DNA from: Faecalibacter rhinopitheci
GTDB taxonomy: Bacteria > Bacteroidota > Bacteroidia > Flavobacteriales > Weeksellaceae
Assembly (NCBI RefSeq): GCF_015234135.1
Contig: NZ_JADGIK010000009.1
Coordinates: forward strand, 1 to 62,737
Direction: 5' to 3'
DNA: 62,737 nt
A model generated the notes under the pieces. It did not search any database. It was not told the DNA's origin and was given only the letters and a program-made list of their open reading frames with translations. The stretch's first letter is position 1, and each line of letters begins with the position of its first letter. Positions 1 to 62,737 of this stretch are shown one piece after another. A program made the position numbers and the translations under genes.

Positions 1-83
<83 letters not shown>

Positions 84-92
84 TTTATAACA

Positions 93-126
93 AAGCTCAA
101 TCTTTAATTAGATTGGGCTTTTTTTA
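93..126 (+). terminator. intrinsic terminator after 5S copy 1
   Basis: A 10-bp stem (AAGCTCAATC with GATTGGGCTT, one G-U pair) encloses an 8-nt loop and runs into a T tract. The same hairpin recurs after copy 2. Confidence 0.9.
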
Positions 127-174
127 TCACATATCAGGATGTAAACCTGAACAAAAATTACACTTAAAATATTA

Positions 175-280
<106 letters not shown>

Positions 281-289
281 TTTATAACA

Positions 290-322
290 AAGCTCAATCT
301 TTAATTAGATTGGGCTTTTTTT
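290..322 (+). terminator. intrinsic terminator after 5S copy 2
   Basis: This is the same stem-loop as after copy 1 (AAGCTCAATC / GATTGGGCTT) followed by a T run. Confidence 0.9.
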
Positions 323-373
323 ACAAATTATCAGGAATGTAAACCTGACTAAAAATTACATCATAAAATATTA

Positions 374-479
<106 letters not shown>

Positions 480-486
480 TTTGTCG

Positions 487-521
487 AAAAGTCTTTAGAT
501 TTATTTCTAAAGACTTTTTTA
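487..521 (+). terminator. intrinsic terminator ending the rRNA unit
   Basis: The stem AAAAGTCTTTAGA pairs with TCTAAAGACTTTTTT around a short loop. It closes the rRNA transcription unit before the next gene. Confidence 0.9.
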
Positions 522-556
522 TTTCCTAAAAGTTCTATTTAAATTTAACTCCACTA

Positions 557-1600
557 ATGGAATTAATAATGAGTCACGGAAAATTTAGAGAAGATAAAAC
601 CTGTCAAAATTGTGGTAATAAAGTAGATCATCATTATTGCTCACATTGCGGACAAGAAAATACAGAAACTCGTCAACCTTTTTATTTTTTAATTACACAC
701 TTTATAGAAGATTTTGTGCATTATGATAGTAGTTTCTGGCATACGATTAAAAACTTATTTCTAAAGCCAGGTAAGATTACCAATGAGTATTTATCTGGAA
801 AACGAAATAGTTCTGTTAATCCTGTTAAGCTATATATATTTATCAGTTTTGTTACATTTTTCTTAATTGCTGTTGTTCCTTCTAAATCTTCAACTACTGA
901 AGGAAATGTAGAAATTTCACCTGCTAAAGAAGTTCTGAATAAAGAAAAAATACAAGTTAAACAGAGTTTAGATAGTTTAGTAATTGATGGATCTATCACT
1001 AAGAATCAAAAAGAATTTATAGATAAAGCAGTTGATGATGGAGATGAAATTAATTTAAATGAAGTTGATATAAAAACAATTGAAGAGTATGAAAAAGATG
1101 TAAATTCAAAAGCTCCAGTATTAACACGTTTCATATCTAAATTTAAAGAATTAAGATCTAATAATATATCAACTGAAGAAATTGCACAAAATATAATTGA
1201 GCATACGTTAAAATTGATTCCAAAAGCATTATTTGTATATATGCCTTTATTTGCATTCTTACTTTGGCTTTTTTACAATAAGAAAAAGAATTGGTATTTT
1301 GATCACGGTATATTTACATTACACTATTTCTCTGTTGTTTTAATATCGGTTTTATTGATTTATTTACTCACGGCATTATCTACTTATATTGAAATTAGTT
1401 TTATCGTTTCAATCTTGAGATTTATTGCAGTTTTAATAGGTTTGTATACTATAGTAAATTTTATATTAGGGCTGCATAGAAGATATAGAGAAAATATAAT
1501 TATAACACTTATAAAAGGAATTTTACTTATAGGTATCAATTCAATTATATTCTTTACAATAATCTTCGGAATTATAATTTATTCGTATTTACATATTTAA
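557..1600 (+). CDS. DUF3667-type zinc-ribbon membrane protein
   Basis: The N-terminus carries a double CxxC zinc ribbon (CQNCG ... CSHCGQ, about residues 16-33). This is followed by the conserved FxxxFWxTIKxLFLKPGKITNEYLxGKR segment typical of DUF3667 proteins of Bacteroidota. One membrane helix lies near residues 92-108, then a charged region of about 100 residues rich in Glu, Lys and Asp. Four or so further helices fill the C-terminal third. The function of the family is unknown to me; it is an inner-membrane protein. A second in-frame ATG at 569 (MSHGKF) is an equally likely start. No operon partner is obvious, although the next gene begins 18 nt downstream. Confidence 0.8.
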   Translation: MELIMSHGKFREDKTCQNCGNKVDHHYCSHCGQENTETRQPFYFLITHFIEDFVHYDSSFWHTIKNLFLKPGKITNEYLSGKRNSSVNPVKLYIFISFVTFFLIAVVPSKSSTTEGNVEISPAKEVLNKEKIQVKQSLDSLVIDGSITKNQKEFIDKAVDDGDEINLNEVDIKTIEEYEKDVNSKAPVLTRFISKFKELRSNNISTEEIAQNIIEHTLKLIPKALFVYMPLFAFLLWLFYNKKKNWYFDHGIFTLHYFSVVLISVLLIYLLTALSTYIEISFIVSILRFIAVLIGLYTIVNFILGLHRRYRENIIITLIKGILLIGINSIIFFTIIFGIIIYSYLHI

Positions 1601-1617
1601 TAGAAAAGCCATACGTT

Positions 1618-2226
1618 ATGAAATACATATTTTTTTTACTATTCATATTTTCTAGTTCTGCTTTTGGATGTAGTTGTTTACGATCTACGATAGAAGATAG
1701 TTTTAAAATTTCTGATGCGATTTTTATTGGTAAAGTGATAGCGATTGATTCTACCAAATATGATTATTCATCGAATAAAGTTTTCGCCTATACTTTTGAA
1801 ATTGAAAAAGATTTTAAACGAGAATTACCTAAACAAACTTCAAAGAAATATTATACTACAATCTACACTCCGTTAGGAAGTTTGTTTGGTGGATGTGGAA
1901 TGACATTTAATTTGAATGAAAGTTATTTAGTCTATGGATACCGCACATCATTAGGTGTAGATACTAATATTTGTACAAGAACAGATGTATTAAAAGATGT
2001 ATCCATAAATGAAATTAATGAATTGGAAAAATTGAAAAAAGAATTTTTAGCATCTAATGAGATTATATTGCCTTCTTATGTAGATGATGATTTAGAAGTG
2101 TTATCGAAAGAGTTTGATTTGTATCAATTAACAGCAGAAAGAAAAGAGAAGTTTTATTGGATTGGTTTAGGTGTTTTAGGAATACTTTTTATTGTGAGTT
2201 TGATATTTAATTTTAGAAAGAAATAA
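1618..2226 (+). CDS. exported TIMP/NTR-like protein with C-terminal membrane anchor
   Basis: A signal peptide (about residues 1-17) ends directly before a CSC motif (CSCLRSTIEDSF). A mature N-terminal Cys-x-Cys followed by an 'AIFIGKVI' strand resembles netrin/TIMP-like domains, in which the amino-terminal cysteine is functional. Further cysteines (GGCGM, NICTR) could form disulfides with it. A single helix near residues 180-198 with a lysine-rich tail anchors the C-terminus. The gene lies 18 nt after the DUF3667 gene and may be co-transcribed. The family assignment rests on pattern only; no inhibitory activity is implied. Confidence 0.55.
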   Translation: MKYIFFLLFIFSSSAFGCSCLRSTIEDSFKISDAIFIGKVIAIDSTKYDYSSNKVFAYTFEIEKDFKRELPKQTSKKYYTTIYTPLGSLFGGCGMTFNLNESYLVYGYRTSLGVDTNICTRTDVLKDVSINEINELEKLKKEFLASNEIILPSYVDDDLEVLSKEFDLYQLTAERKEKFYWIGLGVLGILFIVSLIFNFRKK

Positions 2227-2242
2227 TTTCATTTTTTAATAT

Positions 2243-2272
2243 GATCCTGAAACAAATTCAGCATGACGAAAA
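2243..2272. repeat. short intergenic repeat-like sequence
   Basis: GATCCTGAAACAAATTCAGC is an imperfect palindrome (CTGAA ... TTCAG) followed by ATGACGAAA. I recall similar 'CCTGAAACAAGTTCAGGATGAC' units scattered between genes in flavobacterial genomes. Only one copy is seen here, so its repetitive nature is an inference. Confidence 0.4.
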
Positions 2273-2281
2273 TAAAACAAA

Positions 2282-2305
2282 AAAGCCTCGCAATTGCGAG
2301 GCTTT
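2282..2305 (-). terminator. terminator of the arg-car operon
   Basis: A perfect stem GCCTCG-CAATTG-CGAGGC is flanked by an A run on the left, which becomes a T run on the minus strand. It lies 29 nt after the carB stop codon. Confidence 0.9.
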
Positions 2306-2333
2306 GAATTTATAACTTACGACTTAAAACGTT

Positions 2334-5300
2334 TTACTTGTTACGGTATTCGTTCCAAGTTTTGATTTTTAAATCATCCATAGTTAACGTTGTAAATGCA
2401 TTGATGTAAGCTGCTGCTAAACGTGCATTAGTTACTAATGGAATATTGAAATCTACTGCTGTACGACGGATTTGATAATCATTATCTAACTCAACTTTTG
2501 TTAAGTTCTTAGGAATGTTAATTACCATATCAATTTTCTTATCGTGTAAGTAAGACATTACATTTGGTTCTTTCTTATCCGATGGCCAGTACACTAAAGT
2601 TGAATAAACTCCATTTTCAGTAAAGAATTTGTGAGTTCCTTCAGTCGCGTAAATTTTGTATCCTTTCTTGATTAATTGTTTCGCTGGAGTTAATAAAGCC
2701 ACTTTCGACTCGATTGGTCCACCAGAGATTAAAACTGTTTTCTCAGGAATTTCGTATCCTACCGATAACATTGATTTTAATAATGCTTCTTCAGCCGTAT
2801 CTCCAATACATCCAACTTCACCTGTAGAAGACATATCTACTGATAAAACTGGATCTGCACCGGCTAAACGTGTAAACGAGAACTGAGAGGCTTTAACTCC
2901 AACGTAATCCAAATCGTATACAATTTCTGAGTGCCCTTTTTCAACTTCTAAACCTAATAAAACTTTAGTCGCTTTTTCGATCATATTGTTTCCTGCAACT
3001 TTCGATACAAATGGGAACGAACGAGATGCACGAATATTTGTTTCGATTACACGAACTGTATTGTTTTTAGATAAGAACTGAATGTTCATTGGTCCAGAGA
3101 TTTCAAAACGTTTTGCAATTTTTGCTGCCACTTTACGCATTTGGCGAATTGTTTCGATATACACTTTCTGTGGTGGATAGTACATTGTCGCATCACCAGA
3201 GTGAACTCCAGCAAACTCCACGTGCTCAGAAACTGCGTAATCTACAATTTCTCCGTTTTGACAAACTGCATCTAATTCAATTTCTTTTGCTCCTTGTACG
3301 AATTCAGAAACTACAACTGGATAGTCTGGAGAAACTTCTTTCGCTAATTTTAAGAAGGCATCTAATTCTTCTTTGTTCGAAACTACGTTCATTGCAGCTC
3401 CAGATAACACGTAAGAAGGACGAATTAAAACTGGGAAGTTTACTTCTTCTACGAATTTGTGAATCGCTTCTAAAGAAGATAACTCTTTCCAACGTGGTTG
3501 GTCAATTCCTAATTCATCTAAGATTTCAGAGAATTTGTGACGATTTTCAGCATCATCAATACGTAAAGGAGAAGTTCCCAAAATATTGATTTTTTCATCG
3601 TACAATTTCATTGCTAAATTGTTCGGAATTTGACCTCCAGTAGAAATAATTATACCGTCAGGGTTTTCGTATTCTAAGATATCCATTACACGTTCGAAAG
3701 ATAATTCTTCGAAGTATAAACGATCTGACTCATCATAATCCGTAGAAACAGTTTCTGGATTATAATTGATGATAATTGTTTTATATCCGTTTTTAGACGC
3801 TGTTTGCGCTGCATTAACACAACACCAGTCGAACTCAACTGACGAACCGATACGGTAAACACCAGAACCTAAGATACAAACTGATTTTTCAGTTTCTGGA
3901 GTAATATCATTTTCAGTTCCGTGGTATGTAACGTATAAATAATTTGTTTGTGCTGGGAATTCAGCCGCTAACGTATCAATTTGTTTTACAACAGGTTTAA
4001 TTCCAAAGTTCTTACGTAATTCACGAACCGTTAATTCGTTACGGTGAACGTTTGTATTTCCTTTTACTAAAACTGCAATTTGTTGATCCGAGAAACCTGC
4101 TAATTTTGCTGTTTTTACCAATTCAGCATCAACTTGTTCAAATCTTTCTAAAGCTTCGAATTCTTTAGAAATGTTGAAAATTCTTTCTAAACGTTGTAAG
4201 AACCATAAGTCGATCTTCGTTAAATCGTGGATTTTTTCGATAGAATATCCCGCTTTGAAAGCTTCTGTAATCGCGTATAAACGCTCATCATTTGGTTCAG
4301 CTAACCAAGTATCTAACGATTCTCCTTCTGGTATAACAAATGAATTGGCTACGAAACCTCTGTGTCCGATGTCTAACATACGAACCCCTTTCTGAATTGC
4401 TTCTTCGAAAGAACGTCCGATTGCCATAACCTCACCAACAGATTTCATTGCAGAACCGATGTTACGACGAACTCCGTAGAATTTGTTTAAGTCCCAACGA
4501 GGTAATTTAACAACACAGTAATCTAACGCTGGTTCGAACATCGCAGATGTTGTTTGCGTAACGCTGTTTTTTAATTCGTATAAAGAGTATCCTAATGCTA
4601 ATTTAGCCGCTACGAAAGCTAATGGGTAACCCGTTGCTTTAGATGCTAAGGCAGAAGAACGAGATAAACGAGCGTTTACTTCAATTACACGGTATTCTTC
4701 AGAAACTGTATCAAATGCGTATTGAATGTTACACTCTCCAACTACACCAAGGTGACGAATTGTACGGATAGCAACTTCACGTAATTTGTGGTATTCTGAG
4801 TTTGTTAATGTTTGAGATGGAGCGATTACGATAGATTCACCAGTGTGAACACCGATAGGGTCGAAGTTTTCCATATTACAAACTGTAATACAGTTATCGT
4901 ACGCATCACGTACCACTTCGTACTCAATTTCTTTCCATCCTTTTAAAGATTCTTCCACTAAAACTTGAGTAGAGTAGTTGAATGCTTTTTCAACTAATTC
5001 TAATAATTCCTCTTCGTTGTTCGCGAAACCTGAACCTAAACCTCCTAAAGCGTAAGCTGCACGGATAATTAATGGGAAACCGATACGTTTACCAGCTGCC
5101 ATTGCATCTTCTACCGTTTCTACCGCTTCTGAACGAGCAGTTAAAACGCCAATTTGGTCTAATTTTTCAATGAAAATATCACGGTCTTCTGTTGCTTCAA
5201 TTACAGGAATTTGTGTTCCTAAAACTTCAACACCGTATTTTTCAAAGATGTTATCTTTATTTAATTCAACCGCACAGTTTAAAGCTGTTTGTCCTCCAAA

Positions 5301-5564
5301 GGCAACTAAAACTCCGTCTGGTTTTTCTTTTTTAATTACTTCTTCTACAAAGTAAGGTGTTACAGGTAAGAAGTAAACTTCATCTGCAATACCTTCAGAA
5401 GTTTGAACAGTTGCAATATTTGGATTGATTAAAACTGTTTTAATTCCTTCTTCTTTTAAGGCTTTTAACGCTTGAGAACCAGAGTAATCAAACTCACCAG
5501 CTTGACCAATTTTTAATGCTCCTGATCCTAATACTAATACTTTTTTAATATCTTTTTTTAACAT
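2334..5564 (-). CDS. carB: carbamoyl-phosphate synthase large subunit
   Basis: CarB makes carbamoyl phosphate from ammonia, bicarbonate and two ATP, feeding arginine and pyrimidine synthesis. At 1076 aa it is the normal full length. The two homologous halves each begin with a nucleotide-binding motif (KVLVLGSGALKIGQAGEFDY at about residue 9; CILGSGVYRIGSSVEFDW at about 563). Each half has an ATP-grasp domain with a conserved N/R-rich end (EVNARLSRSSALASKATGYP; ETNIRASRSFPFVSKV). An MGS-like allosteric domain occupies the last 140 residues. It starts 11 nt after carA ends and is the last gene before the terminator. Its place behind argR-argG-argC-argD suggests that this copy is regulated with arginine synthesis. 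Confidence 0.98.
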   Translation of the reverse strand: MLKKDIKKVLVLGSGALKIGQAGEFDYSGSQALKALKEEGIKTVLINPNIATVQTSEGIADEVYFLPVTPYFVEEVIKKEKPDGVLVAFGGQTALNCAVELNKDNIFEKYGVEVLGTQIPVIEATEDRDIFIEKLDQIGVLTARSEAVETVEDAMAAGKRIGFPLIIRAAYALGGLGSGFANNEEELLELVEKAFNYSTQVLVEESLKGWKEIEYEVVRDAYDNCITVCNMENFDPIGVHTGESIVIAPSQTLTNSEYHKLREVAIRTIRHLGVVGECNIQYAFDTVSEEYRVIEVNARLSRSSALASKATGYPLAFVAAKLALGYSLYELKNSVTQTTSAMFEPALDYCVVKLPRWDLNKFYGVRRNIGSAMKSVGEVMAIGRSFEEAIQKGVRMLDIGHRGFVANSFVIPEGESLDTWLAEPNDERLYAITEAFKAGYSIEKIHDLTKIDLWFLQRLERIFNISKEFEALERFEQVDAELVKTAKLAGFSDQQIAVLVKGNTNVHRNELTVRELRKNFGIKPVVKQIDTLAAEFPAQTNYLYVTYHGTENDITPETEKSVCILGSGVYRIGSSVEFDWCCVNAAQTASKNGYKTIIINYNPETVSTDYDESDRLYFEELSFERVMDILEYENPDGIIISTGGQIPNNLAMKLYDEKINILGTSPLRIDDAENRHKFSEILDELGIDQPRWKELSSLEAIHKFVEEVNFPVLIRPSYVLSGAAMNVVSNKEELDAFLKLAKEVSPDYPVVVSEFVQGAKEIELDAVCQNGEIVDYAVSEHVEFAGVHSGDATMYYPPQKVYIETIRQMRKVAAKIAKRFEISGPMNIQFLSKNNTVRVIETNIRASRSFPFVSKVAGNNMIEKATKVLLGLEVEKGHSEIVYDLDYVGVKASQFSFTRLAGADPVLSVDMSSTGEVGCIGDTAEEALLKSMLSVGYEIPEKTVLISGGPIESKVALLTPAKQLIKKGYKIYATEGTHKFFTENGVYSTLVYWPSDKKEPNVMSYLHDKKIDMVINIPKNLTKVELDNDYQIRRTAVDFNIPLVTNARLAAAYINAFTTLTMDDLKIKTWNEYRNK

Positions 5565-5575
5565 CGTGATTCTGA

Positions 5576-6664
5576 TTATGCGTTAGCGCTTTTATATTTT
5601 TTTACTTCTTCGATGAATTCATCAAATAAATATTCTGTATCAACTGGACCTCCCATTGCTTCTGGGTGGAATTGAACTGTAAAGATTGGTTTAGACTCGT
5701 GACGAATCCCTTCACACGTTCCATCATTTAAGTTCGTGAAGAAGGTTTGGAATCTTTCTGGTAATTTAGAATCATCCACTGCGAAACCGTGGTTTTGAGA
5801 AGTGATGAAACATCTTTTAGTCCCAACTAATTGTACCGGTTGGTTGTGTGAACGGTGTCCATATTTTAATTTAAAAGTAGATGCACCAGCTGCTAAACTT
5901 ACCAATTGGTTCCCTAAACAAATCCCAAAGATTGGTTTATCTCCTTTTAAAGATTCTTTGATATTATTGATAGTAGGCACACATAAAGCAGGATCTCCAG
6001 GTCCATTCGAAATGAATAATCCATCGTATTCTAATGTTGAATAATCGTAATCCCAAGGCACACGAATTACTTCTACACCGCGGTTGGTGAAACAACGGAT
6101 AATGTTATTTTTAACACCACAGTCGATTAAAACAATTTTAATAGCAGCACCTTCGTTGTAACGAATTACTTCTTTACAAGAAACTTGATCCACTAAATTA
6201 TCTAAATCTGGATTGTAAAATTCTACATCTGTATCTGCAACGATTTTACCTAAAGTAGAACCTTGATCACGTAATTTCTTCGTGATCATACGCGTATCTA
6301 CACCGTAAATTCCAGGGATATTTTGGCTTTCTAACCAAGCACCTAATTTTTGAATTGCATTCCAGTGTGAGTAATCATCAGCATAATAAGAAACAACTAA
6401 TCCAGTCACTTGAATTTTATTTGATTCCATCCAAGTTTCAATTGATTCAATCATTGCTTTATCATCTGGAACACCATAGTTTCCGATCATTGGAGCTGTC
6501 ATTACCATAATCTGACCTTTATAAGAAGGGTCAGTCAAACTTTCATTGTATCCAACTAATGCTGTGTTGAATACTACTTCTCCTGCGGCAGAAGTGTAAG
6601 CACCGAAAGATTTACCTTCGATCTCTAATCCGTCTTGGAATACTAATTTTACTGTCTTATCCAT
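5576..6664 (-). CDS. carA: carbamoyl-phosphate synthase small (glutaminase) subunit
   Basis: CarA is a class I glutamine amidotransferase that supplies ammonia to CarB. The GICLGNQL nucleophile elbow (cysteine) and the FHPEAMGG histidine motif are both present. The N-terminal CPSase small-chain domain (FQDG..EGKSFGA) is complete and the length of 362 aa is normal. Its start overlaps the end of argD by 8 nt, indicating translational coupling. Confidence 0.98.
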   Translation of the reverse strand: MDKTVKLVFQDGLEIEGKSFGAYTSAAGEVVFNTALVGYNESLTDPSYKGQIMVMTAPMIGNYGVPDDKAMIESIETWMESNKIQVTGLVVSYYADDYSHWNAIQKLGAWLESQNIPGIYGVDTRMITKKLRDQGSTLGKIVADTDVEFYNPDLDNLVDQVSCKEVIRYNEGAAIKIVLIDCGVKNNIIRCFTNRGVEVIRVPWDYDYSTLEYDGLFISNGPGDPALCVPTINNIKESLKGDKPIFGICLGNQLVSLAAGASTFKLKYGHRSHNQPVQLVGTKRCFITSQNHGFAVDDSKLPERFQTFFTNLNDGTCEGIRHESKPIFTVQFHPEAMGGPVDTEYLFDEFIEEVKKYKSANA

Positions 6665-7793
6665 TGATGATAATGTTAATTTCAGTTTCTAATGCTGATA
6701 TGAATTTATCTACGTATTGTTTTGTAATAGTAAGTGGTGGTAGTAATCTAATTACGTTTGTACCTGCGTAACCAACAAAAATATTGTGTTTAGTTAACAA
6801 GTTATTTTTTAGTTCGTTGATAGGGAAATCAAACTCGATTCCGATCATTGATCCACGACCACGAACTTCTTGAATTTTTGGGAATTTATTTAATTGAATT
6901 CCGATGTATTCACCGATTTCCTTTGCGTTTACTACTAAGTTCTCTTGCTCAATCACATCTAAAACAGCAACTGCAGCAGCACAAGCTAAGTGGTTTCCTC
7001 CGAAAGTTGTTCCTAATAAACCGTAAGAAGCTTTAAATTCTGGAGAGATTAATACACCACCGATTGGGAATCCATTCCCCATACCTTTTGCCATAGTGAT
7101 TAAATCTGCTTTGATATCTGAATGTTGGTGTGCAAAGAATTTTCCTGAACGTCCGTATCCTGATTGTACTTCGTCTGCGATTAAAATCACTCCGTTTGCT
7201 GTACAAATAGTTCTTAATTCTTGAACAAATTCGTCTGAAGGTAAAATGATTCCTCCAACACCTTGAATTGGTTCGTAAATTACTGCAGCTACATCTCCAC
7301 CAGCGATGATTTCTTTAATTGCGTCAATGTTGTAATCAACGAAAGAAACTTTGTGGTGAGCATTAAATGGTGCAACAATTTTTGGATTGTCTGTTAAAGC
7401 AACTGTTCCTGAAGTACGTCCGTGGAAAGCGCCGTTGAAAGCAATGATTCGATCTTTACCTGTGTGGAAAGATGCTAATTTCGCTGCATTCTCGTTGGCT
7501 TCTGCTCCAGAGTTACATAAGAATAAAGTATAATCATCATATCCAGATAATTTTCCTAATTTCTCTGCTAATTCTGTTTGAATTGGAATTTGAACAGAAT
7601 TAGAGTAGAATCCGATATTGTTAAGTTGTTCAGTAATTTTTTGCACATAGTGAGGGTGTGCATGCCCGATAGAGATCACTGCGTGACCACCGTATAAGTC
7701 TAAATATTCTTTTCCGTTTTCGTCCCAAAGGATACAATCTTTGGCTTTAACCGGAGTTACGTTCATTAATGGATATACGTCGAATAGTTTCAT
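6657..7793 (-). CDS. argD: acetylornithine (or succinylornithine) aminotransferase
   Basis: This is a class III PLP-dependent aminotransferase acting on the N-acylglutamate semialdehyde step of arginine synthesis. It has the glycine-rich YGGHAVISIGHAHP segment, NSGAEANENAAKLA, the DEVQSGYGRSGKFF motif and the PLP lysine in ITMAKGMGNGFPIGG. Some Bacteroidota use N-succinyl rather than N-acetyl intermediates, and the sequence alone does not decide between them. It is separated from argC by a four-helix-bundle gene and overlaps carA by 8 nt. Confidence 0.93.
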   Translation of the reverse strand: MKLFDVYPLMNVTPVKAKDCILWDENGKEYLDLYGGHAVISIGHAHPHYVQKITEQLNNIGFYSNSVQIPIQTELAEKLGKLSGYDDYTLFLCNSGAEANENAAKLASFHTGKDRIIAFNGAFHGRTSGTVALTDNPKIVAPFNAHHKVSFVDYNIDAIKEIIAGGDVAAVIYEPIQGVGGIILPSDEFVQELRTICTANGVILIADEVQSGYGRSGKFFAHQHSDIKADLITMAKGMGNGFPIGGVLISPEFKASYGLLGTTFGGNHLACAAAVAVLDVIEQENLVVNAKEIGEYIGIQLNKFPKIQEVRGRGSMIGIEFDFPINELKNNLLTKHNIFVGYAGTNVIRLLPPLTITKQYVDKFISALETEINIIING

Positions 7794-7815
7794 TTTTGTT
7801 TATGTTTTATGTGAT

Positions 7816-8220
7816 ACGTTGTAGGTTATACGTTTTTAATTTTACTGATAAGATTAATTAACATAGCCTTGATTTGTTCAATTTGATTGTTTAAATTCTC
7901 AAAATCTTCATTAGTTAAATAATTCAAATCTTTAGCTAGGAATAATAAGTATGATGTTTCGTTAGCAGATCCTAAACTGATATTTAAGAATTGTGTTAAT
8001 TCTTTTGAAGAATATCTTCCACAACCTTCTGCAATATTAGTAGGAATTGAGCTTGAAGCTCTTCTAATCTGAGATGTTAATCCAAACATTTCCTCTTTTG
8101 GAAAAGTAGAAGTTTTTTGATAAACCATTAATGTTAATTCGTGGCCTAATTCCCAAACTTTTAATTTCTTATAATCTTGCATATTGAAACGTATAACTTA
8201 TTACTTATAACGTACAACTT
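7816..8220 (-). mobile_element. candidate IVS-like insertion carrying a four-helix-bundle gene (argC-argD spacer)
   Basis: The left flank contains GGTTATACGT (7824-7833) and the right flank ACGTATAACTT (8189-8199); 9 of 10 bases match as an inverted repeat. A second pair, TTGTA at about 7819-7823 against TACAA at about 8213-8217, lies outside the first. The whole unit is about 405 bp and holds one gene in the orientation of the surrounding operon. The element status is an inference from this architecture and from the similar unit at 57519-57916. Confidence 0.45.
7826..8182 (-). CDS. four-helix-bundle protein (23S rRNA IVS-protein family)
   Basis: This 118-aa protein has the family signature FGLTSQIRRASSSIPTNIAEG (about residues 33-53) followed by GR.SSKELTQFLNISLGSANE. 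Such proteins are encoded in 23S rRNA intervening sequences of several bacteria and as stand-alone genes in many Bacteroidota, and they form oligomeric helical rings. Their cellular role is not established. The gene interrupts the argC-argD junction, where neighbouring genes are otherwise closely packed. Its relative at 57561-57893 interrupts the fad operon. Confidence 0.85.
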   Translation of the reverse strand: MQDYKKLKVWELGHELTLMVYQKTSTFPKEEMFGLTSQIRRASSSIPTNIAEGCGRYSSKELTQFLNISLGSANETSYLLFLAKDLNYLTNEDFENLNNQIEQIKAMLINLISKIKNV

Positions 8221-8221
8221 A

Positions 8222-9208
8222 TTAAAACGCTACCGTCTTTAAATTAAGTCCTAAATTCTCTTCCCATCCGAAGATGATGTTCATATTTTGTACCGCTTGT
8301 CCCGATGCACCTTTAGTTAGGTTATCGATGATCGAAGTGATTAATAAAACGTCGTCTTGTTTTTGGATGTGTAATAAACATTTGTTGGTATTTACCACTT
8401 GTTTTAAAGCAATTGGCGCATCCGAAATAAATGTGTAAGGCTCGTCTTTGTAATATTCTTTATACAATTGAATTGCCTCTTCTTCTGATAAATCAGATTT
8501 TAAATAAACACCGGCTAAAATTCCACGAGCAAAATCTCCACGCATGGGTAAGAAATACACTTTGTTATTAAAACCAGGTTCTAATAAGTTTAACGTTTGG
8601 TAAATTTCACCTTCGTGTTGATGCTTAAATTCTTTGTAGAAAGATACGTTGTTGTTTCTCCAGCTGAAGTGAGTAGAAGCGGATAACGATTGACCAGCAC
8701 CAGTTGAACCAGTAACGGCATTGATGTGAATATCTGAATGAATGGCTTTACTTGCAGCTAATGGTAATAAGGCTAATTGGATGGCAGTCGCAAAACATCC
8801 AGGATTTGCAATATTTTTCGCTTCTAAGATGGCAGAACGATTAAATTCTGGTAATCCGTAAACGAATTCTCTTTCTTCAAATTTCTTATCAGCATCTAAA
8901 CGGAAATCGTTACTTAAATCAATTACAACGGTATGCTCTGCATATTTGTTGTTCGTTAAGAATTCTGCAGATTTTCCGTGACCTAAACATAAGAAAACAA
9001 CATCTGCATTTTCATCAATCTTATCCGAAAATACGATATCAGTTTCACCATATAAGTCATCGTGTACTTGAGCAACTGGATTTCCAGCATTAGAAGTGCT
9101 GTATACAGAAGAAATATTTAAGTTTGGATGATGAATCAATATGCGTAATAGTTCTCCGGCAGTGTAACCAGCTCCACCTACAATGCTAACGTTAATTTTG
9201 TGTGTCAT
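8222..9208 (-). CDS. argC: N-acetyl-gamma-glutamyl-phosphate reductase
   Basis: ArgC is an NADPH-dependent reductase for the third arginine step. The Rossmann start (NVSIVGGAGYTAGELLRIL) and the catalytic cysteine motif NPGCFATAIQLALLPL are intact, and the length (328 aa) is normal. It lies between argG and the inserted four-helix-bundle gene. Confidence 0.97.
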   Translation of the reverse strand: MTHKINVSIVGGAGYTAGELLRILIHHPNLNISSVYSTSNAGNPVAQVHDDLYGETDIVFSDKIDENADVVFLCLGHGKSAEFLTNNKYAEHTVVIDLSNDFRLDADKKFEEREFVYGLPEFNRSAILEAKNIANPGCFATAIQLALLPLAASKAIHSDIHINAVTGSTGAGQSLSASTHFSWRNNNVSFYKEFKHQHEGEIYQTLNLLEPGFNNKVYFLPMRGDFARGILAGVYLKSDLSEEEAIQLYKEYYKDEPYTFISDAPIALKQVVNTNKCLLHIQKQDDVLLITSIIDNLTKGASGQAVQNMNIIFGWEENLGLNLKTVAF

Positions 9209-9291
9209 TTTGTATTTTGTTGCGCGTGTTTATTGTAATCTATATTGAAATAAAGTGGATCCAATTCAATGAACCCACTTTAACGAATCAA

Positions 9292-10473
9292 TTAATCGAA
9301 ACTATGAACAATCTTTAATTGATTACCAAATATTTTGATGAATCCTCTTGCATCTCTCGAATCCCAAGCGTCGTTCTCTTCACCATAAACAGCAACTTTA
9401 GATTGCATCATATCGTAAGGAGATTCGATACCAATCATTGAGAAGTGGTAAGGATTTAATTGTAATTTCACTTTACCCGTTACTCTCTCTTGAGAAGACT
9501 CTAAGAAAGCTTCGATGTCACGCATTACAGGATCTAAGTACTGTGCTTCGTGTAATAAAGTTCCGTACCAGTTAGATAACGAATCTTTATGTAATAATTG
9601 CCATCTTGTTAACGTGTGTTTCTCTAACAAGTGGTGTGCTTTTATTAAGATATATGCAGCAGGTGCTTCGAAACCTACACGTCCTTTAATTCCTAAAATT
9701 GTATCACCTACGTGAATGTCACGACCGATTGCATATTCACCACCGATTTCGTTTAATTTTTGAATTAAAGCTACTGGAGACATTTTTTCACCATCTAATC
9801 CAACAGGAATTCCTTGTTCGAATTCAATTTCAATAACAGAAGGTTCTGTTCTAGATAATTGTGTTGGGTAAGCTTCTTCAGGTAAAGCTTGGTTAGAAGT
9901 TAATGTTTCCACACCCCCAACTGAAGTTCCCCAAATCCCTCTATTGATCGAGTATTTGGCTTTTTCCCAGCTATAGTTTACTCCTTGAGATTGTAAATAT
10001 TCAACTTCTTGTTGACGAGATAATTTTTCGTCACGAATAGGCGTAATAATTTTTGAATTTGGAGAGATCACTGCGAAAGCAACGTCAAAACGAATTTGAT
10101 CATTTCCTGCCCCTGTAGATCCATGTACAATGTATTCTGCATCTACATCTTTTGCGTACTGAGCAATAGCAATCGATTGGAACATACGTTCAGCACTCAC
10201 AGATAAAGGATAAGTGTTATTTTTTAAAATATTACCATATATTAAATAACGCACACACTCATTATAATATTTGTCTGTGATATCAATTGTTACGTGTTTA
10301 GACGAACCTAATTCGTAAGCACGAGCTTCAATTTCTTTTAACTCTTCTTCAGAAAATCCACCAGTATTTACTATTACTGTATGTACTTCCATTCCTTGAT
10401 CCTTTGTTAAGTTTACTAAACAGTAAGAAGTATCTAACCCTCCACTGTAAGCTAAAACTGCTTTATTGCTCAT
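9292..10473 (-). CDS. argG: argininosuccinate synthase
   Basis: ArgG condenses citrulline and aspartate using ATP. The N-terminal PP-loop AYSGGLDTSYCL and the citrulline/aspartate-binding GSTGAGNDQIRF segment are present. It begins 8 nt after argR, so the two are one transcription unit. Confidence 0.97.
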   Translation of the reverse strand: MSNKAVLAYSGGLDTSYCLVNLTKDQGMEVHTVIVNTGGFSEEELKEIEARAYELGSSKHVTIDITDKYYNECVRYLIYGNILKNNTYPLSVSAERMFQSIAIAQYAKDVDAEYIVHGSTGAGNDQIRFDVAFAVISPNSKIITPIRDEKLSRQQEVEYLQSQGVNYSWEKAKYSINRGIWGTSVGGVETLTSNQALPEEAYPTQLSRTEPSVIEIEFEQGIPVGLDGEKMSPVALIQKLNEIGGEYAIGRDIHVGDTILGIKGRVGFEAPAAYILIKAHHLLEKHTLTRWQLLHKDSLSNWYGTLLHEAQYLDPVMRDIEAFLESSQERVTGKVKLQLNPYHFSMIGIESPYDMMQSKVAVYGEENDAWDSRDARGFIKIFGNQLKIVHSFD

Positions 10474-10481
10474 TTTGATTG

Positions 10482-10934
10482 TTATTTGTTTATATTGGGA
10501 ACTATTGTTTTTAAATCTTTAATTACTTCATCACGTGTACTTTCTTCTTTCATGATGATAAGTAACGTATCGTCACCAGCTATAGTACCAATTATGCTTT
10601 TAAAATTTGAATTATCAATTTCAAAAGCTAAACTAGTTGCATAGCCCGGTTTTGTTTTTATTACGCCCAAATTATTTGAAAAGTTCAATGTAACTTGGTT
10701 AGTATGGGTAATGGTTTGATGAGTAGGTTCAGTTTCAGTCAGTTTATAAATATAGTTTCCATTTGTATTTGGAAGCTTTGAAACTTTAAGTTCGCGCAAA
10801 TCTCTCGATAAAGTGGCTTGAGTTACATTAATTTCTAAATCCATTAATTTTTTTAGTAATTCATCTTGACTACTTATTTCTTCTGTAGTGATTAACTCTT
10901 TAATGATTTGAAATCTGTATTTTTTATTACTCAT
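10482..10934 (-). CDS. argR: arginine repressor ArgR
   Basis: This is a 150-aa ArgR-type regulator. The N-terminal winged helix has TQATLSRDLRELKVSKLPN, the hallmark DNA-recognition segment. The C-terminal oligomerisation and arginine-binding domain contains GTIAGDDTLLII (compare GTIAGDDT in other ArgR proteins). It sits at the head of argG-argC-argD-carAB and has a near-consensus ARG box directly upstream of its own start, so autoregulation is likely. Confidence 0.95.
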   Translation of the reverse strand: MSNKKYRFQIIKELITTEEISSQDELLKKLMDLEINVTQATLSRDLRELKVSKLPNTNGNYIYKLTETEPTHQTITHTNQVTLNFSNNLGVIKTKPGYATSLAFEIDNSNFKSIIGTIAGDDTLLIIMKEESTRDEVIKDLKTIVPNINK

Positions 10935-10936
10935 TT

Positions 10937-10950
10937 TGAATATTTATTCG
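10937..10950. promoter_or_regulatory. putative ARG box (ArgR operator)
   Basis: TGAATATTTATTCG matches the palindromic ARG box core TGAATwwwwATTCA at 9 of 10 defined bases. It lies 3 bp upstream of the argR start codon and downstream of the predicted -7 box, well placed for repression. Confidence 0.6.
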
Positions 10951-10960
10951 GTAATTTGTG

Positions 10961-10968
10961 CAAATATA
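10961..10968 (-). promoter_or_regulatory. -7 promoter box of argR-argG operon
   Basis: Read on the minus strand the sequence is TATATTTG, a perfect match to the Bacteroidota -7 consensus TAnnTTTG. It sits 27 nt from the argR start. No good -33 TTTG is seen at the right distance. Confidence 0.55.
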
Positions 10969-11004
10969 CTCATTTTAGACAAAAAAAAACCTTAGAACGT
11001 ATAT

Positions 11005-11586
11005 TTATTCATTATCTTTTTTACTATTATTTTCTTGTCTAGCTTTATTTCCATATTCATCATTTAAATTATCATATACCAAACCTGTACATATACAGCG
11101 TTCACGCTCATTTTCCATTAAGATGTGATAGTTTTTACAACTTTTACATCCATTCCAAAATTCGTCAGATTGAGTTAACTCTGAAAATGTTACAGGCATA
11201 TATCCAAGTCTAGCATTCATCCGCATTACTGCTAAAGAAGTTGTAATACTGAAAATTTTAGAATTAGGGAATTTTGTGCGTGAAAGTGCAAATACGGCTT
11301 TTTTGATTTCTTTACCGATTCCCGAGCTCCTTAAATCCGTACGTACTATTAAACCTGAATTAACGACGAACTTTTCTTCTTCGTACGTTTCAATGTAACT
11401 AAATCCTGCTATTTGATTTTCGTCATCAAAAGCAATTACCGCGTTCCCGTTACGCATTTTGCGTTCCAGGTAGACCGGATTTCTTTTCGCGATGCCAGTC
11501 TTTCTCATACGAGCGGACTCTTCGTACCATTCACACAAAAGTGCTGTATACTGGGCATCGTCTGCATTTGCTATTCTTACATACAT
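11005..11586 (-). CDS. GNAT-family N-acetyltransferase of the arginine cluster
   Basis: This 193-aa acetyltransferase has a GNAT core (IAGFSYIETYEEEKFVVNSG, then VRTDLRSSGIGKEIKK, the acetyl-CoA-binding R/Q-x-x-G-x-G/A region). Genes of this type head arginine clusters in many Bacteroidota and are candidates for the glutamate N-acetylation step (ArgA role); this assignment comes from context only. The C-terminal 50 residues carry a cysteine cluster (NGCKSCKN ... RCICTG) that could bind a metal and is not part of a standard GNAT fold. argR begins 70 nt downstream. Confidence 0.75.
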   Translation of the reverse strand: MYVRIANADDAQYTALLCEWYEESARMRKTGIAKRNPVYLERKMRNGNAVIAFDDENQIAGFSYIETYEEEKFVVNSGLIVRTDLRSSGIGKEIKKAVFALSRTKFPNSKIFSITTSLAVMRMNARLGYMPVTFSELTQSDEFWNGCKSCKNYHILMENERERCICTGLVYDNLNDEYGNKARQENNSKKDNE

Positions 11587-11738
11587 AATTTGGGAGCGTT
11601 GATTAAGTGATTAGAAGTTAAAAAAATAGATGACCAATAGTCATCATAGGCAATAAAGTTTCTAGAAGTTATAGAAACGTCTTTATTAAAATATTTTTTC
11701 TCAGTTAGGAGAAGAATGTCTTTCGCAATTTCTTCCAT
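11577..11738 (-). CDS. possible 53-aa leader ORF upstream of the GNAT gene
   Basis: An ATG at 11738 opens a 53-codon frame that ends at 11577-11579, overlapping the GNAT start by 10 nt in a different frame. The start lies 36 nt downstream of a perfect TAnnTTTG box, a sensible 5' UTR length. The product (MEEIAKDILLLTEKKYFNKD...) matches nothing I recognise, has no signal peptide and is Phe/Tyr/Ile rich. It could be a real small gene translationally coupled to the acetyltransferase, a leader peptide, or chance. Confidence 0.3.
   Translation of the reverse strand: MEEIAKDILLLTEKKYFNKDVSITSRNFIAYDDYWSSIFLTSNHLINAPKLCM
11629..11645 (-). promoter_or_regulatory. hairpin with T-run in the GNAT leader (possible attenuator)
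   Basis: A perfect 6-bp stem GATGAC-tattg-GTCATC (minus strand) is followed by TATTTTTTT, terminator-like, and lies 43 nt before the GNAT start. It falls inside the possible leader ORF. Confidence 0.35.
11658..11678. repeat. inverted repeat in the argB-GNAT divergent region
   Basis: GTTTCTA and TAGAAAC form a perfect 7-bp inverted repeat around 7 nt. It could be an RNA hairpin in the minus-strand leader or a protein-binding site. Confidence 0.4.
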
Positions 11739-11773
11739 TAATCAACAAGATATTCAGTTATTATACTGAGATG

Positions 11774-11781
11774 CAAAGTTA
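11774..11781 (-). promoter_or_regulatory. -7 box for the minus-strand arginine leader
   Basis: The minus strand reads TAACTTTG, a match to TAnnTTTG. It is only 8 bp from the divergent argB box, so the two promoters probably overlap and are regulated together. Confidence 0.45.
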
Positions 11782-11788
11782 AATACTT

Positions 11789-11796
11789 TATTTTTG
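11789..11796 (+). promoter_or_regulatory. -7 box for argB
   Basis: TATTTTTG matches TAnnTTTG and lies 43 nt upstream of the argB ATG. Confidence 0.5.
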
Positions 11797-11838
11797 TAAG
11801 CATAAAAAAACACAATAAATTTTATATAAAAAATTAAT

Positions 11839-12606
11839 ATGTTGAAGATTATAAAGATAGGCGGAGGGATTATCGATAATCCGGATGAATTAAATTCATT
11901 TTTGAAAACTTTTTCAGCAATAGAAAGTCCTAAAATTTTGATCCATGGAGGAGGGAAAGGCGCTTCGAAAATGTTGCAAAAGTTAGGGATTGAACCTAAT
12001 ATGATCGAAGGGCGACGTGTAACTGACCAAGCAACACTAGATGTTGTGACAGGTCTATATGCAGGGAATATTAATAAAATGATTGTTTCGATATTGCAAC
12101 AAAACGGTACTAATGCAGTAGGATTATCAGGAGCAGATGGTAATGTGATAAAAGGTATTAAACGTCCTATAAAAACAGTAGATTTTGGATTTGTAGGCGA
12201 TATTAATTTGGAAGGAATTAATATTGATTTTTTACAATTATTAATTGATAACGGATATACGCCTGTAATGTGTGCAATAACTCATGATGGAAATGCACAG
12301 TTGTTAAATACAAATGCAGATACTATTGCATCAACTATTGCAGAAGCATTAGCACAGAAAAATGAAGTAGAATTAAATTTTTGTTTTGATAAAATTGGTG
12401 TCCTAAGAGATGTAAATGATGATAGTACATTAATTCCAATTATCAATAAAGAGCTTTACCAAGAATTAAAAGAAAAAGGGATAATTTTTGAAGGTATGAT
12501 CCCAAAATTGGACAATTCATTTCGAGTTATAGAGAATGGAGTTAAAAATGTATGTTTAGTACATGCAAATAATATAAATACAGATATTAAAACAGTTTTA
12601 TGTTAG
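11839..12606 (+). CDS. argB: acetylglutamate kinase
   Basis: ArgB phosphorylates N-acyl-glutamate in the second committed arginine step. The amino-acid kinase motifs KIGGGIID and HGGGKGASKML are at the N-terminus, and NTNADTIASTIAEALA is in the nucleotide-binding half. At 255 aa it is typical of the family. It overlaps the next gene by 7 nt and is divergent from the rest of the arginine genes. Confidence 0.95.
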   Translation: MLKIIKIGGGIIDNPDELNSFLKTFSAIESPKILIHGGGKGASKMLQKLGIEPNMIEGRRVTDQATLDVVTGLYAGNINKMIVSILQQNGTNAVGLSGADGNVIKGIKRPIKTVDFGFVGDINLEGINIDFLQLLIDNGYTPVMCAITHDGNAQLLNTNADTIASTIAEALAQKNEVELNFCFDKIGVLRDVNDDSTLIPIINKELYQELKEKGIIFEGMIPKLDNSFRVIENGVKNVCLVHANNINTDIKTVLC

Positions 12607-13667
12607 CATTAAATGAGCTAAAGCAAAAGGCAGTAGATTTATTGTGTCAGTTAATCGAAACACAATCATTCTCAAGTGAAGAAGATCAAACAGCTGAAAT
12701 TATTGTTAATTTTCTAAAAGTAAATGGAGCTACACCTCAGCGCCAGGATAATAACGTATATGCAATACATCCGGGTTATGATGAAGCTAAAAAAACAATA
12801 TTATTAAATTCACATCACGATACTGTAAAATTTGGGAAGTCTTGGACATATGATGCGCTTAAGGCAACTATTGAAGGCGATAAATTGACAGGACTAGGAA
12901 GTAATGATGCAGGTGCTTCTGCAGTAAGTTTATTAGCAACTTTTATCAATTATTTAAATGAAGATTTACCCTTTAATTTAATTGTAGCTATAACAGCAGA
13001 GGAGGAGAGTTCAGGAGATCTAAACGTTGGAAGCTTATTACCAAGTTTACCTAAAATTGATTTGGGAATTGTAGGAGAACCAACCAAAATGGATATGGCA
13101 ATTGCCGAGAGAGGATTAATTGTATTTGATGTTGTAGTAAAAGGAAAAACAGGTCATGCAGCTCGTAACGAAGGCGTAAATGCGATTTATGAAGCATTAG
13201 ATACAATTAATTGGTTTAAAACGCACGAATTTGAAAAGATTTCTGATTTGTTAGGTCCTGTAAAGACTACGGTTACTCAGATCATTGCAGGAAAGCAACA
13301 CAATGTAGTTCCAGACGAATGTACACTTGTTGTTGATTGTCGTGTGAATGAATTATATACAAATGAAGAAGTAGCAGAAATTATTCAAGCAGCTTTACCT
13401 CATGCAGATGTAGTTCCAAGATCATTAAGATTAAATTCTTCTCGTATTGCAATGGATCATCCAATCGTACAAAGAGGGATTGCTTTAGGTTGCTCGACAT
13501 ATGGTTCACCGACAATGTCAGATCAAACAATGATGAGCTTTGATACTATAAAAATTGGACCTGGTGATTCTGCACGTTCACATACGCCAGATGAATATAT
13601 TTTAATTTCAGAAATAGAACACGGAATCAATAGATATATTCAGTTATTGAAAGATTTTAAATTTTAA
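12600..13667 (+). CDS. argE: M20 family N-acyl-ornithine deacylase (ArgE-like)
   Basis: This is a di-zinc M20 peptidase-fold enzyme with metal-binding motifs LLNSHHDTV and AEEESSG and a dimerisation-domain segment GKTGHAARNEGVNA. In this context it should release ornithine or its acyl-free product late in the pathway. Its start overlaps the argB stop, so the two are translationally coupled. Whether the substrate is N-acetyl or N-succinyl is not readable from the sequence. Confidence 0.88.
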   Translation: MLALNELKQKAVDLLCQLIETQSFSSEEDQTAEIIVNFLKVNGATPQRQDNNVYAIHPGYDEAKKTILLNSHHDTVKFGKSWTYDALKATIEGDKLTGLGSNDAGASAVSLLATFINYLNEDLPFNLIVAITAEEESSGDLNVGSLLPSLPKIDLGIVGEPTKMDMAIAERGLIVFDVVVKGKTGHAARNEGVNAIYEALDTINWFKTHEFEKISDLLGPVKTTVTQIIAGKQHNVVPDECTLVVDCRVNELYTNEEVAEIIQAALPHADVVPRSLRLNSSRIAMDHPIVQRGIALGCSTYGSPTMSDQTMMSFDTIKIGPGDSARSHTPDEYILISEIEHGINRYIQLLKDFKF

Positions 13668-13685
13668 TTTATTAGAATTAAGCAT

Positions 13686-13719
13686 AAAAAAAGGATAACT
13701 CTTAGAGTTATCCTTTTTT
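13686..13719. terminator. bidirectional terminator between argE and tonB
   Basis: An A-tract, a perfect 10-bp stem (GGATAACTCT / AGAGTTATCC) and a T-tract are arranged symmetrically between convergent genes. Confidence 0.92.
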
Positions 13720-13732
13720 GCTTATTATATTA

Positions 13733-14680
13733 TTACATCTGTTGGAAACGAACAGGGATATTAAATTGTAATACCGCTGGTCTACCATCATCAGATTCTG
13801 CAGGTTTAATAGTTTTACCTCTTTTTTGTTGTTTCTGCGTAATACGTTCTAAAGCTTTTTTAGCTTCAGGACCTAATTTAGCATCACCTTGAGGAGAAAC
13901 TTTAACAATGCGTCCTTGTGTATCAATTTGGAAATTTAATTTCGCAACTGCATTAGTGATACCATCACGTTCTGCAATATCAGCGAAATCTGATAATTCA
14001 TCTCCAATATCAGCACTAAGGCGTTTAGACATACAATCAATTGCTTGTTGTTTACCTTTGGCTGCGTCTTTTTCACATCCAGGGTAAATAGCCATCACAG
14101 TTGCTGAACGAGCTGTTACTGTAGCTGGTGCTGCAGGCTCATTAGACTTACTGTCATTCTTTGGCGCTTGAGTTGTATTCTTAGGTGCCTCAGGATTTAA
14201 GTTTACAGGTCCACCACCGGTTTGTCCTGTAGATTCTTTACCTTCTCTTTTTTCAAAAGATAAGTCTTTCCCTTTTAAATCGTCAGCTGGAGGAACTGTC
14301 TCCTGAACTTTTGGTTCTGGTTTAGGTTCTGGCATAACGAATTTTTCTTGAGCAGTTTCTTCTTGGTAATGATTTTGTTGAACTTCTGGTTCTGGTTCTG
14401 GTTCTACTACTTCTGGTTCTTCTTCTTCAGGAACATCAGGAATTACAATGTCTGCTAACTGTACATCAACAGTTACATCTTCATTCTTGCTACCACCTAA
14501 ATCAGAAATAGAAAGTAAAACAGCCCCAACCAATAACAAAATAATAAGACCACCTCGTAAAAGAGCACGTAATAAAGAACGGTTTTCTGTCATACGTAAG
14601 TCGTATGCACCGTATGCCTTATTTCTGTTCTCGAATACAATTTCGTCTAAAGACTTTATATTCTTATTGTTATCTGACAT
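13733..14680 (-). CDS. tonB: TonB-like energy transducer
   Basis: The protein has a cytoplasmic N-terminus with SLDEIVFENRNKAYGAYDLR, a conserved opening of Bacteroidota TonB proteins. This is followed by one membrane helix (about residues 40-60), a Pro/Glu/Lys-rich periplasmic spacer (EPEPEPEV, PKPEPKVQ), and a C-terminal TonB domain in which FQIDTQGRIVKVSP and LQFNIPVRF are recognisable. It transmits proton-motive force from ExbB/ExbD to outer-membrane receptors. It is the last gene of the exbB-exbD-exbD-tonB operon. Confidence 0.93.
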   Translation of the reverse strand: MSDNNKNIKSLDEIVFENRNKAYGAYDLRMTENRSLLRALLRGGLIILLLVGAVLLSISDLGGSKNEDVTVDVQLADIVIPDVPEEEEPEVVEPEPEPEVQQNHYQEETAQEKFVMPEPKPEPKVQETVPPADDLKGKDLSFEKREGKESTGQTGGGPVNLNPEAPKNTTQAPKNDSKSNEPAAPATVTARSATVMAIYPGCEKDAAKGKQQAIDCMSKRLSADIGDELSDFADIAERDGITNAVAKLNFQIDTQGRIVKVSPQGDAKLGPEAKKALERITQKQQKRGKTIKPAESDDGRPAVLQFNIPVRFQQM

Positions 14681-14714
14681 TTTAAATTTACTTTTTTAAT
14701 TAATTCAATCTACG

Positions 14715-15251
14715 TTATTTACCTACTTTCTCGTCAAGTACTTTTTGCTCGTAAGGAGCTACTTCAACGATACCATATTTAGTAGATTTCGTAATTTCCA
14801 TCTCATCTAAAACGTCAACTAAGTTTTTATAACTTGCTCCGTCCGTTGGTTTAATGATCACAGTAAACATATCTTTTTGAGGTGCTTTCGCAAAAGCATC
14901 AGTGATTACTTTACGTATACCTTCAGCAGAATAGTCTGTCTCATTTAAATCAGTTGCAGTTAAACTTTGGTCTTTTTGATGCCAAAAGATCTTTCCTTCT
15001 TTCCCAATTACAATAGATAAAGAGTTGCGTAAATCAATTTCTGGTTTAACAGATTGCTCTACTTTTTCATCTAATTTTGGAGGCATATTTAAGTTCATCA
15101 CGTTCGGTTTGATTTGTGTCGCTGCGAACATAAAGAATGTAATTAATAAGAAACCTAAGTCTACTAACGGTGCCATATCAACTTTCGTTGACTGCTTTTT
15201 GGAACGAACTTTTTTCCCGTCGCCACTATCGGCTGTATCTATTTGCGCCAT
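14715..15251 (-). CDS. exbD: biopolymer transport protein ExbD (second copy)
   Basis: This 178-aa ExbD/TolR protein has a cationic N-terminus, then VDMAPLVDLGFLLITFFMFA, the single membrane helix holding the conserved proton-relay aspartate (VDLGFLLI). A periplasmic domain follows. It lies between exbD1 and tonB with short spacers. Confidence 0.93.
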   Translation of the reverse strand: MAQIDTADSGDGKKVRSKKQSTKVDMAPLVDLGFLLITFFMFAATQIKPNVMNLNMPPKLDEKVEQSVKPEIDLRNSLSIVIGKEGKIFWHQKDQSLTATDLNETDYSAEGIRKVITDAFAKAPQKDMFTVIIKPTDGASYKNLVDVLDEMEITKSTKYGIVEVAPYEQKVLDEKVGK

Positions 15252-15269
15252 TTCTTAAACTTCTTTTAA

Positions 15270-15860
15270 TTATTCTTGTGATGTGATTAACTGAAACTTG
15301 TTCATGTTCTTTTCTTGCAATTGCTTGATTAAAGTTTTGAATTTTTTATATTCAGCACCTTCATCTCCTTTAATTGCTAAGAATAAATCTGGATTAGCTT
15401 CTTTGGCTTCAATAATCCAATCTACTAATTCAACTTTACTTCCTCCAATAGTATCCAAAGGAATACCTGGTGTATATAAAGCTTGTTTATCAGAAGATAG
15501 ATTTAAGAATTGTCTCATTTCAGCCATTGGAACTCCAAATTCTACAACACTTTTGAAAGCTTTCTTTTCAGCGTCTGTAAATCTAACACCATATTTCTCA
15601 CCCATTTTCTCTAAAGCAGGAATTCTATCATTCTCGTCAAAAGACATCAAGAAATTACCTTTTCCATCGATTTTAGCGATCATCATGTTATCCTCAGCCA
15701 TTTTTTCGTTAGAAACAGATGTAGGTGTTACTACAGCTACAACTTCAGGCTCACGGAAGTTAGATGTTAAGATAAAGAAAGATAACAAAAGCCAAGCCAT
15801 GTCAGACATAGCTGTTAAGTCCATCGAAGGACCTCTTCTTTTTGGTTTTACTCTTGCCAT
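15270..15860 (-). CDS. exbD: biopolymer transport protein ExbD (first copy)
   Basis: This is a 196-aa ExbD homologue with MDLTAMSDMAWLLLSFFILT as its membrane segment; the aspartate in SDMAWLLL is at the conserved proton-relay position. The periplasmic part differs markedly from the second copy. Paired divergent ExbD proteins are usual in Flavobacteriia TonB systems. Confidence 0.93.
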   Translation of the reverse strand: MARVKPKRRGPSMDLTAMSDMAWLLLSFFILTSNFREPEVVAVVTPTSVSNEKMAEDNMMIAKIDGKGNFLMSFDENDRIPALEKMGEKYGVRFTDAEKKAFKSVVEFGVPMAEMRQFLNLSSDKQALYTPGIPLDTIGGSKVELVDWIIEAKEANPDLFLAIKGDEGAEYKKFKTLIKQLQEKNMNKFQLITSQE

Positions 15861-15940
15861 TTTTCTCTGTTTTAATTATTAATATTCAAATTTGTTTGGA
15901 TAAATCTCAAAGTAGATTACTTTGTTATATTAGCCGAATA

Positions 15941-16753
15941 TTAATTGTGTGCAGAGAAAGATTGTTGAATACTCATTCCTACTTCGTCAATTTTGAAAGT
16001 TAAATCATCAATTTTAGAAGTAAAGTAAGCATAAGCAATAATAGCGAATGCAGATGCACCAATACCCATACCTGTATTAATTAAGGCTTCCGCAATACCT
16101 ACAGATAATGTAGCCGAATCTACAGATCCTCCACCTTCTCCTAATGCGAAGAAAGATTTAATCATACCTAATACTGTTCCCATTAAGGCAATTAATGTAC
16201 CTACAGAAGCAATAGTAGAGATAATTGTCATATTTTTCTCTAAAGTTGGCATTTCTAAAGTAGTTGCCTCTTCTAAAGTTTTAGATAATTGAACTAATTT
16301 TTGCTCTTTGTTTAAAGTTGTATCGTTTTCTAACGCTTTGTAAGTTGTTAAACCTTCTTTTACTACGTTACCGATAGACCCTTTTTGTTTGTCACATAAT
16401 TCGATCGCTTTGTTGATCTCATTTTTGTTTAATAATGCACGGATGTCATTTACAAATTTGTCAGCACTTCCTGTTCCTTTCGCTTTTCCTAAAACGATTG
16501 CACGGTCAATTGAGAAAACAACTACCATAAAGAAGAATGACATTAAGAATGGGATAATAACCCCTCCTTTGAAAATGATACCTAACATATTTAAAGGGTG
16601 TCCTTTTGCAGTGTCTCCTCCTTCGAAGTTAGATTCTTGACCAAATAATCCGTAAAAAATAGCCATAGCAACTAAAATTAATACGATAATAGTAATGATA
16701 GGATTTATACCTCCTTTTTTACTTTTAGCTGGTACTGATACATTCTTTTCCAT
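15941..16753 (-). CDS. exbB: ExbB/TolQ/MotA-family proton channel
   Basis: The 270-aa protein has an N-terminal helix (about 18-35), a second helix near 60-85 and two C-terminal helices. It carries the TolQ-type GTLIALMGTVLGMIKSFFAL and GMGIGASAFAIIAYAYF segments. It heads the TonB operon and forms the channel with the ExbD proteins in the inner membrane. Confidence 0.93.
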   Translation of the reverse strand: MEKNVSVPAKSKKGGINPIITIIVLILVAMAIFYGLFGQESNFEGGDTAKGHPLNMLGIIFKGGVIIPFLMSFFFMVVVFSIDRAIVLGKAKGTGSADKFVNDIRALLNKNEINKAIELCDKQKGSIGNVVKEGLTTYKALENDTTLNKEQKLVQLSKTLEEATTLEMPTLEKNMTIISTIASVGTLIALMGTVLGMIKSFFALGEGGGSVDSATLSVGIAEALINTGMGIGASAFAIIAYAYFTSKIDDLTFKIDEVGMSIQQSFSAHN

Positions 16754-17074
16754 TTACTAATTCTTTTAAATATTATGATTTTATTAATGTGGGTGTAAAT
16801 TAAGTGAAAATTTTTTAAAACTTCAATATTATTTATTGACATATCGCGTTAAATTAATAATAAAGTTGATTTTAAACTCTATTATTATCAATATACAAAA
16901 GACTTTAAACAATTATTTTTTAAAATATATTCTTTTAATTTACTGATTTTAAATTATCTGTTTGCCGAAGTTATTGTTTTTTTTGAAATATTAGAATTAC
17001 ATTAATACTTTTTTAAAAATATTTTTAAAATAGATTAATTATCAAGAATTTTGTGACCCATTTAAATTAAACTC
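16754..17074. other. intergenic region between exbB and topB
   Basis: This is very AT-rich divergent spacer. It must hold the promoters of exbB and topB, but I see no clear TAnnTTTG box on either strand, only a weak TACTTTTT at about 17006. No gene, tRNA or terminator is recognisable. Confidence 0.5.
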
Positions 17075-19213
17075 ATGAAAGTTTGTATTGCCGAGAAACC
17101 AAGTGTTGCTAAAGATATTGCTAAAGTAATAGGTGCCACTCAACGAAAAGATGGGTATTATGAAGGAAACGGTTACCAAGTAACTTGGACTTTTGGCCAT
17201 TTATGTACTTTGAAGGAACCACAAGATTATAATAAAGACTGGAAAAGTTGGGATTTAAATTTCTTGCCCATGATACCTTCATCTTTTGGAATAAAGGTGA
17301 TTGATGATAAAGGTGTAAAGAAACAATTTAAAATTATTGAAAATCTTGTAACAAATACTAATGTAGAAGAGATTATAAATTGTGGCGATGCAGGACAAGA
17401 AGGAGAATTAATTCAGAGATGGGTATTGCTTAAAGCAAAATCTAAAGCGCCTATTAAGCGTTTGTGGATTTCATCGTTAACAGAAGAGGCAATAAAAGAA
17501 GGCTTTTTAAATCTAAAACCAGGCGAAAATTACTCTAATCTTTTTGCGGCTGGACAAGCACGTGCAATTGGAGATTGGTTATTAGGAATGAATGCTACAC
17601 GTTTGTTCACTAAAAAATTTGCTCCTCCAAAAACTGTATTATCTATTGGTAGAGTTCAAACGCCAACTTTGGCTATGATTGTCAATCGCCAAAAAGAAAT
17701 AAATGCTTTTGATTCTGAAGAATATTGGGAATTAAAAACCATCTATAAAACTGTTGAATTTACGGCTATTATTCCTCGTTTAAAAAATGAAGAAACAGCG
17801 AATAAAGGTTTAGCATTTGTAAAAAATCGTGAGTTTGAAATTATAAATTTTGAAGTAAAGGAAGGTAAAGAGAAAAATCCACGTTTATTTGATTTAACCT
17901 CTTTACAGGTAGAAGCGAATAAAAAATATTCATATTCTGCTGAGAACACCTTAAAATATATCCAAAGTTTGTATGAAAAAAAGTTCGTTACATACCCACG
18001 TGTAGATACAACTTATTTATCAGAAGATATTTATCCTAAAGTACCAGGTATTTTACAAAAGTTAATCGCTTATCAACCTTTAGTTGCACCCTTATTGACT
18101 CAGCCTATTCCAAAGTCGAAAGCTGTTTTTGATGATGCAAAAGTAACTGATCACCATGCTATTATTCCAACTGAGATATTTCCACAAGGACTTAATATTG
18201 ATGAAAAACGAATTTACGATTTAGTTGCACGTCGTTTTATTGCTGTTTTCTACCCAGAATGTAAAGTTGCTAATACAAATGTAGAAGGTAGAGTAGAAAA
18301 TGAGGATAAAAATGGCAAAATGAATAATGTCGATTTTAAAGCGACTGGGAAACAAATCCTAGAAATGGGTTGGAGAGAAGTTTACGCAAAAGATAAACAA
18401 GACGACAAAAAAGGAGAAGAGGAGAAAATAATGCCAATTTTCGAAATCGGGGAAAAAGGTCCTCATGATCCATTTATCCATAAAGGTAAAACTACTCCAC
18501 CAAAATATTATTCGGAAGCTACATTGTTGCGTGCCATGGAAACTGCAGGTAAGCAAATTGATGATGATGAGATGAGAGATCTAATGAAAGATAATGGAAT
18601 AGGTCGACCATCTACACGTGCTAATATTATAGAAACACTTTTTAGAAGAAAATACATAGAGAAAAGAAAACGTAATATTATAGCTACTCAGACAGGAATG
18701 GATTTAATAGATACCATACAAGATGAGTTACTTAAATCTCCTGAACTTACAGGGATTTGGGAAAGAAAATTACGATTAATAGAACGTGGAGAGTATCAAT
18801 TAGATACTTTTAAAGCGGAACTTATAGAGATGGTTACCAATCTTACAACCTCTGTAAAGAAAAGTTATTATCGTCCAATAGCTTCTCACGTTATTCAAAA
18901 AGTTGATGTAAAAGAAGTTAAACCTAAGAAGGAAAAGGAAAAAATAGAAATTGAAGGATCTACATGCCCAAAATGTAAAACTCATAACTTAATGAAGGGG
19001 AAAACAGCATTTGGATGTGAAAATTTTAAAATTTGTGGGTTTATTATTCCTTTTGAAATTGGCGGAAAGAAGTTAACACCTAATCAAGTTTTTCAGTTAA
19101 TTACAAAACAAAAAACGACAAAAATTAAAGGATTCGTCAATCAAACAACTGGACAAAAATTTGATGCAAAGCTGGTTATAAATCCTGATTATACAATCGG
19201 ATATGAAATGTAA
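17075..19213 (+). CDS. topB: DNA topoisomerase III (type IA)
   Basis: The N-terminal Toprim domain starts MKVCIAEKPSVAKDIAKVIG and contains NCGDAGQEGELIQRW. The catalytic tyrosine lies in VTYPRVDTTYLS (about residue 307). IGRPSTRANIIETL is the conserved late motif. A C-terminal zinc-ribbon-like segment (CPKCKTHNLM ... GCENFKICGF) follows. It relaxes negative supercoils and decatenates DNA. The stop codon abuts the stop codon of the convergent WYL gene with no spacer. Confidence 0.95.
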   Translation: MKVCIAEKPSVAKDIAKVIGATQRKDGYYEGNGYQVTWTFGHLCTLKEPQDYNKDWKSWDLNFLPMIPSSFGIKVIDDKGVKKQFKIIENLVTNTNVEEIINCGDAGQEGELIQRWVLLKAKSKAPIKRLWISSLTEEAIKEGFLNLKPGENYSNLFAAGQARAIGDWLLGMNATRLFTKKFAPPKTVLSIGRVQTPTLAMIVNRQKEINAFDSEEYWELKTIYKTVEFTAIIPRLKNEETANKGLAFVKNREFEIINFEVKEGKEKNPRLFDLTSLQVEANKKYSYSAENTLKYIQSLYEKKFVTYPRVDTTYLSEDIYPKVPGILQKLIAYQPLVAPLLTQPIPKSKAVFDDAKVTDHHAIIPTEIFPQGLNIDEKRIYDLVARRFIAVFYPECKVANTNVEGRVENEDKNGKMNNVDFKATGKQILEMGWREVYAKDKQDDKKGEEEKIMPIFEIGEKGPHDPFIHKGKTTPPKYYSEATLLRAMETAGKQIDDDEMRDLMKDNGIGRPSTRANIIETLFRRKYIEKRKRNIIATQTGMDLIDTIQDELLKSPELTGIWERKLRLIERGEYQLDTFKAELIEMVTNLTTSVKKSYYRPIASHVIQKVDVKEVKPKKEKEKIEIEGSTCPKCKTHNLMKGKTAFGCENFKICGFIIPFEIGGKKLTPNQVFQLITKQKTTKIKGFVNQTTGQKFDAKLVINPDYTIGYEM

Positions 19214-20128
19214 TTATTTGTAATAATTGCTTAATACCGCTAAATGATCTTTAATTCGATCTTTTAAAATTTGAGGTTCTATAACTTTTACATATTTACC
19301 CATAGATAATATTTCACTTACAAAATCGGTTGAAATATATACTTTAAGACCGATGATAATTTTGTCTTTAGATTTTTTTACGATATGTTGCGAGCTGTGT
19401 AAGGGCAAAGTCTCTAGATATGCAGCTTGTATTTTATCTACTTCTAGTTGTACTGTGTAAGGATCTTCTGTGGTAGGAGCAATAATACCAAAGCAGTGTT
19501 GATACTTTTCTTCATAATCAAACTCAATAATTTTATCAATTTTTTCTTTTAGTTTCGCAACTTTGGACATGCGGTCTAAGCCAAAGTTTTTTATAAAATT
19601 GCCATCTTCCGCAATTAAATACCATCTATTATTAAATTCTTTAATAGCAATAGGATTTACTTTTCGGGTAGTTTCTTTATTCTCCCCAAATTTTAGATAA
19701 GTAAATTCTAATTTGTTCTTTTTCTGAATAGCTTGTATAATTTCGGGTAAAAATTCTGCTCTTTTAGGCTGTCTTTTTTCTAGATAAACAATATTATCTA
19801 AGGAGTTGGTTAATTTTAGCGCTGCAAAACTGTTTATTTCTTCAATAGTTTTAAGGAATAAATCTGATCCATAATCATTCTGTTCAATATAATATCCTTT
19901 GTTAAGTCTACTATATATAATATCAATACCCAAAACAGTCCTAATTTCTTTAATATCACGTTGTAATGTACGTTTAGAAAAATTAAATTCTAACATATCA
20001 TCATATACTCTCATCATTTCGAACTGATCTTCTAGGAAAGAACTTAATTCTTCAAATGAACAATATTTTTGTTGAGATAATTTTCTCACAATATTAAAGT
20101 AACGAGCTATATATCCTTGTTTTGACAT
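19214..20128 (-). CDS. WYL-domain transcriptional regulator
   Basis: The N-terminal part is a helix-turn-helix region (FSKRTLQRDIKEIRTVLGIDI). The middle holds a WYL core (KVNPIAIKEFNNRWYLIAED) and the C-terminus is a WCX-type ligand-binding extension. Such proteins bind DNA and sense nucleic-acid or nucleotide ligands, but the target here is unknown. It is convergent and end-to-end with topB. Confidence 0.85.
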   Translation of the reverse strand: MSKQGYIARYFNIVRKLSQQKYCSFEELSSFLEDQFEMMRVYDDMLEFNFSKRTLQRDIKEIRTVLGIDIIYSRLNKGYYIEQNDYGSDLFLKTIEEINSFAALKLTNSLDNIVYLEKRQPKRAEFLPEIIQAIQKKNKLEFTYLKFGENKETTRKVNPIAIKEFNNRWYLIAEDGNFIKNFGLDRMSKVAKLKEKIDKIIEFDYEEKYQHCFGIIAPTTEDPYTVQLEVDKIQAAYLETLPLHSSQHIVKKSKDKIIIGLKVYISTDFVSEILSMGKYVKVIEPQILKDRIKDHLAVLSNYYK

Positions 20129-20167
20129 TAAAATTGACTTTGAACAAATTTATTGAAATATACTCCA

Positions 20168-20200
20168 AAAAAAAATAACACATCTGTTGATGTGTTATTT
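20168..20200 (-). terminator. terminator of the 20235-20849 gene
   Basis: A perfect 12-bp stem AAATAACACATC / GATGTGTTATTT is followed by a T-tract when read on the minus strand. Confidence 0.85.
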
Positions 20201-20234
20201 AAAATCATGTATCTAAAAAAGGATGTGAAAATGC

Positions 20235-20849
20235 TTACTGTATCGAGATTTCAGCGTTTTCTATACTTGGTTGTTCTAATTGAATATTTGTATCAATCTC
20301 AACTTTTTCAATAAAGTCCGATAATTTATTTACAATTTCTGTATTTGAGTTTGAATCATTTTTCGTTTCAATACTTATAAACATTGCTGGAGCAGCATTA
20401 TCTTGGATATATTCTGATTCTGCTTGAAAAACCCCTTCATTTTTGATTACATTGTTATCAAATGATTCTGTTAATAATCTAGCAGTCGTAAGGGAGTTAT
20501 CAAAATGTTTATTATTTTTTGAAACAACTGCCGTTACAAGATTCTCTGTTTTAGTTGCATTTTTAAAACTTACAGTCATAATAACTTCTGGTTTCAGACT
20601 ATCTAGTACAGCTTGTTTTTTTGTATCATCCATACCATTCGTTATCGTTTTCCACTCTAATACTTTTACATCTTCTTTTTGATTAAGAGTCTCAATTGAT
20701 TCTCTAAAAGATTGTGTCAAATTTTGATTATTAGTTGTTTCAATATTATCAACAATATCTACAATAATTACTTTAGGTTCTTTGTCTGTAAAAGAGAATG
20801 CCATAAATCCTGCAAAGGTTAAAGCAACACTTTTTAATAAAGTTTTCAT
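20235..20849 (-). CDS. exported protein with degenerate N-acetylmuramoyl-amidase-like fold (tentative)
   Basis: A signal peptide (about residues 1-19) is followed by about 185 residues whose order of segments recalls Amidase_3. These are VIIVDIVDN where the first zinc histidine motif would be, NLTQSFRESIETLNQ as the helix, EVIMTVSFKN in place of the usual D-L-F-V-S-I-H-A-N strand, and PAMFISIETKNDSNSN in place of the PAVLVE-G-F-x-S-N motif. None of the zinc-binding His/Glu residues is visible, so if the relation is real the domain is catalytically dead. It is monocistronic with its own terminator. Confidence in the fold is low; export is clear. Confidence 0.5.
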   Translation of the reverse strand: MKTLLKSVALTFAGFMAFSFTDKEPKVIIVDIVDNIETTNNQNLTQSFRESIETLNQKEDVKVLEWKTITNGMDDTKKQAVLDSLKPEVIMTVSFKNATKTENLVTAVVSKNNKHFDNSLTTARLLTESFDNNVIKNEGVFQAESEYIQDNAAPAMFISIETKNDSNSNTEIVNKLSDFIEKVEIDTNIQLEQPSIENAEISIQ

Positions 20850-20941
20850 ATGCTCAATTTTTATAATAATTTGTTAAGTACTTAAATACATTTACCATTC
20901 CATTAAATCTTAATAAATGATAAAGAATGTTATAATTATCT

Positions 20942-20976
20942 AAAAAAAGAAAAGTATGCTTAGAAAGCATACTTTT
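20942..20976 (-). terminator. terminator downstream of the TPR gene
   Basis: AAAAGTATGCT pairs with AGCATACTTTT around 5 nt. The A-tract to the left supplies the minus-strand T run. Confidence 0.85.
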
Positions 20977-21000
20977 AAAAAATTGAAATATATATTTATA

Positions 21001-21714
21001 TTATTGAGTGATTGTTTGGAAGAAATCTTCTACTTTTTCTTTACCAGCTTCGTCTAGACTTCCATGTAGATCATCATAAATGATTTCTAATTCGTCTTGA
21101 GAGTAAGTCTTAAGAACTGGAGAACTTATTTCTAAGAATTTTTCCACAGGTTCTAAAGCACGTGAACGTAAAAATACCTCATCAGAATTATTCACTCTCA
21201 TATAAATCTGTTTCAGAAGCTGAAATTGTTCTTTAGCTAATTCGATTTCATCTACAGAGATTAGCGTAATCATGTAATGTAAAATCAATTGTACAGAAGG
21301 CATATTTTTTTGCGTTCCATAATGTGTATATTTTTCTAAAGCAACCTCAAATAAAGATTTACTTCTTTCAAAATTTCTATTTAATGCTGCACAAATAACG
21401 GCGTTGAAATAATCGTCAGAATTTGTAGAGTTTTCTGATAGATTAAAGAAAGCTTCATCAGCTTTTTCAAAATCTTGTTGACTATAATAAGATAATGCAA
21501 TTAATTTTTTTGCGTCATATAGTTGTTTAGGATCGTGGCTGTCTAAAAGTCCATTACAAATTTTAATACACATGTCGAATGCTCCTTGACTGAAAAGATC
21601 ACGTGCTGTATTTAAGATAGAATTCGTAGCGTGCTTCTCATGTGCTTTCTCATACATTTCGCGACGAGCGCGCATAACATCCGCGTACGTGATATAGTCG
21701 TAATTAATATTCAT
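21001..21714 (-). CDS. cytoplasmic TPR-like helical repeat protein
   Basis: This 237-aa protein has no signal peptide. It has repeated helical pairs such as ARDLFSQGAFDMCIKICNGLLD, LIALSYYSQQDFEKADEAFFNL and AALNRNFERSKSLFEVALEKY, typical of tetratricopeptide repeats. The role is unknown. It follows tcdA by 53 nt and may be read from the tatD-tcdA unit. Confidence 0.75.
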   Translation of the reverse strand: MNINYDYITYADVMRARREMYEKAHEKHATNSILNTARDLFSQGAFDMCIKICNGLLDSHDPKQLYDAKKLIALSYYSQQDFEKADEAFFNLSENSTNSDDYFNAVICAALNRNFERSKSLFEVALEKYTHYGTQKNMPSVQLILHYMITLISVDEIELAKEQFQLLKQIYMRVNNSDEVFLRSRALEPVEKFLEISSPVLKTYSQDELEIIYDDLHGSLDEAGKEKVEDFFQTITQ

Positions 21715-21767
21715 TGGTTAATGTGTTTATTTAAAAACTCTAAATTATAAAAACACTTTTTAAAAAG

Positions 21768-22496
21768 CTATATTTCTTTATTCTTTTTAATTAAATGTTT
21801 GATTACAGTTTCTGCAGCATGTAAACCAAACAATGCAGGCATCCAACTGTTAGTACCATAAAATGATTTTTTATAATTTTTCCCATCCGTTAATTTTACA
21901 GATGATTCATCTGGCATTTCTGTTGTAAAAACTGCTTTTACACCTTTATTAATTTTTTCTTTTTTTAGTCTTTTGCGTATATTTTTAGCTAACGGACAAA
22001 CTTCAGTTTTACTGATATCTTTTACAGTAACTTTACTTGCTAACATTTTACCTCCCGCTCCCATACAGCTCACTACTTTTATTTTCTTACGCTTAGCAGC
22101 AATAATTAAATTTAGCTTAGGTGTAACAGAATCAATACAATCCATGACATAGTCAAATTCTTCTGTTACGATTTCATGGGTACGTTCTGGAGATAAAAAT
22201 TCATTAATGCGTGTTAAATTTAATTCTGGATTAATATCCATTAATCTGTCACCAACGACATCAACTTTATGAAAATCTACGGTTGAATGTAACGCAGGTA
22301 ATTGTCTATTGATGTTCGTGATATCTACTGTATCTCCATCAACAATTGTTAAGTTTCCAACACCAGCGCGTACGATAAACTCTGCAGCAAACGATCCCAC
22401 ACCACCTAAACCTACTATTAATACATTAGAATTTTTAAGGTTTTCTAACCCTTGTTCTTTAAATAGTAGTTCAGCTCTTTCTTGCCAAATAGCCAT
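21768..22496 (-). CDS. tcdA: tRNA threonylcarbamoyladenosine dehydratase (TcdA/CsdL)
   Basis: This E1-like ThiF-fold enzyme cyclises t6A37 of tRNA to ct6A using ATP. The Rossmann motif VLIVGLGGVGSFAAEFIVRAG, the DGDTVDITNINRQ segment and VMDCIDSVTPKLNLI are characteristic. SCMGAGGKMLASKV is the TcdA-specific stretch replacing the catalytic cysteine region of MoeB. It starts 15 nt after tatD ends. Confidence 0.9.
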   Translation of the reverse strand: MAIWQERAELLFKEQGLENLKNSNVLIVGLGGVGSFAAEFIVRAGVGNLTIVDGDTVDITNINRQLPALHSTVDFHKVDVVGDRLMDINPELNLTRINEFLSPERTHEIVTEEFDYVMDCIDSVTPKLNLIIAAKRKKIKVVSCMGAGGKMLASKVTVKDISKTEVCPLAKNIRKRLKKEKINKGVKAVFTTEMPDESSVKLTDGKNYKKSFYGTNSWMPALFGLHAAETVIKHLIKKNKEI

Positions 22497-22511
22497 ATAG
22501 TCTAAATTATT

Positions 22512-23168
22512 TTATATAATATTATTTCCGAAAATCGTTTTAAAATTACATTGTGTAATTTGCGAAATAACCTTTACTGAGGTATTTCTAATTTCAGCAG
22601 CTTTATGATAAATTTCCTCAATTGGAACTTGACTATTATCATTTTCAAGGAAAAAATCATTTTCTGAAATTTCTGCAAATATAGTTTGTAACTTTTTGTT
22701 ATGAAGTAAATCTTTCCCAAATGATAATTTACACTTATTTTTTATGAGTTGTTGTGCTACGTTATCATTTTTATTAAATCCATGAAAAATAAAAGGCATG
22801 GTATATTTCATATCTTTCTGGATTTTTAAAATTTCTTGATGAGCTCTTACACAATGAATAATTAAAGGAGTATTATATTTTTTTGCGATTTCTAATTGTC
22901 TTTTAAAAACGGTGATTTGTAAATCAAAATCTACAGCGCATAATTTATCTAACCCAATTTCTCCTATAGCTAAACATTTTTGATCTGATAACTTGTGCTC
23001 GATTTTACTTAAATCCTTCTCAATTGATGAGTCCGTGATAAAAATTGGATGGATACCAATGGAATAAAATGACTGATTTAAATGGAAATCCCATGGATAT
23101 TGATTAAGAATATTCAATGTAGAATTTTCATCTTTAGGAAGATGATGTGTATGTATGTTTATCAGCAT
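22512..23168 (-). CDS. TatD-family metal-dependent hydrolase
   Basis: The metal ligands are visible as NIHTHHLPK near the N-terminus, AIGEIGLDKLC (Glu/Asp), PLIIHCVRAH and PFIFHGF. At 218 aa it is slightly short compared with the usual 250-260, and the C-terminal TatD helix is abbreviated. Family members are DNA/RNA nucleases or have unknown substrates. It is probably co-transcribed with tcdA. Confidence 0.82.
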   Translation of the reverse strand: MLINIHTHHLPKDENSTLNILNQYPWDFHLNQSFYSIGIHPIFITDSSIEKDLSKIEHKLSDQKCLAIGEIGLDKLCAVDFDLQITVFKRQLEIAKKYNTPLIIHCVRAHQEILKIQKDMKYTMPFIFHGFNKNDNVAQQLIKNKCKLSFGKDLLHNKKLQTIFAEISENDFFLENDNSQVPIEEIYHKAAEIRNTSVKVISQITQCNFKTIFGNNII

Positions 23169-23239
23169 ATAAATATTACTTGATGTAAAGATAAAAAAAT
23201 AAAAAACGGTTTATTTAGGAATGGATTTTGGAGCTATAA

Positions 23240-24655
23240 ATGCGCATGAAAAATAAATTTGAAGATACAGATCCAAAAATATTAAAGTATTTACCTTGGT
23301 TAGCAGCTACTGCACTATTTATGCAAGCTTTAGACGGTACAATTCTAAACACAGCTTTGCCAACAATAGCAATAGAATTAGATCAATCCCCCTTAAAATT
23401 ACAATCAATAATCGTAGCATATACTTTAACGGTTGCATTATTAATTCCGTTAAGTGGATGGTTGTCTGATAAGTATGGGACTAAAAAAATATTTCAGCTT
23501 GCTGTGGCTTTATTTACAGTAGGTTCAATATGTTGTGCTATATCGCCTAATTTATTAACACTTGTACTTTCAAGAGTTTTACAAGCAGTAGGTGGATCTA
23601 TGATGGTCCCCGTTGCCCGATTAGCAATATTATACGCATACCCTAAAGAAAAACTGCTAAAGGTTATTAATTTTATCACAATTCCAGCTATGGTTGGTCC
23701 TTTGCTAGGCCCAAGTTTGGGAGGTGTATTGGTGGAAACGTTATCATGGCATTGGATATTTTTAGTAAATATTCCATTCGGTATATTTTTAATATGGATG
23801 TCTAGATTTGGTATACCCGATTTTAAGAAACCTGTGTTTAAATTCGATATGAAAGGATTAATCCTCTTTGGAGGTGGCGTAACTTTATTAACCTTATTAT
23901 TAGAATTAATCTCAACTAAATTAATTTCGACTCTATTCCTTGTAATAATAGCTTTAGCAACAATTTTATTTTTAGCGGTATATGTATTTTATTCTAATAG
24001 AAAAAATCATCCTTTAATAGATCTAAAATTATTTAAAATAAGAACTCTTAAAATAGGGATTATAGGTAATATTATTACAAGATTAGGAATAGGAGGAATG
24101 CCTTTTCTAATTCCATTATTATTACAAGTAGGGTATGGATATACTCCTACAGTAGCAGGACTCATGATGATACCTTCAGCATTAAGTAGTATTATGGCAA
24201 AATCATTGGTTGTTCCTATTGTTAATAAATTAGGTTACAGGAATATGCTAATAGGAAATACATTTATTTTAGGCGTATTAATCTGTTTGTTTTTCTTTGT
24301 AAGGTCGGATTCTCCTCTAGAATATTTGTTGCCTTTATTATTTGTTCATGGAGGAATTAGTGCAATCCAATTTACAGCAATGAATACCTTATCGTTGGCT
24401 GATTTAGATTATACTAATTCTAGTGAAGGAAATAGTGTATTAACAATCACACAACAACTTTCGCAGACTTTTAGTATATCAGTTGCTTCATTGATTTTAG
24501 GGATGTTTAAAAATATGGAAAGTTTAACTAATGGTGTTGATGTACAAGCGTTCAGATATTCATTTCTATTTTTAGGGATTTTAACTGTATTATCTACCTT
24601 AATATTTATCCAATTAAAACCAACTGATGGAATGAGCATGTCAGGACACAAATAA
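23240..24655 (+). CDS. MFS multidrug exporter, DHA2 (14-TM) family
   Basis: The 471-aa integral membrane protein starts with WLAATALFMQALDGTILNTALPTIA, the motif D1 region of DHA2 drug:H+ antiporters. LSGWLSDKYGTKKIFQLA (motif A) and VGPLLGPSLGGVLV (motif C) follow. MdtD/EmrB-like proteins export toxic compounds; the substrate is not predictable. It is divergent from tatD with a spacer of about 70 bp. A second in-frame ATG is at 23246. Confidence 0.88.
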   Translation: MRMKNKFEDTDPKILKYLPWLAATALFMQALDGTILNTALPTIAIELDQSPLKLQSIIVAYTLTVALLIPLSGWLSDKYGTKKIFQLAVALFTVGSICCAISPNLLTLVLSRVLQAVGGSMMVPVARLAILYAYPKEKLLKVINFITIPAMVGPLLGPSLGGVLVETLSWHWIFLVNIPFGIFLIWMSRFGIPDFKKPVFKFDMKGLILFGGGVTLLTLLLELISTKLISTLFLVIIALATILFLAVYVFYSNRKNHPLIDLKLFKIRTLKIGIIGNIITRLGIGGMPFLIPLLLQVGYGYTPTVAGLMMIPSALSSIMAKSLVVPIVNKLGYRNMLIGNTFILGVLICLFFFVRSDSPLEYLLPLLFVHGGISAIQFTAMNTLSLADLDYTNSSEGNSVLTITQQLSQTFSISVASLILGMFKNMESLTNGVDVQAFRYSFLFLGILTVLSTLIFIQLKPTDGMSMSGHK

Positions 24656-24683
24656 AAAAGGTTTACTTTTATTAAGTAAACCT
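24653..24683. terminator. terminator between convergent MFS and asparaginase genes
   Basis: The stem AGGTTTACTT / AAGTAAACCT has a T-tract on the minus strand (asparaginase side) and a weaker one on the plus strand. Confidence 0.85.
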
Positions 24684-24688
24684 ATAAA

Positions 24689-25726
24689 TTAATTATAATA
24701 GTGGTGTCTTAATTCACCTTTTTGGTTAGTTTCATATTGTAATCTAAATTCTTCGGGTGTTAAATCTTGTCCTAAAAGATATACAGCTTTAGTAATTGCA
24801 GCTTCCATCGTTAAATCATAACTAGAAATTGCACCCATTTTTAATAAAGCATCGCTTGTTGCATAACGGCCGATTTCTACCATTCCGCCAGAACATTGCG
24901 TATTAATGATAAGATGAATACCTTGTTCTACTTTCTCTTGTAATAAATTTATAAACCATTGGTCTGTAAATATATTACCAGTCCCAAAGGCTTCTATAAT
25001 AAAAGCTTTTGTACAAGGAGCATTTAAAACACTTTCTATAAAACAACGATTCATTCCTGGGAAAATTTTTAGAACTCCCACATCAGCACAAAGCTTTTTA
25101 TTAAAATTTAAAGGTCCTTTAATCTCTTTAGATAAAAGTAAATTTTCTTTAACTTCTAAATGAACACCAGAAACTCCGATAATTGGGTAATTTGGAGATT
25201 CGAAGGCATCAAAGTTTTCTGCATTAATCTTAGTTGCACGATTGGCACGGAAAAGTTTATACTCAAAATATATGCATACTTCTTGAATAATGGGTTGATC
25301 TTTTTTTCTTAAAGCGGCTAATTGAATAGATGTAATTAGATTTTCTTTGGCATCCGTACGTAGATCCCCAATCGGTAATTGTGAACCAGTAAAAATGATA
25401 GGTTTATCCAAATTTTCTACCATAAAACTAAGTGCAGATGCTGTATAAGCCATAGTATCTGTACCATGAAGAATAACAAAACCATCATAATTAGCATAAT
25501 TATCTTCAATAATATTGGCAATTTCTATCCAATATTCTGGTTTCATATCAGAGGAGTCAATTGGAGTTTCAAAACTATGATATTCAATTTTACAATCTAA
25601 TAAAGATAATTCAGGAATCTGTTTTAATAAATTGTCAAAGTTAAAAGGTTTCAAAGATTGATCACCATAATCTTTGGCCATACCAATAGTTCCACCTGTA
25701 TATACTAAAAGAATTTTTGTTTGCAT
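24689..25726 (-). CDS. ansA: type I (cytoplasmic) L-asparaginase
   Basis: It hydrolyses asparagine to aspartate and ammonia. The nucleophile threonine lies in LLVYTGGTIGM at the N-terminus and the second catalytic motif is VILHGTDTMAYTASAL. No signal peptide is present, consistent with the cytoplasmic type. It is transcribed convergently with the MFS gene. Confidence 0.93.
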   Translation of the reverse strand: MQTKILLVYTGGTIGMAKDYGDQSLKPFNFDNLLKQIPELSLLDCKIEYHSFETPIDSSDMKPEYWIEIANIIEDNYANYDGFVILHGTDTMAYTASALSFMVENLDKPIIFTGSQLPIGDLRTDAKENLITSIQLAALRKKDQPIIQEVCIYFEYKLFRANRATKINAENFDAFESPNYPIIGVSGVHLEVKENLLLSKEIKGPLNFNKKLCADVGVLKIFPGMNRCFIESVLNAPCTKAFIIEAFGTGNIFTDQWFINLLQEKVEQGIHLIINTQCSGGMVEIGRYATSDALLKMGAISSYDLTMEAAITKAVYLLGQDLTPEEFRLQYETNQKGELRHHYYN

Positions 25727-25846
25727 GAGTTTTGAAAATATGCCTAAAATTAAATATTTTAAAAAAGATGTACAACTCTATTAACATTCTCTGATTTTTA
25801 GTAAATTGTTACTTTTATATAATAAATTAATAATACAGTTAGAAAG

Positions 25847-26680
25847 ATGAAATATTTTGCATTAATGTTATCGCTATTATTTACAGGGTCTGTATTTGGT
25901 CAGGAAAACGAAGGGTTATTTGCAGTAGAATATGAAATGAATGGGCAACAGATGAATTCTTTTGGGTATTCAGTGGAAAATTGTTCACAAACTCTAGTTC
26001 ATAATACATGGCAAAATTGGGTACTGAACAAAGGTGGAAACTTTAATATTTTAAAAAAATATGAAGCAAATAATCTACAATTCAAAAATTCAGAAGATAA
26101 ATACAAAGTTATTTTAAGCATTGTTGAGGATACTCCTGTTAAATTCACCTTAATAAATACGTTAATTGATCAGAATGGCATGTATTTTTCAGAGAACAAT
26201 CCAAGTTTTAATGAAATCTATGAAAAGCTAAAAGATTTATCTTATCAAACTCGTAGAGCATGTGTCAGAAATAATTTGAAAGTTGCAAATGAATCTATGA
26301 TAAGAGTAAGTAAACAAAATGTTGACTTACAAACAAAAAAAGGTAACTCAATTAAATCATATCTAAAATCAAGTAATGAATTATTAAAACTTGAAAATAA
26401 AAAAAATCTATTAGGCGAAAAACTTGATTTAATAGAAAATCAACTAGAACGCGCTACTGAAGATAAAAAAGTTGAGGTTCTTATGAAAAAGAAAGATAAA
26501 GTAGAATCTAATTTTCATAGTGTTGATGGAAAAATTCAGACTTTAACAGCTAAAGTTACTATGTCAGAGGAAACGAGCCAGGCGCTAGATGAGCAAATAG
26601 ATCAAGTAACATCTCAATTACAAACTCAACGTTCTAATATTGAAAATTTAAAAACTAAATTTAATTCAATTGAACGTTAA
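25847..26680 (+). CDS. exported coiled-coil protein of unknown function
   Basis: A signal peptide (about 1-19, ending VFGQ) is followed by a globular part of about 120 residues with two cysteines (ENCSQ, RACVR). Heptad-rich helices from about residue 150 to the end (LENKKNLLGEKLDLIENQLERA...) form a long periplasmic coiled coil. The next gene (BON-LysM) starts 66 nt downstream with no terminator between them. Confidence 0.7.
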   Translation: MKYFALMLSLLFTGSVFGQENEGLFAVEYEMNGQQMNSFGYSVENCSQTLVHNTWQNWVLNKGGNFNILKKYEANNLQFKNSEDKYKVILSIVEDTPVKFTLINTLIDQNGMYFSENNPSFNEIYEKLKDLSYQTRRACVRNNLKVANESMIRVSKQNVDLQTKKGNSIKSYLKSSNELLKLENKKNLLGEKLDLIENQLERATEDKKVEVLMKKKDKVESNFHSVDGKIQTLTAKVTMSEETSQALDEQIDQVTSQLQTQRSNIENLKTKFNSIER

Positions 26681-26746
26681 GAATAAAAAAAGACTTATAT
26701 TTAAAATAGGTATAAAACTTAATATTAATCAATAAACTAAACAACT

Positions 26747-27202
26747 ATGGGATTATTCTCTTTTATTAAAAATGCAGGTTCAAAAGTTTTTGGAGGTTCT
26801 GAATCACCAGAAGAAAAAGCAACTAAAGTTAAAGAACATGTTGCAAAATACAACTTTGATTTATCTAATGTGCAATTTGCAGCAAATGGTGAAACAATTG
26901 TAGTATCTGGACAAGCTTTAAACATTGATGAGAAACAGAAAATTTTAGCAACAGCAGGTAATGTGGAAGGAGTAGAAGGAGTAGAAGATCAATTAACTTT
27001 GAAAACACCTCTTAAAATCGAATTACCAGATATTGCTAAAACAATGTACACTGTAAAAAGTGGAGATTCTTTATCAAAAATTGCAAAAGAAGTTTACGGA
27101 GATCCTATGAAATATCCAGTAATTTTTGAAGCTAATAAACCGATGTTAACAGATCCTGATAAAATTTATCCTGGGCAAGTACTGTATATTCCTCAGGGAT
27201 AA
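26747..27202 (+). CDS. BON-LysM protein (Kbp/YgaU-like potassium-binding protein)
   Basis: The 151-aa protein has an N-terminal BON domain (about 20-85, with VEGVEGVEDQL) and a C-terminal LysM domain (YTVKSGDSLSKIAKEVYGD, about residues 101-150). The architecture and length match Kbp of E. coli, a K+-binding cytosolic stress protein. There is no signal peptide, as in that family. Confidence 0.9.
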   Translation: MGLFSFIKNAGSKVFGGSESPEEKATKVKEHVAKYNFDLSNVQFAANGETIVVSGQALNIDEKQKILATAGNVEGVEGVEDQLTLKTPLKIELPDIAKTMYTVKSGDSLSKIAKEVYGDPMKYPVIFEANKPMLTDPDKIYPGQVLYIPQG

Positions 27203-27230
27203 TAGTTCTAAATAAAATAAATATTAATAA

Positions 27231-27268
27231 AAAAAGCTCTTCGAAAATTCGTTTTCGGAGAGCTTTTT
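27231..27268 (+). terminator. terminator after the BON-LysM gene
   Basis: AAAAAGCTCT-TCGAAAA pairs with TTTTCGG-AGAGCTTTTT (one G-T wobble) around a TTCG tetraloop. Confidence 0.92.
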
Positions 27269-27317
27269 GTTATATATTTACTATGTATAAATTTAATAAC
27301 AATCTATGAAGTAAGTA

Positions 27318-27325
27318 TACTTTTG
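27318..27325 (+). promoter_or_regulatory. possible -7 box for the OmpA-family gene
   Basis: TACTTTTG fits TAnnTTTG and would give a leader of about 90 nt. No -33 element is clear. Confidence 0.35.
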
Positions 27326-27422
27326 GTTCTTATCTACCCACAATATTTTACATTATATGTGTAAGTAATATTGCGGTATATAAGAAGGTTATAAATTCGT
27401 ATTAATGAAATATTAGAATATT

Positions 27423-28265
27423 ATGAAATTTTCAATTTTCCCGTTAGTTTTAATTGCTGGTACTACTATGTTCAGCTGTGTGAGTCAAAAAAAGTATGAC
27501 GAATTATCAAGTCGCTTTAATTCTGTTTATTCAGAAAATCAAGGTTGCCAAACAGAATTAGCTGTTGCTAAATCTAAATTAGCTAACTATGATAACTCTT
27601 ATACTCAATCAGAAAACACTGTTTCTAGTGAACGTGCACAAGTTCGTGAGTTACAAAAATTATTAAATAACTGTATTGAGGGAGGTAATAAGAACGTAGC
27701 GGAATTAGTAAAAGAAATTAACGAATCAAATAAATACATCAAACATTTAGTAGATACTAAAAACAAATCTGACAGTTTGAATATGGTATTAACTAATAAC
27801 TTAACTCGTTCTTTATCTCGTGAAGAGACAAAAGATGTTGATGTACAAGTATTAAAAGGTGTAGTTTATATTTCATTATCTGATAATATGTTATATAAAT
27901 CAGGATCATATGAAATTTCTCCTGCTGCAGGTGAAACGTTAAGTAAAATTGCAAAAATTATTAATGATTACAAAGATTACGATGTGTTAATCGAAGGTAA
28001 TACAGATAATGTGCCAATTAACAAAACTAACATTCGTAACAACTGGGATTTATCTGCTTTACGTGCATCTTCAGTAGTACAAGCTTTACAAAATCAATTT
28101 GGTGTAGATGGAAAACGTATGACAGCTGGTGGTCGTGGAGAATACAATCCTTTAACAACTAATGCAACAGATGCAGGACGTTCTCAAAACCGTCGTACAC
28201 AAATTATTATCTTACCTAAGTTAGATCAATTTATGGAATTAATTGGTCAAGGGCCAAAAGATTAA
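27423..28265 (+). CDS. OmpA-family peptidoglycan-associated lipoprotein
   Basis: The signal sequence ends in a lipobox (TTMFSCVSQKK). A coiled-coil linker spans about residues 30-120. The OmpA C-terminal domain includes DVLIEGNTDNVPI and NWDLSALRASSVVQAL, and RSQNRRTQIIILPK near the end. It would tether the outer membrane to peptidoglycan. Confidence 0.9.
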   Translation: MKFSIFPLVLIAGTTMFSCVSQKKYDELSSRFNSVYSENQGCQTELAVAKSKLANYDNSYTQSENTVSSERAQVRELQKLLNNCIEGGNKNVAELVKEINESNKYIKHLVDTKNKSDSLNMVLTNNLTRSLSREETKDVDVQVLKGVVYISLSDNMLYKSGSYEISPAAGETLSKIAKIINDYKDYDVLIEGNTDNVPINKTNIRNNWDLSALRASSVVQALQNQFGVDGKRMTAGGRGEYNPLTTNATDAGRSQNRRTQIIILPKLDQFMELIGQGPKD

Positions 28266-28307
28266 TATAATTATAAGTTTTTGAATAAAAATCTATATAA
28301 AATATAG

Positions 28308-28335
28308 AAAAAAGCCACTGAAAAGTGGCTTTTTT
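28308..28335 (+). terminator. terminator after the OmpA-family gene
   Basis: The stem AAGCCACT / AGTGGCTT has a GAAA tetraloop and a T-tract. It overlaps a false upstream start of the next gene, supporting the start at 28373. Confidence 0.9.
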
Positions 28336-28372
28336 CGTAACTTTTCCACACTTTTATAATTTAAATAAATCA

Positions 28373-29653
28373 ATGGAATTATATTACTCATTTTCTGTCT
28401 TAATTGTATTAGCATCCATTTTTGCATATGTAAATTTGAGATTTCTAAAACTACCCGGAACTATCGGAATTATGTTGATTGCAATGCTGGTTTCAGTTAC
28501 AATCAGACTAATAGGAGATCAATTCTTCCCAAATGCCACAAAAGAACTTTATGAACTTTTTAATGATTTAGATTTCAATGAAATCTTAATGGGCGCCATG
28601 TTAAATTTTCTATTATTTGCAGGTGCACTTCATGTTAATATAGGAGATCTCAAAAATCAGAAATGGGCTATTATGACTTATGCTACTGTTAGTGTAGTAT
28701 TATCCGCATTTATAGTCTCTGGTTTACTATATTATGCTGCACCATTATTTGGTATTCAAATCCCTTACATATTTTGTTTACTTTTTGGGACTTTAATTTC
28801 CCCTACAGATCCTATCGTTGTATTAGGTATCTTAAAGCAAGCAAAAGTTCCTAAATCTATAGAAACAAAAATTACAGGAGAATCCTTATTTAATGATGGG
28901 GTAGCGGTTGTAATGTTTGCTGTAGTTCTACAAATTGCTACCAATCCTAATTTTGAAGCTACATTTGGTTCTGTTTCTAAATTATTCTTTATAGAATCAG
29001 TTGGAGGTATTTCATTGGGTGCAATATTAGGCTATTCAGCATCAAAATTAATGCAAAAAATTGATGATTATAAAGTGTCGGTTTTAATTACTTTATCAAT
29101 AGTAATGGGAGGGTTTTTAATAGCTCAAGAACTACACTTTTCATCTCCATTGGCAATGGTAATTGCCGGACTTATTATTGGTAATTTTGGTAAATCTGTA
29201 GCAATGTCTAAAGAAACACAAGATTATTTAGGTAAATTTTGGGAATTAATTGATGAAATTATGAATGCCGTTTTATTCCTATTTATTGGATTTGAACTAT
29301 TGTTAATAGATGATATTCTTGATCAAATTCTTTTAGGTATATTATGTATTTTTATTGTATTATTTTCTCGTTTTATTTCAATATTAATTCCATTTAAAAC
29401 ATTATTACGCAAAAATCCATATTCTCCAGGTTCATTACCAGTAATGGTTTGGGGAGGAATTCGTGGAGGAGTTTCAATTGCATTAGTCTTATCTATGCCA
29501 ACAGGAGAATGGAAAGAATTGCTGTTAGAAATTACATATATTGTTGTGTTATTTTCTATTGTTGTGCAAGGATTAACTGTAGGTAAAGTTGCTCATAGAT
29601 TTCTAAAAGATGACGATAATGAAGATGATGAAAAAATCATTAATCAAGATTAA
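28373..29653 (+). CDS. CPA1-family sodium:proton antiporter (NhaP-like)
   Basis: This is a multi-spanning membrane protein with [35 protein letters not shown] and [14 protein letters not shown], which are motifs of the CPA1 exchangers. A longer frame opens at 28325, but that start lies in the upstream terminator, so the ATG at 28373 (MELYYSF) is chosen, giving 426 aa. It ends in an acidic tail (DDDNEDDEK). Role: Na+/H+ exchange and pH or salt homeostasis. Confidence 0.88.
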
Positions 29654-29661
29654 CAATAAAT

Positions 29662-29693
29662 AAAAAAGGCGAACCATATGGTTCGCCTTTTTT
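29662..29693. terminator. bidirectional terminator
   Basis: A perfect symmetric hairpin GGCGAACC-ATAT-GGTTCGCC has an A-tract and a T-tract, between convergent genes. Confidence 0.93.
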
Positions 29694-29709
29694 ATTATAC
29701 TATAATATT

Positions 29710-30138
29710 TTAGTGCTTAAATTTTAATAAAAGCATATTTCCTTTGTAGAAGTATAACTCATTTCCTTTTATCTCATAACGGTTAACATCGTCTAAAACA
29801 TGTAAAAAAGAATCTTCAGTTTTAGAATTTGGACAAAGCATTTGTGTACTTGCAATATTTCCAAAAGTGATATTATTGTTATTTAATTCTGCTGTAGTTG
29901 TAAAGTTATTACAACCAGCATATCCACTTACTTTAAATTCATCAGCATCAATTGTTAAAAAAACGTCATTGTTATTAAAACCTTTTACAATTTCATCATC
30001 TTCTAACAATTTCCATGTTGTGTTATAAAGTGTTGATTTCTTCGTGTTTAATATTGAAGCAGACGTTCCAGCTGTGGAACATGAGTTAAATATCAAACTT
30101 GATAAAGCAAAAACAGATAATACTTTTACTAATTTCAT
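29710..30138 (-). CDS. META-domain lipoprotein (HslJ-like)
   Basis: The lipobox is LIFNSCSTAG near residue 20. The META domain has TTWKLLEDDE and FKVSGYAGCNNFTTTAELN, then TQMLCPN. Such proteins are outer-envelope lipoproteins linked to heat or drug tolerance in other bacteria; the function here is unknown. It follows pheT by 17 nt. Confidence 0.85.
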   Translation of the reverse strand: MKLVKVLSVFALSSLIFNSCSTAGTSASILNTKKSTLYNTTWKLLEDDEIVKGFNNNDVFLTIDADEFKVSGYAGCNNFTTTAELNNNNITFGNIASTQMLCPNSKTEDSFLHVLDDVNRYEIKGNELYFYKGNMLLLKFKH

Positions 30139-30155
30139 AGGCTTTTTAATTTATC

Positions 30156-32570
30156 TTATCTCAATTCAGCATTGAATTGAGTTTGGTAAACTTTGATTAA
30201 TTTATTCATTACTCCATCAATTTCTTGATCGCTTAATGTTTTATTTTCATCCTGAATCATAAAGCTTAAGGCATATGATTTTTTACCTGCAGGTAATTTA
30301 TCTCCTTCGTATACGTCGAATAAATTAATACCTTTTAATAAGTTCGTTTTCACAGAACGTGCCGCAAGATATAATTCTTCGTATTTAACTGTCGTGTCTA
30401 ATAATAATGCTAAGTCACGACGAGAAGATGGGAATTTAGAAATGTCTTTGTACGTTAATTTCTGTTCGTTGGCTAACGTTAAAATAGCATCCCAGTTTAA
30501 CTGAGCAAAGTAAACTTCTTGAGAAACTCCAATTTTCTTAGCTAACTTCTTGTTGATAACTCCAATTGTACCTAAAGAAACTTCGTTATTGAAGATTTCG
30601 ATACCGTCAGTGTAATTATCATTATTAGCAGCTTTTTCAGCTGTAATCTCGATTTTAAGACGAACAAAAATTTGTTGAACTAAACCTTTTAAATCAGCGA
30701 AAGAAGCTTTGCGTAAATTTCCTGTCCAAGACTCAGAAGTATAGTTTCCCGATAAAACGATTCCTAAACAACGTTGCTCTTCGTAAACAGAATTTAATTT
30801 ACGGTAAATTTTACCAAACTCAAATAATTTAACGTTTGTATTACGACGGTTTACATTAAACGCAACATTTTCTAATAATCCGTTTAATAATGTACGACGC
30901 ATTACTGCTAAATCAGCTGAAAGTGGATTTAACATTTCTACGCTTTCTCCTTCTGGATAGAAGAATATATTTTCGTATTCTTTTTTCGTTAAAGAGTTGT
31001 TCATGGCTTCGTTGAAACCTGCAGCAGTTAATTGTCTTGCAACAAAATCTTCTGTTTTCTCAGGATCAATAGAAGTTGTAGGAACATATGAGAAAGAGAA
31101 TTTTGATGGAATCTCGATATTATCGTATCCATAAATTCTTAAAATATCTTCAATAATATCTACTTCACGTTGTACATCTACACGGTAAGATGGTACTTCG
31201 ATTGATAAAGTTCCATTATTTTCGTTTAAAATGTTGATGTCTAAAGCAGCTAAAATCGTTTTGATAGTCGCTTCAGGAATTTCAACACCTAATAATTCTT
31301 TAACTTTCGCTAAACGTAAATCGAATTTGAAATTTTCGATTGGTGTTGAGTAAATATCTGTAATATTAGAAGCAATTTCAGCATCTGCTAATTCTACTAA
31401 TAATAAAACCGCTTTTTTCAACGCATCCACTGTAATTGTTGGATCAATTCCACGTTCGAAACGGAAAGAAGCATCTGTATTTAATCCGTGTGCTTTCGCA
31501 CCTTTACGAATTGTTACAGGCTCGAAGTAAGCTGACTCTAAGAAAACATTTTTAGTAGTTTCTGTAATTCCAGAATCTTGTCCACCAAAAACACCAGCCA
31601 TACACATTGGCCCGTTTTCGTTACAGATCATTAATTCGTGACCTTTTAAAGTACGCTCTACGCCGTCTAATGTTGTAAACTTAGTACCTTCAGCTAATTT
31701 TTGAACTGTAACTTTATTTCCTTCAATTTTATCTGCATCAAATGCATGTAAAGGTTGCCCTAAATCGTGTAAAATAAAGTTGGTAATATCTACTACATTG
31801 TTAATTGGTGATAGTCCAATTGTGCGTAATTTATTTTTTAACCAATCTGGAGACTCTTTTACAGTAATATTTTTTAAGTAAACACCAGCGTAACGAGGCG
31901 CAGCTTCAGTATCTGCAACTTCGATAGCGATTGGGTTCGCTCCAAAATCTGTTGTTGGATAAGCCTCTACATTGTAAGAAGTGAAAGATCCGTTAATCTC
32001 ACGTGCTTTGAAAGCAGCGTATAAATCACGAGCAACTCCAAAGTGAGACATTGCGTCTGCACGGTTTGGTGTTAATCCAATTTCGATTAAGTGATCTTCT
32101 TCTTCAACAAAGATTGTTGCTAATGGAGTTCCTGCTACTAAAGCATCGTCCAATACTAAAATTCCTGAGTTATCTTCACCAATTCCTAACTCAACTTCTG
32201 AGCAGATCATTCCGAAAGATTCTTCACCACGAATTTTAGATTTTTTAATTTTAAAATCACCAGGGAAAACAGTTCCAATTGTAGCAACAGGTACAGTTTG
32301 TCCAGCTGCAACGTTTGGCGCACCACATACGATTTGTGTTGCTTGTCCGTCACCTAAGTCAATTTTAGTAACTTTTAATTTATCAGCATTTGGATGAGGT
32401 TGAGTTTCTAAAACTTTACCGACCACAACTGTTTCTAAGTATTCTTTAGCTCCACCTACTTTTTCTACACCTTCTACTTCAAGACCGATATTTGTTAATA
32501 CCGCTGAAATTTCGTCTAAAGAAACTTCAGTATCAATGTAGGTTTTAAGCCAATTATATGAGATTTTCAT
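30156..32570 (-). CDS. pheT: phenylalanyl-tRNA synthetase beta subunit
   Basis: The 804-aa protein is full length. It has the N-terminal tRNA-binding (EMAP-like) domain with HPNADKLKVTKIDLG, the B3/B4 editing domain, the B5 domain, and a C-terminal ferredoxin-like anticodon-binding domain beginning FPSSRRDLALLLD. It charges tRNA-Phe together with PheS, which is not in the window. It lies 31 nt after dnaN. Confidence 0.97.
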   Translation of the reverse strand: MKISYNWLKTYIDTEVSLDEISAVLTNIGLEVEGVEKVGGAKEYLETVVVGKVLETQPHPNADKLKVTKIDLGDGQATQIVCGAPNVAAGQTVPVATIGTVFPGDFKIKKSKIRGEESFGMICSEVELGIGEDNSGILVLDDALVAGTPLATIFVEEEDHLIEIGLTPNRADAMSHFGVARDLYAAFKAREINGSFTSYNVEAYPTTDFGANPIAIEVADTEAAPRYAGVYLKNITVKESPDWLKNKLRTIGLSPINNVVDITNFILHDLGQPLHAFDADKIEGNKVTVQKLAEGTKFTTLDGVERTLKGHELMICNENGPMCMAGVFGGQDSGITETTKNVFLESAYFEPVTIRKGAKAHGLNTDASFRFERGIDPTITVDALKKAVLLLVELADAEIASNITDIYSTPIENFKFDLRLAKVKELLGVEIPEATIKTILAALDINILNENNGTLSIEVPSYRVDVQREVDIIEDILRIYGYDNIEIPSKFSFSYVPTTSIDPEKTEDFVARQLTAAGFNEAMNNSLTKKEYENIFFYPEGESVEMLNPLSADLAVMRRTLLNGLLENVAFNVNRRNTNVKLFEFGKIYRKLNSVYEEQRCLGIVLSGNYTSESWTGNLRKASFADLKGLVQQIFVRLKIEITAEKAANNDNYTDGIEIFNNEVSLGTIGVINKKLAKKIGVSQEVYFAQLNWDAILTLANEQKLTYKDISKFPSSRRDLALLLDTTVKYEELYLAARSVKTNLLKGINLFDVYEGDKLPAGKKSYALSFMIQDENKTLSDQEIDGVMNKLIKVYQTQFNAELR

Positions 32571-32601
32571 TGTTATTTGAAAAATAGATTTTATGAAATG
32601 C

Positions 32602-33720
32602 TTATGCGTTTAACATTACAGGCATTACTAACATTAAGATTTCTTCGCCATCTTCTAAACCATCAACTGGTTTAATAATTCCGGCACGATTTGGTTCAGA
32701 CATTTCTAATGTAATTTCATCAGATTGTAAGTTATTTAACATCTCGATTAAGAAACGTGAGTTGAAACCAATTTGTAAATCTGTTCCGTTGTAATCGCAA
32801 GGTAAACGTTCTTCCGCTTTGTTCGCGAAGTCGATATCTTCTGCAGAAATAGTTAATGAATTTCCGATTAATTTTAAACGAACTTGATTAGTTGTTTTGT
32901 TAGAGAAAATAGCTACTCGTTTTAACGATGTTAAAAATAAATTTCTGTTGATTGTTAAAACGTTTGGATTTTCTTTAGGAATTACCGCTTCATAATTAGG
33001 ATACTTTCCATCGATTAAACGACATGTTAATACGATATTTTGAAAAGAGAAACGAGTATTTGTTTTGTTGTATTCAATGATAACATCATCATTATTACCA
33101 CCTAAAACATTCTTTAATAAGTTTAAAGGTTTCTTCGGCATAATGTATTCAGACGTACCTGCGTTTTCTAAACCTGTACGTGTATATTTCACTAAACGAT
33201 GTGCATCTGTTGCTACGAAACGGAAAATATCATTCTCTGCTTGGAAGAATACACCAGTCATAATTGGGCGTAATTCATCATTACCAGTAGCAAAAATTGT
33301 TTTTAAAATAGCTTCTGATAAAATATTAGCACCAACCGTTGTAGAATTTGCATCTTCAATATCTGGTGTTTGTGGATATTCATTTGCATCTTCAAAAGCT
33401 AATTGGTAATTTCCTTGTTCAGAAACAATTTCCAAAGTATGTCCTTCTTTTTGGATAAAAGTTAAAGGCTGAGCAGGGAAAGTTTTTAACGTATCAGTCA
33501 AGATTTTAGATGGAATTGCAATTTTACCAGTGTCATTTGACTCAACTTCTAAAGTTGTTGAAATTGTCGTTTCTAGATCAGAACCAGTGATAGTTAATTG
33601 ACTTCCGTCTAATTCAAATAAAAAATTGTCAAGAATTGGCAAAGTATTATTTGAATTGATCACTCCACCGATTAAGTTAACATTTTTTAGCAACGTGTTG
33701 CTTGATACAATAAATTTCAT
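32602..33720 (-). CDS. dnaN: DNA polymerase III beta subunit (sliding clamp)
   Basis: The 372-aa protein has the three-domain clamp fold. MKFIVSSNTLLKNVNLIGGVI, FRFVATDAHRLVKYTR and the C-terminal MLVMPVML are typical. dnaN is not next to dnaA or recF here; instead it heads a unit with pheT and the META lipoprotein. Confidence 0.97.
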   Translation of the reverse strand: MKFIVSSNTLLKNVNLIGGVINSNNTLPILDNFLFELDGSQLTITGSDLETTISTTLEVESNDTGKIAIPSKILTDTLKTFPAQPLTFIQKEGHTLEIVSEQGNYQLAFEDANEYPQTPDIEDANSTTVGANILSEAILKTIFATGNDELRPIMTGVFFQAENDIFRFVATDAHRLVKYTRTGLENAGTSEYIMPKKPLNLLKNVLGGNNDDVIIEYNKTNTRFSFQNIVLTCRLIDGKYPNYEAVIPKENPNVLTINRNLFLTSLKRVAIFSNKTTNQVRLKLIGNSLTISAEDIDFANKAEERLPCDYNGTDLQIGFNSRFLIEMLNNLQSDEITLEMSEPNRAGIIKPVDGLEDGEEILMLVMPVMLNA

Positions 33721-33751
33721 ATGTGAAGATTATTTTCCTAGATATATCTAA

Positions 33752-33759
33752 CAAATGTA
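33752..33759 (-). promoter_or_regulatory. -7 box for dnaN
   Basis: The minus strand reads TACATTTG, a match to TAnnTTTG, 32 nt upstream of the dnaN start. Confidence 0.45.
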
Positions 33760-34003
33760 AGAAATAAACCATGAATTTAGAGAGGTCTTATACAATAATT
33801 ATATAAGGAGTTATAAACATATTGTTAATCAATTGGTTGAATGTGTGGTGAAAAATTAAAAAATATTTATAAAATTCACTTAATTTTTAAAACTTCGTGA
33901 TGTAAATTTGTTGTTCAAAAGATTTTTTAACAGAACTTTTTATACAGTATTTACGTTTATCAACTATCTTCAATTATTAACTGCTTTTTAAAAATAAGGT
34001 CAA

Positions 34004-34285
34004 ATGAATATAGAATTAAAGAAGAATGGGAATAATGGCGTATTTGAATTAATTAGTGAGCAAAATATAGCTGTTGGAGAATTAACCTTTGTAATAAAAG
34101 ATAATTCCCAAATGATCATTAATCATACAGGCGTTAATCCTGATTTACGTGGACGTGGATATGCCGAGAAATTAGTGTTAAAAGCAATAGAATTTGCGCG
34201 ACTAAATCACTTAAAAATATTGCCATATTGTTCCTATGTAAGCGTGTATATTAGTAAACATCCAGAAGTTCAAGATATTGTTTAA
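34004..34285 (+). CDS. YidJ/NATD1-type small GNAT acetyltransferase
   Basis: This 93-aa minimal acetyltransferase has GELTFVIKDNSQMIINHTGVNPDLRGRGYAEKLVLKAIEFAR, where RGRGYA is the acetyl-CoA loop, and the C-terminal PYCSYVSVYISKHPE motif of the GCN5-like 'NATD1' family. The substrate is unknown. The carbonic anhydrase gene starts 3 nt downstream. Confidence 0.85.
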   Translation: MNIELKKNGNNGVFELISEQNIAVGELTFVIKDNSQMIINHTGVNPDLRGRGYAEKLVLKAIEFARLNHLKILPYCSYVSVYISKHPEVQDIV

Positions 34286-34288
34286 ATT

Positions 34289-34918
34289 ATGAATTTAGAA
34301 AGAGTATTCGAGCATAACAAAGAATGGATAGACAAAAGATTAGCGCAAGACGTTACATTTTTTGATAAACTTTCAGCAGGACAAAAACCAGAAGTGCTTT
34401 ATATAGGTTGCTCTGATAGTCGTGTAACGGCAGAAGAACTTTTAGGAGCTGAGCCAGGTGAGGTATTTGTGCACCGCAATATTGCCAATATGGTAATCGG
34501 ATTAGATATGAATACAACGTCGGTTTTGGATTATGCAGTAGAGCATTTAAAGGTGAAACACGTAATCGTTTGTGGACATTATAATTGTGGTGGAATTAAA
34601 TCAGCCATGATACCAAAAGATCTAGGTGTAATGAATCCTTGGTTAAGAAATATCCGAGATGTATATCGTTTGCATTCAGAAGAATTAAATGCTATTGATA
34701 ACGAAGGTATGCGTTACAACCGTCTAGTAGAACTTAATGTACAAGAACAATGTGTAAATGTGGTTAAAAATCCGTTTGTACAACGTGCAATGTTAAATGA
34801 AGGTTTGCAAATTCATGGATGGGTTTTCGATTTATTTACCGGAAAATTAATTGATCTTGAATTAGATTTTGAGAAAATATTAATGAATATCAAAGAGATT
34901 TACGACATTACAGAATAA
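34289..34918 (+). CDS. can: beta-class carbonic anhydrase
   Basis: The zinc ligands are visible: YIGCSDSRV (Cys with the Asp-Arg dyad) and VIVCGHYNCGGI (His and Cys). At 209 aa it is typical of the family. It interconverts CO2 and bicarbonate in the cytoplasm and is probably co-transcribed with the small acetyltransferase. Confidence 0.95.
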   Translation: MNLERVFEHNKEWIDKRLAQDVTFFDKLSAGQKPEVLYIGCSDSRVTAEELLGAEPGEVFVHRNIANMVIGLDMNTTSVLDYAVEHLKVKHVIVCGHYNCGGIKSAMIPKDLGVMNPWLRNIRDVYRLHSEELNAIDNEGMRYNRLVELNVQEQCVNVVKNPFVQRAMLNEGLQIHGWVFDLFTGKLIDLELDFEKILMNIKEIYDITE

Positions 34919-34994
34919 CTATTTTAACATAGGTTTAAGATTTGGTTTAAAATTTGTTGTGTATTATCTACCAATGAATTAACCAACCTCAACT

Positions 34995-37805
34995 ATGTTC
35001 AAAAAAAAATGGTTTAAAATAACAAGTATCGCATTGGCATCGGTCATCGCGATACTTTTTATTTTGAGTATAATCATCACTTCACTTATCAATCATAAAC
35101 TCCCAGATATAATTGCGGAGAAGAACGATACGCCATATCATTTCAAGTATAAAAATCTTAATTTTTCTTTATTAAACAGTTCATTATTATTAAAAGATGT
35201 AGAAGTCTCTCCAAAAGACTCAACTCTTATTCGAGATTCAATTGATGTAACTGGTAAAGTAAAAGAAATAAACATTGTTGGAGTCAATTTTTTAAAATTG
35301 ATCAACAAAAAAGAATTGGCAGCTTTAAGCATTAAAATTATAGAGCCTAACGTTAATTTTTATTATTCAACAGAAAAAAAACAAAAAGACACTACTCAAA
35401 CAAAAGTCGGACAAAGTATTGATGTAAATTCTATAGTTATAAAAAGAGGGAATTTCAATATGTATTCTTCTTCAGGGAAAGAGCAGCTTTCTAAAGTTAA
35501 AAATATTAATATTGAATTTGGTGGTATAAAATTCAATGAACGCACTATAGAAAAGAAAATTCCGTTCAAATTTCAACATTTTGAAATTAAAATTGATACC
35601 ATGTTTTTCAAAATGAACGAAAATCAATACATGGTTTCGAGTAATGTGAAATGGAATGATAAAGAGTTGATATTAAATGATTATCGGTTGAAACCTACTC
35701 GAATGAATGGTGAAAAATATTTACCTAATACCAGCGAATCCGATATTTTTGATATAGAAGCACCCAATCTTACATTAGCTAATACTGATTGGGGATTTGA
35801 CCAATTTGATAAATTTTATTTTAAATCAGATTTAGTAAAATTTAAAAATCCGAATATCAATATAATCACTGCATATGAAAGCAATAAAATCTCTAAAGAA
35901 AAAGTAAAAATTAATCCAAATCAAACTCAATTAATTAACGTAAAAAAATTTGAGATTGAAAATGGAAAGGTTAAAATGTGGCATTCAGATGCTCAAAGAT
36001 TTAAATTTTATATACAGAATGTAGCTTGTAATATTGAAGGAATTAAACTGAATGAATTAACACGAACAGAACAAATTCCAATAGATTACAAAACGTTTCG
36101 AATTAAACTAGATTCAATGTATTATGAATTGAATGAAATGCAATATGTACAGGCTTCTAGTCTAGATCTTTCAACTAAAAATTTAGTATTGAAAAATTTT
36201 AAAATGAAACCCTTAGTTAGTAATCAACATTTTTTGAAAAATAAAACTAGTTCCAATACATTGTTGGATGTAGAAGCACCAATTTTAACGCTGAATAATA
36301 ACGAATGGGGTTTCAGAAATGATCAGTTCTATTTCAAAACAAATTCTATTAAATTGGATGAAGTGGTCTTGAAATTATTGAAACAAAAAAATGAAAAACA
36401 AGTTGCAAAGAAAGCAGAAAATGCGACGAATAAATTTCTTATAAATTTTGATTTACAAGTAGATACTATTCAAATTAAGAAATCAAGATTTTTAGCTAAC
36501 CAAAAATTTGATTTTGATAACGTTGATATCACATTTTTAGGTTTAAAAAATAATTATGGAAAAGAATTAGATATACAAAATGTCATCGTTAAAAATCCAA
36601 AATTTACAATTTTTGGTCAACCAAAACGTGTCGCACAACGGGCTAATAATGCTGAAAAGACTTTTCACGATATTATTAAAATTAAAAATACAAGTATACA
36701 GAATGGGATTTTGCAAATGATCCCATATGGTAGTAAAAGTCCAAATTTTACTTTAAAACAATTCAATCTCGGTTTTGCTAATTTAAAAGTAGACCCTAAA
36801 ACGGTTAAGAACTCAATTCCTTTTATTTATGATGGTGTGAACTTAAAGTCAGCTGGAATTGATTTTGATATGAGCGAATTTTATAAACTAAATACTTCAA
36901 ATCTTCAATTTCAGAATGGTAGTTTGGTCGTTAATCAAGTCAAATTACAACCTAAGCTAAATCGTCAAACCTTCGTAAACCAATTAAAAAAAGAAGCTGA
37001 TATGTATAATGTTTCAGTCAATCAATTAAAAGGAGAAGGCATAAAATGGGGTATTGATAGTGGACAAGATTTTTTTCTAAATGCTACAGAGATGACGTTG
37101 GACGGAATGTATGCAAATATTTTTAGAAGTAAAATTCCTGCCGATGACACTTCTAAAAAGACCATGTTTTCTGAAAAATTAAGAAAAATGAAGATTGGTT
37201 TAGGAATCAATCAACTCAACATCGTAAAATCTAAATTAGAATATGAAGAAGAAGGTCCAAATAGTAATGGGACTGGAAAATTATCTTTTACAGATATTAA
37301 TGCGGTTGCCAAAAATGTAAATTCAGGCTATAAAAAATCTTCTTTACCGGACGTTAATTTAAATTGGCATTCTAATTTTATGCAAGGAAAAATGTATGCA
37401 AATTGGACTTTTAACCCAATGAATACTTCAGAAAAATTTAATATTAAAGGATGGATTAAAAATATGCCAGCCAAAAGTATGGATCCTTTCCTTAAACCTT
37501 ATCTAAAAGTTTCTGCTGAAGGACAATTTAATGAAATTAATTTCAATTTTACCGGAAATGATTTTAAAGCAGGTGGAGATTTTGACATCCGTTACAATAA
37601 CTTAAAAGTGAATATATTAAAAGATTCCGGTGAAAAGAGAAAATTATTGTCTGCAATTGGAAATGTGTTAGTAAGTAAAAATGATAAAGGAGAGGGAAAA
37701 GTTGCTAAAGTAGAAGGTGTGGAAAGAGATTCGCAAAAATCGTTTTTTAATTTCTTTTTAGCTTGTATCTTAGATGGATTAAAACAAACATTACTCATCA
37801 TATAA
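34995..37805 (+). CDS. AsmA/DUF748-like membrane-anchored periplasmic protein
   Basis: An N-terminal membrane helix (about residues 10-32) anchors about 900 residues of beta-rich periplasmic sequence. Internal near-repeats can be seen, such as TLANTDWGFDQFDKFYFKSD and TLNNNEWGFRNDQFYFKTN, each ending a unit of about 180 residues. The arrangement matches AsmA-like proteins, now linked to phospholipid transport between membranes, but that role is an extension to this protein. The SDR gene begins 1 nt after the stop. Confidence 0.7.
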   Translation: MFKKKWFKITSIALASVIAILFILSIIITSLINHKLPDIIAEKNDTPYHFKYKNLNFSLLNSSLLLKDVEVSPKDSTLIRDSIDVTGKVKEINIVGVNFLKLINKKELAALSIKIIEPNVNFYYSTEKKQKDTTQTKVGQSIDVNSIVIKRGNFNMYSSSGKEQLSKVKNINIEFGGIKFNERTIEKKIPFKFQHFEIKIDTMFFKMNENQYMVSSNVKWNDKELILNDYRLKPTRMNGEKYLPNTSESDIFDIEAPNLTLANTDWGFDQFDKFYFKSDLVKFKNPNINIITAYESNKISKEKVKINPNQTQLINVKKFEIENGKVKMWHSDAQRFKFYIQNVACNIEGIKLNELTRTEQIPIDYKTFRIKLDSMYYELNEMQYVQASSLDLSTKNLVLKNFKMKPLVSNQHFLKNKTSSNTLLDVEAPILTLNNNEWGFRNDQFYFKTNSIKLDEVVLKLLKQKNEKQVAKKAENATNKFLINFDLQVDTIQIKKSRFLANQKFDFDNVDITFLGLKNNYGKELDIQNVIVKNPKFTIFGQPKRVAQRANNAEKTFHDIIKIKNTSIQNGILQMIPYGSKSPNFTLKQFNLGFANLKVDPKTVKNSIPFIYDGVNLKSAGIDFDMSEFYKLNTSNLQFQNGSLVVNQVKLQPKLNRQTFVNQLKKEADMYNVSVNQLKGEGIKWGIDSGQDFFLNATEMTLDGMYANIFRSKIPADDTSKKTMFSEKLRKMKIGLGINQLNIVKSKLEYEEEGPNSNGTGKLSFTDINAVAKNVNSGYKKSSLPDVNLNWHSNFMQGKMYANWTFNPMNTSEKFNIKGWIKNMPAKSMDPFLKPYLKVSAEGQFNEINFNFTGNDFKAGGDFDIRYNNLKVNILKDSGEKRKLLSAIGNVLVSKNDKGEGKVAKVEGVERDSQKSFFNFFLACILDGLKQTLLII

Positions 37806-37806
37806 A

Positions 37807-38562
37807 ATGGAGATAAAAAGAACCGTACTAATTACAGGAGCAACATCTGGAATTGGAATGGCAACGGCCAAAAAATTAGCACCAAATTACCGTTTAATTC
37901 TTTGTGGAAGAAGACAGGAACGACTTGATGTCTTAAAAACTGAACTGGGACAGCTAACTGAAGTAATTACTTTAAACTTTGATGTACGAGATAAAGCAGC
38001 CGTATACAATTCGATTGATAATTTACCTGAAATATGGCAAAATATAGATGTTTTGATAAATGATGCTGGAAATGCACATGGTTTATCCACATTCGATAAA
38101 GCAGACATAGATGATTTAGAAGCAATGATTGATATCAATGTTAAAGGGTTAATCTACGTAACGAAAGCTGTAATTCCTTATCTAAAGCAATCGGATAATG
38201 CGCATATTGTTAATTTATCTTCAATTGCAGGTAAAGAAGTCTATCTAAATGGAGCAACATATTGTGCTTCTAAAGCTGCTGTAGAATCACTGAGTAAAGG
38301 GATGCGTTATGATTTACAACCTTTCGGAATTAAAGTTACTAATGTTGCACCAGGAGCTGTGGAGACTGAGTTTTCTTTAGTTCGTTTTAAAGGTGATGAA
38401 GAAAAATCGGCGAATGTTTACAAAGGATTTGAGCCTTTGGTTGCAGAAGATATCGCAGATACAATAGCTTATGCATTAAATGCTCCTAAGCATGTACAAA
38501 TTGCTGATGTTACGATTTTTCCGCGTGCTCAAGCAGGTGGAACTTCAATTTTTCGAAAATAA
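37807..38562 (+). CDS. short-chain dehydrogenase/reductase (YdfG-like)
   Basis: This classical SDR has the cofactor motif LITGATSGIGMATA, NDAGNAHG, the catalytic Ser in IVNLSSIAG and YCASKAAVESLS (Tyr-x-x-x-Lys). Closely similar proteins act on 3-hydroxy acids such as serine or 3-hydroxypropionate. It is apparently co-transcribed with the AsmA-like gene. Confidence 0.9.
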   Translation: MEIKRTVLITGATSGIGMATAKKLAPNYRLILCGRRQERLDVLKTELGQLTEVITLNFDVRDKAAVYNSIDNLPEIWQNIDVLINDAGNAHGLSTFDKADIDDLEAMIDINVKGLIYVTKAVIPYLKQSDNAHIVNLSSIAGKEVYLNGATYCASKAAVESLSKGMRYDLQPFGIKVTNVAPGAVETEFSLVRFKGDEEKSANVYKGFEPLVAEDIADTIAYALNAPKHVQIADVTIFPRAQAGGTSIFRK

Positions 38563-38595
38563 ATAAGGATAATTTATTAAAAATATTTTTATTCC

Positions 38596-38621
38596 AAGCC
38601 TCTGATACAGAGGCTTTTTTT
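38596..38621 (+). terminator. terminator after the SDR gene
   Basis: The AAGCCTCT / AGAGGCTT stem is followed by a T-tract. Confidence 0.92.
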
Positions 38622-38650
38622 AGTTACTTCATTTTTTTTATAAAAAATAA

Positions 38651-38683
38651 TGTAACGTTTTTTGTTTTGAAGAGTCTTTTAAG
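38651..38683 (+). promoter_or_regulatory. putative ECF-sigma promoter of the first DUF4252 gene
   Basis: TGTAAC (38651-38656), 17 nt, then GTCTTTTAAG (38674-38683). The same two blocks with exactly the same spacing occur before the sigma gene at 39761-39793. The start codon is 58 nt downstream. Confidence 0.6.
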
Positions 38684-38740
38684 TAAGAATTGCAATTCGT
38701 ACCTAATCAATTATAACACTAACACTAGAAAACATTACAT

Positions 38741-39217
38741 ATGAAAAAAATAATATTCTTATTTGCTATAGTTACAGCATCTTTTTTAAATGCACAAACT
38801 TCAAAATTTAATCAATTATTTGAACAACTTCAAAATACAAAAGGAGTAACAACAATTTCTGTTAACAAAGGAATGTTTAACATGATTAGTAATTTGAAAT
38901 TGGAAAATGAGGTTGAAAATTTTAGTGAAATTATCAAAGGAATTAATTCGATTAAATTAATTGTTGTAGAATCAAAAAGTAATCAGATGGTTCAGAAAAA
39001 ACTTAAGAATATGGTAAAAGATATGAAGTTGGAAGAACTATTAGCAATAAATAATGAAGGAAATAAAATAAAATTTTATACAGAAGACAGTGGAGCAAAA
39101 AGTTTCAAGAACTTATTATTAGATATTTCATCGGGAGAAGAAAATGTTTTTATGGTTTTAGATGGTGAAATAAAAGCAAGTGATATCAACAAACAAATTA
39201 AAATCGTTTCAAAATAA
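38741..39217 (+). CDS. exported DUF4252 protein (copy 1)
   Basis: A signal peptide ends LNAQ (about residue 19). The mature part has TKGVTTISVNKGMFNMISNL, INSIKLIVVESK, LEELLAINNEGNKIKFYTED and VFMVLDGEIKASDI, all segments of DUF4252. It is closely related to copy 3 at 40909-41373, which shares the TKGVTTIS and FNM segments. The function of the family is unknown. It is preceded by the putative ECF promoter. Confidence 0.85.
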   Translation: MKKIIFLFAIVTASFLNAQTSKFNQLFEQLQNTKGVTTISVNKGMFNMISNLKLENEVENFSEIIKGINSIKLIVVESKSNQMVQKKLKNMVKDMKLEELLAINNEGNKIKFYTEDSGAKSFKNLLLDISSGEENVFMVLDGEIKASDINKQIKIVSK

Positions 39218-39223
39218 TTGACT

Positions 39224-39709
39224 ATGAAAAAAATGATATACTTTATCATGCTTGTTACTGCAATTAGTTTAACATCATGTGTTTCATTTAAAAAATCGAA
39301 TATGGATTTTGTAGATGCTAAACAATTAGGTGGAAATACAGAAATAGTAGCAGTTAATTTACCAACTGGTTTAGCAAAACCTTTTATTATTAAATCCCTA
39401 AAAAAAGATAAAGAATCTAAAGAAGTTATTACATTAATAAAAGGAATTAAAAAAGTAAAGATTTTAACTCTATCTAATCCAGATTTAAAATTTGTTGCTG
39501 ATTTTGAAAAATATAAATCAGATAACAATCTTGAAGAATTATTAGTAATTAATAGTGAAGGAGACGAAGTGAAAATTAATGCTATTCATAATAAAGATAT
39601 AATTAATCGATTACTGTTGGAAGTAAAATCAAACACAAATGAAATTGTTTATGTGGATTTGAAGGGAAAATTTAACCTTGAAGATTTATCAAAATTAGCA
39701 AGTCAATAA
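39224..39709 (+). CDS. DUF4252 lipoprotein (copy 2)
   Basis: The ATG at 39224 is preferred over an in-frame TTG at 39218. The signal peptide ends in a lipobox (AISLTSCVSF), so this copy is lipid-anchored, unlike copies 1 and 3. The body is divergent but keeps IKKVKILTLSNPD, LEELLVINSEGDEVKINA and IVYVDLKGKFNLEDLSKL. It starts 6 nt after copy 1 and is followed by a terminator. Confidence 0.8.
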   Translation: MKKMIYFIMLVTAISLTSCVSFKKSNMDFVDAKQLGGNTEIVAVNLPTGLAKPFIIKSLKKDKESKEVITLIKGIKKVKILTLSNPDLKFVADFEKYKSDNNLEELLVINSEGDEVKINAIHNKDIINRLLLEVKSNTNEIVYVDLKGKFNLEDLSKLASQ

Positions 39710-39714
39710 CATTA

Positions 39715-39742
39715 GAGCTCGATATTTTTTCGAGCTTTTTTT
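39715..39742 (+). terminator. terminator between the DUF4252 pair and the sigma gene
   Basis: AGCTCG / CGAGCT stem with an AT loop and a T-tract. It separates two transcription units, each with its own ECF-type promoter. Confidence 0.85.
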
Positions 39743-39760
39743 ATAATGAGGCATAATCGA

Positions 39761-39793
39761 TGTAACAATTCGTAACTTAAAACGTCTTTTAAG
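39761..39793 (+). promoter_or_regulatory. putative ECF-sigma (auto)promoter of the sigma operon
   Basis: TGTAAC (39761-39766), 17 nt, then GTCTTTTAAG (39784-39793). It is the same as the motif at 38651 in both blocks and in spacing. The sigma ATG is 14 nt downstream. Confidence 0.6.
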
Positions 39794-39806
39794 AAATTAA
39801 CACTAC

Positions 39807-40319
39807 ATGACACAGCAAAGTTTTAAAGATAATGTGTTTGTCCATAAAAATAAACTCTTTCGTTTTGCGAGGCGATTCCTTGTAAGCGAAGATGAAGCTT
39901 TTGATGTGGTGCAAGATATTATGGTTAAACTTTGGCACAAAAAAGATGAGTTATCTACCATAGAAAATATAGAAGCTTATGCAATGCGAATGGTAAATAA
40001 TGAATGCATTAATAGGCTGAGGAAATTTGAAACTAGAGAGGCTTACAAAAATAATTATACAGCAAATCAATCCACAGAAAATTATTACGAAGAATTAAAA
40101 CCTATTATTTTAGATTATATCAATCAATTACCAGATAAACAGCGAGCAGTTATCCATCTAAGAGATGTAGAAGAGTATGAAATGAAAGAGATTGCAGAAA
40201 TGTTATCCATGGAAGAAACTGCAGTACGCGTAAATCTTACACGTGCCAGACAAAAAGTAAAGACGCAATTAAATACATTTTTATCTAATGAAACCAGAAG
40301 ACTCAAAATTATCAGCTAA
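39807..40319 (+). CDS. ECF RNA polymerase sigma factor
   Basis: This 170-aa protein has sigma region 2 (KLFRFARRFLVSEDEAFDVVQDIMVKLW) and region 4 (LPDKQRAVIHLRDVEEYEMKEIAEMLSMEETAVRVNLTRARQKVK), as in ECF factors. Its last 32 nt overlap the putative anti-sigma gene. It carries a copy of the predicted promoter motif, which suggests autoregulation. Confidence 0.93.
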   Translation: MTQQSFKDNVFVHKNKLFRFARRFLVSEDEAFDVVQDIMVKLWHKKDELSTIENIEAYAMRMVNNECINRLRKFETREAYKNNYTANQSTENYYEELKPIILDYINQLPDKQRAVIHLRDVEEYEMKEIAEMLSMEETAVRVNLTRARQKVKTQLNTFLSNETRRLKIIS

Positions 40320-40896
40320 GGAAAATCAGCATCTTGAAAATATTCTGGATCAAGATTATTTGGATTTTTTGGAACAAGAACGTGAAGTGAAAATGGATTT
40401 ATCTTTCGATGATTTTTTATCCATTACAGCACAAAATAAAGTAAAAAAGGCTAAGCGAAAAAAAAATCATATAGTTAATATTATCACTAGTATTGCGGCT
40501 TGTTCGTTAGTGGGGATGGGTATTTTTTATAGTTTAGAAAATACATATGATTATAAATCTCAACCTCAAATTGAAATAATAAATCATCAATTAAATTCTG
40601 AACATTTAATTGTAAGGAGTGATGTAGAAACAAACATAAATATACAGGTTGAACCGCTGAAAAAAACTAATACAATTGTTCCTGAAAATATAGATGCAAA
40701 AAGTCAAAAAATAAAAAATGAAGTTATAGTTTCGATGAATCAGCCGGAGGAATTAGTGATAATTAATGGAGATGTTATTACGAATCCAGAAGAAGCAGAG
40801 AAAATAACTTTAGATGCATTAAAGCTATTGGCTACTAATATTTCTAAAGGCGGAGAAGCAGTAAACCAATTGAAACATTTATCGATTGAATTATAA
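40288..40896 (+). CDS. putative membrane-spanning anti-sigma factor
   Basis: The 202-aa protein has a charged cytoplasmic N-terminus (about 1-62), one membrane helix (about 63-82, IVNIITSIAACSLVGMGIFY) and a periplasmic domain of about 120 residues. It overlaps the sigma gene by 32 nt, a classic sigma/anti-sigma arrangement. I do not see a zinc-binding anti-sigma motif, so the assignment is by topology and context. Confidence 0.65.
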   Translation: MKPEDSKLSAKENQHLENILDQDYLDFLEQEREVKMDLSFDDFLSITAQNKVKKAKRKKNHIVNIITSIAACSLVGMGIFYSLENTYDYKSQPQIEIINHQLNSEHLIVRSDVETNINIQVEPLKKTNTIVPENIDAKSQKIKNEVIVSMNQPEELVIINGDVITNPEEAEKITLDALKLLATNISKGGEAVNQLKHLSIEL

Positions 40897-40908
40897 ATTT
40901 AAAAAAGT

Positions 40909-41373
40909 ATGAAAAAATATATATACATCGTTTTATTGATTATTTGCAGTTTTGCAAATGGACAACAAAATAAATATCAAAAAATTTATTACGATTTTGA
41001 AGATACAAAAGGCGTAACTACAATTAGTATCAATAAAGCAATGTTTAACATGTTAGGGAATTTGCAATTGGATGAAGATTTGAAGAATATGGAATCATTA
41101 TTCAAAAAGATGAATTCTATTAAAATGATTATTGCAACAGACAAACAAAACGAAATAGTGAGAACAAGTTTAAAAAACGCATTTAGAAATTTAAATTTGG
41201 AAGAGCTAATGGCGATTAATAATGAAGGTAATAAAGTTAAATTTTATGCGGAAGATTCAAATTCTAAGGTATTTAAAAATTTAATTCTTAATATTATTTC
41301 AGATGAAACTTTAATGTACATGATTTTGGATGGTGAAATAAGTGCAGATGATCTCAATACACTGATAAAATAA
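40909..41373 (+). CDS. exported DUF4252 protein (copy 3)
   Basis: A signal peptide ends FANGQ. The mature part contains TKGVTTISINKAMFNMLGNL, MNSIKMIIATDK, LEELMAINNEGNKVKFYAED and YMILDGEISADDL. It is a clear paralogue of copy 1, outside the 3'-neighbour lipoprotein. It is third in the sigma operon, 12 nt after the putative anti-sigma gene, so it should be made whenever the sigma factor is active. Confidence 0.85.
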   Translation: MKKYIYIVLLIICSFANGQQNKYQKIYYDFEDTKGVTTISINKAMFNMLGNLQLDEDLKNMESLFKKMNSIKMIIATDKQNEIVRTSLKNAFRNLNLEELMAINNEGNKVKFYAEDSNSKVFKNLILNIISDETLMYMILDGEISADDLNTLIK

Positions 41374-41500
41374 AATTTGACCATTTATACTAAATAGTGA
41401 TGTTAAAAAGTACAATTAATTGAATTGATAAGAATGTTTTATTATATATCTATGTAATATAGATTTAATGCTATTTTGTATTTCAAGAAATTTATTAATA

Positions 41501-41531
41501 AAAAAATGCAGCTTTTAATATAAGCTGCATT
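41501..41531 (-). terminator. terminator of the T9SS HAF gene
   Basis: AATGCAGCTT / AAGCTGCATT stem; the A-tract gives a minus-strand T run. Confidence 0.85.
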
Positions 41532-41547
41532 CAAATTCAAATATTTA

Positions 41548-42843
41548 TTAATTCTTGATGAATTTAATACTAGTTGATTGTTTATTCGTTTTGATTGTTA
41601 TAATGTACGTTCCTTTAGTAAGATCAGCAACATTAATTTTACCGGTTTTAGTACTTGTTTCTTTTAATTTCTGACCAGTAAGAGAATGTATAGTTAGACT
41701 TGCTTCACCCGTAATTCCTTCAACAGATAATATATCTTTTACAGGGTTTGGATAAACATTAATTTTTTGTGTATTTTGATCTACTTGCGTAGTATTTAAG
41801 TAATTTGTTAAATCTAAGTAGAATCCAAATAGGTTATAATTATTGTCTCTTGCTACACCGACAATCTTTGTCCCATCTGGTGAGATAGCTAATGGTAATG
41901 ATAAAATTAGGTTTTTAGTGTCTATACCTAATGATTCTACATATTCATTTAGATTAACTCTTCCATTTGTTTCATCCCAAATAAAACCTTCACCTAAAGC
42001 AGGTGGGCCAGGCCATCCTCTGAAATATCCAATAACTTTAGAGCCATCTTCCGTAATAGATGTTGCACCACCTCTAAAAAACATTCCAGCATTTGGATGA
42101 GTAATATAAGTTACTCCAGTATTTTCATTCCATATGTAGGCATTATATCCATTAGCTCCAATTGCATATTTGCCATTTCCTGAGATTTCACCTAATTCAG
42201 AAACTGGGTTACCCTGCGCATCATATATCAAAGTTTGAACACCATTTTTCCAAACAGATGCTTGCCTAAAACCACTTTCTTGATCTTGCCAACCTACAAT
42301 AGTACTTTTGTCATCACTTATGCTATTTGCTCTAGATGAAACATTTTCATTATGTTCTAAAGTTGTGAAACCTTCTTCCTCAGTCCATTTTATTGCTCTA
42401 CCTTTTCCAGTTGCTGACCATCCAAGTCCTACAATAGCTTTACCATCGTTAGTTATTCCCCACGGAGAACTCTTCGAGTTATCTAAAGAACTCTCAATTC
42501 CGCCTAAGAAAATAGCAGATTTGTTTGAGAAATCAAATATGCTTATTTCATTTTGTTGTGTTTCAGGATTTGTTAAATAAGCTATTATTTTATTACCATC
42601 TTCACCTACCAAAGGTTTACCCATATATTCTGCAATTGCTAATGTCCCAATTTCTTGTAAACCATCTTCTACAGTCCATCGTAAAGTTGCCACATTACCA
42701 GCTGATGAAGCCACAACTCCAGCATTATTTACATCTTGAGGTGTAATTCCATTTCCAATATTATATAACTGAGCATTTGAATAAGTGCTTGAAAGGAAAG
42801 ATAATCCAAAAAGGATAAATGGAAGGCTGTAAATTTTTTTCAT
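41548..42843 (-). CDS. T9SS-secreted HAF-repeat protein
   Basis: A signal peptide (about 1-24) is followed by several HAF/beta-propeller-like repeats of the form 'A-x-x-W-x-x-G-x-x-x-L', such as ATLRWTVEDGLQEIG, GRAIKWTEEEGFTTLE and QASVWKNGVQTL, with ISDDKSTIVGW linkers. The C-terminal 75 residues are a type A sorting domain (INVYPNPVKDILSVEG ... GTYIITIKTNKQSTSIKFIKN region). It should cross the outer membrane through T9SS. It is divergent from the TPR-HTH regulator. Confidence 0.88.
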   Translation of the reverse strand: MKKIYSLPFILFGLSFLSSTYSNAQLYNIGNGITPQDVNNAGVVASSAGNVATLRWTVEDGLQEIGTLAIAEYMGKPLVGEDGNKIIAYLTNPETQQNEISIFDFSNKSAIFLGGIESSLDNSKSSPWGITNDGKAIVGLGWSATGKGRAIKWTEEEGFTTLEHNENVSSRANSISDDKSTIVGWQDQESGFRQASVWKNGVQTLIYDAQGNPVSELGEISGNGKYAIGANGYNAYIWNENTGVTYITHPNAGMFFRGGATSITEDGSKVIGYFRGWPGPPALGEGFIWDETNGRVNLNEYVESLGIDTKNLILSLPLAISPDGTKIVGVARDNNYNLFGFYLDLTNYLNTTQVDQNTQKINVYPNPVKDILSVEGITGEASLTIHSLTGQKLKETSTKTGKINVADLTKGTYIITIKTNKQSTSIKFIKN

Positions 42844-43011
42844 GTTTTTAGTGTTTAATTTTTAACAATTTTAGATTTAATTTTTATAAAACTGAAGAAA
42901 AAGTGTTTTAAAATTCATGCATTCTAAAATATAAAAAAAATTATGTCGTTATATATCAATTGATTGTATTTTAGAATAAAAGAATATTTTAAACGTTAAA
43001 AGAACATATAT

Positions 43012-44586
43012 ATGTATAAAAACTTGATTTACTATGCTTTACTGTTTTTTCTTTTCTCAGGAAGTGTATTAAAATCACAGAATAATCAAGATTTTTATAA
43101 ACTGCTTGATAAGAGTATAGAGCGTCTTTATCAGAATCCGAATGAATCAATAAATTTTACAGAAGGTATTTTATTCAATCAGCAAGATCCTGAACACCAA
43201 ATGATGCTAAAAAATGTGATTTCTCAAGCTTTTATCATGAAAGGTGAATTTGTGCAATCTCTTAGGGTTTCTATGGATGTTGAAAATTTAGATTATAACC
43301 ATACTATTTCTAATTTTTCTGTATTCTATTCAGATTATGCATTGGCAGAACAATATCAAAATGTAGGGCTGTTCAATCAATCGAGCAGATTATTAAATGA
43401 AATCATTCAGCAATATTCTAATTCAGTAAATATTTCTAAAAATTCTAAAATTACATTAGCTAAAGTGTATCAGTTAGAATCTATTAATCAGACAGTATTT
43501 AAAAATTATGAAAAAGCGATTGAATTAATTGAAAAGAGTACCAATTTATTAGAGGTGATTTCCGCAGAGAATTCTATACTTCAATTAGAGAATTCTATCT
43601 TTAAAGCATCAATATATATTCAGAAACAAGAAATAAAAGAAGCTAAAAATATTTTACACCAAACGATATTATTTTTAGATAAAAACGATCAATTTCCTTT
43701 TGTCAAAGCGTTTGCTTATGAGCGTGCAGCTAGAGCTTCTTTTTTAGAAAAAGATTATTTAAATGCTATTAAATATTTAGAAATAGCCAATAAAGCAATT
43801 ATTGATTTAGATTATAATTTGATGAAAAGTTATATTTATCTAGGATTTTCAAGAAATTATTTAGCTTTAAACAATAAAGATAAATATCAAATTTTTGATA
43901 AAAAATATACTGATTTAAAATCTAAATTAGAAATGAATCAGAAAGAGGGAATCCGATATTTAGTAAAATTGACAGAAGCGCATGAGGATAATTATAGTGA
44001 ATATTTACAACTATCTCAACAAAAAAAATCAAATACAATTTTATTAACAATTGGATGTATAGTGGGTATTGCAAGTTTGATTTTGTTATATGTATATAAA
44101 AATACATTGAATGCAAAAAAACAGCTAGATTTTTTTAATGATCAAATACAATTTTTGGAAAATAGGAAAACAAATTCATCAACGGAAAATGTAAAAGAAA
44201 TAAAACGAAATCTAGTTATACATAAGGATACAGAAAATGAAATTATAATGAAGTTATCAGATTTTGAGAAGTCAGATCGTTTTCTAAATCCTGAAATATC
44301 TCTTGCAGTATTGGCAGGCCAATTGGAAACAAATACCAAATATTTATCTGAAGTTATTAATAAATACAAGGGCAAAAATTTTAACTCATACATTAATCAT
44401 TTACGTATTAATTACATTGCGTATCTTCTAAAAACACAACCAGAATATCTAAATTATAAAGTAAGTTACTTAGCTACTATTTCTGGGTTTTCTTCTCATA
44501 GCTCGTTTGCTACAGTTTTTAAGTCTGTTACAGGAGTGTCACCTAATGTTTATATTCAACAAATTAATCAATTAGAAAACGGATGA
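43012..44586 (+). CDS. membrane-spanning TPR-HTH (AraC-type) regulator
   Basis: A signal-like N-terminal helix is followed by about 300 residues of TPR-type helical repeats (YQNVGLFNQSSRLLNEI, ERAARASFLEKDYLNAIKYLEIANKAI). A membrane helix lies near residues 343-362 (ILLTIGCIVGIASLILLYVY). The C-terminal AraC-type HTH reads ISGFSSHSSFATVFKSVTGVSPNVYI. The topology puts the sensor in the periplasm and the DNA-binding domain in the cytoplasm. The next gene overlaps it by 4 nt. Confidence 0.82.
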   Translation: MYKNLIYYALLFFLFSGSVLKSQNNQDFYKLLDKSIERLYQNPNESINFTEGILFNQQDPEHQMMLKNVISQAFIMKGEFVQSLRVSMDVENLDYNHTISNFSVFYSDYALAEQYQNVGLFNQSSRLLNEIIQQYSNSVNISKNSKITLAKVYQLESINQTVFKNYEKAIELIEKSTNLLEVISAENSILQLENSIFKASIYIQKQEIKEAKNILHQTILFLDKNDQFPFVKAFAYERAARASFLEKDYLNAIKYLEIANKAIIDLDYNLMKSYIYLGFSRNYLALNNKDKYQIFDKKYTDLKSKLEMNQKEGIRYLVKLTEAHEDNYSEYLQLSQQKKSNTILLTIGCIVGIASLILLYVYKNTLNAKKQLDFFNDQIQFLENRKTNSSTENVKEIKRNLVIHKDTENEIIMKLSDFEKSDRFLNPEISLAVLAGQLETNTKYLSEVINKYKGKNFNSYINHLRINYIAYLLKTQPEYLNYKVSYLATISGFSSHSSFATVFKSVTGVSPNVYIQQINQLENG

Positions 44587-45704
44587 AGTTAAAATTAACC
44601 TTAATTATCGGATTAATAAGTGTAATAACAATTTTTGGAAATAATCCCAATAAACTTTTATACAATAAAGCTTTAGATAATTTATTTAAAAATCCTGACT
44701 ATTCTTTACAATTAGCTCAAAAATTATTGAAATTAGATTCAGATCCTAATAATCAAGCGAAATATTATATTTTATCATCTACAGCTTACATCGCGAAAAG
44801 AGATTTTGAAGCTTCATTAAATGAAAATTTAAAGGCCAAGGCATTATTAAATGAAATTTCTGACCATTCTGTTCGATCTAATGTTTTACTAAATATTGCA
44901 ATTCAATATCAGCAAATTGAATTATTTAGTAAAAGTTTTGAAACTTTAAAGGATGCGGAAAGTGAGATTGAACATATGCAAGATAATCAAAAAATAAAAT
45001 TTTCTATTCTTGGTAAAATAGATGCCGTAAGAGGAATGATTTATAAAAGTCAATCCAACCCCGAGCTTGCTTTAGAAAAATTTTTTAATGCAGTAAATAA
45101 TCTTAAAAATAATCAAGCTGATCCTACTACGCAATCTAATTTAAGTGTTGTGTATTATAATATAGGATATTGTTATCTTGATATGCAAGACAAACATAAT
45201 GCAGAAAAATATTATCAAGAATCTCTAAAATATGCTAAGAAAATAAAGGCAAAAAGTTTGGAAGCTTTCGCACTAAAAGGTCTTGCGGAAGTTTATTTTG
45301 TAGATAGAAATTATGAGAAAGCCTTAGAAGTATTAAATGAAGCAGAGTCTTTAGCAACGCATATTGGAGACTTGGTATTAAATGAAGGAATTTATTTAGC
45401 CAAAGCGGAAAATTATCTGGTGCTCAATAATTTTAGTTCCTATAAAAAATACAATGAAAAATACATAGACACATTTTATAAAAGACAACAAAGCGAGATA
45501 CAATCAATAAGTAGTGCAATAGATCATCAAGTTACTATTAATAAGGAATCGAATCAAAAATTAATAAGTAAACATCAAAAAGTAAATTATACTATACTTG
45601 TTATTGGAGGAGTAATGATGATTATAATGTTCTATTTAATGATAAAGTTTAATAAAAAGAGAATTTCTATTCAAAATCAATTAAAAAGTATTTCAACAAA
45701 ATAG
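44583..45704 (+). CDS. TPR protein with C-terminal membrane helix, HTH-less partner
   Basis: The 373-aa product has an N-terminal signal peptide and multiple TPRs (SVVYYNIGYCYLDMQDKHNAEKYYQESLKYAK and following). A membrane helix near residues 336-355 is followed by only about 18 cytoplasmic residues. It matches the upstream protein in layout but lacks the HTH domain. The ATGA overlap indicates coupled translation and probably a working pair. Confidence 0.75.
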   Translation: MKLKLTLIIGLISVITIFGNNPNKLLYNKALDNLFKNPDYSLQLAQKLLKLDSDPNNQAKYYILSSTAYIAKRDFEASLNENLKAKALLNEISDHSVRSNVLLNIAIQYQQIELFSKSFETLKDAESEIEHMQDNQKIKFSILGKIDAVRGMIYKSQSNPELALEKFFNAVNNLKNNQADPTTQSNLSVVYYNIGYCYLDMQDKHNAEKYYQESLKYAKKIKAKSLEAFALKGLAEVYFVDRNYEKALEVLNEAESLATHIGDLVLNEGIYLAKAENYLVLNNFSSYKKYNEKYIDTFYKRQQSEIQSISSAIDHQVTINKESNQKLISKHQKVNYTILVIGGVMMIIMFYLMIKFNKKRISIQNQLKSISTK

Positions 45705-45743
45705 AAAGCAGTAAATTAAATCCATATTTGAATATTACAATAG

Positions 45744-45775
45744 AAAAATGCGAGCTTATTTTAATTAACTCGCAT
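45744..45775 (-). terminator. terminator of the DUF937 gene
   Basis: ATGCGAG / CTCGCAT stem with a T run on the minus strand. Confidence 0.75.
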
Positions 45776-45794
45776 GTATAATTTTTAAGAAGTT

Positions 45795-46376
45795 TTATTT
45801 AAAGAATTTTCCTAATAATCCAGCAACATCTGAAGCACCTAATTTACCATCACCATCTTGATCTAAAAATTTTTCAAATCCGCCTAAGTTAACTCCTGCT
45901 GAAGCAGCATTTGTACCACCAACTAAAGATCCTAATAAATCTGTAATTCCTCCAGCTTGCACATTGTTTTGTTGTTTTTGTTTACCTAAAAATCCCATAA
46001 CAATAGGTGCAACAAGTGCTAATATTTTTATGACTTGACCAGTATCTAAACCAGATTGTTTTCCGATAGCATTCGCAACATTACTCTGATTATTACCTAA
46101 TACATGATTCAAAATTCCAAGTCCGTCTTGTTGGTTACCTCCTTGATTTAAAAAACCTGCTAAATTGTCTAAGATATTACCATCATGCTTTTCTAATGCA
46201 CTGTTGATACCATTTGCACCACCCGATTGTGCATTTTTATTTAATGCTGTTAATAGAAATGGAATTGCAGCACCCACTGCTGTTTGAGCTTGAGTTTCGT
46301 TAATTCCTAATTGCTTTGCTGCAGAACCAACGATTTGTTGTCCCATTGCACCTTGTAATAATGAAGATAAATCCAT
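45795..46376 (-). CDS. DUF937 protein with C-terminal EF-hand/dockerin-like segment
   Basis: The 193-aa low-complexity, Gly/Asn/Gln-rich protein has repeated helical segments (LLQGAMGQQIVGSAAKQLGI, AVGAAIPFLLTALNKNAQSGG) as in DUF937/YidB-like proteins. Near the end DQDGDGKLGASDVAGLL is a perfect single EF-hand-like calcium loop. There is no signal peptide. The function is unknown. Confidence 0.8.
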   Translation of the reverse strand: MDLSSLLQGAMGQQIVGSAAKQLGINETQAQTAVGAAIPFLLTALNKNAQSGGANGINSALEKHDGNILDNLAGFLNQGGNQQDGLGILNHVLGNNQSNVANAIGKQSGLDTGQVIKILALVAPIVMGFLGKQKQQNNVQAGGITDLLGSLVGGTNAASAGVNLGGFEKFLDQDGDGKLGASDVAGLLGKFFK

Positions 46377-46432
46377 AGTATATATTTTTATCTTTTAAAA
46401 TTAATGTAATTAATTGAAATAATTTATCCACT

Positions 46433-46465
46433 TTTGATTTTTTAAAACGCATAATGGTATTTTTG
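46433..46465 (+). promoter_or_regulatory. complete -33/-7 promoter of the SRPBCC gene
   Basis: TTTG (46433-46436), 21 nt, then TATTTTTG (46458-46465): both consensus Bacteroidota elements with allowed spacing. The ATG at 46483 is 17 nt further on. Confidence 0.7.
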
Positions 46466-46482
46466 TACAATAATTTATTAGA

Positions 46483-47517
46483 ATGAAACAAATCAATTTG
46501 TTTTTAGTGTTTATCATCATAGCATTTGCTTTGACTCCAATTTTTTTATCAAATAAAGTTGATGAGAAAAGAACTTATGAAATTGAAGCTCCTATCGGAT
46601 TAGTTTTCGATGAGTTTGCAGATCTTAGACTATTTTCTAAGTGGGAAAAATTTACAGCAAAAGATTCGTTGGCTGTTAAAAGTTTTTCTCCAGCAGAAGA
46701 AGGTCATAAAGAATTTGCAGAATGGAAAAGTAAATCATCAGATGTTGGTAATGGAAAAATCACAATTGATGGTTTTGAAATGAATCGATCAGTTGATTAT
46801 AAAATCAATTTTGAAAATTGGGAAAAAGAAGATAATTTTTCAATTGACTTTGAACAAACTCCTACAGGTACAACCAAGCTAATTGTTCATTATCAAAGTC
46901 AAGAAGTTCCTTATTTCTACCGTTATTTTTTATACTTTAATTCACCTATAAAAAAAGTGGATGAAAGTCTTGAAGCGTTTAATAATTTAATAAAAATTAG
47001 ATTAGATAAAGATAGAAAAGAAGGTAAACTAAGTTATGGCGAATTTAGATTAGTAAAGTTAGACAAACAGATATTAATGGCTGTGAAGAAAGTTCCATCT
47101 TTGGATGAAAAAGATGTTACTAAAAAAATTGATGAAGCTTTTGAAACCATTTATCATTCCTTAGTCAATGAAGAAGATTCTTATGATTTTGATTTAGGTT
47201 TTCCACATGTCTATAAAACGGATGTTAATCAAGAGAAAAAAAATCAAACCATATTTGCAGGGATTAAATTAATAGAGGATTTACCTTTACAAAAAGGAAT
47301 GCAACGTGTAATCGTACCAGAAGGAGAATATTTATTAACGCTTCATCAAGGTCCACGTTCCAAAAGAAATCATACCATAGATTTAATGAAAAATTACGCC
47401 AAAAGTAAAAAAATAAATCTTGGAGAAAGAGAATTAGAAGTATTACTTAATGATCCTAAAGAGACGGATACTCTTCAATTAAAAACTAGAATTTATATTC
47501 CGATAATCTCAAATTAA
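46483..47517 (+). CDS. SRPBCC-like plus GyrI-like effector-binding fusion protein
   Basis: An N-terminal membrane helix (about 4-22) is followed by a polyketide-cyclase/START-like domain (KRTYEIEAPIGLVFDEFADLRLFSKWEKF, to about residue 165). The C-terminal half resembles the GyrI/AraC effector-binding domain, ending with VPEGEYLLTLHQGPRSKRNH and TLQLKTRIYIPI. It has no DNA-binding domain. It probably binds a small hydrophobic ligand at the membrane. Confidence 0.75.
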   Translation: MKQINLFLVFIIIAFALTPIFLSNKVDEKRTYEIEAPIGLVFDEFADLRLFSKWEKFTAKDSLAVKSFSPAEEGHKEFAEWKSKSSDVGNGKITIDGFEMNRSVDYKINFENWEKEDNFSIDFEQTPTGTTKLIVHYQSQEVPYFYRYFLYFNSPIKKVDESLEAFNNLIKIRLDKDRKEGKLSYGEFRLVKLDKQILMAVKKVPSLDEKDVTKKIDEAFETIYHSLVNEEDSYDFDLGFPHVYKTDVNQEKKNQTIFAGIKLIEDLPLQKGMQRVIVPEGEYLLTLHQGPRSKRNHTIDLMKNYAKSKKINLGERELEVLLNDPKETDTLQLKTRIYIPIISN

Positions 47518-47534
47518 TATATTTTAACCTATTT

Positions 47535-47559
47535 AAAGCCACAGAAATGTGGCTTTTTT
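47535..47559 (+). terminator. terminator upstream of uvrA
   Basis: AAAGCCACA / TGTGGCTTT stem with a GAAA tetraloop and a T-tract. Confidence 0.92.
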
Positions 47560-47563
47560 ATTG

Positions 47564-47571
47564 TATTTTTG
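47564..47571 (+). promoter_or_regulatory. -7 box of uvrA
   Basis: TATTTTTG matches TAnnTTTG, directly behind the terminator and 20 nt before the uvrA ATG. Confidence 0.5.
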
Positions 47572-47591
47572 CATCTTATCAAAAAATTGCA

Positions 47592-50414
47592 ATGGATAAA
47601 GATTTTATTGAAGTTTACGGAGCAAGAGAACATAATTTAAAGAATATTGACATTAAGATTCCACGTAATGAATTAGTTGTTATAACTGGGTTAAGTGGAA
47701 GTGGAAAATCTTCTTTAGCATTTGATACAATTTATGCTGAAGGACAGCGTCGTTATATCGAAACATTCTCGGCATATGCTCGTCAATTCTTAGGAGGATT
47801 AGAAAGACCTGATGTGGATAAGATTGATGGTTTGTCTCCTGTAATTGCAATTGAACAAAAAACAACTTCTAAAAATCCTCGCTCTACAGTAGGGACTATT
47901 ACAGAAGTGTACGATTTTTTACGACTTTTATTTGCTCGTGTTTCTACAGCCTATTCCTTAGAAACTAATGAGCCAATGGTTTCTTATACAGAAGAACAGA
48001 TTATAGCATTAATTCGACAAAATTTTACAGATAAAAAGATAGCAATATTGGCTCCATTAGTTCGTTCGCGTAAGGGGCATTACCGCGATTTGTTTGTACA
48101 ATATTCACGCAAAGGCTTCCTAGAAATGCGTATAGACGGTGAGGTGCAAGAAATTACACCAGGACTAATGTTAGATCGTTATAAAACGCATGATATAGAG
48201 TTAATTGTTGATAAATTAAAATTAAACGATAAGGTAACCAATGAACGTTTACAAGCTTCTATTGCACAAGCAATGAACCAAGGGAACGGGGTTATTATGA
48301 TTTTAGATTACGAAACAAATGACGCAAAATTCTTTAGTCGTAACTTAATGTGTCCTACAACAGGTTCGTCTTATGCAATGCCAGAACCCAATTCATTTTC
48401 ATTCAATTCACCAAAGGGAGCTTGTCCTACTTGTGCTGGATTAGGCGAATTAAAAGAAGTTAACTTAGATAAATTATTTCAAGATCATAAAAAATCTTTT
48501 CATGATAATTTAGAGGACTTATTTGAAGTACTTAAAAATACATCTCGTATAGATAAGCAAATTGATGCAATTTTCATAAAACATAATATAGATCCAAAAA
48601 AGAAATTTAAGGATTTGCCCAATGCATTAATCAACGACTTATTTCATGGATTACAAGAAACAGTAAATGTTGATTTAAAATTTGCCTCTGTAAAGAAAAC
48701 TTATAAAATTGACTTTGAAGGATTAATCCCATTTTTGCAAAATATTATTGATGATAAGACGAATCCAAATTCTAATGCGGTTTCTAAATTATTAGCAAAG
48801 CAAATTGAATGTCCGAGTTGTCACGGTTATCGCTTAAGTAATGAATCGTTACATTTTCGTATTGATGACAAGCATATAGGTGAAGTAGCTAATTTAGATT
48901 TAAGCACATTATATGATTGGATAGGTAACGTATCTAAAGTTTTAACTTCTACACAACAACAAATTGGTGGAGAAATTTTAAAAGAAATAGCGACTCGATT
49001 AACATTTTTATTAGATGTTGGTCTTGATTACTTATCTCTCAACAGATCTTCCAAAAGTTTGTCAGGAGGTGAAGCACAGCGAATTCGTTTAGCAACTCAA
49101 ATTGGTTCCCAATTGGTTAATGTATTATACATTATGGATGAGCCTAGTATTGGATTACACCAGCGTGATAATGTAAAACTGATTGAATCGCTTAAAAAAT
49201 TGCGTGATATTGGTAATTCAGTTTTAGTAGTTGAGCATGATAAAGATATGATTCTTCAAGCAGATCATGTGATAGATGTTGGACCTAAAGCCGGAAAAAA
49301 TGGAGGACAAATTGTATGGGAAGGTACGCCTACAGAGATGTTAAAATCGGATACACTAACTTCTCAATACTTAAATAATAAGAAAAAAATAGAAATCCCA
49401 ACCGAACGTAATAAAGGGAACGGGAATTACTTAAAATTGTCTGGTGCTAAAGGAAATAATTTAAAAAATGTTACGATAAATATACCTCTAGGTGCATTAA
49501 CAGTTGTGTCTGGCGTTTCTGGCTCAGGAAAATCTACTTTGATTAATGAAACATTATACCGTATTCTTAATCAACATTTTTTCAGAGCAGAAAAAGAACC
49601 TATGCCATATTCTAAAATCGAAGGTTTAGAACATTTAGATAAAGTTATTGAAGTTGATCAATCACCAATTGGTCGTACACCAAGGTCTAACCCAGCTACT
49701 TATACAGGGATTTTTTCAGAAATCAGAACATTATTCACTAATTTACCAGAATCTAAAATTAGAGGATACAAACCTGGACGCTTTTCATTTAATGTAAAAG
49801 GAGGTCGTTGTGAAACGTGTCAAGGTGCAGGATTACGTGTGATTGAAATGAATTTTTTACCTGATATTCATGTCAATTGTGAAACATGTAATGGTAAAAG
49901 ATTTAATAGAGAAACATTAGAAGTACGTTTTAAAAGTAAATCTATTGCAGATGTGCTAGATATGACCGTGAATGAATCTGTTGAGTTTTTTGAACCTATT
50001 CCAAAGATTTTTCGTGTTGTAAAAATGTTACAAGATGTGGGTTTAGGTTATATTAAGTTAGGACAGCAATCTACAACATTAAGTGGTGGAGAAGCCCAAC
50101 GTGTAAAATTAGCTACCGAACTTTCTAAAAAACAAACTGGTAAAACAATTTATATATTGGATGAACCTACAACAGGTTTACATTTTGAGGATATTAATAT
50201 ACTAATGAAAGTTATTAAGAAAATTGTTGAATTTGGTAACACTGTAATTATTATCGAACATAATCTAGATGTGGTAAAGTTAGCAGATTATGTCATTGAT
50301 ATAGGACCTGAAGGAGGAAGAAAAGGTGGTAAAGTAGTTGCAGAAGGCACACCTGAAGAAATTGTATTAAATAAAAAAAGTGTCACAGGACAATTTCTTA
50401 AAAATGAATTATAG
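47592..50414 (+). CDS. uvrA: excinuclease ABC subunit A
   Basis: The two ABC ATPase modules have Walker A motifs GLSGSGKSS (about residue 33) and GVSGSGKST (about 638). Signature motifs SLSGGEAQR and TLSGGEAQR and zinc modules CPTCAGLGE/CPSCHG and CETCQGAG/CETCNGK are also present. It recognises DNA lesions in nucleotide excision repair. The frame is open from 47547, but the ATG at 47592 (MDKDFIEVYGAREHN) lies after the promoter box and gives 940 aa, the usual length. Confidence 0.98.
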   Translation: MDKDFIEVYGAREHNLKNIDIKIPRNELVVITGLSGSGKSSLAFDTIYAEGQRRYIETFSAYARQFLGGLERPDVDKIDGLSPVIAIEQKTTSKNPRSTVGTITEVYDFLRLLFARVSTAYSLETNEPMVSYTEEQIIALIRQNFTDKKIAILAPLVRSRKGHYRDLFVQYSRKGFLEMRIDGEVQEITPGLMLDRYKTHDIELIVDKLKLNDKVTNERLQASIAQAMNQGNGVIMILDYETNDAKFFSRNLMCPTTGSSYAMPEPNSFSFNSPKGACPTCAGLGELKEVNLDKLFQDHKKSFHDNLEDLFEVLKNTSRIDKQIDAIFIKHNIDPKKKFKDLPNALINDLFHGLQETVNVDLKFASVKKTYKIDFEGLIPFLQNIIDDKTNPNSNAVSKLLAKQIECPSCHGYRLSNESLHFRIDDKHIGEVANLDLSTLYDWIGNVSKVLTSTQQQIGGEILKEIATRLTFLLDVGLDYLSLNRSSKSLSGGEAQRIRLATQIGSQLVNVLYIMDEPSIGLHQRDNVKLIESLKKLRDIGNSVLVVEHDKDMILQADHVIDVGPKAGKNGGQIVWEGTPTEMLKSDTLTSQYLNNKKKIEIPTERNKGNGNYLKLSGAKGNNLKNVTINIPLGALTVVSGVSGSGKSTLINETLYRILNQHFFRAEKEPMPYSKIEGLEHLDKVIEVDQSPIGRTPRSNPATYTGIFSEIRTLFTNLPESKIRGYKPGRFSFNVKGGRCETCQGAGLRVIEMNFLPDIHVNCETCNGKRFNRETLEVRFKSKSIADVLDMTVNESVEFFEPIPKIFRVVKMLQDVGLGYIKLGQQSTTLSGGEAQRVKLATELSKKQTGKTIYILDEPTTGLHFEDINILMKVIKKIVEFGNTVIIIEHNLDVVKLADYVIDIGPEGGRKGGKVVAEGTPEEIVLNKKSVTGQFLKNEL

Positions 50415-50415
50415 T

Positions 50416-50957
50416 TTATAAGCGGCGGTTTTGTTTTATAAATTCAGAAGGAGTTTGATGAATGTATTTTTTAAATGTCTTGTTAAAATAAGGCACATGA
50501 TTAAATCCACATCGGAAACTACATTCAGATACTGAAATATCTTCTAAAAGAAGCAAACACGCTTTATCTATACGATAGCGATTCAAATATTCTGTAAAAG
50601 ACATTTGAGTAGCTTGTTTAAAAAAGTTGCAGAATGCTGGTAATGTTAAACTAACCTGTTCTGCAACTTTTTTTATGTCAATTTCTTGATGAAATTCATA
50701 TTCTATAGATTTTGCCTTAATTTCTTGATTTTGTTTTTGATGAGGTAAATTTTCTGGTAAAAATTGAATAACAAACCTTCGTGGGGATCAGCAGAATATA
50801 ATCCAAATCCTGAATGGGGTAAATTCTTTCCTATTAAGACTAAATCTTCTACTTGAAAAGTACTTTTATTAAAACCTATATGACGAATTCCACGTTCTCA
50901 ACGAATAAATGCAATTTCTATTTCAGGATGATAATAATAAACCCATTGGTATATGTT
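50416..50957 (-). pseudogene. decayed AraC-family regulator
   Basis: The intact C-terminal HTH (IKKVAEQVSLTLPAFCNFFKQA; YLNRYRIDKACLLLLEDISV; FRCGFNHVPYFNKTFKKY) extends upstream without a start codon. Near 50772-50779 the frame must shift by one base to continue as VEDLVLIGKNLPHSGFGL and YSADPHEG, typical AraC cupin sequence. Further upstream YYYHPEIEIAFIR is cut by a TGA at 50898-50900. The first 20 or so residues are missing. Two lesions plus truncation make it non-functional. Confidence 0.85.
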
Positions 50958-51090
50958 TATTTATAGTTGCTTCATTTCTTCCCCGTTTAGGAATCAAAAA
51001 AGTAATGCTTATTGGTCTAGCATTAGTTGCTATTATTTGCTTTATGACTACACAAGCTAGTGTAGTTTGGTTTTTTAGATACATTAAGCT
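50951..51090 (+). pseudogene. fragment of an MFS-type transporter
   Basis: An in-frame stretch encodes FIVASFLPRLGIKKVMLIGL followed by a second helix, ALVAIICFMTTQ. This resembles the loop 'LGxKKVMLIGL' between two helices of sugar or nucleoside MFS transporters. Both ends are missing. It starts where the AraC remnant ends, so a deletion junction lies near 50950-50960. Confidence 0.5.
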
Positions 51091-51142
51091 TAATATTCTT
51101 TTTTATATATTCATTAAATCCTAACGATGCAGATTATTCTAA

Positions 51143-51328
51143 AACTTATATGGAGTTTCTTACCAGTTGTATAAATTCCGTTTTGCGATAGATGCCACTA
51201 ATATATTTAATGAAATTGGGTTAACAGAACGAGATCCAAGATCTAATAATTTAGCTGAGCAAAGAATTATTATTGTGCGTCCAATTATGGGAGCAGCAAT
51301 TAGAGCTTCAGTAGCAATTAACTTTTAG
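51143..51328 (+). pseudogene. 3' fragment of a TonB-dependent receptor
   Basis: The last 61 codons of an outer-membrane receptor are readable: YGVSYQLYKFRFAIDATNIF, then NEIGLTERDPRSNN and a final strand ending RASVAINF, a proper C-terminal beta-barrel signature with aromatic end. The rest of the gene is gone. Confidence 0.75.
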
Positions 51329-51339
51329 AAAGAACAATT

Positions 51340-51435
51340 ATGCATTATAAAAAGCGTTTTATAGCAACGCTGTTTTTCTTAAATATAAATGAAAATTATT
51401 CTTCAGTCCACTGCATTATTAGATTTTTTAAATAA
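51340..51435 (+). pseudogene. N-terminal remnant of a gene downstream of the receptor
   Basis: An ATG 12 nt after the receptor stop opens MHYKKRFIATLFFLNI, which looks like a signal peptide. The frame ends after 31 codons in unrelated sequence. It is probably the start of a lost secreted protein of the same operon. Confidence 0.35.
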
Positions 51436-51774
51436 TATATTTAAAAATGGATGAAATATATTTAGGAATTTCTTAAAATGATAAAAGAGGCTAACTTTTT
51501 AAAGTTCAAAAAAATAGGATTTAAATATAGGAAATTATGTTAAAATTATTGATATAATTAACAATAATTTTAATGATTATTTAACTTAAAAAGATGAAAT
51601 AGTTTCAGAAACTGCCATACATTTGTGGTGTAATCAGGTATTAAGTTGTTATACAGTTACTATTACAATTGACGTTCTATAAATTTTATTTATTATTCTA
51701 TTAGTTTTTACATTGTAAAATCTATTTAAATACTTTTTTGTGGCTTTATATTTGTTTTAATAAATTAATAAAGC
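51436..51774. other. AT-rich spacer without recognisable gene
   Basis: Apart from the Dps promoter box at its end, this stretch contains only short frames and no hairpin terminator. It is probably further debris of the decayed locus. Confidence 0.5.
51747..51754 (+). promoter_or_regulatory. -7 box of dps
   Basis: TATATTTG is a perfect TAnnTTTG box 21 nt before the Dps ATG. Confidence 0.55.
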
Positions 51775-52236
51775 ATGAAACATTTAGATAATAATCAAAT
51801 AATTAAAATTACAGACATATTAAAACAATTATTAGCGGATGAAACAATTCTTTATTTAAAAGCTAGAAATGCACATTGGAATGTTGAAGGAAGAGATTTC
51901 CAAACAATCCATTTATATTTCGAAACTTTGTATAATGAATTACAACTAGTAATTGATGAGGTTGCTGAAAAGATCCGTACAAAGGATGTTTATGCACCTG
52001 CAACGATGAGTGAGTATTTGCAGTTAACCCACTTATCAGAAAATCCAATAATTAATCATGATAGTTTATCTTATATAAAAGATTTATTAAATGATTATGA
52101 GATTATAATTGGATTCTTAAATCAGTCAATTCTTGAAATTGAAGATTTAAATGATGTTTCAACTTCAGACTATTTAGTCGGATTATTGGAACAACATCAA
52201 AAAACTGCTTGGATGCTTAGATCGCATCTTAAATAA
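51775..52236 (+). CDS. dps: Dps-family ferritin-like DNA-protection protein
   Basis: This 153-aa four-helix protein has the Dps ferroxidase motif: the His of ARNAHWNVEG, and the Asp and Glu of LQLVIDEVAEKIRT at the dimer interface. ATMSEYLQLTHL is also typical. It stores iron and protects DNA during oxidative or starvation stress. Monocistronic, with its own promoter. Confidence 0.92.
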   Translation: MKHLDNNQIIKITDILKQLLADETILYLKARNAHWNVEGRDFQTIHLYFETLYNELQLVIDEVAEKIRTKDVYAPATMSEYLQLTHLSENPIINHDSLSYIKDLLNDYEIIIGFLNQSILEIEDLNDVSTSDYLVGLLEQHQKTAWMLRSHLK

Positions 52237-52299
52237 TTTTGAACATTATTTTACTTCATAAGTTTTTAGTGTTAATTCATATTAGTGTTAATTAGGTTG

Positions 52300-52326
52300 A
52301 GCCTTGGATTCTGTCCGAGGCTTCAG
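52300..52326 (+). terminator. possible terminator of dps
   Basis: AGCCTTGG / CCGAGGCT imperfect stem (one G-T pair) with a short T run a few bases later. Confidence 0.45.
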
Positions 52327-52349
52327 CTTTTTATAGAAGTATCTAAGAT

Positions 52350-52391
52350 AAAAAAAAAGCCAAATTATTCTAAATAATTTGGCTTTTTTTT
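52350..52391. terminator. bidirectional terminator between dps and kup
   Basis: A long perfect hairpin (AAGCCAAATTATT / AATAATTTGGCTT) lies between an A8 and a T8 tract. It reaches into the kup stop codon. Confidence 0.93.
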
Positions 52392-54336
52392 ATTTAATTC
52401 TTTTCAAATCAATTTTGTTTTTAGAATGAAGGTATAAAGGAACTTGTTCTATAATTACATCATTGCGTTCAAGTCCAAAGCTTTTTATAATATTATATTC
52501 TATCCTTTTAATTAAAGCGTATATTTTTAAAATAAATAATTCTCGGATAGAAAATGAATTTTCTATAGACGGAAATTTCTTTAATAAAATGAATTTTATA
52601 TCCGGATCTTGATTGTATTTTTTTAAATTGGGTTGCAAATATTTTAATTGCATTTCACCTCCTTGATACAAATCATTAATAATACGTTTAATATAAAGTT
52701 CAGTTTTAGGTTGTATTCTAAATCCAATATGAAAAATAACTTTATATATTTTTTGTTTTTCAATCTCAATTAATTCATAATTCAAGGTATAAGGTTGATT
52801 AGTTCTAATGATATTAATAAACCAATACATGTCTGCTCTTTTTGGTCTCTTAGCAAGGATTGAATTAATGATATTTTTTTCAATCATATTCTTACGATTA
52901 GATTTTGTAAAATAAAATAACAGGGTAGAATACTTGTTGATAGTTTTATCTTCACTAAGTTCAGATAAGATAGATTTGTATTCTTTTATGCTTACAAATT
53001 CTAAATTCCGTTCGTTTAAAATCTTACCATAATAGTTACAATACATTAATACAATAAATATTAAGCTAATTGTTAGGGCAATATATCCACCCTCAGTAAA
53101 TTTTAAAAGGTTAGCAGAAAAGAAGCTAATTTCTATAACCGTGAAAATTAAAATAATTATTCCTATTAAAATTTTTGGTAATTTTTTATATAAAAATAAG
53201 TAGAAAGCTAATAAATAGGTCGTCATCAACATTGTTACAGTAATGGCCAATCCATATGCCGCTTCCATGTGCTCAGAACTTTGGAAATATAAAACGATAA
53301 AAACACATCCTGCCCATAAAAGGAAATTGATTGTGGGTATGTATATCTGGCTTTTTTCTTCATTAGGTTGTACAACCATTGTTCGTGGCCAAAATCCAAT
53401 ATTTATAGCTTCATTTACTAAGGTAAAAGACCCTGTAATAAGAGCTTGTGAGGCAATAATAGCAGCGCAAGTAGATATTATAATTCCGGGTAATAGCATA
53501 AATGAAGGAAGCATTGCAAAAAATGGATTTTGTCCATTAAGAAAAGAAATATCAGCATGCATTAACCATGCTGCTTGTCCTAGATAATTGATGATTAATG
53601 CTAATTTTACATATATCCAGCTTATTCGGATATTCTTTTTTCCACAATGTCCTAAGTCTGAATATAATGCTTCTGCTCCAGTAGTACAAAGAAATACAGC
53701 ACCTAAGATCCAAAACCCTTCAGGATAATTTACAAGTAAATTATAGGCGTAGTAAGGATTTAAACTTTTAAATATTTCTGGATGTTTCGAAATTAAGTAA
53801 GCGCCAGTTAACATTAAAAAGGTAAACCATATAAACATCATTGGGCCAAATATTTTCCCAACTTTAGAAGTCCCTGAGCGCTGTACTAGGAAAAGAATTG
53901 ATAAAATAAATATAACGATGGGAATTATAGGGATTTCCTCGAATCCTTCTATAAATCTTAACCCTTCTACTGCAGAAGTTACAGAGACTGGAGGGGTTAT
54001 AATGCCATCGGCTAGTAGCATAGCTGCTCCAATAATCGTCGGAATTACTAAACGCTTGCCTTTTTTATTAATTAATGAATACAAAGAAATAATACCTCCT
54101 TCGCCATTATTATCTGCTTGTAAAGTTAACCAAACATATTTTATGGTAGTTTGGAAAAATAAAGTCCAGAATATACAAGATACCCCTCCATATACAATGG
54201 TCTCTGTGATTTCTCGACTTCGTATAATAGCCTTCATAACATATAAAGGGCTTGTGCCGATATCACCAAATATTATCCCAAAAGTGATAAGTACTGATGC
54301 GTAGGTAATTTTAGAATGTGCTAACGACGAATTCAT
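52390..54336 (-). CDS. kup: KUP-family potassium uptake permease
   Basis: The 648-aa protein has about twelve membrane helices in its first 440 residues. It carries the KUP signatures GIIFGDIGTSPLYVMKAI, LQADNNGEGGIISLYSLI and GAEALYSDLGHCGK. A cytoplasmic C-terminal domain of about 200 residues follows. It imports K+ with H+. Monocistronic. Confidence 0.95.
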   Translation of the reverse strand: MNSSLAHSKITYASVLITFGIIFGDIGTSPLYVMKAIIRSREITETIVYGGVSCIFWTLFFQTTIKYVWLTLQADNNGEGGIISLYSLINKKGKRLVIPTIIGAAMLLADGIITPPVSVTSAVEGLRFIEGFEEIPIIPIVIFILSILFLVQRSGTSKVGKIFGPMMFIWFTFLMLTGAYLISKHPEIFKSLNPYYAYNLLVNYPEGFWILGAVFLCTTGAEALYSDLGHCGKKNIRISWIYVKLALIINYLGQAAWLMHADISFLNGQNPFFAMLPSFMLLPGIIISTCAAIIASQALITGSFTLVNEAINIGFWPRTMVVQPNEEKSQIYIPTINFLLWAGCVFIVLYFQSSEHMEAAYGLAITVTMLMTTYLLAFYLFLYKKLPKILIGIIILIFTVIEISFFSANLLKFTEGGYIALTISLIFIVLMYCNYYGKILNERNLEFVSIKEYKSILSELSEDKTINKYSTLLFYFTKSNRKNMIEKNIINSILAKRPKRADMYWFINIIRTNQPYTLNYELIEIEKQKIYKVIFHIGFRIQPKTELYIKRIINDLYQGGEMQLKYLQPNLKKYNQDPDIKFILLKKFPSIENSFSIRELFILKIYALIKRIEYNIIKSFGLERNDVIIEQVPLYLHSKNKIDLKRIK

Positions 54337-54645
54337 ATATAATTTTTCTAGGTAAATATGATGTTCAAATTTGGTGCAATGTAAATGTATATTTCATTAA
54401 TTTTTCATACTTATTATTTATAATCAATGATGATAAATCTTCATAAAATTGATTTAATGGTGTACTTATACACTATTGATAAATTCTAATATTAAATAGA
54501 TAATTTTCAAAAAATTTATTAGATATAGATGCTTTATTAATAATTTTAAAAATTATAAGCACTATAATTACAGTATTGTATAAAAAAAATAGTATAAATT
54601 TTATAAAAAAACCTTTTTACTATGCAAGCATAATAAAAAAACTTT
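54337..54645. other. divergent kup-marR spacer
   Basis: Very AT-rich and divergent. It must contain the kup promoter, but no clear TAnnTTTG box is seen on the minus strand and no riboswitch-like structure is recognisable by eye. Confidence 0.4.
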
Positions 54646-54653
54646 TATATTTG
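54646..54653 (+). promoter_or_regulatory. -7 box of the marR-fad operon
   Basis: TATATTTG, a perfect TAnnTTTG box, 21 nt upstream of the marR ATG. Confidence 0.6.
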
Positions 54654-54671
54654 TTATATATACACTAACAA
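54651..54671. promoter_or_regulatory. putative MarR operator
   Basis: TTGTTA and TAACAA form a perfect 6-bp inverted repeat spaced by 9 nt. It overlaps the -7 box and reaches almost to the start codon, a position suited to autorepression. Confidence 0.5.
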
Positions 54672-54673
54672 AA

Positions 54674-55117
54674 ATGTTAAGAGATAGTTTAACGATAGAT
54701 TACTTATTAAGGTCAACTTGGTTGGCAGTACAAAAAATGTACAACGAACAAGCAAGTGAATATGAATCGACAATGGTATATGCATTTACATTGTTATCAA
54801 TTGACCCTAAGACAGGAACTCCAAGTACATCTTTAGGACCAAAAATGGGAATTGAACCCACTAGTTTATCCCGAACACTAAAAAATTTAGAAGAACGGAA
54901 GTTTATTGTTCGAAAACCAAATCCTGAAGATGGGAGAAGCGTTTTGATTACTTTGACAAATGAAGGATTAAAAATGAGAGACACATCAAAACGTTTCGTA
55001 TTACAATTTAACAACGCAATTAGTCAAAATATTGAACCAGAAAAACTAAAAATATTCTTTGAGGTGATGATTAAGATTAACCAATTAATATCAGACCGTA
55101 AAATATTCAAAAAATAA
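54674..55117 (+). CDS. MarR-family transcriptional regulator of the fad operon
   Basis: The 147-aa winged-helix protein has MGIEPTSLSRTLKNLEERKFIVRKPNPEDGR as its recognition helix and wing. It starts the operon and ends 2 nt before the fadN-like gene, so it probably senses acyl-CoA or fatty acid and represses beta-oxidation. Confidence 0.9.
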   Translation: MLRDSLTIDYLLRSTWLAVQKMYNEQASEYESTMVYAFTLLSIDPKTGTPSTSLGPKMGIEPTSLSRTLKNLEERKFIVRKPNPEDGRSVLITLTNEGLKMRDTSKRFVLQFNNAISQNIEPEKLKIFFEVMIKINQLISDRKIFKK

Positions 55118-55119
55118 TT

Positions 55120-57519
55120 ATGAGAAGACACATTAAACATGTTACTGTATTAGGATCAGGAGTTATGGGCTCAGGTATTGCATGTCATTTTGCAAATATC
55201 GGAGTAGAAGTCTTGATGTTAGATATGGTGCCTCGCGAGCTTACACCACAAGAGCAAGCGAAAGGGTTGACTTTAGAGAGCAAAGTTGTTCGCAATAGAA
55301 CCGCTCAATCTCATCTAGATGCAGCACTTAAAAGCAATCCTTCCCCAATTTACGATAAAGCATTTGCTTCTCGTATAACTGTCGGTAATTTTGATGATGA
55401 TTTAGAAAAAATCAAAAACTCAGATTGGGTAATCGAAGTAATTATCGAGCGTTTAGACATTAAACAAGCGATGTTCGAAAAGGTCGATGCCTTACGCAAA
55501 CCAGGAACATTAGTAACGTCGAATACATCAGGGATTCCAATTCACATGATGTCGGAAGGAAGATCAGAAGATTTCCAAAAACATTTCTGCGGAACGCACT
55601 TCTTCAATCCTCCTCGTTACTTAAAATTATTTGAAGTAATTCCAGGTCCAAAAACAGATCAAGCAGTGATCGATTTCTGTATGAACTATGCTGGTTTATT
55701 CTTAGGCAAAACAGCGGTTTTATGTAAAGATACACCTGGATTTATCGGAAATAGAGTAGGGGTTTATTCGATGGCAAAAGTAATGGAACTAACACAAGAG
55801 TTAGGGCTTACGATCGAAGAAGCAGATACGTTAACAGGTTCTATTTTAGGTCGTCCTAAAACAGGAACGTTTAAATTAGGAGATTTAGTTGGTTTAGATA
55901 CGGCGTATAACGTAACAAAAGGGTTACAACAAAATACAACGGGAGACCAAATGATTCAAGATTTAAAAGATTCTAAATTCTTAGACTTTTTAATCGAGAA
56001 TAAATTCTTAGGAGATAAAACAAAAAAAGGTTTCTATTATAAAGAAGTTGACAAAGAAGGAAACACGAATCGTTTCGCTTTAGACTTAGACACATTAGAA
56101 TACCGTCCAATGGAACGTGCAAAAGTTGGTGCAGTTGAAGCAGCAAAACAAGCAGGTTCTACCAAAAATAAATTAGCAGCTTTATTAAAAGCTGATGGAA
56201 AACACGGAGATTTAATTCGTAAACATTTCGCATCATTATTTGCTTATGTTTCTCAACGTGTTCCAGAAATTACAGATGTATTTTATCCAATCGATGACGC
56301 AATTCGTACAGGGTATGCTTGGAAATATGGTCCTTTCGAAACGTGGGATTATGTTGGTTTAGCAAAAGGAATCGAATTAGTCGAGTCTGAAGGTTACCAA
56401 GTAGCAGAATGGGTTAAAGAATTAGCGGCGACTGGTGCTGATGCTTTCTATAAAGTTGAAGGTGGTAAAAAATTATACTTCAACCAAAACTCAAAACAAT
56501 TCGAAGCAATTCCAGGTCAAGATGTATTTATCATTTTAGATAACATCCGTAAGACAAATGAAATTTGGTCGAACAAAGAGGCTTCTGTTCAAGATTTAGG
56601 AGATGGAATCATCAACTTAGAGTTCCGTTCAAAAATGAATTCTTTAGGTGGTGGAGTTTTACAAGGAATCAACAAAGCCATCGAGTTAGCAGAAAAAGAC
56701 CACAGAGGTTTAGTGATCGGAAATCAAGCAGATAATTTCTCAGTTGGAGCAAATTTAGCCATGATCATGATGATGGCTGCCGAGCAAGATTGGTGGGATT
56801 TAAATATGGCGATCAAAATGTTCCAAGATACGATGATGCGTGTACGTTACTCGGATATTCCAGTAGTCGTTGCGCCTCACGGAATGACTTTAGGTGGTGG
56901 ATGTGAAATGACGATGCATGCAGATAAAGTAGTTGCAGCTGCTGAAACATACATCGGATTAGTGGAAGTTGGTGTTGGTTTGATCCCTGGTGGAGGTGGG
57001 TCGAAAGAGTTTGCTTTACGTGCAGCTAAAAATGTTTTAGCCGATGACGTGAAAACAAATCACTTGAGAGATGCGTTCATGAACATCGCAATGGCAAAAG
57101 TGGCAACTTCTGCTTATGAAGCGAAAAACATGGGAATTATTCGTGATCAAGACATTATCGTAGTCGATAAAGATCGTCAAATCGCAGAAGCGAAGAAACA
57201 TGCAATCATCATGGCTGAAGCTGGATATACACGTCCAATCAAGCAAAAAGTGAAAGTATTAGGACGCGAAGCACAAGGGATGTTCTACGTCGGAACAGAT
57301 CAATTAGTAGCAGGACGTTACGCTTCTGATCACGATCGTTTAATCGCGAATAAATTAGGATATGTAATGACAGGTGGAAACTTATCTGAAGCAACAGAAG
57401 TATCAGAACAATACTTACTAGACTTAGAAAGAGAAGTGTTCTTATCATTATGTGGTGAACGAAAAACGTTAGAGCGTATCCAACACATGTTAAAAACAGG
57501 TAAACCATTACGTAACTAG
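55120..57519 (+). CDS. fadN: 3-hydroxyacyl-CoA dehydrogenase / enoyl-CoA hydratase (FadN-type)
   Basis: This bifunctional beta-oxidation enzyme of 799 aa has the dehydrogenase module first (HVTVLGSGVMGSGIACHFAN, NAD-binding; THFFNPPRYLKLFEVIPG). The crotonase module is last (NFSVGANLAMI, MTLGGGCEMTMHADK, GVGLIPGGGGSKE). This order matches Bacillus FadN rather than E. coli FadB. It is followed, after an inserted four-helix-bundle gene, by thiolase. Confidence 0.93.
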   Translation: MRRHIKHVTVLGSGVMGSGIACHFANIGVEVLMLDMVPRELTPQEQAKGLTLESKVVRNRTAQSHLDAALKSNPSPIYDKAFASRITVGNFDDDLEKIKNSDWVIEVIIERLDIKQAMFEKVDALRKPGTLVTSNTSGIPIHMMSEGRSEDFQKHFCGTHFFNPPRYLKLFEVIPGPKTDQAVIDFCMNYAGLFLGKTAVLCKDTPGFIGNRVGVYSMAKVMELTQELGLTIEEADTLTGSILGRPKTGTFKLGDLVGLDTAYNVTKGLQQNTTGDQMIQDLKDSKFLDFLIENKFLGDKTKKGFYYKEVDKEGNTNRFALDLDTLEYRPMERAKVGAVEAAKQAGSTKNKLAALLKADGKHGDLIRKHFASLFAYVSQRVPEITDVFYPIDDAIRTGYAWKYGPFETWDYVGLAKGIELVESEGYQVAEWVKELAATGADAFYKVEGGKKLYFNQNSKQFEAIPGQDVFIILDNIRKTNEIWSNKEASVQDLGDGIINLEFRSKMNSLGGGVLQGINKAIELAEKDHRGLVIGNQADNFSVGANLAMIMMMAAEQDWWDLNMAIKMFQDTMMRVRYSDIPVVVAPHGMTLGGGCEMTMHADKVVAAAETYIGLVEVGVGLIPGGGGSKEFALRAAKNVLADDVKTNHLRDAFMNIAMAKVATSAYEAKNMGIIRDQDIIVVDKDRQIAEAKKHAIIMAEAGYTRPIKQKVKVLGREAQGMFYVGTDQLVAGRYASDHDRLIANKLGYVMTGGNLSEATEVSEQYLLDLEREVFLSLCGERKTLERIQHMLKTGKPLRN

Positions 57520-57916
57520 TATTGATGGATTGTATTAAGTAAAATGTAAAAAGTAGTAAGATGAATAACTTTAAAGATTTACTTGTTTGGCAGAAATCGA
57601 TTGATTTTACAATTAAAATTTATGCTGAATTGAAATCTTTTCCTAAAGAAGAAATTTATTCTCTTACTTCTCAAATTAAAAGAAGTTTAATTTCAATTCC
57701 TTCAAATATAGCTGAAGGTGCAGGAAGAGGAAGTAAGAAAGAATTTAATCGATTCTTATCAATTGCTTTAGCTTCAAGTTTTGAGTTAGAAACTCAATTG
57801 ATAATCGCATTAAGATTAAATTATTTAAGAAATGACGATAGTTTGAAAGAGCTTACTCATATTCAAAATATGATTGCAAAACTAAAGAAATGACTTAATA
57901 CATAATACATCAATAC
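57519..57916 (+). mobile_element. candidate IVS-like insertion carrying a four-helix-bundle gene (fadN-fadA spacer)
   Basis: The left flank (57519-57540) read as its complement begins ACTTAATACA and ends CATCAATAC. The right flank (57893-57916) begins and ends with the same two blocks, differing only in a 3- versus 5-nt centre. The enclosed unit is about 398 bp. The left repeat starts at the last base of the fadN stop codon. The transcript could form a long terminal stem around the gene, as in 23S rRNA IVS elements. Confidence 0.55.
57561..57893 (+). CDS. four-helix-bundle protein (23S rRNA IVS-protein family)
   Basis: This 110-aa relative of the protein at 7826-8182 has IYSLTSQIKRSLISIPSNIAEG and AGRGSKKEFNRFLSIALASSFE, the core family motif. 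Sequence identity to the first copy is moderate, so the two are not a recent duplication. It sits between fadN and fadA in operon orientation. Function unknown. Confidence 0.87.
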   Translation: MNNFKDLLVWQKSIDFTIKIYAELKSFPKEEIYSLTSQIKRSLISIPSNIAEGAGRGSKKEFNRFLSIALASSFELETQLIIALRLNYLRNDDSLKELTHIQNMIAKLKK

Positions 57917-57934
57917 ATAATACAACTAAAAAAA

Positions 57935-59116
57935 ATGAAACAAGCATATATTGTTACAGGATATAGAACAGCAGTAGGTAAAGCACCAAAAGGAACTTTA
58001 CGTTTTACGCGTCCAGACGAATTAGCGGCGACTGTTCTAAAACGTTTAATGGAGGATTATCCAACATTAGATCCAGCACGTATCGACGATTTAATCGTAG
58101 GATGTGCAATGCCAGAAGCAGAACAAGGGTTAAATATGGCCCGTTTAATCTCGTTAATGGGATTAAGTACAGATAAAGTTCCAGGAGTAACCGTGAACCG
58201 TTACTGTGCATCAGGTTCTGAAGCCATTGCATTAGCAGCGGCTAAAATTAGAACTGGAATGGCAGAATGTATCATCGCGGGTGGTGCAGAGTCGATGTCA
58301 TACATCCCAATGGGAGGTTACAAGCCAATTCCGGAAACGGATATGGCTAAAGATAACCCAAGTTACTACTGGGGAATGGGATTAACAGCTGAAGCGGTTG
58401 CCAACGAATTCAAGGTTTCTCGTGAGGAACAAGATCAGTTTGCATTTAATTCGCATCAAAAAGCGTTAAAAGCATTAGCAGAAGGAAAATTCGATGCTCA
58501 AATCGTTCCGGTTGAGGTAGAATACAATTTCTTAGATGCCAACGAAAAAATCCAAACAAAAAAGACCATCTTCAAACAAGACGAAGGACCACGTGTAGAT
58601 ACGTCATTAGAAGGTTTAGCAAAATTACGTCCAGTATTCGCAAATGGAGGTTCGGTTACAGCAGGTAACTCATCTCAAATGTCGGACGGTGCTGCTTTCG
58701 TAATGGTGATGTCTGAAGACATGGTCAAAGAATTAGGATTAGAACCAGTTGCTCGTTTAGTTTCGTATGCTACTGTAGGTTTAGCGCCACGTATAATGGG
58801 AATGGGGCCCTTATATGCGATTCCAAAAGCCTTAGAGCAAGCAGGATTACAATTACAAGATATCGATTTGTTCGAGTTAAATGAGGCATTCGCTTCTCAA
58901 TCGGTTGCAATTATGCGCGAATTAGAGATGGATGCATCAAAAGTAAATGTGAACGGTGGTGCCATCGCATTAGGTCACCCACTAGGATGTTCAGGTACAA
59001 AATTAACGGTACAATTATTACACGAAATGGAAGCGCGTAAAGCAAAATACGGCATGGTGACGATGTGTGTCGGAACTGGTCAAGGTGCTGCTTCTGTTTT
59101 TGAATATTTAAAATAA
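57935..59116 (+). CDS. fadA: acetyl-CoA acyltransferase (3-ketoacyl-CoA thiolase)
   Basis: The 393-aa thiolase has the nucleophile in VNRYCASGSEAIALA, NGGAIALGHPLGCSGTK with the second cysteine and histidine, and LNEAFASQSVAI. It releases acetyl-CoA in the last beta-oxidation step. It follows the inserted element by 18 nt. Confidence 0.95.
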   Translation: MKQAYIVTGYRTAVGKAPKGTLRFTRPDELAATVLKRLMEDYPTLDPARIDDLIVGCAMPEAEQGLNMARLISLMGLSTDKVPGVTVNRYCASGSEAIALAAAKIRTGMAECIIAGGAESMSYIPMGGYKPIPETDMAKDNPSYYWGMGLTAEAVANEFKVSREEQDQFAFNSHQKALKALAEGKFDAQIVPVEVEYNFLDANEKIQTKKTIFKQDEGPRVDTSLEGLAKLRPVFANGGSVTAGNSSQMSDGAAFVMVMSEDMVKELGLEPVARLVSYATVGLAPRIMGMGPLYAIPKALEQAGLQLQDIDLFELNEAFASQSVAIMRELEMDASKVNVNGGAIALGHPLGCSGTKLTVQLLHEMEARKAKYGMVTMCVGTGQGAASVFEYLK

Positions 59117-59127
59117 AATAATGCGGT

Positions 59128-59166
59128 AGTGAGACCGATGAGCTTCAAAACCGATTTGGTCTCACT
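59128..59166 (+). promoter_or_regulatory. strong hairpin between fadA and the acyl-CoA dehydrogenase
   Basis: AGTGAGACC pairs perfectly with GGTCTCACT (9 bp) around a 21-nt loop, then TTTTAAAAAT. It may be a partial terminator or an RNA-processing or stability element between operon genes. Confidence 0.5.
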
Positions 59167-59205
59167 TTTAAAAATATTTTCAATAACCATAAAAAAACTA
59201 TTATA

Positions 59206-61008
59206 ATGTCTACAAAATCAAACAGATTAATCGGAGGGGAGTACTTAATTAAAGATGCTGCTTACAACGATATTTTTACATATGAAGATTTATCAGAAGA
59301 ACAACAAATGATTTTGCAATCAGCAAAAGAGTTTATTGATAAAGAAGTTGTTCCAAACAAACACAGAATCGAAAAGAAAGATTATGCGTTAATTGAGGAG
59401 TTAATGCGTAAAATTGGTGAATTAGGTTTATTAGGAATTTCAGTTCCTGAAGAATATGGTGGTTTAGGAATGGGATTCTCAACAACAATGTTAGTTTGTG
59501 ATTACATTTCTGGAGCTACAGGGTCTTTAGCTACTGCTTTTGGTGCACATACAGGAATTGGAACAATGCCAATTTTATTATACGGTACAGAAGAGCAAAA
59601 ACAAAAATATTTACCACAATTAGCTTCAGGAGAAGTTTTCGCTTCTTACTGTTTAACTGAACCAGAAGCGGGATCTGATGCTAATTCAGGTAAAACAAAA
59701 GCAAGATTATCTGAAGATGGTAAAGAATACATCATCACAGGTCAAAAAATGTGGATTACAAATGCAGGTTTCGCTGAAATCTTTATTGTATTTGCACGTA
59801 TCGATGACGATAAAAATATTACAGGTTTTATTGTTGAAAAATCTAAAGCGGGTGAAGGCTTTGCATTAGGAGAAGAAGAAGATAAATTAGGTATTGTTTC
59901 TTCATCAACACGTCAAGTCTTCTTAAATGAAGTTCGTGTTCCAGTAGAGAATATGTTAGGTGAAAGAGATGGAGGATTCAAAATCGCAATGAATGCCTTA
60001 AACGTAGGTCGTATCAAATTAGGTGCTGCTTGTTTAGATGCGCAACGTCGTGTGTTGGACAACTCTTTACAATATGCTTCTGAAAGAAAACAATTTGGTG
60101 TTTCAATCAATACATTTGGAGCAATTAAAGAAAAATTAGCAGATATGGCTGTTGCTACTTTTACTTCTGAAGCTGGTGCTTACCGTGCTGCGAAAGATGT
60201 AGAAGATGCAATTGCAGATAATATTGCGAAAGGTATGTCGCATACGGATGCAGAATTAAAAGGTATCGAAGAATATGCAATTGAAGCTTCTATCTTAAAA
60301 GTTTGGATATCTGAAGCAGCTCAAGTAGCTTCTGATCAAGGAATCCAAATTTACGGAGGAATGGGATACTCAAAAGAGATGCCAATGGAAGGTGCTTGGA
60401 GAGATGCTCGTATTTCGAGAATCTATGAAGGTACAAACGAAATCAATACATTATTATGTGTATCGATGTTAGTAAAGCGTGCCTTCAAAGGAAAATTAGA
60501 TTTAATGACGCCAGCAATGGGAATTGCTAATGAATTAATGTCTATTCCGTCATTCGATATTCCAGATTATTCTGAATTATTCGCACAAGAAAAAGAAATC
60601 ATCGCGAACTTAAAGAAAGTGTTCTTTATGGTTGCTGGTGCAGCTTTACAAAAATTTGGGGCGAACTTAGAACAACACCAACAGTTAATTATGGCAGCTT
60701 CTCATATTATGCAAGAAATCTATATGGTAGAATCTGCCATGTTACGTGCTGAGAAATTAGCGAATAAGAAAGGAGCTGATGCGGCTAAAAATGCAGAAAA
60801 ATTAGTTCAATTACAATTATTCAAATCAGTTGAGATCATCAAAACAGAGGCAACATGTGGAATTATCTCGTTCACAGAAGGAGATGAGCAACGTATGATG
60901 TTATCTGGATTAAGAAGATTTACACGTTACAACGAATATCCAAACGTTGTGAACTTAAAAACAGAAATTGCAGATTTATTAATTGCAGAAAATAAGTATA
61001 CGTTCTAA
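59206..61008 (+). CDS. acyl-CoA dehydrogenase (FadE-like, with C-terminal extension)
   Basis: The 600-aa flavoprotein has the acyl-CoA dehydrogenase signatures YCLTEPEAGSDANSGKT, GQKMWITNAGFAEIF and QIYGGMGYSKEMPMEGAWRDARI. IYEGTNEINTLL carries the region of the catalytic glutamate. About 170 residues follow the core, a C-terminal helical extension also seen in Bacillus FadE. It carries out the first beta-oxidation step. Confidence 0.93.
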   Translation: MSTKSNRLIGGEYLIKDAAYNDIFTYEDLSEEQQMILQSAKEFIDKEVVPNKHRIEKKDYALIEELMRKIGELGLLGISVPEEYGGLGMGFSTTMLVCDYISGATGSLATAFGAHTGIGTMPILLYGTEEQKQKYLPQLASGEVFASYCLTEPEAGSDANSGKTKARLSEDGKEYIITGQKMWITNAGFAEIFIVFARIDDDKNITGFIVEKSKAGEGFALGEEEDKLGIVSSSTRQVFLNEVRVPVENMLGERDGGFKIAMNALNVGRIKLGAACLDAQRRVLDNSLQYASERKQFGVSINTFGAIKEKLADMAVATFTSEAGAYRAAKDVEDAIADNIAKGMSHTDAELKGIEEYAIEASILKVWISEAAQVASDQGIQIYGGMGYSKEMPMEGAWRDARISRIYEGTNEINTLLCVSMLVKRAFKGKLDLMTPAMGIANELMSIPSFDIPDYSELFAQEKEIIANLKKVFFMVAGAALQKFGANLEQHQQLIMAASHIMQEIYMVESAMLRAEKLANKKGADAAKNAEKLVQLQLFKSVEIIKTEATCGIISFTEGDEQRMMLSGLRRFTRYNEYPNVVNLKTEIADLLIAENKYTF

Positions 61009-61040
61009 TTAGTAGAATTATATTGTTTGTGATAATTATT

Positions 61041-61068
61041 AAAAGTGGTCAATTTTGACCACTTTTTT
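61041..61068 (+). terminator. terminator of the fad operon
   Basis: AAAAGTGGTC / GACCACTTTT stem followed by T6. Confidence 0.92.
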
Positions 61069-61072
61069 ATTT

Positions 61073-61217
61073 ATAAATAGTTAATTTTAAGATTGGTATG
61101 TGTTTTGATTTAATTTTTTTAAGTACTAGTCTTTATAAAAGTTAGTTGAGTTTTCATGGTACTTAAGTTTTAGTAGAGAAAGAACCTCAGTTGAGTTATC
61201 AGCTGAGGTTTTTTAGT
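61073..61217 (+). ncRNA. possible intergenic small RNA
   Basis: This segment of about 110 nt starts after the fad terminator and ends in its own terminator (AACCTCAG / CTGAGGTT plus T6, 61183-61215) without any ORF. A TTTTG at about 61107 could be part of a promoter, but the -7 match is poor. Transcription is an inference from the orphan terminator. Confidence 0.3.
61183..61215 (+). terminator. orphan terminator in the 61 kb gap
   Basis: Perfect 8-bp stem AACCTCAG / CTGAGGTT followed by TTTTTT; no gene precedes it on either strand. Confidence 0.85.
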
Positions 61218-61289
61218 TAAAATATTGGTTTATAATGGATTAATCACTATATTTAATAGAGTATTTTTTTAACCTTAATATTATATGGT

Positions 61290-61376
61290 ATGGAACCTTT
61301 AAATGTAATTTTATTATCAGCTTTAGGGTGTTTGTCTATAGTATTTATGTATTGGATTTATGATGATTTATTGTAG
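61290..61376 (+). CDS. possible 28-aa single-span membrane peptide
   Basis: A short frame ATG (61290) to TAG (61374-61376) encodes MEPLNVILLSALGCLSIVFM then YWIYDDLL: one hydrophobic helix with an acidic C-terminus. It lies between an orphan terminator and its own terminator, in a gap with no other gene. I do not recognise a family. Small subunits of membrane complexes look like this, but partner genes are not adjacent. Confidence 0.4.
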   Translation: MEPLNVILLSALGCLSIVFMYWIYDDLL

Positions 61377-61393
61377 AAGAACAACAAAATTTT

Positions 61394-61429
61394 AAAAAGC
61401 TAATCTGTATTGTATAGATTAGCTTTTTT
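61394..61429 (+). terminator. terminator after the small membrane-peptide ORF
   Basis: AAAAAGCTAATCT / AGATTAGCTTTTT stem with a 9-nt loop and a T-tract, 18 nt after the TAG. Confidence 0.92.
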
Positions 61430-61453
61430 ATCGCTTAATTTAAATTTGAATAA

Positions 61454-62122
61454 ATGAAAAGAATTGTGGTATTAACTGGAGCTGGAATTAGTGCAGAAAG
61501 TGGTATTTCTACATTTAGAGATGCGAATGGTTTATGGGAAAATCATGATATTATGGAGGTGGCTTCAATACAAGGTTGGAATGTAAACCCAGTTTTAGTA
61601 TTGGATTTTTATAATTTACGCCGTGCTCAGTTAAAAGAAGTATACCCAAATGCAGCACATTATTTTTTAGCTGAATTGGAAAAAAAATTTAAGATAACTA
61701 TAATTACCCAAAATGTAGATGATTTTCATGAGAGAGCAGGTTCTTCAAGAATCATTCATTTACATGGAGAATTAAATAAAGTGAGGAGTATAGCTAATGA
61801 GAATTTGATATATGATTGGATGGGTGATTTAAAATTAGGAGATTTAGCAGAGGATGGAATGCAACTCCGTCCACATATTGTATGGTTCGGCTAAGAAGTT
61901 TCTATGATGTATTCTGCTATAAATGAGGTGAAAGATGCGGATATATTATTAATTATCGGTACTTCTTTACAAGTTTATCCGGCAGCATCATTATTAGATC
62001 ATATAGATTATGAAACTAAAGTTATTTGTATTGATCCAAACGATTTGCCTATAAATTCAAATATATACCATATTAAAAAGAATGCTACAGAAGGTATAGT
62101 GGACTTAGAAAATTATTTATGA
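61454..62122 (+). pseudogene. cobB: NAD-dependent protein deacylase (sirtuin), interrupted by a nonsense codon
   Basis: The N-terminal part has LTGAGISAESGISTFRDANG, ITQNVDDFHERAGS and HLHGEL (catalytic His). The no-zinc insert and LRPHIVWFG follow. The next codon is TAA (61892-61894) where GAA is expected (family reads WFGEEV). After it the same frame continues with EVSMMYSAI, LIIGTSLQVYPAASLL and ends normally at 62122. One G-to-T change therefore splits an otherwise intact gene of about 222 codons. Confidence 0.85.
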
Positions 62123-62429
62123 TAGTAATAACCAAACTTAAGCTATTAATAAGTTATAATTTAAACATGTGTATATAAACTACTTTCTCCAGAGCTTGTT
62201 CGGTGTTCGTTCGGATGAGTATTAATTAAAATAAGAATAGTTATTTTAAGGTATTTCCAATTATTCTTCACTTGGTACATACTGGCAAGATATTCCCTAG
62301 ATAAAGTATGGATAATGCATCAAATTGTATATTTATACATAATTTCAAGTGTGGTAAAATTTATTTTAAAAAATATAAATCTCATATTCAGTAGTTTAAA
62401 GTGTTAATGTAAAATAATTGTAAATTCCA
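62123..62429. other. spacer upstream of the rRNA promoters
   Basis: There is no convincing ORF. A GTTCG motif occurs three times within 16 bp (62198-62213). The rest is AT-rich, as expected for the upstream region of a strong rRNA promoter. Confidence 0.5.
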
Positions 62430-62462
62430 TTTGGAAAGTTAAAATAAAGCGTCTTATATTTG
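62430..62462 (+). promoter_or_regulatory. rRNA operon promoter P1
   Basis: TTTG (62430-62433), 21 nt, TATATTTG (62455-62462): perfect -33 and -7 elements of the Bacteroidota primary sigma factor. Confidence 0.8.
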
Positions 62463-62550
62463 CACTCTCAATACGAAAGACGAGTAGTATTGTAAATTGA
62501 AAAGCGAGGAATAATTAGAATAAAAACTTCAGAATTTATTTAAAAAAGAT

Positions 62551-62580
62551 TTTGTAGTTTAAAAATAAGCGTTACCTTTG
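62551..62580 (+). promoter_or_regulatory. rRNA operon promoter P2
   Basis: TTTG (62551-62554), 18 nt, TACCTTTG (62573-62580), then GCAACC, a sequence context typical of flavobacterial stable-RNA promoters. P1 and P2 share the ATAAGCGT/ATAAAGCGT spacer ends. Confidence 0.8.
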
Positions 62581-62587
62581 CAACCGC

Positions 62588-62737
62588 AAACGATGAAAGT
62601 TGAATTGCGAATTAATGAGAAGTTCATTTGAAATTATAATATAAGACGAAAGAAATAAAAGCCGAATACAAATTAGGTCAATCCTTAAATAATAGAGCTA
62701 AAGGAAATTCGAAGTTGTAAAACATAGAAGCTAACGC
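62588..62737 (+). other. leader of an rRNA operon (16S lies beyond the window)
   Basis: This is the transcribed leader following P2, with no ORF and purine-rich AT sequence. The assignment to an rRNA operon is inferred from the tandem promoters and the window edge; the 16S itself is not visible. Confidence 0.6.

Follow-up and report, generated by a model that had tools for sequence, protein, structure and literature searches.

Why should a gene for a small four-helix-bundle protein sit between fadN and fadA in Faecalibacter rhinopitheci, enclosed by sequences complementary to each other? The locus lies near the end of the window, the whole 62,737-nt stretch of DNA that was analysed. The upstream host gene (55120..57519, forward strand), which we take to be fadN, encodes a 3-hydroxyacyl-CoA dehydrogenase/enoyl-CoA hydratase-like protein (Pfam 3HCDH_N, 1.1e-42; ECH_1, 6.4e-15), and the downstream host gene (57935..59116, forward strand) a fadA-like thiolase (Thiolase_N, 2.9e-67; Thiolase_C, 4.3e-50). 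Between them is a cassette of about 400 nt, in which a left heptamer array is followed by an ORF of the PF05635 family (S23p, Avd-like) and then by a right array reverse-complementary to the left one. The ORF (57561..57893, forward strand, 110 aa; S23p/23S_rRNA_IVP) matched PF05635 at 5e-36 and TIGR02436 at 9.1e-35, passing both curated cut-offs with 123.6 bits (cut-off 33.8) and 119.2 bits (cut-off 24), and its protein has PDB relatives in 2gsc (1.5e-21) and 2rld (2.2e-6).

The original prediction described a 10-bp and a 9-bp complementary block, a left repeat starting at the fadN stop codon and a unit in the orientation of the operon, and each of these details was recovered. The left arm (57519..57555, forward strand) begins on the final base of the fadN TAG stop codon, the right arm occupies 57893..57925 (forward strand), both being delimited by repeat searches and TRF, and the unit runs in the operon's sense. 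The outer block GTATTGATG (57519-57527) pairs with CATCAATAC (57908-57916) inside a longer repeat (57519-57531/57904-57916), while the inner block TGTATTAAGT (57531-57540) pairs with ACTTAATACA (57893-57902). Both blocks are collinear and form a single 24-column inverted repeat (21 matches, 1 mismatch and a 2-nt gap), so that positions 57519-57540 of the left arm can pair with the right arm. A Smith-Waterman score of 32, that of this inverted repeat, was reached in 0/1000 dinucleotide shuffles. The arms are degenerate arrays of approximately 7-nt units, G-strand upstream and C-strand downstream of the ORF, with period 7 assigned by TRF in both (57537-57555 and 57896-57924) and the right array extending to about 57925. 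In the predicted RNA fold of the unit both blocks are paired (z -3.98). A scan of 55000-61000 found no Rfam family above its gathering score, and an intrinsic terminator was dismissed on geometry alone, as some 350 nt separate the two arms.

Three observations go beyond the original prediction, namely that the ends are period-7 arrays, that the right array continues past the paired blocks to about 57925, and that the same window holds a second unit, at 7794-8221, between genes that we presumptively name argC and argD. Its PF05635 gene (7826..8182, reverse strand; PF05635 search) is flanked by an upstream (left) heptamer arm at 8183..8221 (reverse strand; TRF 8188-8222, period 7) and a downstream (right) arm at 7794..7828 (reverse strand; repeat comparison). 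There are four PF05635 loci in this genome. In an inverted-repeat test with 150-nt flanks and 1000 shuffles, the fad unit and locus L004 stood far above the shuffles (0/1000 each), L002 was weak (131/1000 with the start codon placed 54 nt too far in; a score of 20 with the right start) and L001 had same-strand arrays on both sides which were not inverted (986/1000 shuffles as good). At the threshold of 26 with 120-nt flanks that was applied across bacteria, one of these four loci scored.

The anatomy recurs around PF05635 genes in many phyla. Our main sample began with 183 loci, 30 of which, from a fadA search, were reserved for site comparison; removal of 14 of the remaining 153 for want of a usable ORF and one for a short flank left 138, of which 135 were distinct. 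Named loci in this sample were the best 80 of at least 567 candidates, ranked by likeness to the fad-unit protein and its allies, and the phylum, class and candidate-phylum loci were the best-scoring among the matches listed. Inverted arms (score of at least 26, 120-nt flanks) were detected in 80/135 loci versus 3.0% of cross-locus pairings, leaving 55 loci under the cut-off, with mean pairing scores of 29.1 for a locus's own arms and 16.0 for arms from different loci. The direct orientation reached this score in 15/135 loci, and control ORFs from the same loci had inverted arms in 8/117 cases. A second sample of 30 loci, reduced to 25 by the loss of five and sharing 12 with the main sample, gave 18/25; among its 13 new non-Bacteroidota loci, 10 had inverted arms and 2 scored in direct orientation. 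Similarly, 14/19 candidate-phylum loci had inverted arms (30 loci, minus 10 lost to the ORF finder and one with a short flank). Chance complementarity of AT-rich DNA is ruled out by the cross-locus pairings and by GC-rich loci of the same anatomy. The original prediction had staked itself on the flanks of other copies pairing above chance, and in all three sets they do.

The flanks were also examined for periodicity. Strong lag-7 periods were found in 39 and 40 flanks on the two sides of the 135 loci; for lag 8 the counts were 14 and 15, for lag 9 they were 2 and 2, and for lag 6 they were 1 and 0. No other lag between 3 and 12 produced a strong-period flank, and shuffles gave none at any lag. 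The heptamer itself differs from locus to locus. Some arrays also accompany control ORFs, a strong lag-7 flank being present in 7 and 11 of 117. The left arm was G-rich in 111/124 loci (C-rich in 9, with 4 ties), and both neighbours matched the unit's sense in 107/130 loci versus 38/89 for control ORFs; a separate count put 114/128 units in sense orientation.

We looked for signs that the arms are maintained as RNA. An excess of G:U over A:C among arm mismatches was sought and not seen, either above a looser threshold (137 versus 187; 124/147 loci) or a stricter one (74 versus 98; 106/147 loci), and sense-RNA pairing as a selected feature is therefore unsupported, as is RNA-level selection acting via wobble pairs. 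At the fad site, own arms paired at 28.0 and same-type arms from another genome at 28.8; own arms are thus no better than foreign ones, and neither ongoing compensation nor compensatory change within a unit type is seen there. In the predicted folds of 3/13 units (G002, G001 and G006), the left arm contributes few bases to pairing with the trimmed right arm. The lack of a wobble excess and of ongoing compensation speaks for arm complementarity as a neutral mutational product with no RNA role, in which slippage would create the 7-nt arrays and inverted template switching would make them symmetric. A solo heptamer array (C23:324451-324610) fits that explanation, as does PMC4679880, where heptamers are reported to be the most abundant repeat category in most genomes surveyed and polymerase slippage is proposed. 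Slippage alone does not, however, explain why the left arm is so consistently G-rich, nor why 4/7 period-7 arrays in 424 kb of the genome have a PF05635 gene no more than 250 bp away, by an array cut-off of which the fad unit's own arrays fall short. We regard a purely neutral origin of the arms as somewhat unlikely.

Comparison of 14 congeneric genomes showed that the unit is present or absent at otherwise equivalent junctions. The fadN-fadA site was filled in 13/14 genomes, with gaps of 415-469 nt, and empty in one (G013), where the gap is 3 nt; the arg site was filled in 9/14 and the his site in 8/14 congeners. Empty argC-argD sites occur in G001, G013 and G009 and empty hisC-hisB sites in G001, G002, G005 and G009. 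The empty sites on which the original prediction also depended do therefore exist, at all three junctions. Units are furthermore replaced at the same site while the flanks stay unchanged, as the 13 filled fad sites hold at least three distinct unit lineages between near-identical flanks. Between G000 and G008, for example, identity is 0.95-0.98 in fadN, 0.50-0.61 in parts of the unit and 0.99 in the first 150 bp of fadA; the corresponding values for G012 and G007 are 0.99-1.00 (last 300 bp of fadN), 0.46-0.65 and 0.96. In a tree of the four-helix-bundle proteins, built from few columns, with bootstrap not settled and many forks open, the fad label requires 12 changes versus 28.9 when shuffled, at least 6 of them forced by well-supported branches. 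Since the proteins cluster by site, much of this residence is vertical.

Such clustering could be read as the mark of a normal small member of the fad operon, passed on vertically for its service to the pathway and lying beside incidental short repeats. In line with this, the protein shows purifying selection (dN/dS 0.06-0.12 in 9/9 pairs) and nearly all congeners are occupied; within Bacteroidota, fad junctions are used repeatedly, 19/75 named loci touching fad genes, a share inflated because that sample was ranked by likeness to the fad-unit protein. This explanation is nevertheless very unlikely, given the swapping of lineages between near-identical flanks, the empty site, the matched inverted heptamers around PF05635 genes in many phyla, and related units at other operon junctions. 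The last include a protein 86% identical to the fad copy of Flavobacterium fluvii, encoded between a marR-like gene and fadN, and relatives of fad copies at sdhA-sdhB-like (74%) and carA-carB-like (60%) junctions.

Paired inverted ends, presence/absence and related ORFs at different sites would also suit a DNA transposable element, with the arms as its terminal inverted repeats and either a transposase supplied in trans or the four-helix-bundle protein itself acting on them. Arms without an ORF at one his site (G007, 142 nt) and a possible scar at one arg site (G012, 56 nt) are consistent with this, as are the similar right arms of three related ORFs at different sites (L076, L078 and L080), which score 38-42 against a background with a 95% point of 28 and a 99% point of 80; their left arms score 17, 21 and 38. 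Against it, the arms are specific to each locus and the low cross-locus pairing leaves no terminal sequence of the kind shared by an insertion sequence or MITE; as arm sequence varies between loci, no common recognition site is visible. The strong bias towards sense orientation also argues against transposition, and no target-site duplication was apparent by eye between filled and empty junctions, among which there is no fresh insertion. To our knowledge, a 110-aa four-helix bundle contains no transposase fold. Overall, we consider a transposable element of this kind unlikely. One argC-argD junction (G003) contains a 376-aa ORF that might represent other cargo between heptamer arms, but the arms are too weak to claim.

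The original prediction compared the unit with the intervening sequences (IVSs) of 23S rRNA. PMC4990558 describes the Coxiella burnetii IVS as a 428-nt element in helix 45 of 23S rRNA, with an apparently decaying S23p ORF, complementary ends that form a 28-bp stem, and tandem heptamers preceding the S23p ATG, described for the 5' side only; RNase III cleavage was demonstrated in vitro. IVSs are regarded there as sporadic and probably horizontally acquired, and the paper cites an older proposal that the IVS ORF serves mobility. The fad unit resembles this element in size, in its sense S23p-family ORF, in ends predicted to form a stem, in heptamers before the ATG and in sporadic presence with intact empty sites, and differs from it in having a protein-coding operon as host and a constrained ORF. 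Because it lies between fadN and fadA and not inside an rRNA gene, the unit can be called IVS-like but is no 23S IVS itself. The proposed IVS-type identity was partly supported, by anatomy, the Coxiella heptamers and insertion in the operon's sense, and was weakened by location outside an rRNA gene and the lack of a G:U excess. Since the Coxiella IVS also has heptamers before its S23p ATG, the link is stronger than the original prediction knew. BLAST with the 23S of the F. rhinopitheci genome found no 23S-embedded PF05635 unit among the second-sample and candidate-phylum loci, so that the heptamer link to true IVSs comes from one published case; among the matches listed from the open-access literature, no other source ties PF05635 to heptamer arms.

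Other known systems share single features with the unit. G-rich heptameric repeats of Xanthomonas (GGGAATC) and Nostoc (GGGGA(C/T)T), studied as G-quadruplex repeats in PMC4692102, resemble the fad arms in being degenerate 7-nt units, mostly intergenic and often between co-directional genes; convergent inverted pairs number 70 and 75 in two Xanthomonas genomes and are few in Nostoc. TAACTGA repeats of Beggiatoaceae, cyanobacteria and some Bacteroidetes, described in PMC4679880, likewise form intergenic arrays ahead of start codons but, unlike the fad arms with their tandem degenerate units, consist of one fixed heptamer in nearly always direct orientation. The terms S23, intervening and four helix (or four-helix) are absent from the main text of both papers. 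PF05635 and Avd are taken as homologous four-helix-bundle proteins in PMC10053308. The fad-unit protein is nonetheless distinct from the Avd of diversity-generating retroelements, scoring 20.6 bits where the equivalog cut-off is 80, and its immediate neighbours are fad genes.

We conclude that the fad feature is probably an IVS-type cassette with the following life cycle. Occupying a fadN-fadA gap of a few nucleotides in the operon's sense, the cassette would be co-transcribed with the fad operon; its arms would pair into a long stem for RNase III to cut, and this may free the cassette RNA from the fad mRNA and leave the flanking messages unharmed. The four-helix-bundle protein may aid upkeep or movement of the unit, and S23p-bearing 23S rRNA IVSs would be members of the same class that landed in rRNA. 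At the DNA level, we can only guess at insertion or swapping by short-tract recombination, or copying begun in the arms.

A wider reading, which we put forward tentatively and rate at somewhat below even chances, is that the entire set of PF05635 genes travels as cargo in bacteria-wide mobile cassettes, which share no conserved end sequence and are defined by the geometry of their ends, with S23p-bearing 23S IVSs, paired Xanthomonas heptamers and perhaps cyanobacterial heptamers as residents or relics. That geometry would comprise inverted, locus-specific heptamer arrays, G-strand first, and sense insertion at operon junctions, and while a cassette moves its Avd-like pentamer would act on RNA or DNA bearing the repeat arms. 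Units of the kind found here would explain why 'four helix bundle protein' genes turn up in the middle of housekeeping operons such as fad, arg and his, and should make annotators wary of assigning these genes to phages; the phage table of PMC5524665 lists one flanked by guanylate kinase and a nicotinate nucleotide adenylyltransferase. Where 23S IVSs come from and how they move, what S23p-family proteins do and what bacterial heptamer repeats signify have been three separate puzzles. These units unite all three signatures within protein-coding operons, in bacteria amenable to culture and engineering, so that old proposals, such as a role of the IVS ORF in mobility, become directly testable.

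The genes of the fad operon all lie on the plus strand, in the order marR-like gene, fadN (55120-57519), four-helix-bundle (4HB) gene (57561-57893), fadA (57935-59116) and acyl-CoA dehydrogenase. The 110-aa 4HB product is a clear member of both PF05635 (5e-36) and TIGR02436 (9.1e-35), and solved structures related to it include 2gsc (XCC0516) and 2rld. The complementary blocks that the original prediction had placed around this gene are collinear and form one inverted repeat (57519-57540 versus 57893-57916), with 21 matches, one mismatch and a 2-nt gap in 24 columns; this score was equalled by none of 1000 dinucleotide shuffles. The predicted RNA fold of 57500-57940 was 4 s.d. better than shuffles, and the minimum-energy and centroid structures both show the two blocks paired. 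Beyond the original prediction, the ends of the unit are degenerate arrays of a 7-nt repeat, with the G-strand upstream of the gene and its reverse complement downstream. Elsewhere in the window, a reading frame that we take to be sirtuin-like is divided in two by an in-frame stop (61454-62122), and at the contig end (1-482) a 197-bp unit that presumably resembles 5S rRNA is repeated 2.4 times in tandem.

Inverted pairing between flanks was scored for 135 distinct PF05635 loci: 4 from this genome, 22 from congeners, 8 from viral contigs, 74 from a named collection (drawn from the best 80 of 567 candidates, ranked by likeness to the 110-aa protein and its allies) and 27 from the same phylum (the best-scoring among the matches listed). 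Upstream flanks paired with their own downstream flanks at a mean of 29.1 versus 16.0 with those of other loci. Complementary ends at other 4HB loci were, as anticipated, above chance, since 80/135 loci reached the cut-off score of 26 versus 3.0% of cross pairs, with 15/135 doing so in direct orientation; by group, the counts were 1/4 in this genome, 12/22 in the genus, 4/8 viral, 51/74 in the named collection and 12/27 in the phylum. For lags of 3 to 12, flank periodicity was in clear excess over shuffles at lag 7 (39 upstream and 40 downstream flanks of the 135) and lag 8 (14 and 15), with 2 and 2 at lag 9, 1 and 0 at lag 6, and none in shuffles. Other ORFs of the same loci, serving as controls, had inverted flanks in 8/117 cases and lag-7 periodicity in 7/117 and 11/117. 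Non-Bacteroidota and candidate-phylum loci were likewise the best-scoring among the matches listed: 18/25 from 13 non-Bacteroidota genomes reached 26 (12 of the 25 repeat the main set, and 10 of the 13 new loci reached it), as did 14 of the 19 usable loci, from a total of 30, in the phylum of a Patescibacteria genome picked irrespective of repeats. The heptamer sequence is locus-specific and what PF05635 loci have in common is geometry and polarity, the left arm being G-rich in 111/124 loci, C-rich in 9 and tied in 4. The heptamer-armed PF05635 pattern is real and general, and a search of open-access papers found no earlier description of it.

Across 424 kb of the source genome, 4 of the 7 period-7 arrays have a PF05635 gene no more than 250 bp away (on contig C6 and at argC-argD) and another is inside a gene adjoining such a gene, the fad-unit arrays falling below the length cut-off of this count; the figure for period-8 arrays is 1/8. 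A second heptamer-armed unit occupies the argC-argD junction (window 7794-8221, minus strand). The C6 locus (L001, 11528-14845) has same-strand GGGATTA/GGGACTA-type heptamers on both sides of its PF05635 gene, and a neighbouring glycosyltransferase-like ORF contains a run of like heptamers with the frame open throughout. On contig C23, a clean solo (TTCTAAG)n array (L228, 324451-324610) is 81 kb from the nearest PF05635 gene on the contig, and a period-8 array in the his operon region (241473-241540) has an inverted partner at 240716 (score 41), a pair that does not enclose a PF05635 gene.

Both neighbours are co-directional with the 4HB gene in 114/128 loci (107/130 under another ORF rule), as compared with 38/89 for the control ORFs of these loci and 159/339 in this genome. 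At the fad site, 4HB dN/dS was 0.06-0.12 in all nine pairs, estimates that are rough because dS exceeds 1 in four; on these low values, the protein seems to be produced and used.

The fadN-fadA junction is filled in 13/14 congeneric genomes, with 415-469 nt from the fadN stop to the fadA ATG, and the empty site sought in a related strain exists in one, G013, as a 3-nt gap. The argC-argD junction is filled in 9/14 (one ORF frameshifted) and empty in three (gaps of 17, 21 and 30 nt), and of the remaining two genomes, one has 56 nt that may be a scar and the other contains another ORF. At this junction in G003 (L190, 319-1449), the position of the PF05635 unit in congeners holds an ORF of 376 aa in which KWGY/KYGL-type motifs recur; it lies between weak heptamer-like flanks and is possibly other cargo. 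The hisC-hisB junction is filled in 8/14 genomes and empty in four (gaps of -2 to 2 nt). In G007 (L203) it carries an ORF-less unit of 142 nt that has inverted, heptamer-like arms and resembles a non-autonomous derivative; in G004 (L205) the gap is 84 nt and contains a different type of palindromic repeat. The cassette, a constrained, sense-oriented ORF between paired heptamer arms, is found at a site, missing from it or exchanged for another, and the flanks stay intact.

Filled fad sites across the genus are not one gene by descent. A tree of 129 proteins, built from few columns, with the bootstrap unsettled and many forks open, places the congeneric fad copies within one larger clade, in at least three and probably four places: G000, G010-G011, G003, G007 and G004; G008, G012, G005 and G002; G001 and G006; and G009, near the second in an open fork. 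The fad label needs 12 changes on this tree, at least 6 of them forced by well-supported branches. Between G000 and G008, fadN to its stop is 95-98% identical, the first 150 bp of fadA 99% and the unit parts 50-61%; in the G012-G007 comparison, identity is 99-100% over the final 300 bp of fadN, 96% at the fadA start and 46-65% in the unit parts. Silent-site divergence between G001 and G006 is lower in the 4HB gene (0.107) than in fadA (0.526), as expected for a unit passed between lineages. Outside the genus, relatives of fad-site copies occupy other junctions, whose sdh, car and marR neighbours we name from our reading of the sequence: a marR-like gene and fadN enclose a copy with 86% identity to the fad copy of Flavobacterium fluvii, an sdhA-sdhB-like junction holds one with 74% identity to a Pedobacter fad copy, and a carA-carB-like junction holds a relative at 60%. 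In the F. fluvii family, right arms are alike between copies (38-42; background 95% point 28, 99% point 80) and left arms in one pair only (38; others 17 and 21); in the other outside-genus families, arms are mostly unshared.

We propose that the unit would be co-transcribed with the fad genes, that its arms would close a stem in the RNA, that RNase III may cleave there and leave the fadN and fadA messages intact, and that the 4HB protein, of which a solved Xanthomonas relative is a pentamer (PMC4990558), may take part in upkeep or movement of the unit. Selection on pairing of the sense RNA would be expected to leave more G:U than A:C among arm mismatches; no such excess was found among the 124/147 loci over a looser threshold (137 versus 187) or the 106/147 at a stricter setting (74 versus 98). 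Fad-site arms pair with their own partners (28.0) no better than with same-type arms from another genome (28.8; other types 17.2). Few arm bases are paired in the predicted folds of G002 (4/39), G001 (9/43) and G006 (9/43), partly because the right array starts within the last codons of the ORF and was trimmed. The arm cut-off was missed by 55/135 loci, and the arrays of L001 are G-strand both upstream and downstream. In view of these results, the arms look symmetric when the unit is made and drifting later; RNA processing at the fad site is what we infer.

The S23p-bearing intervening sequence (IVS) of Coxiella is 428 nt long, is cleaved in vitro by RNase III and has complementary ends that form a 28-bp stem; two or three tandem heptamers and a degenerate one lie immediately 5' of the S23p start codon (PMC4990558). 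Its anatomy is that of the PF05635 units, although heptamers are reported in that account for the 5' side only, and its S23p is decaying in its authors' view, whereas the fad-site 4HB gene is constrained. In candidate-phylum bacteria, insertions in 16S and 23S are likewise reported to contain PF05635 ORFs (PMC11270868). A figure legend on CRISPR-association scores names 23S rRNA IVP (PMC10910872); speculatively, heptamer arrays might have been misread as CRISPR arrays. In line with the original prediction of an IVS-type element, the fad unit has the parts of an IVS and its working would be IVS-like, but it lies outside 23S rRNA, the location that defines a 23S IVS. The simplest reading is that PF05635 units and S23p IVSs would be one cassette class, so far noticed where rRNA is interrupted.
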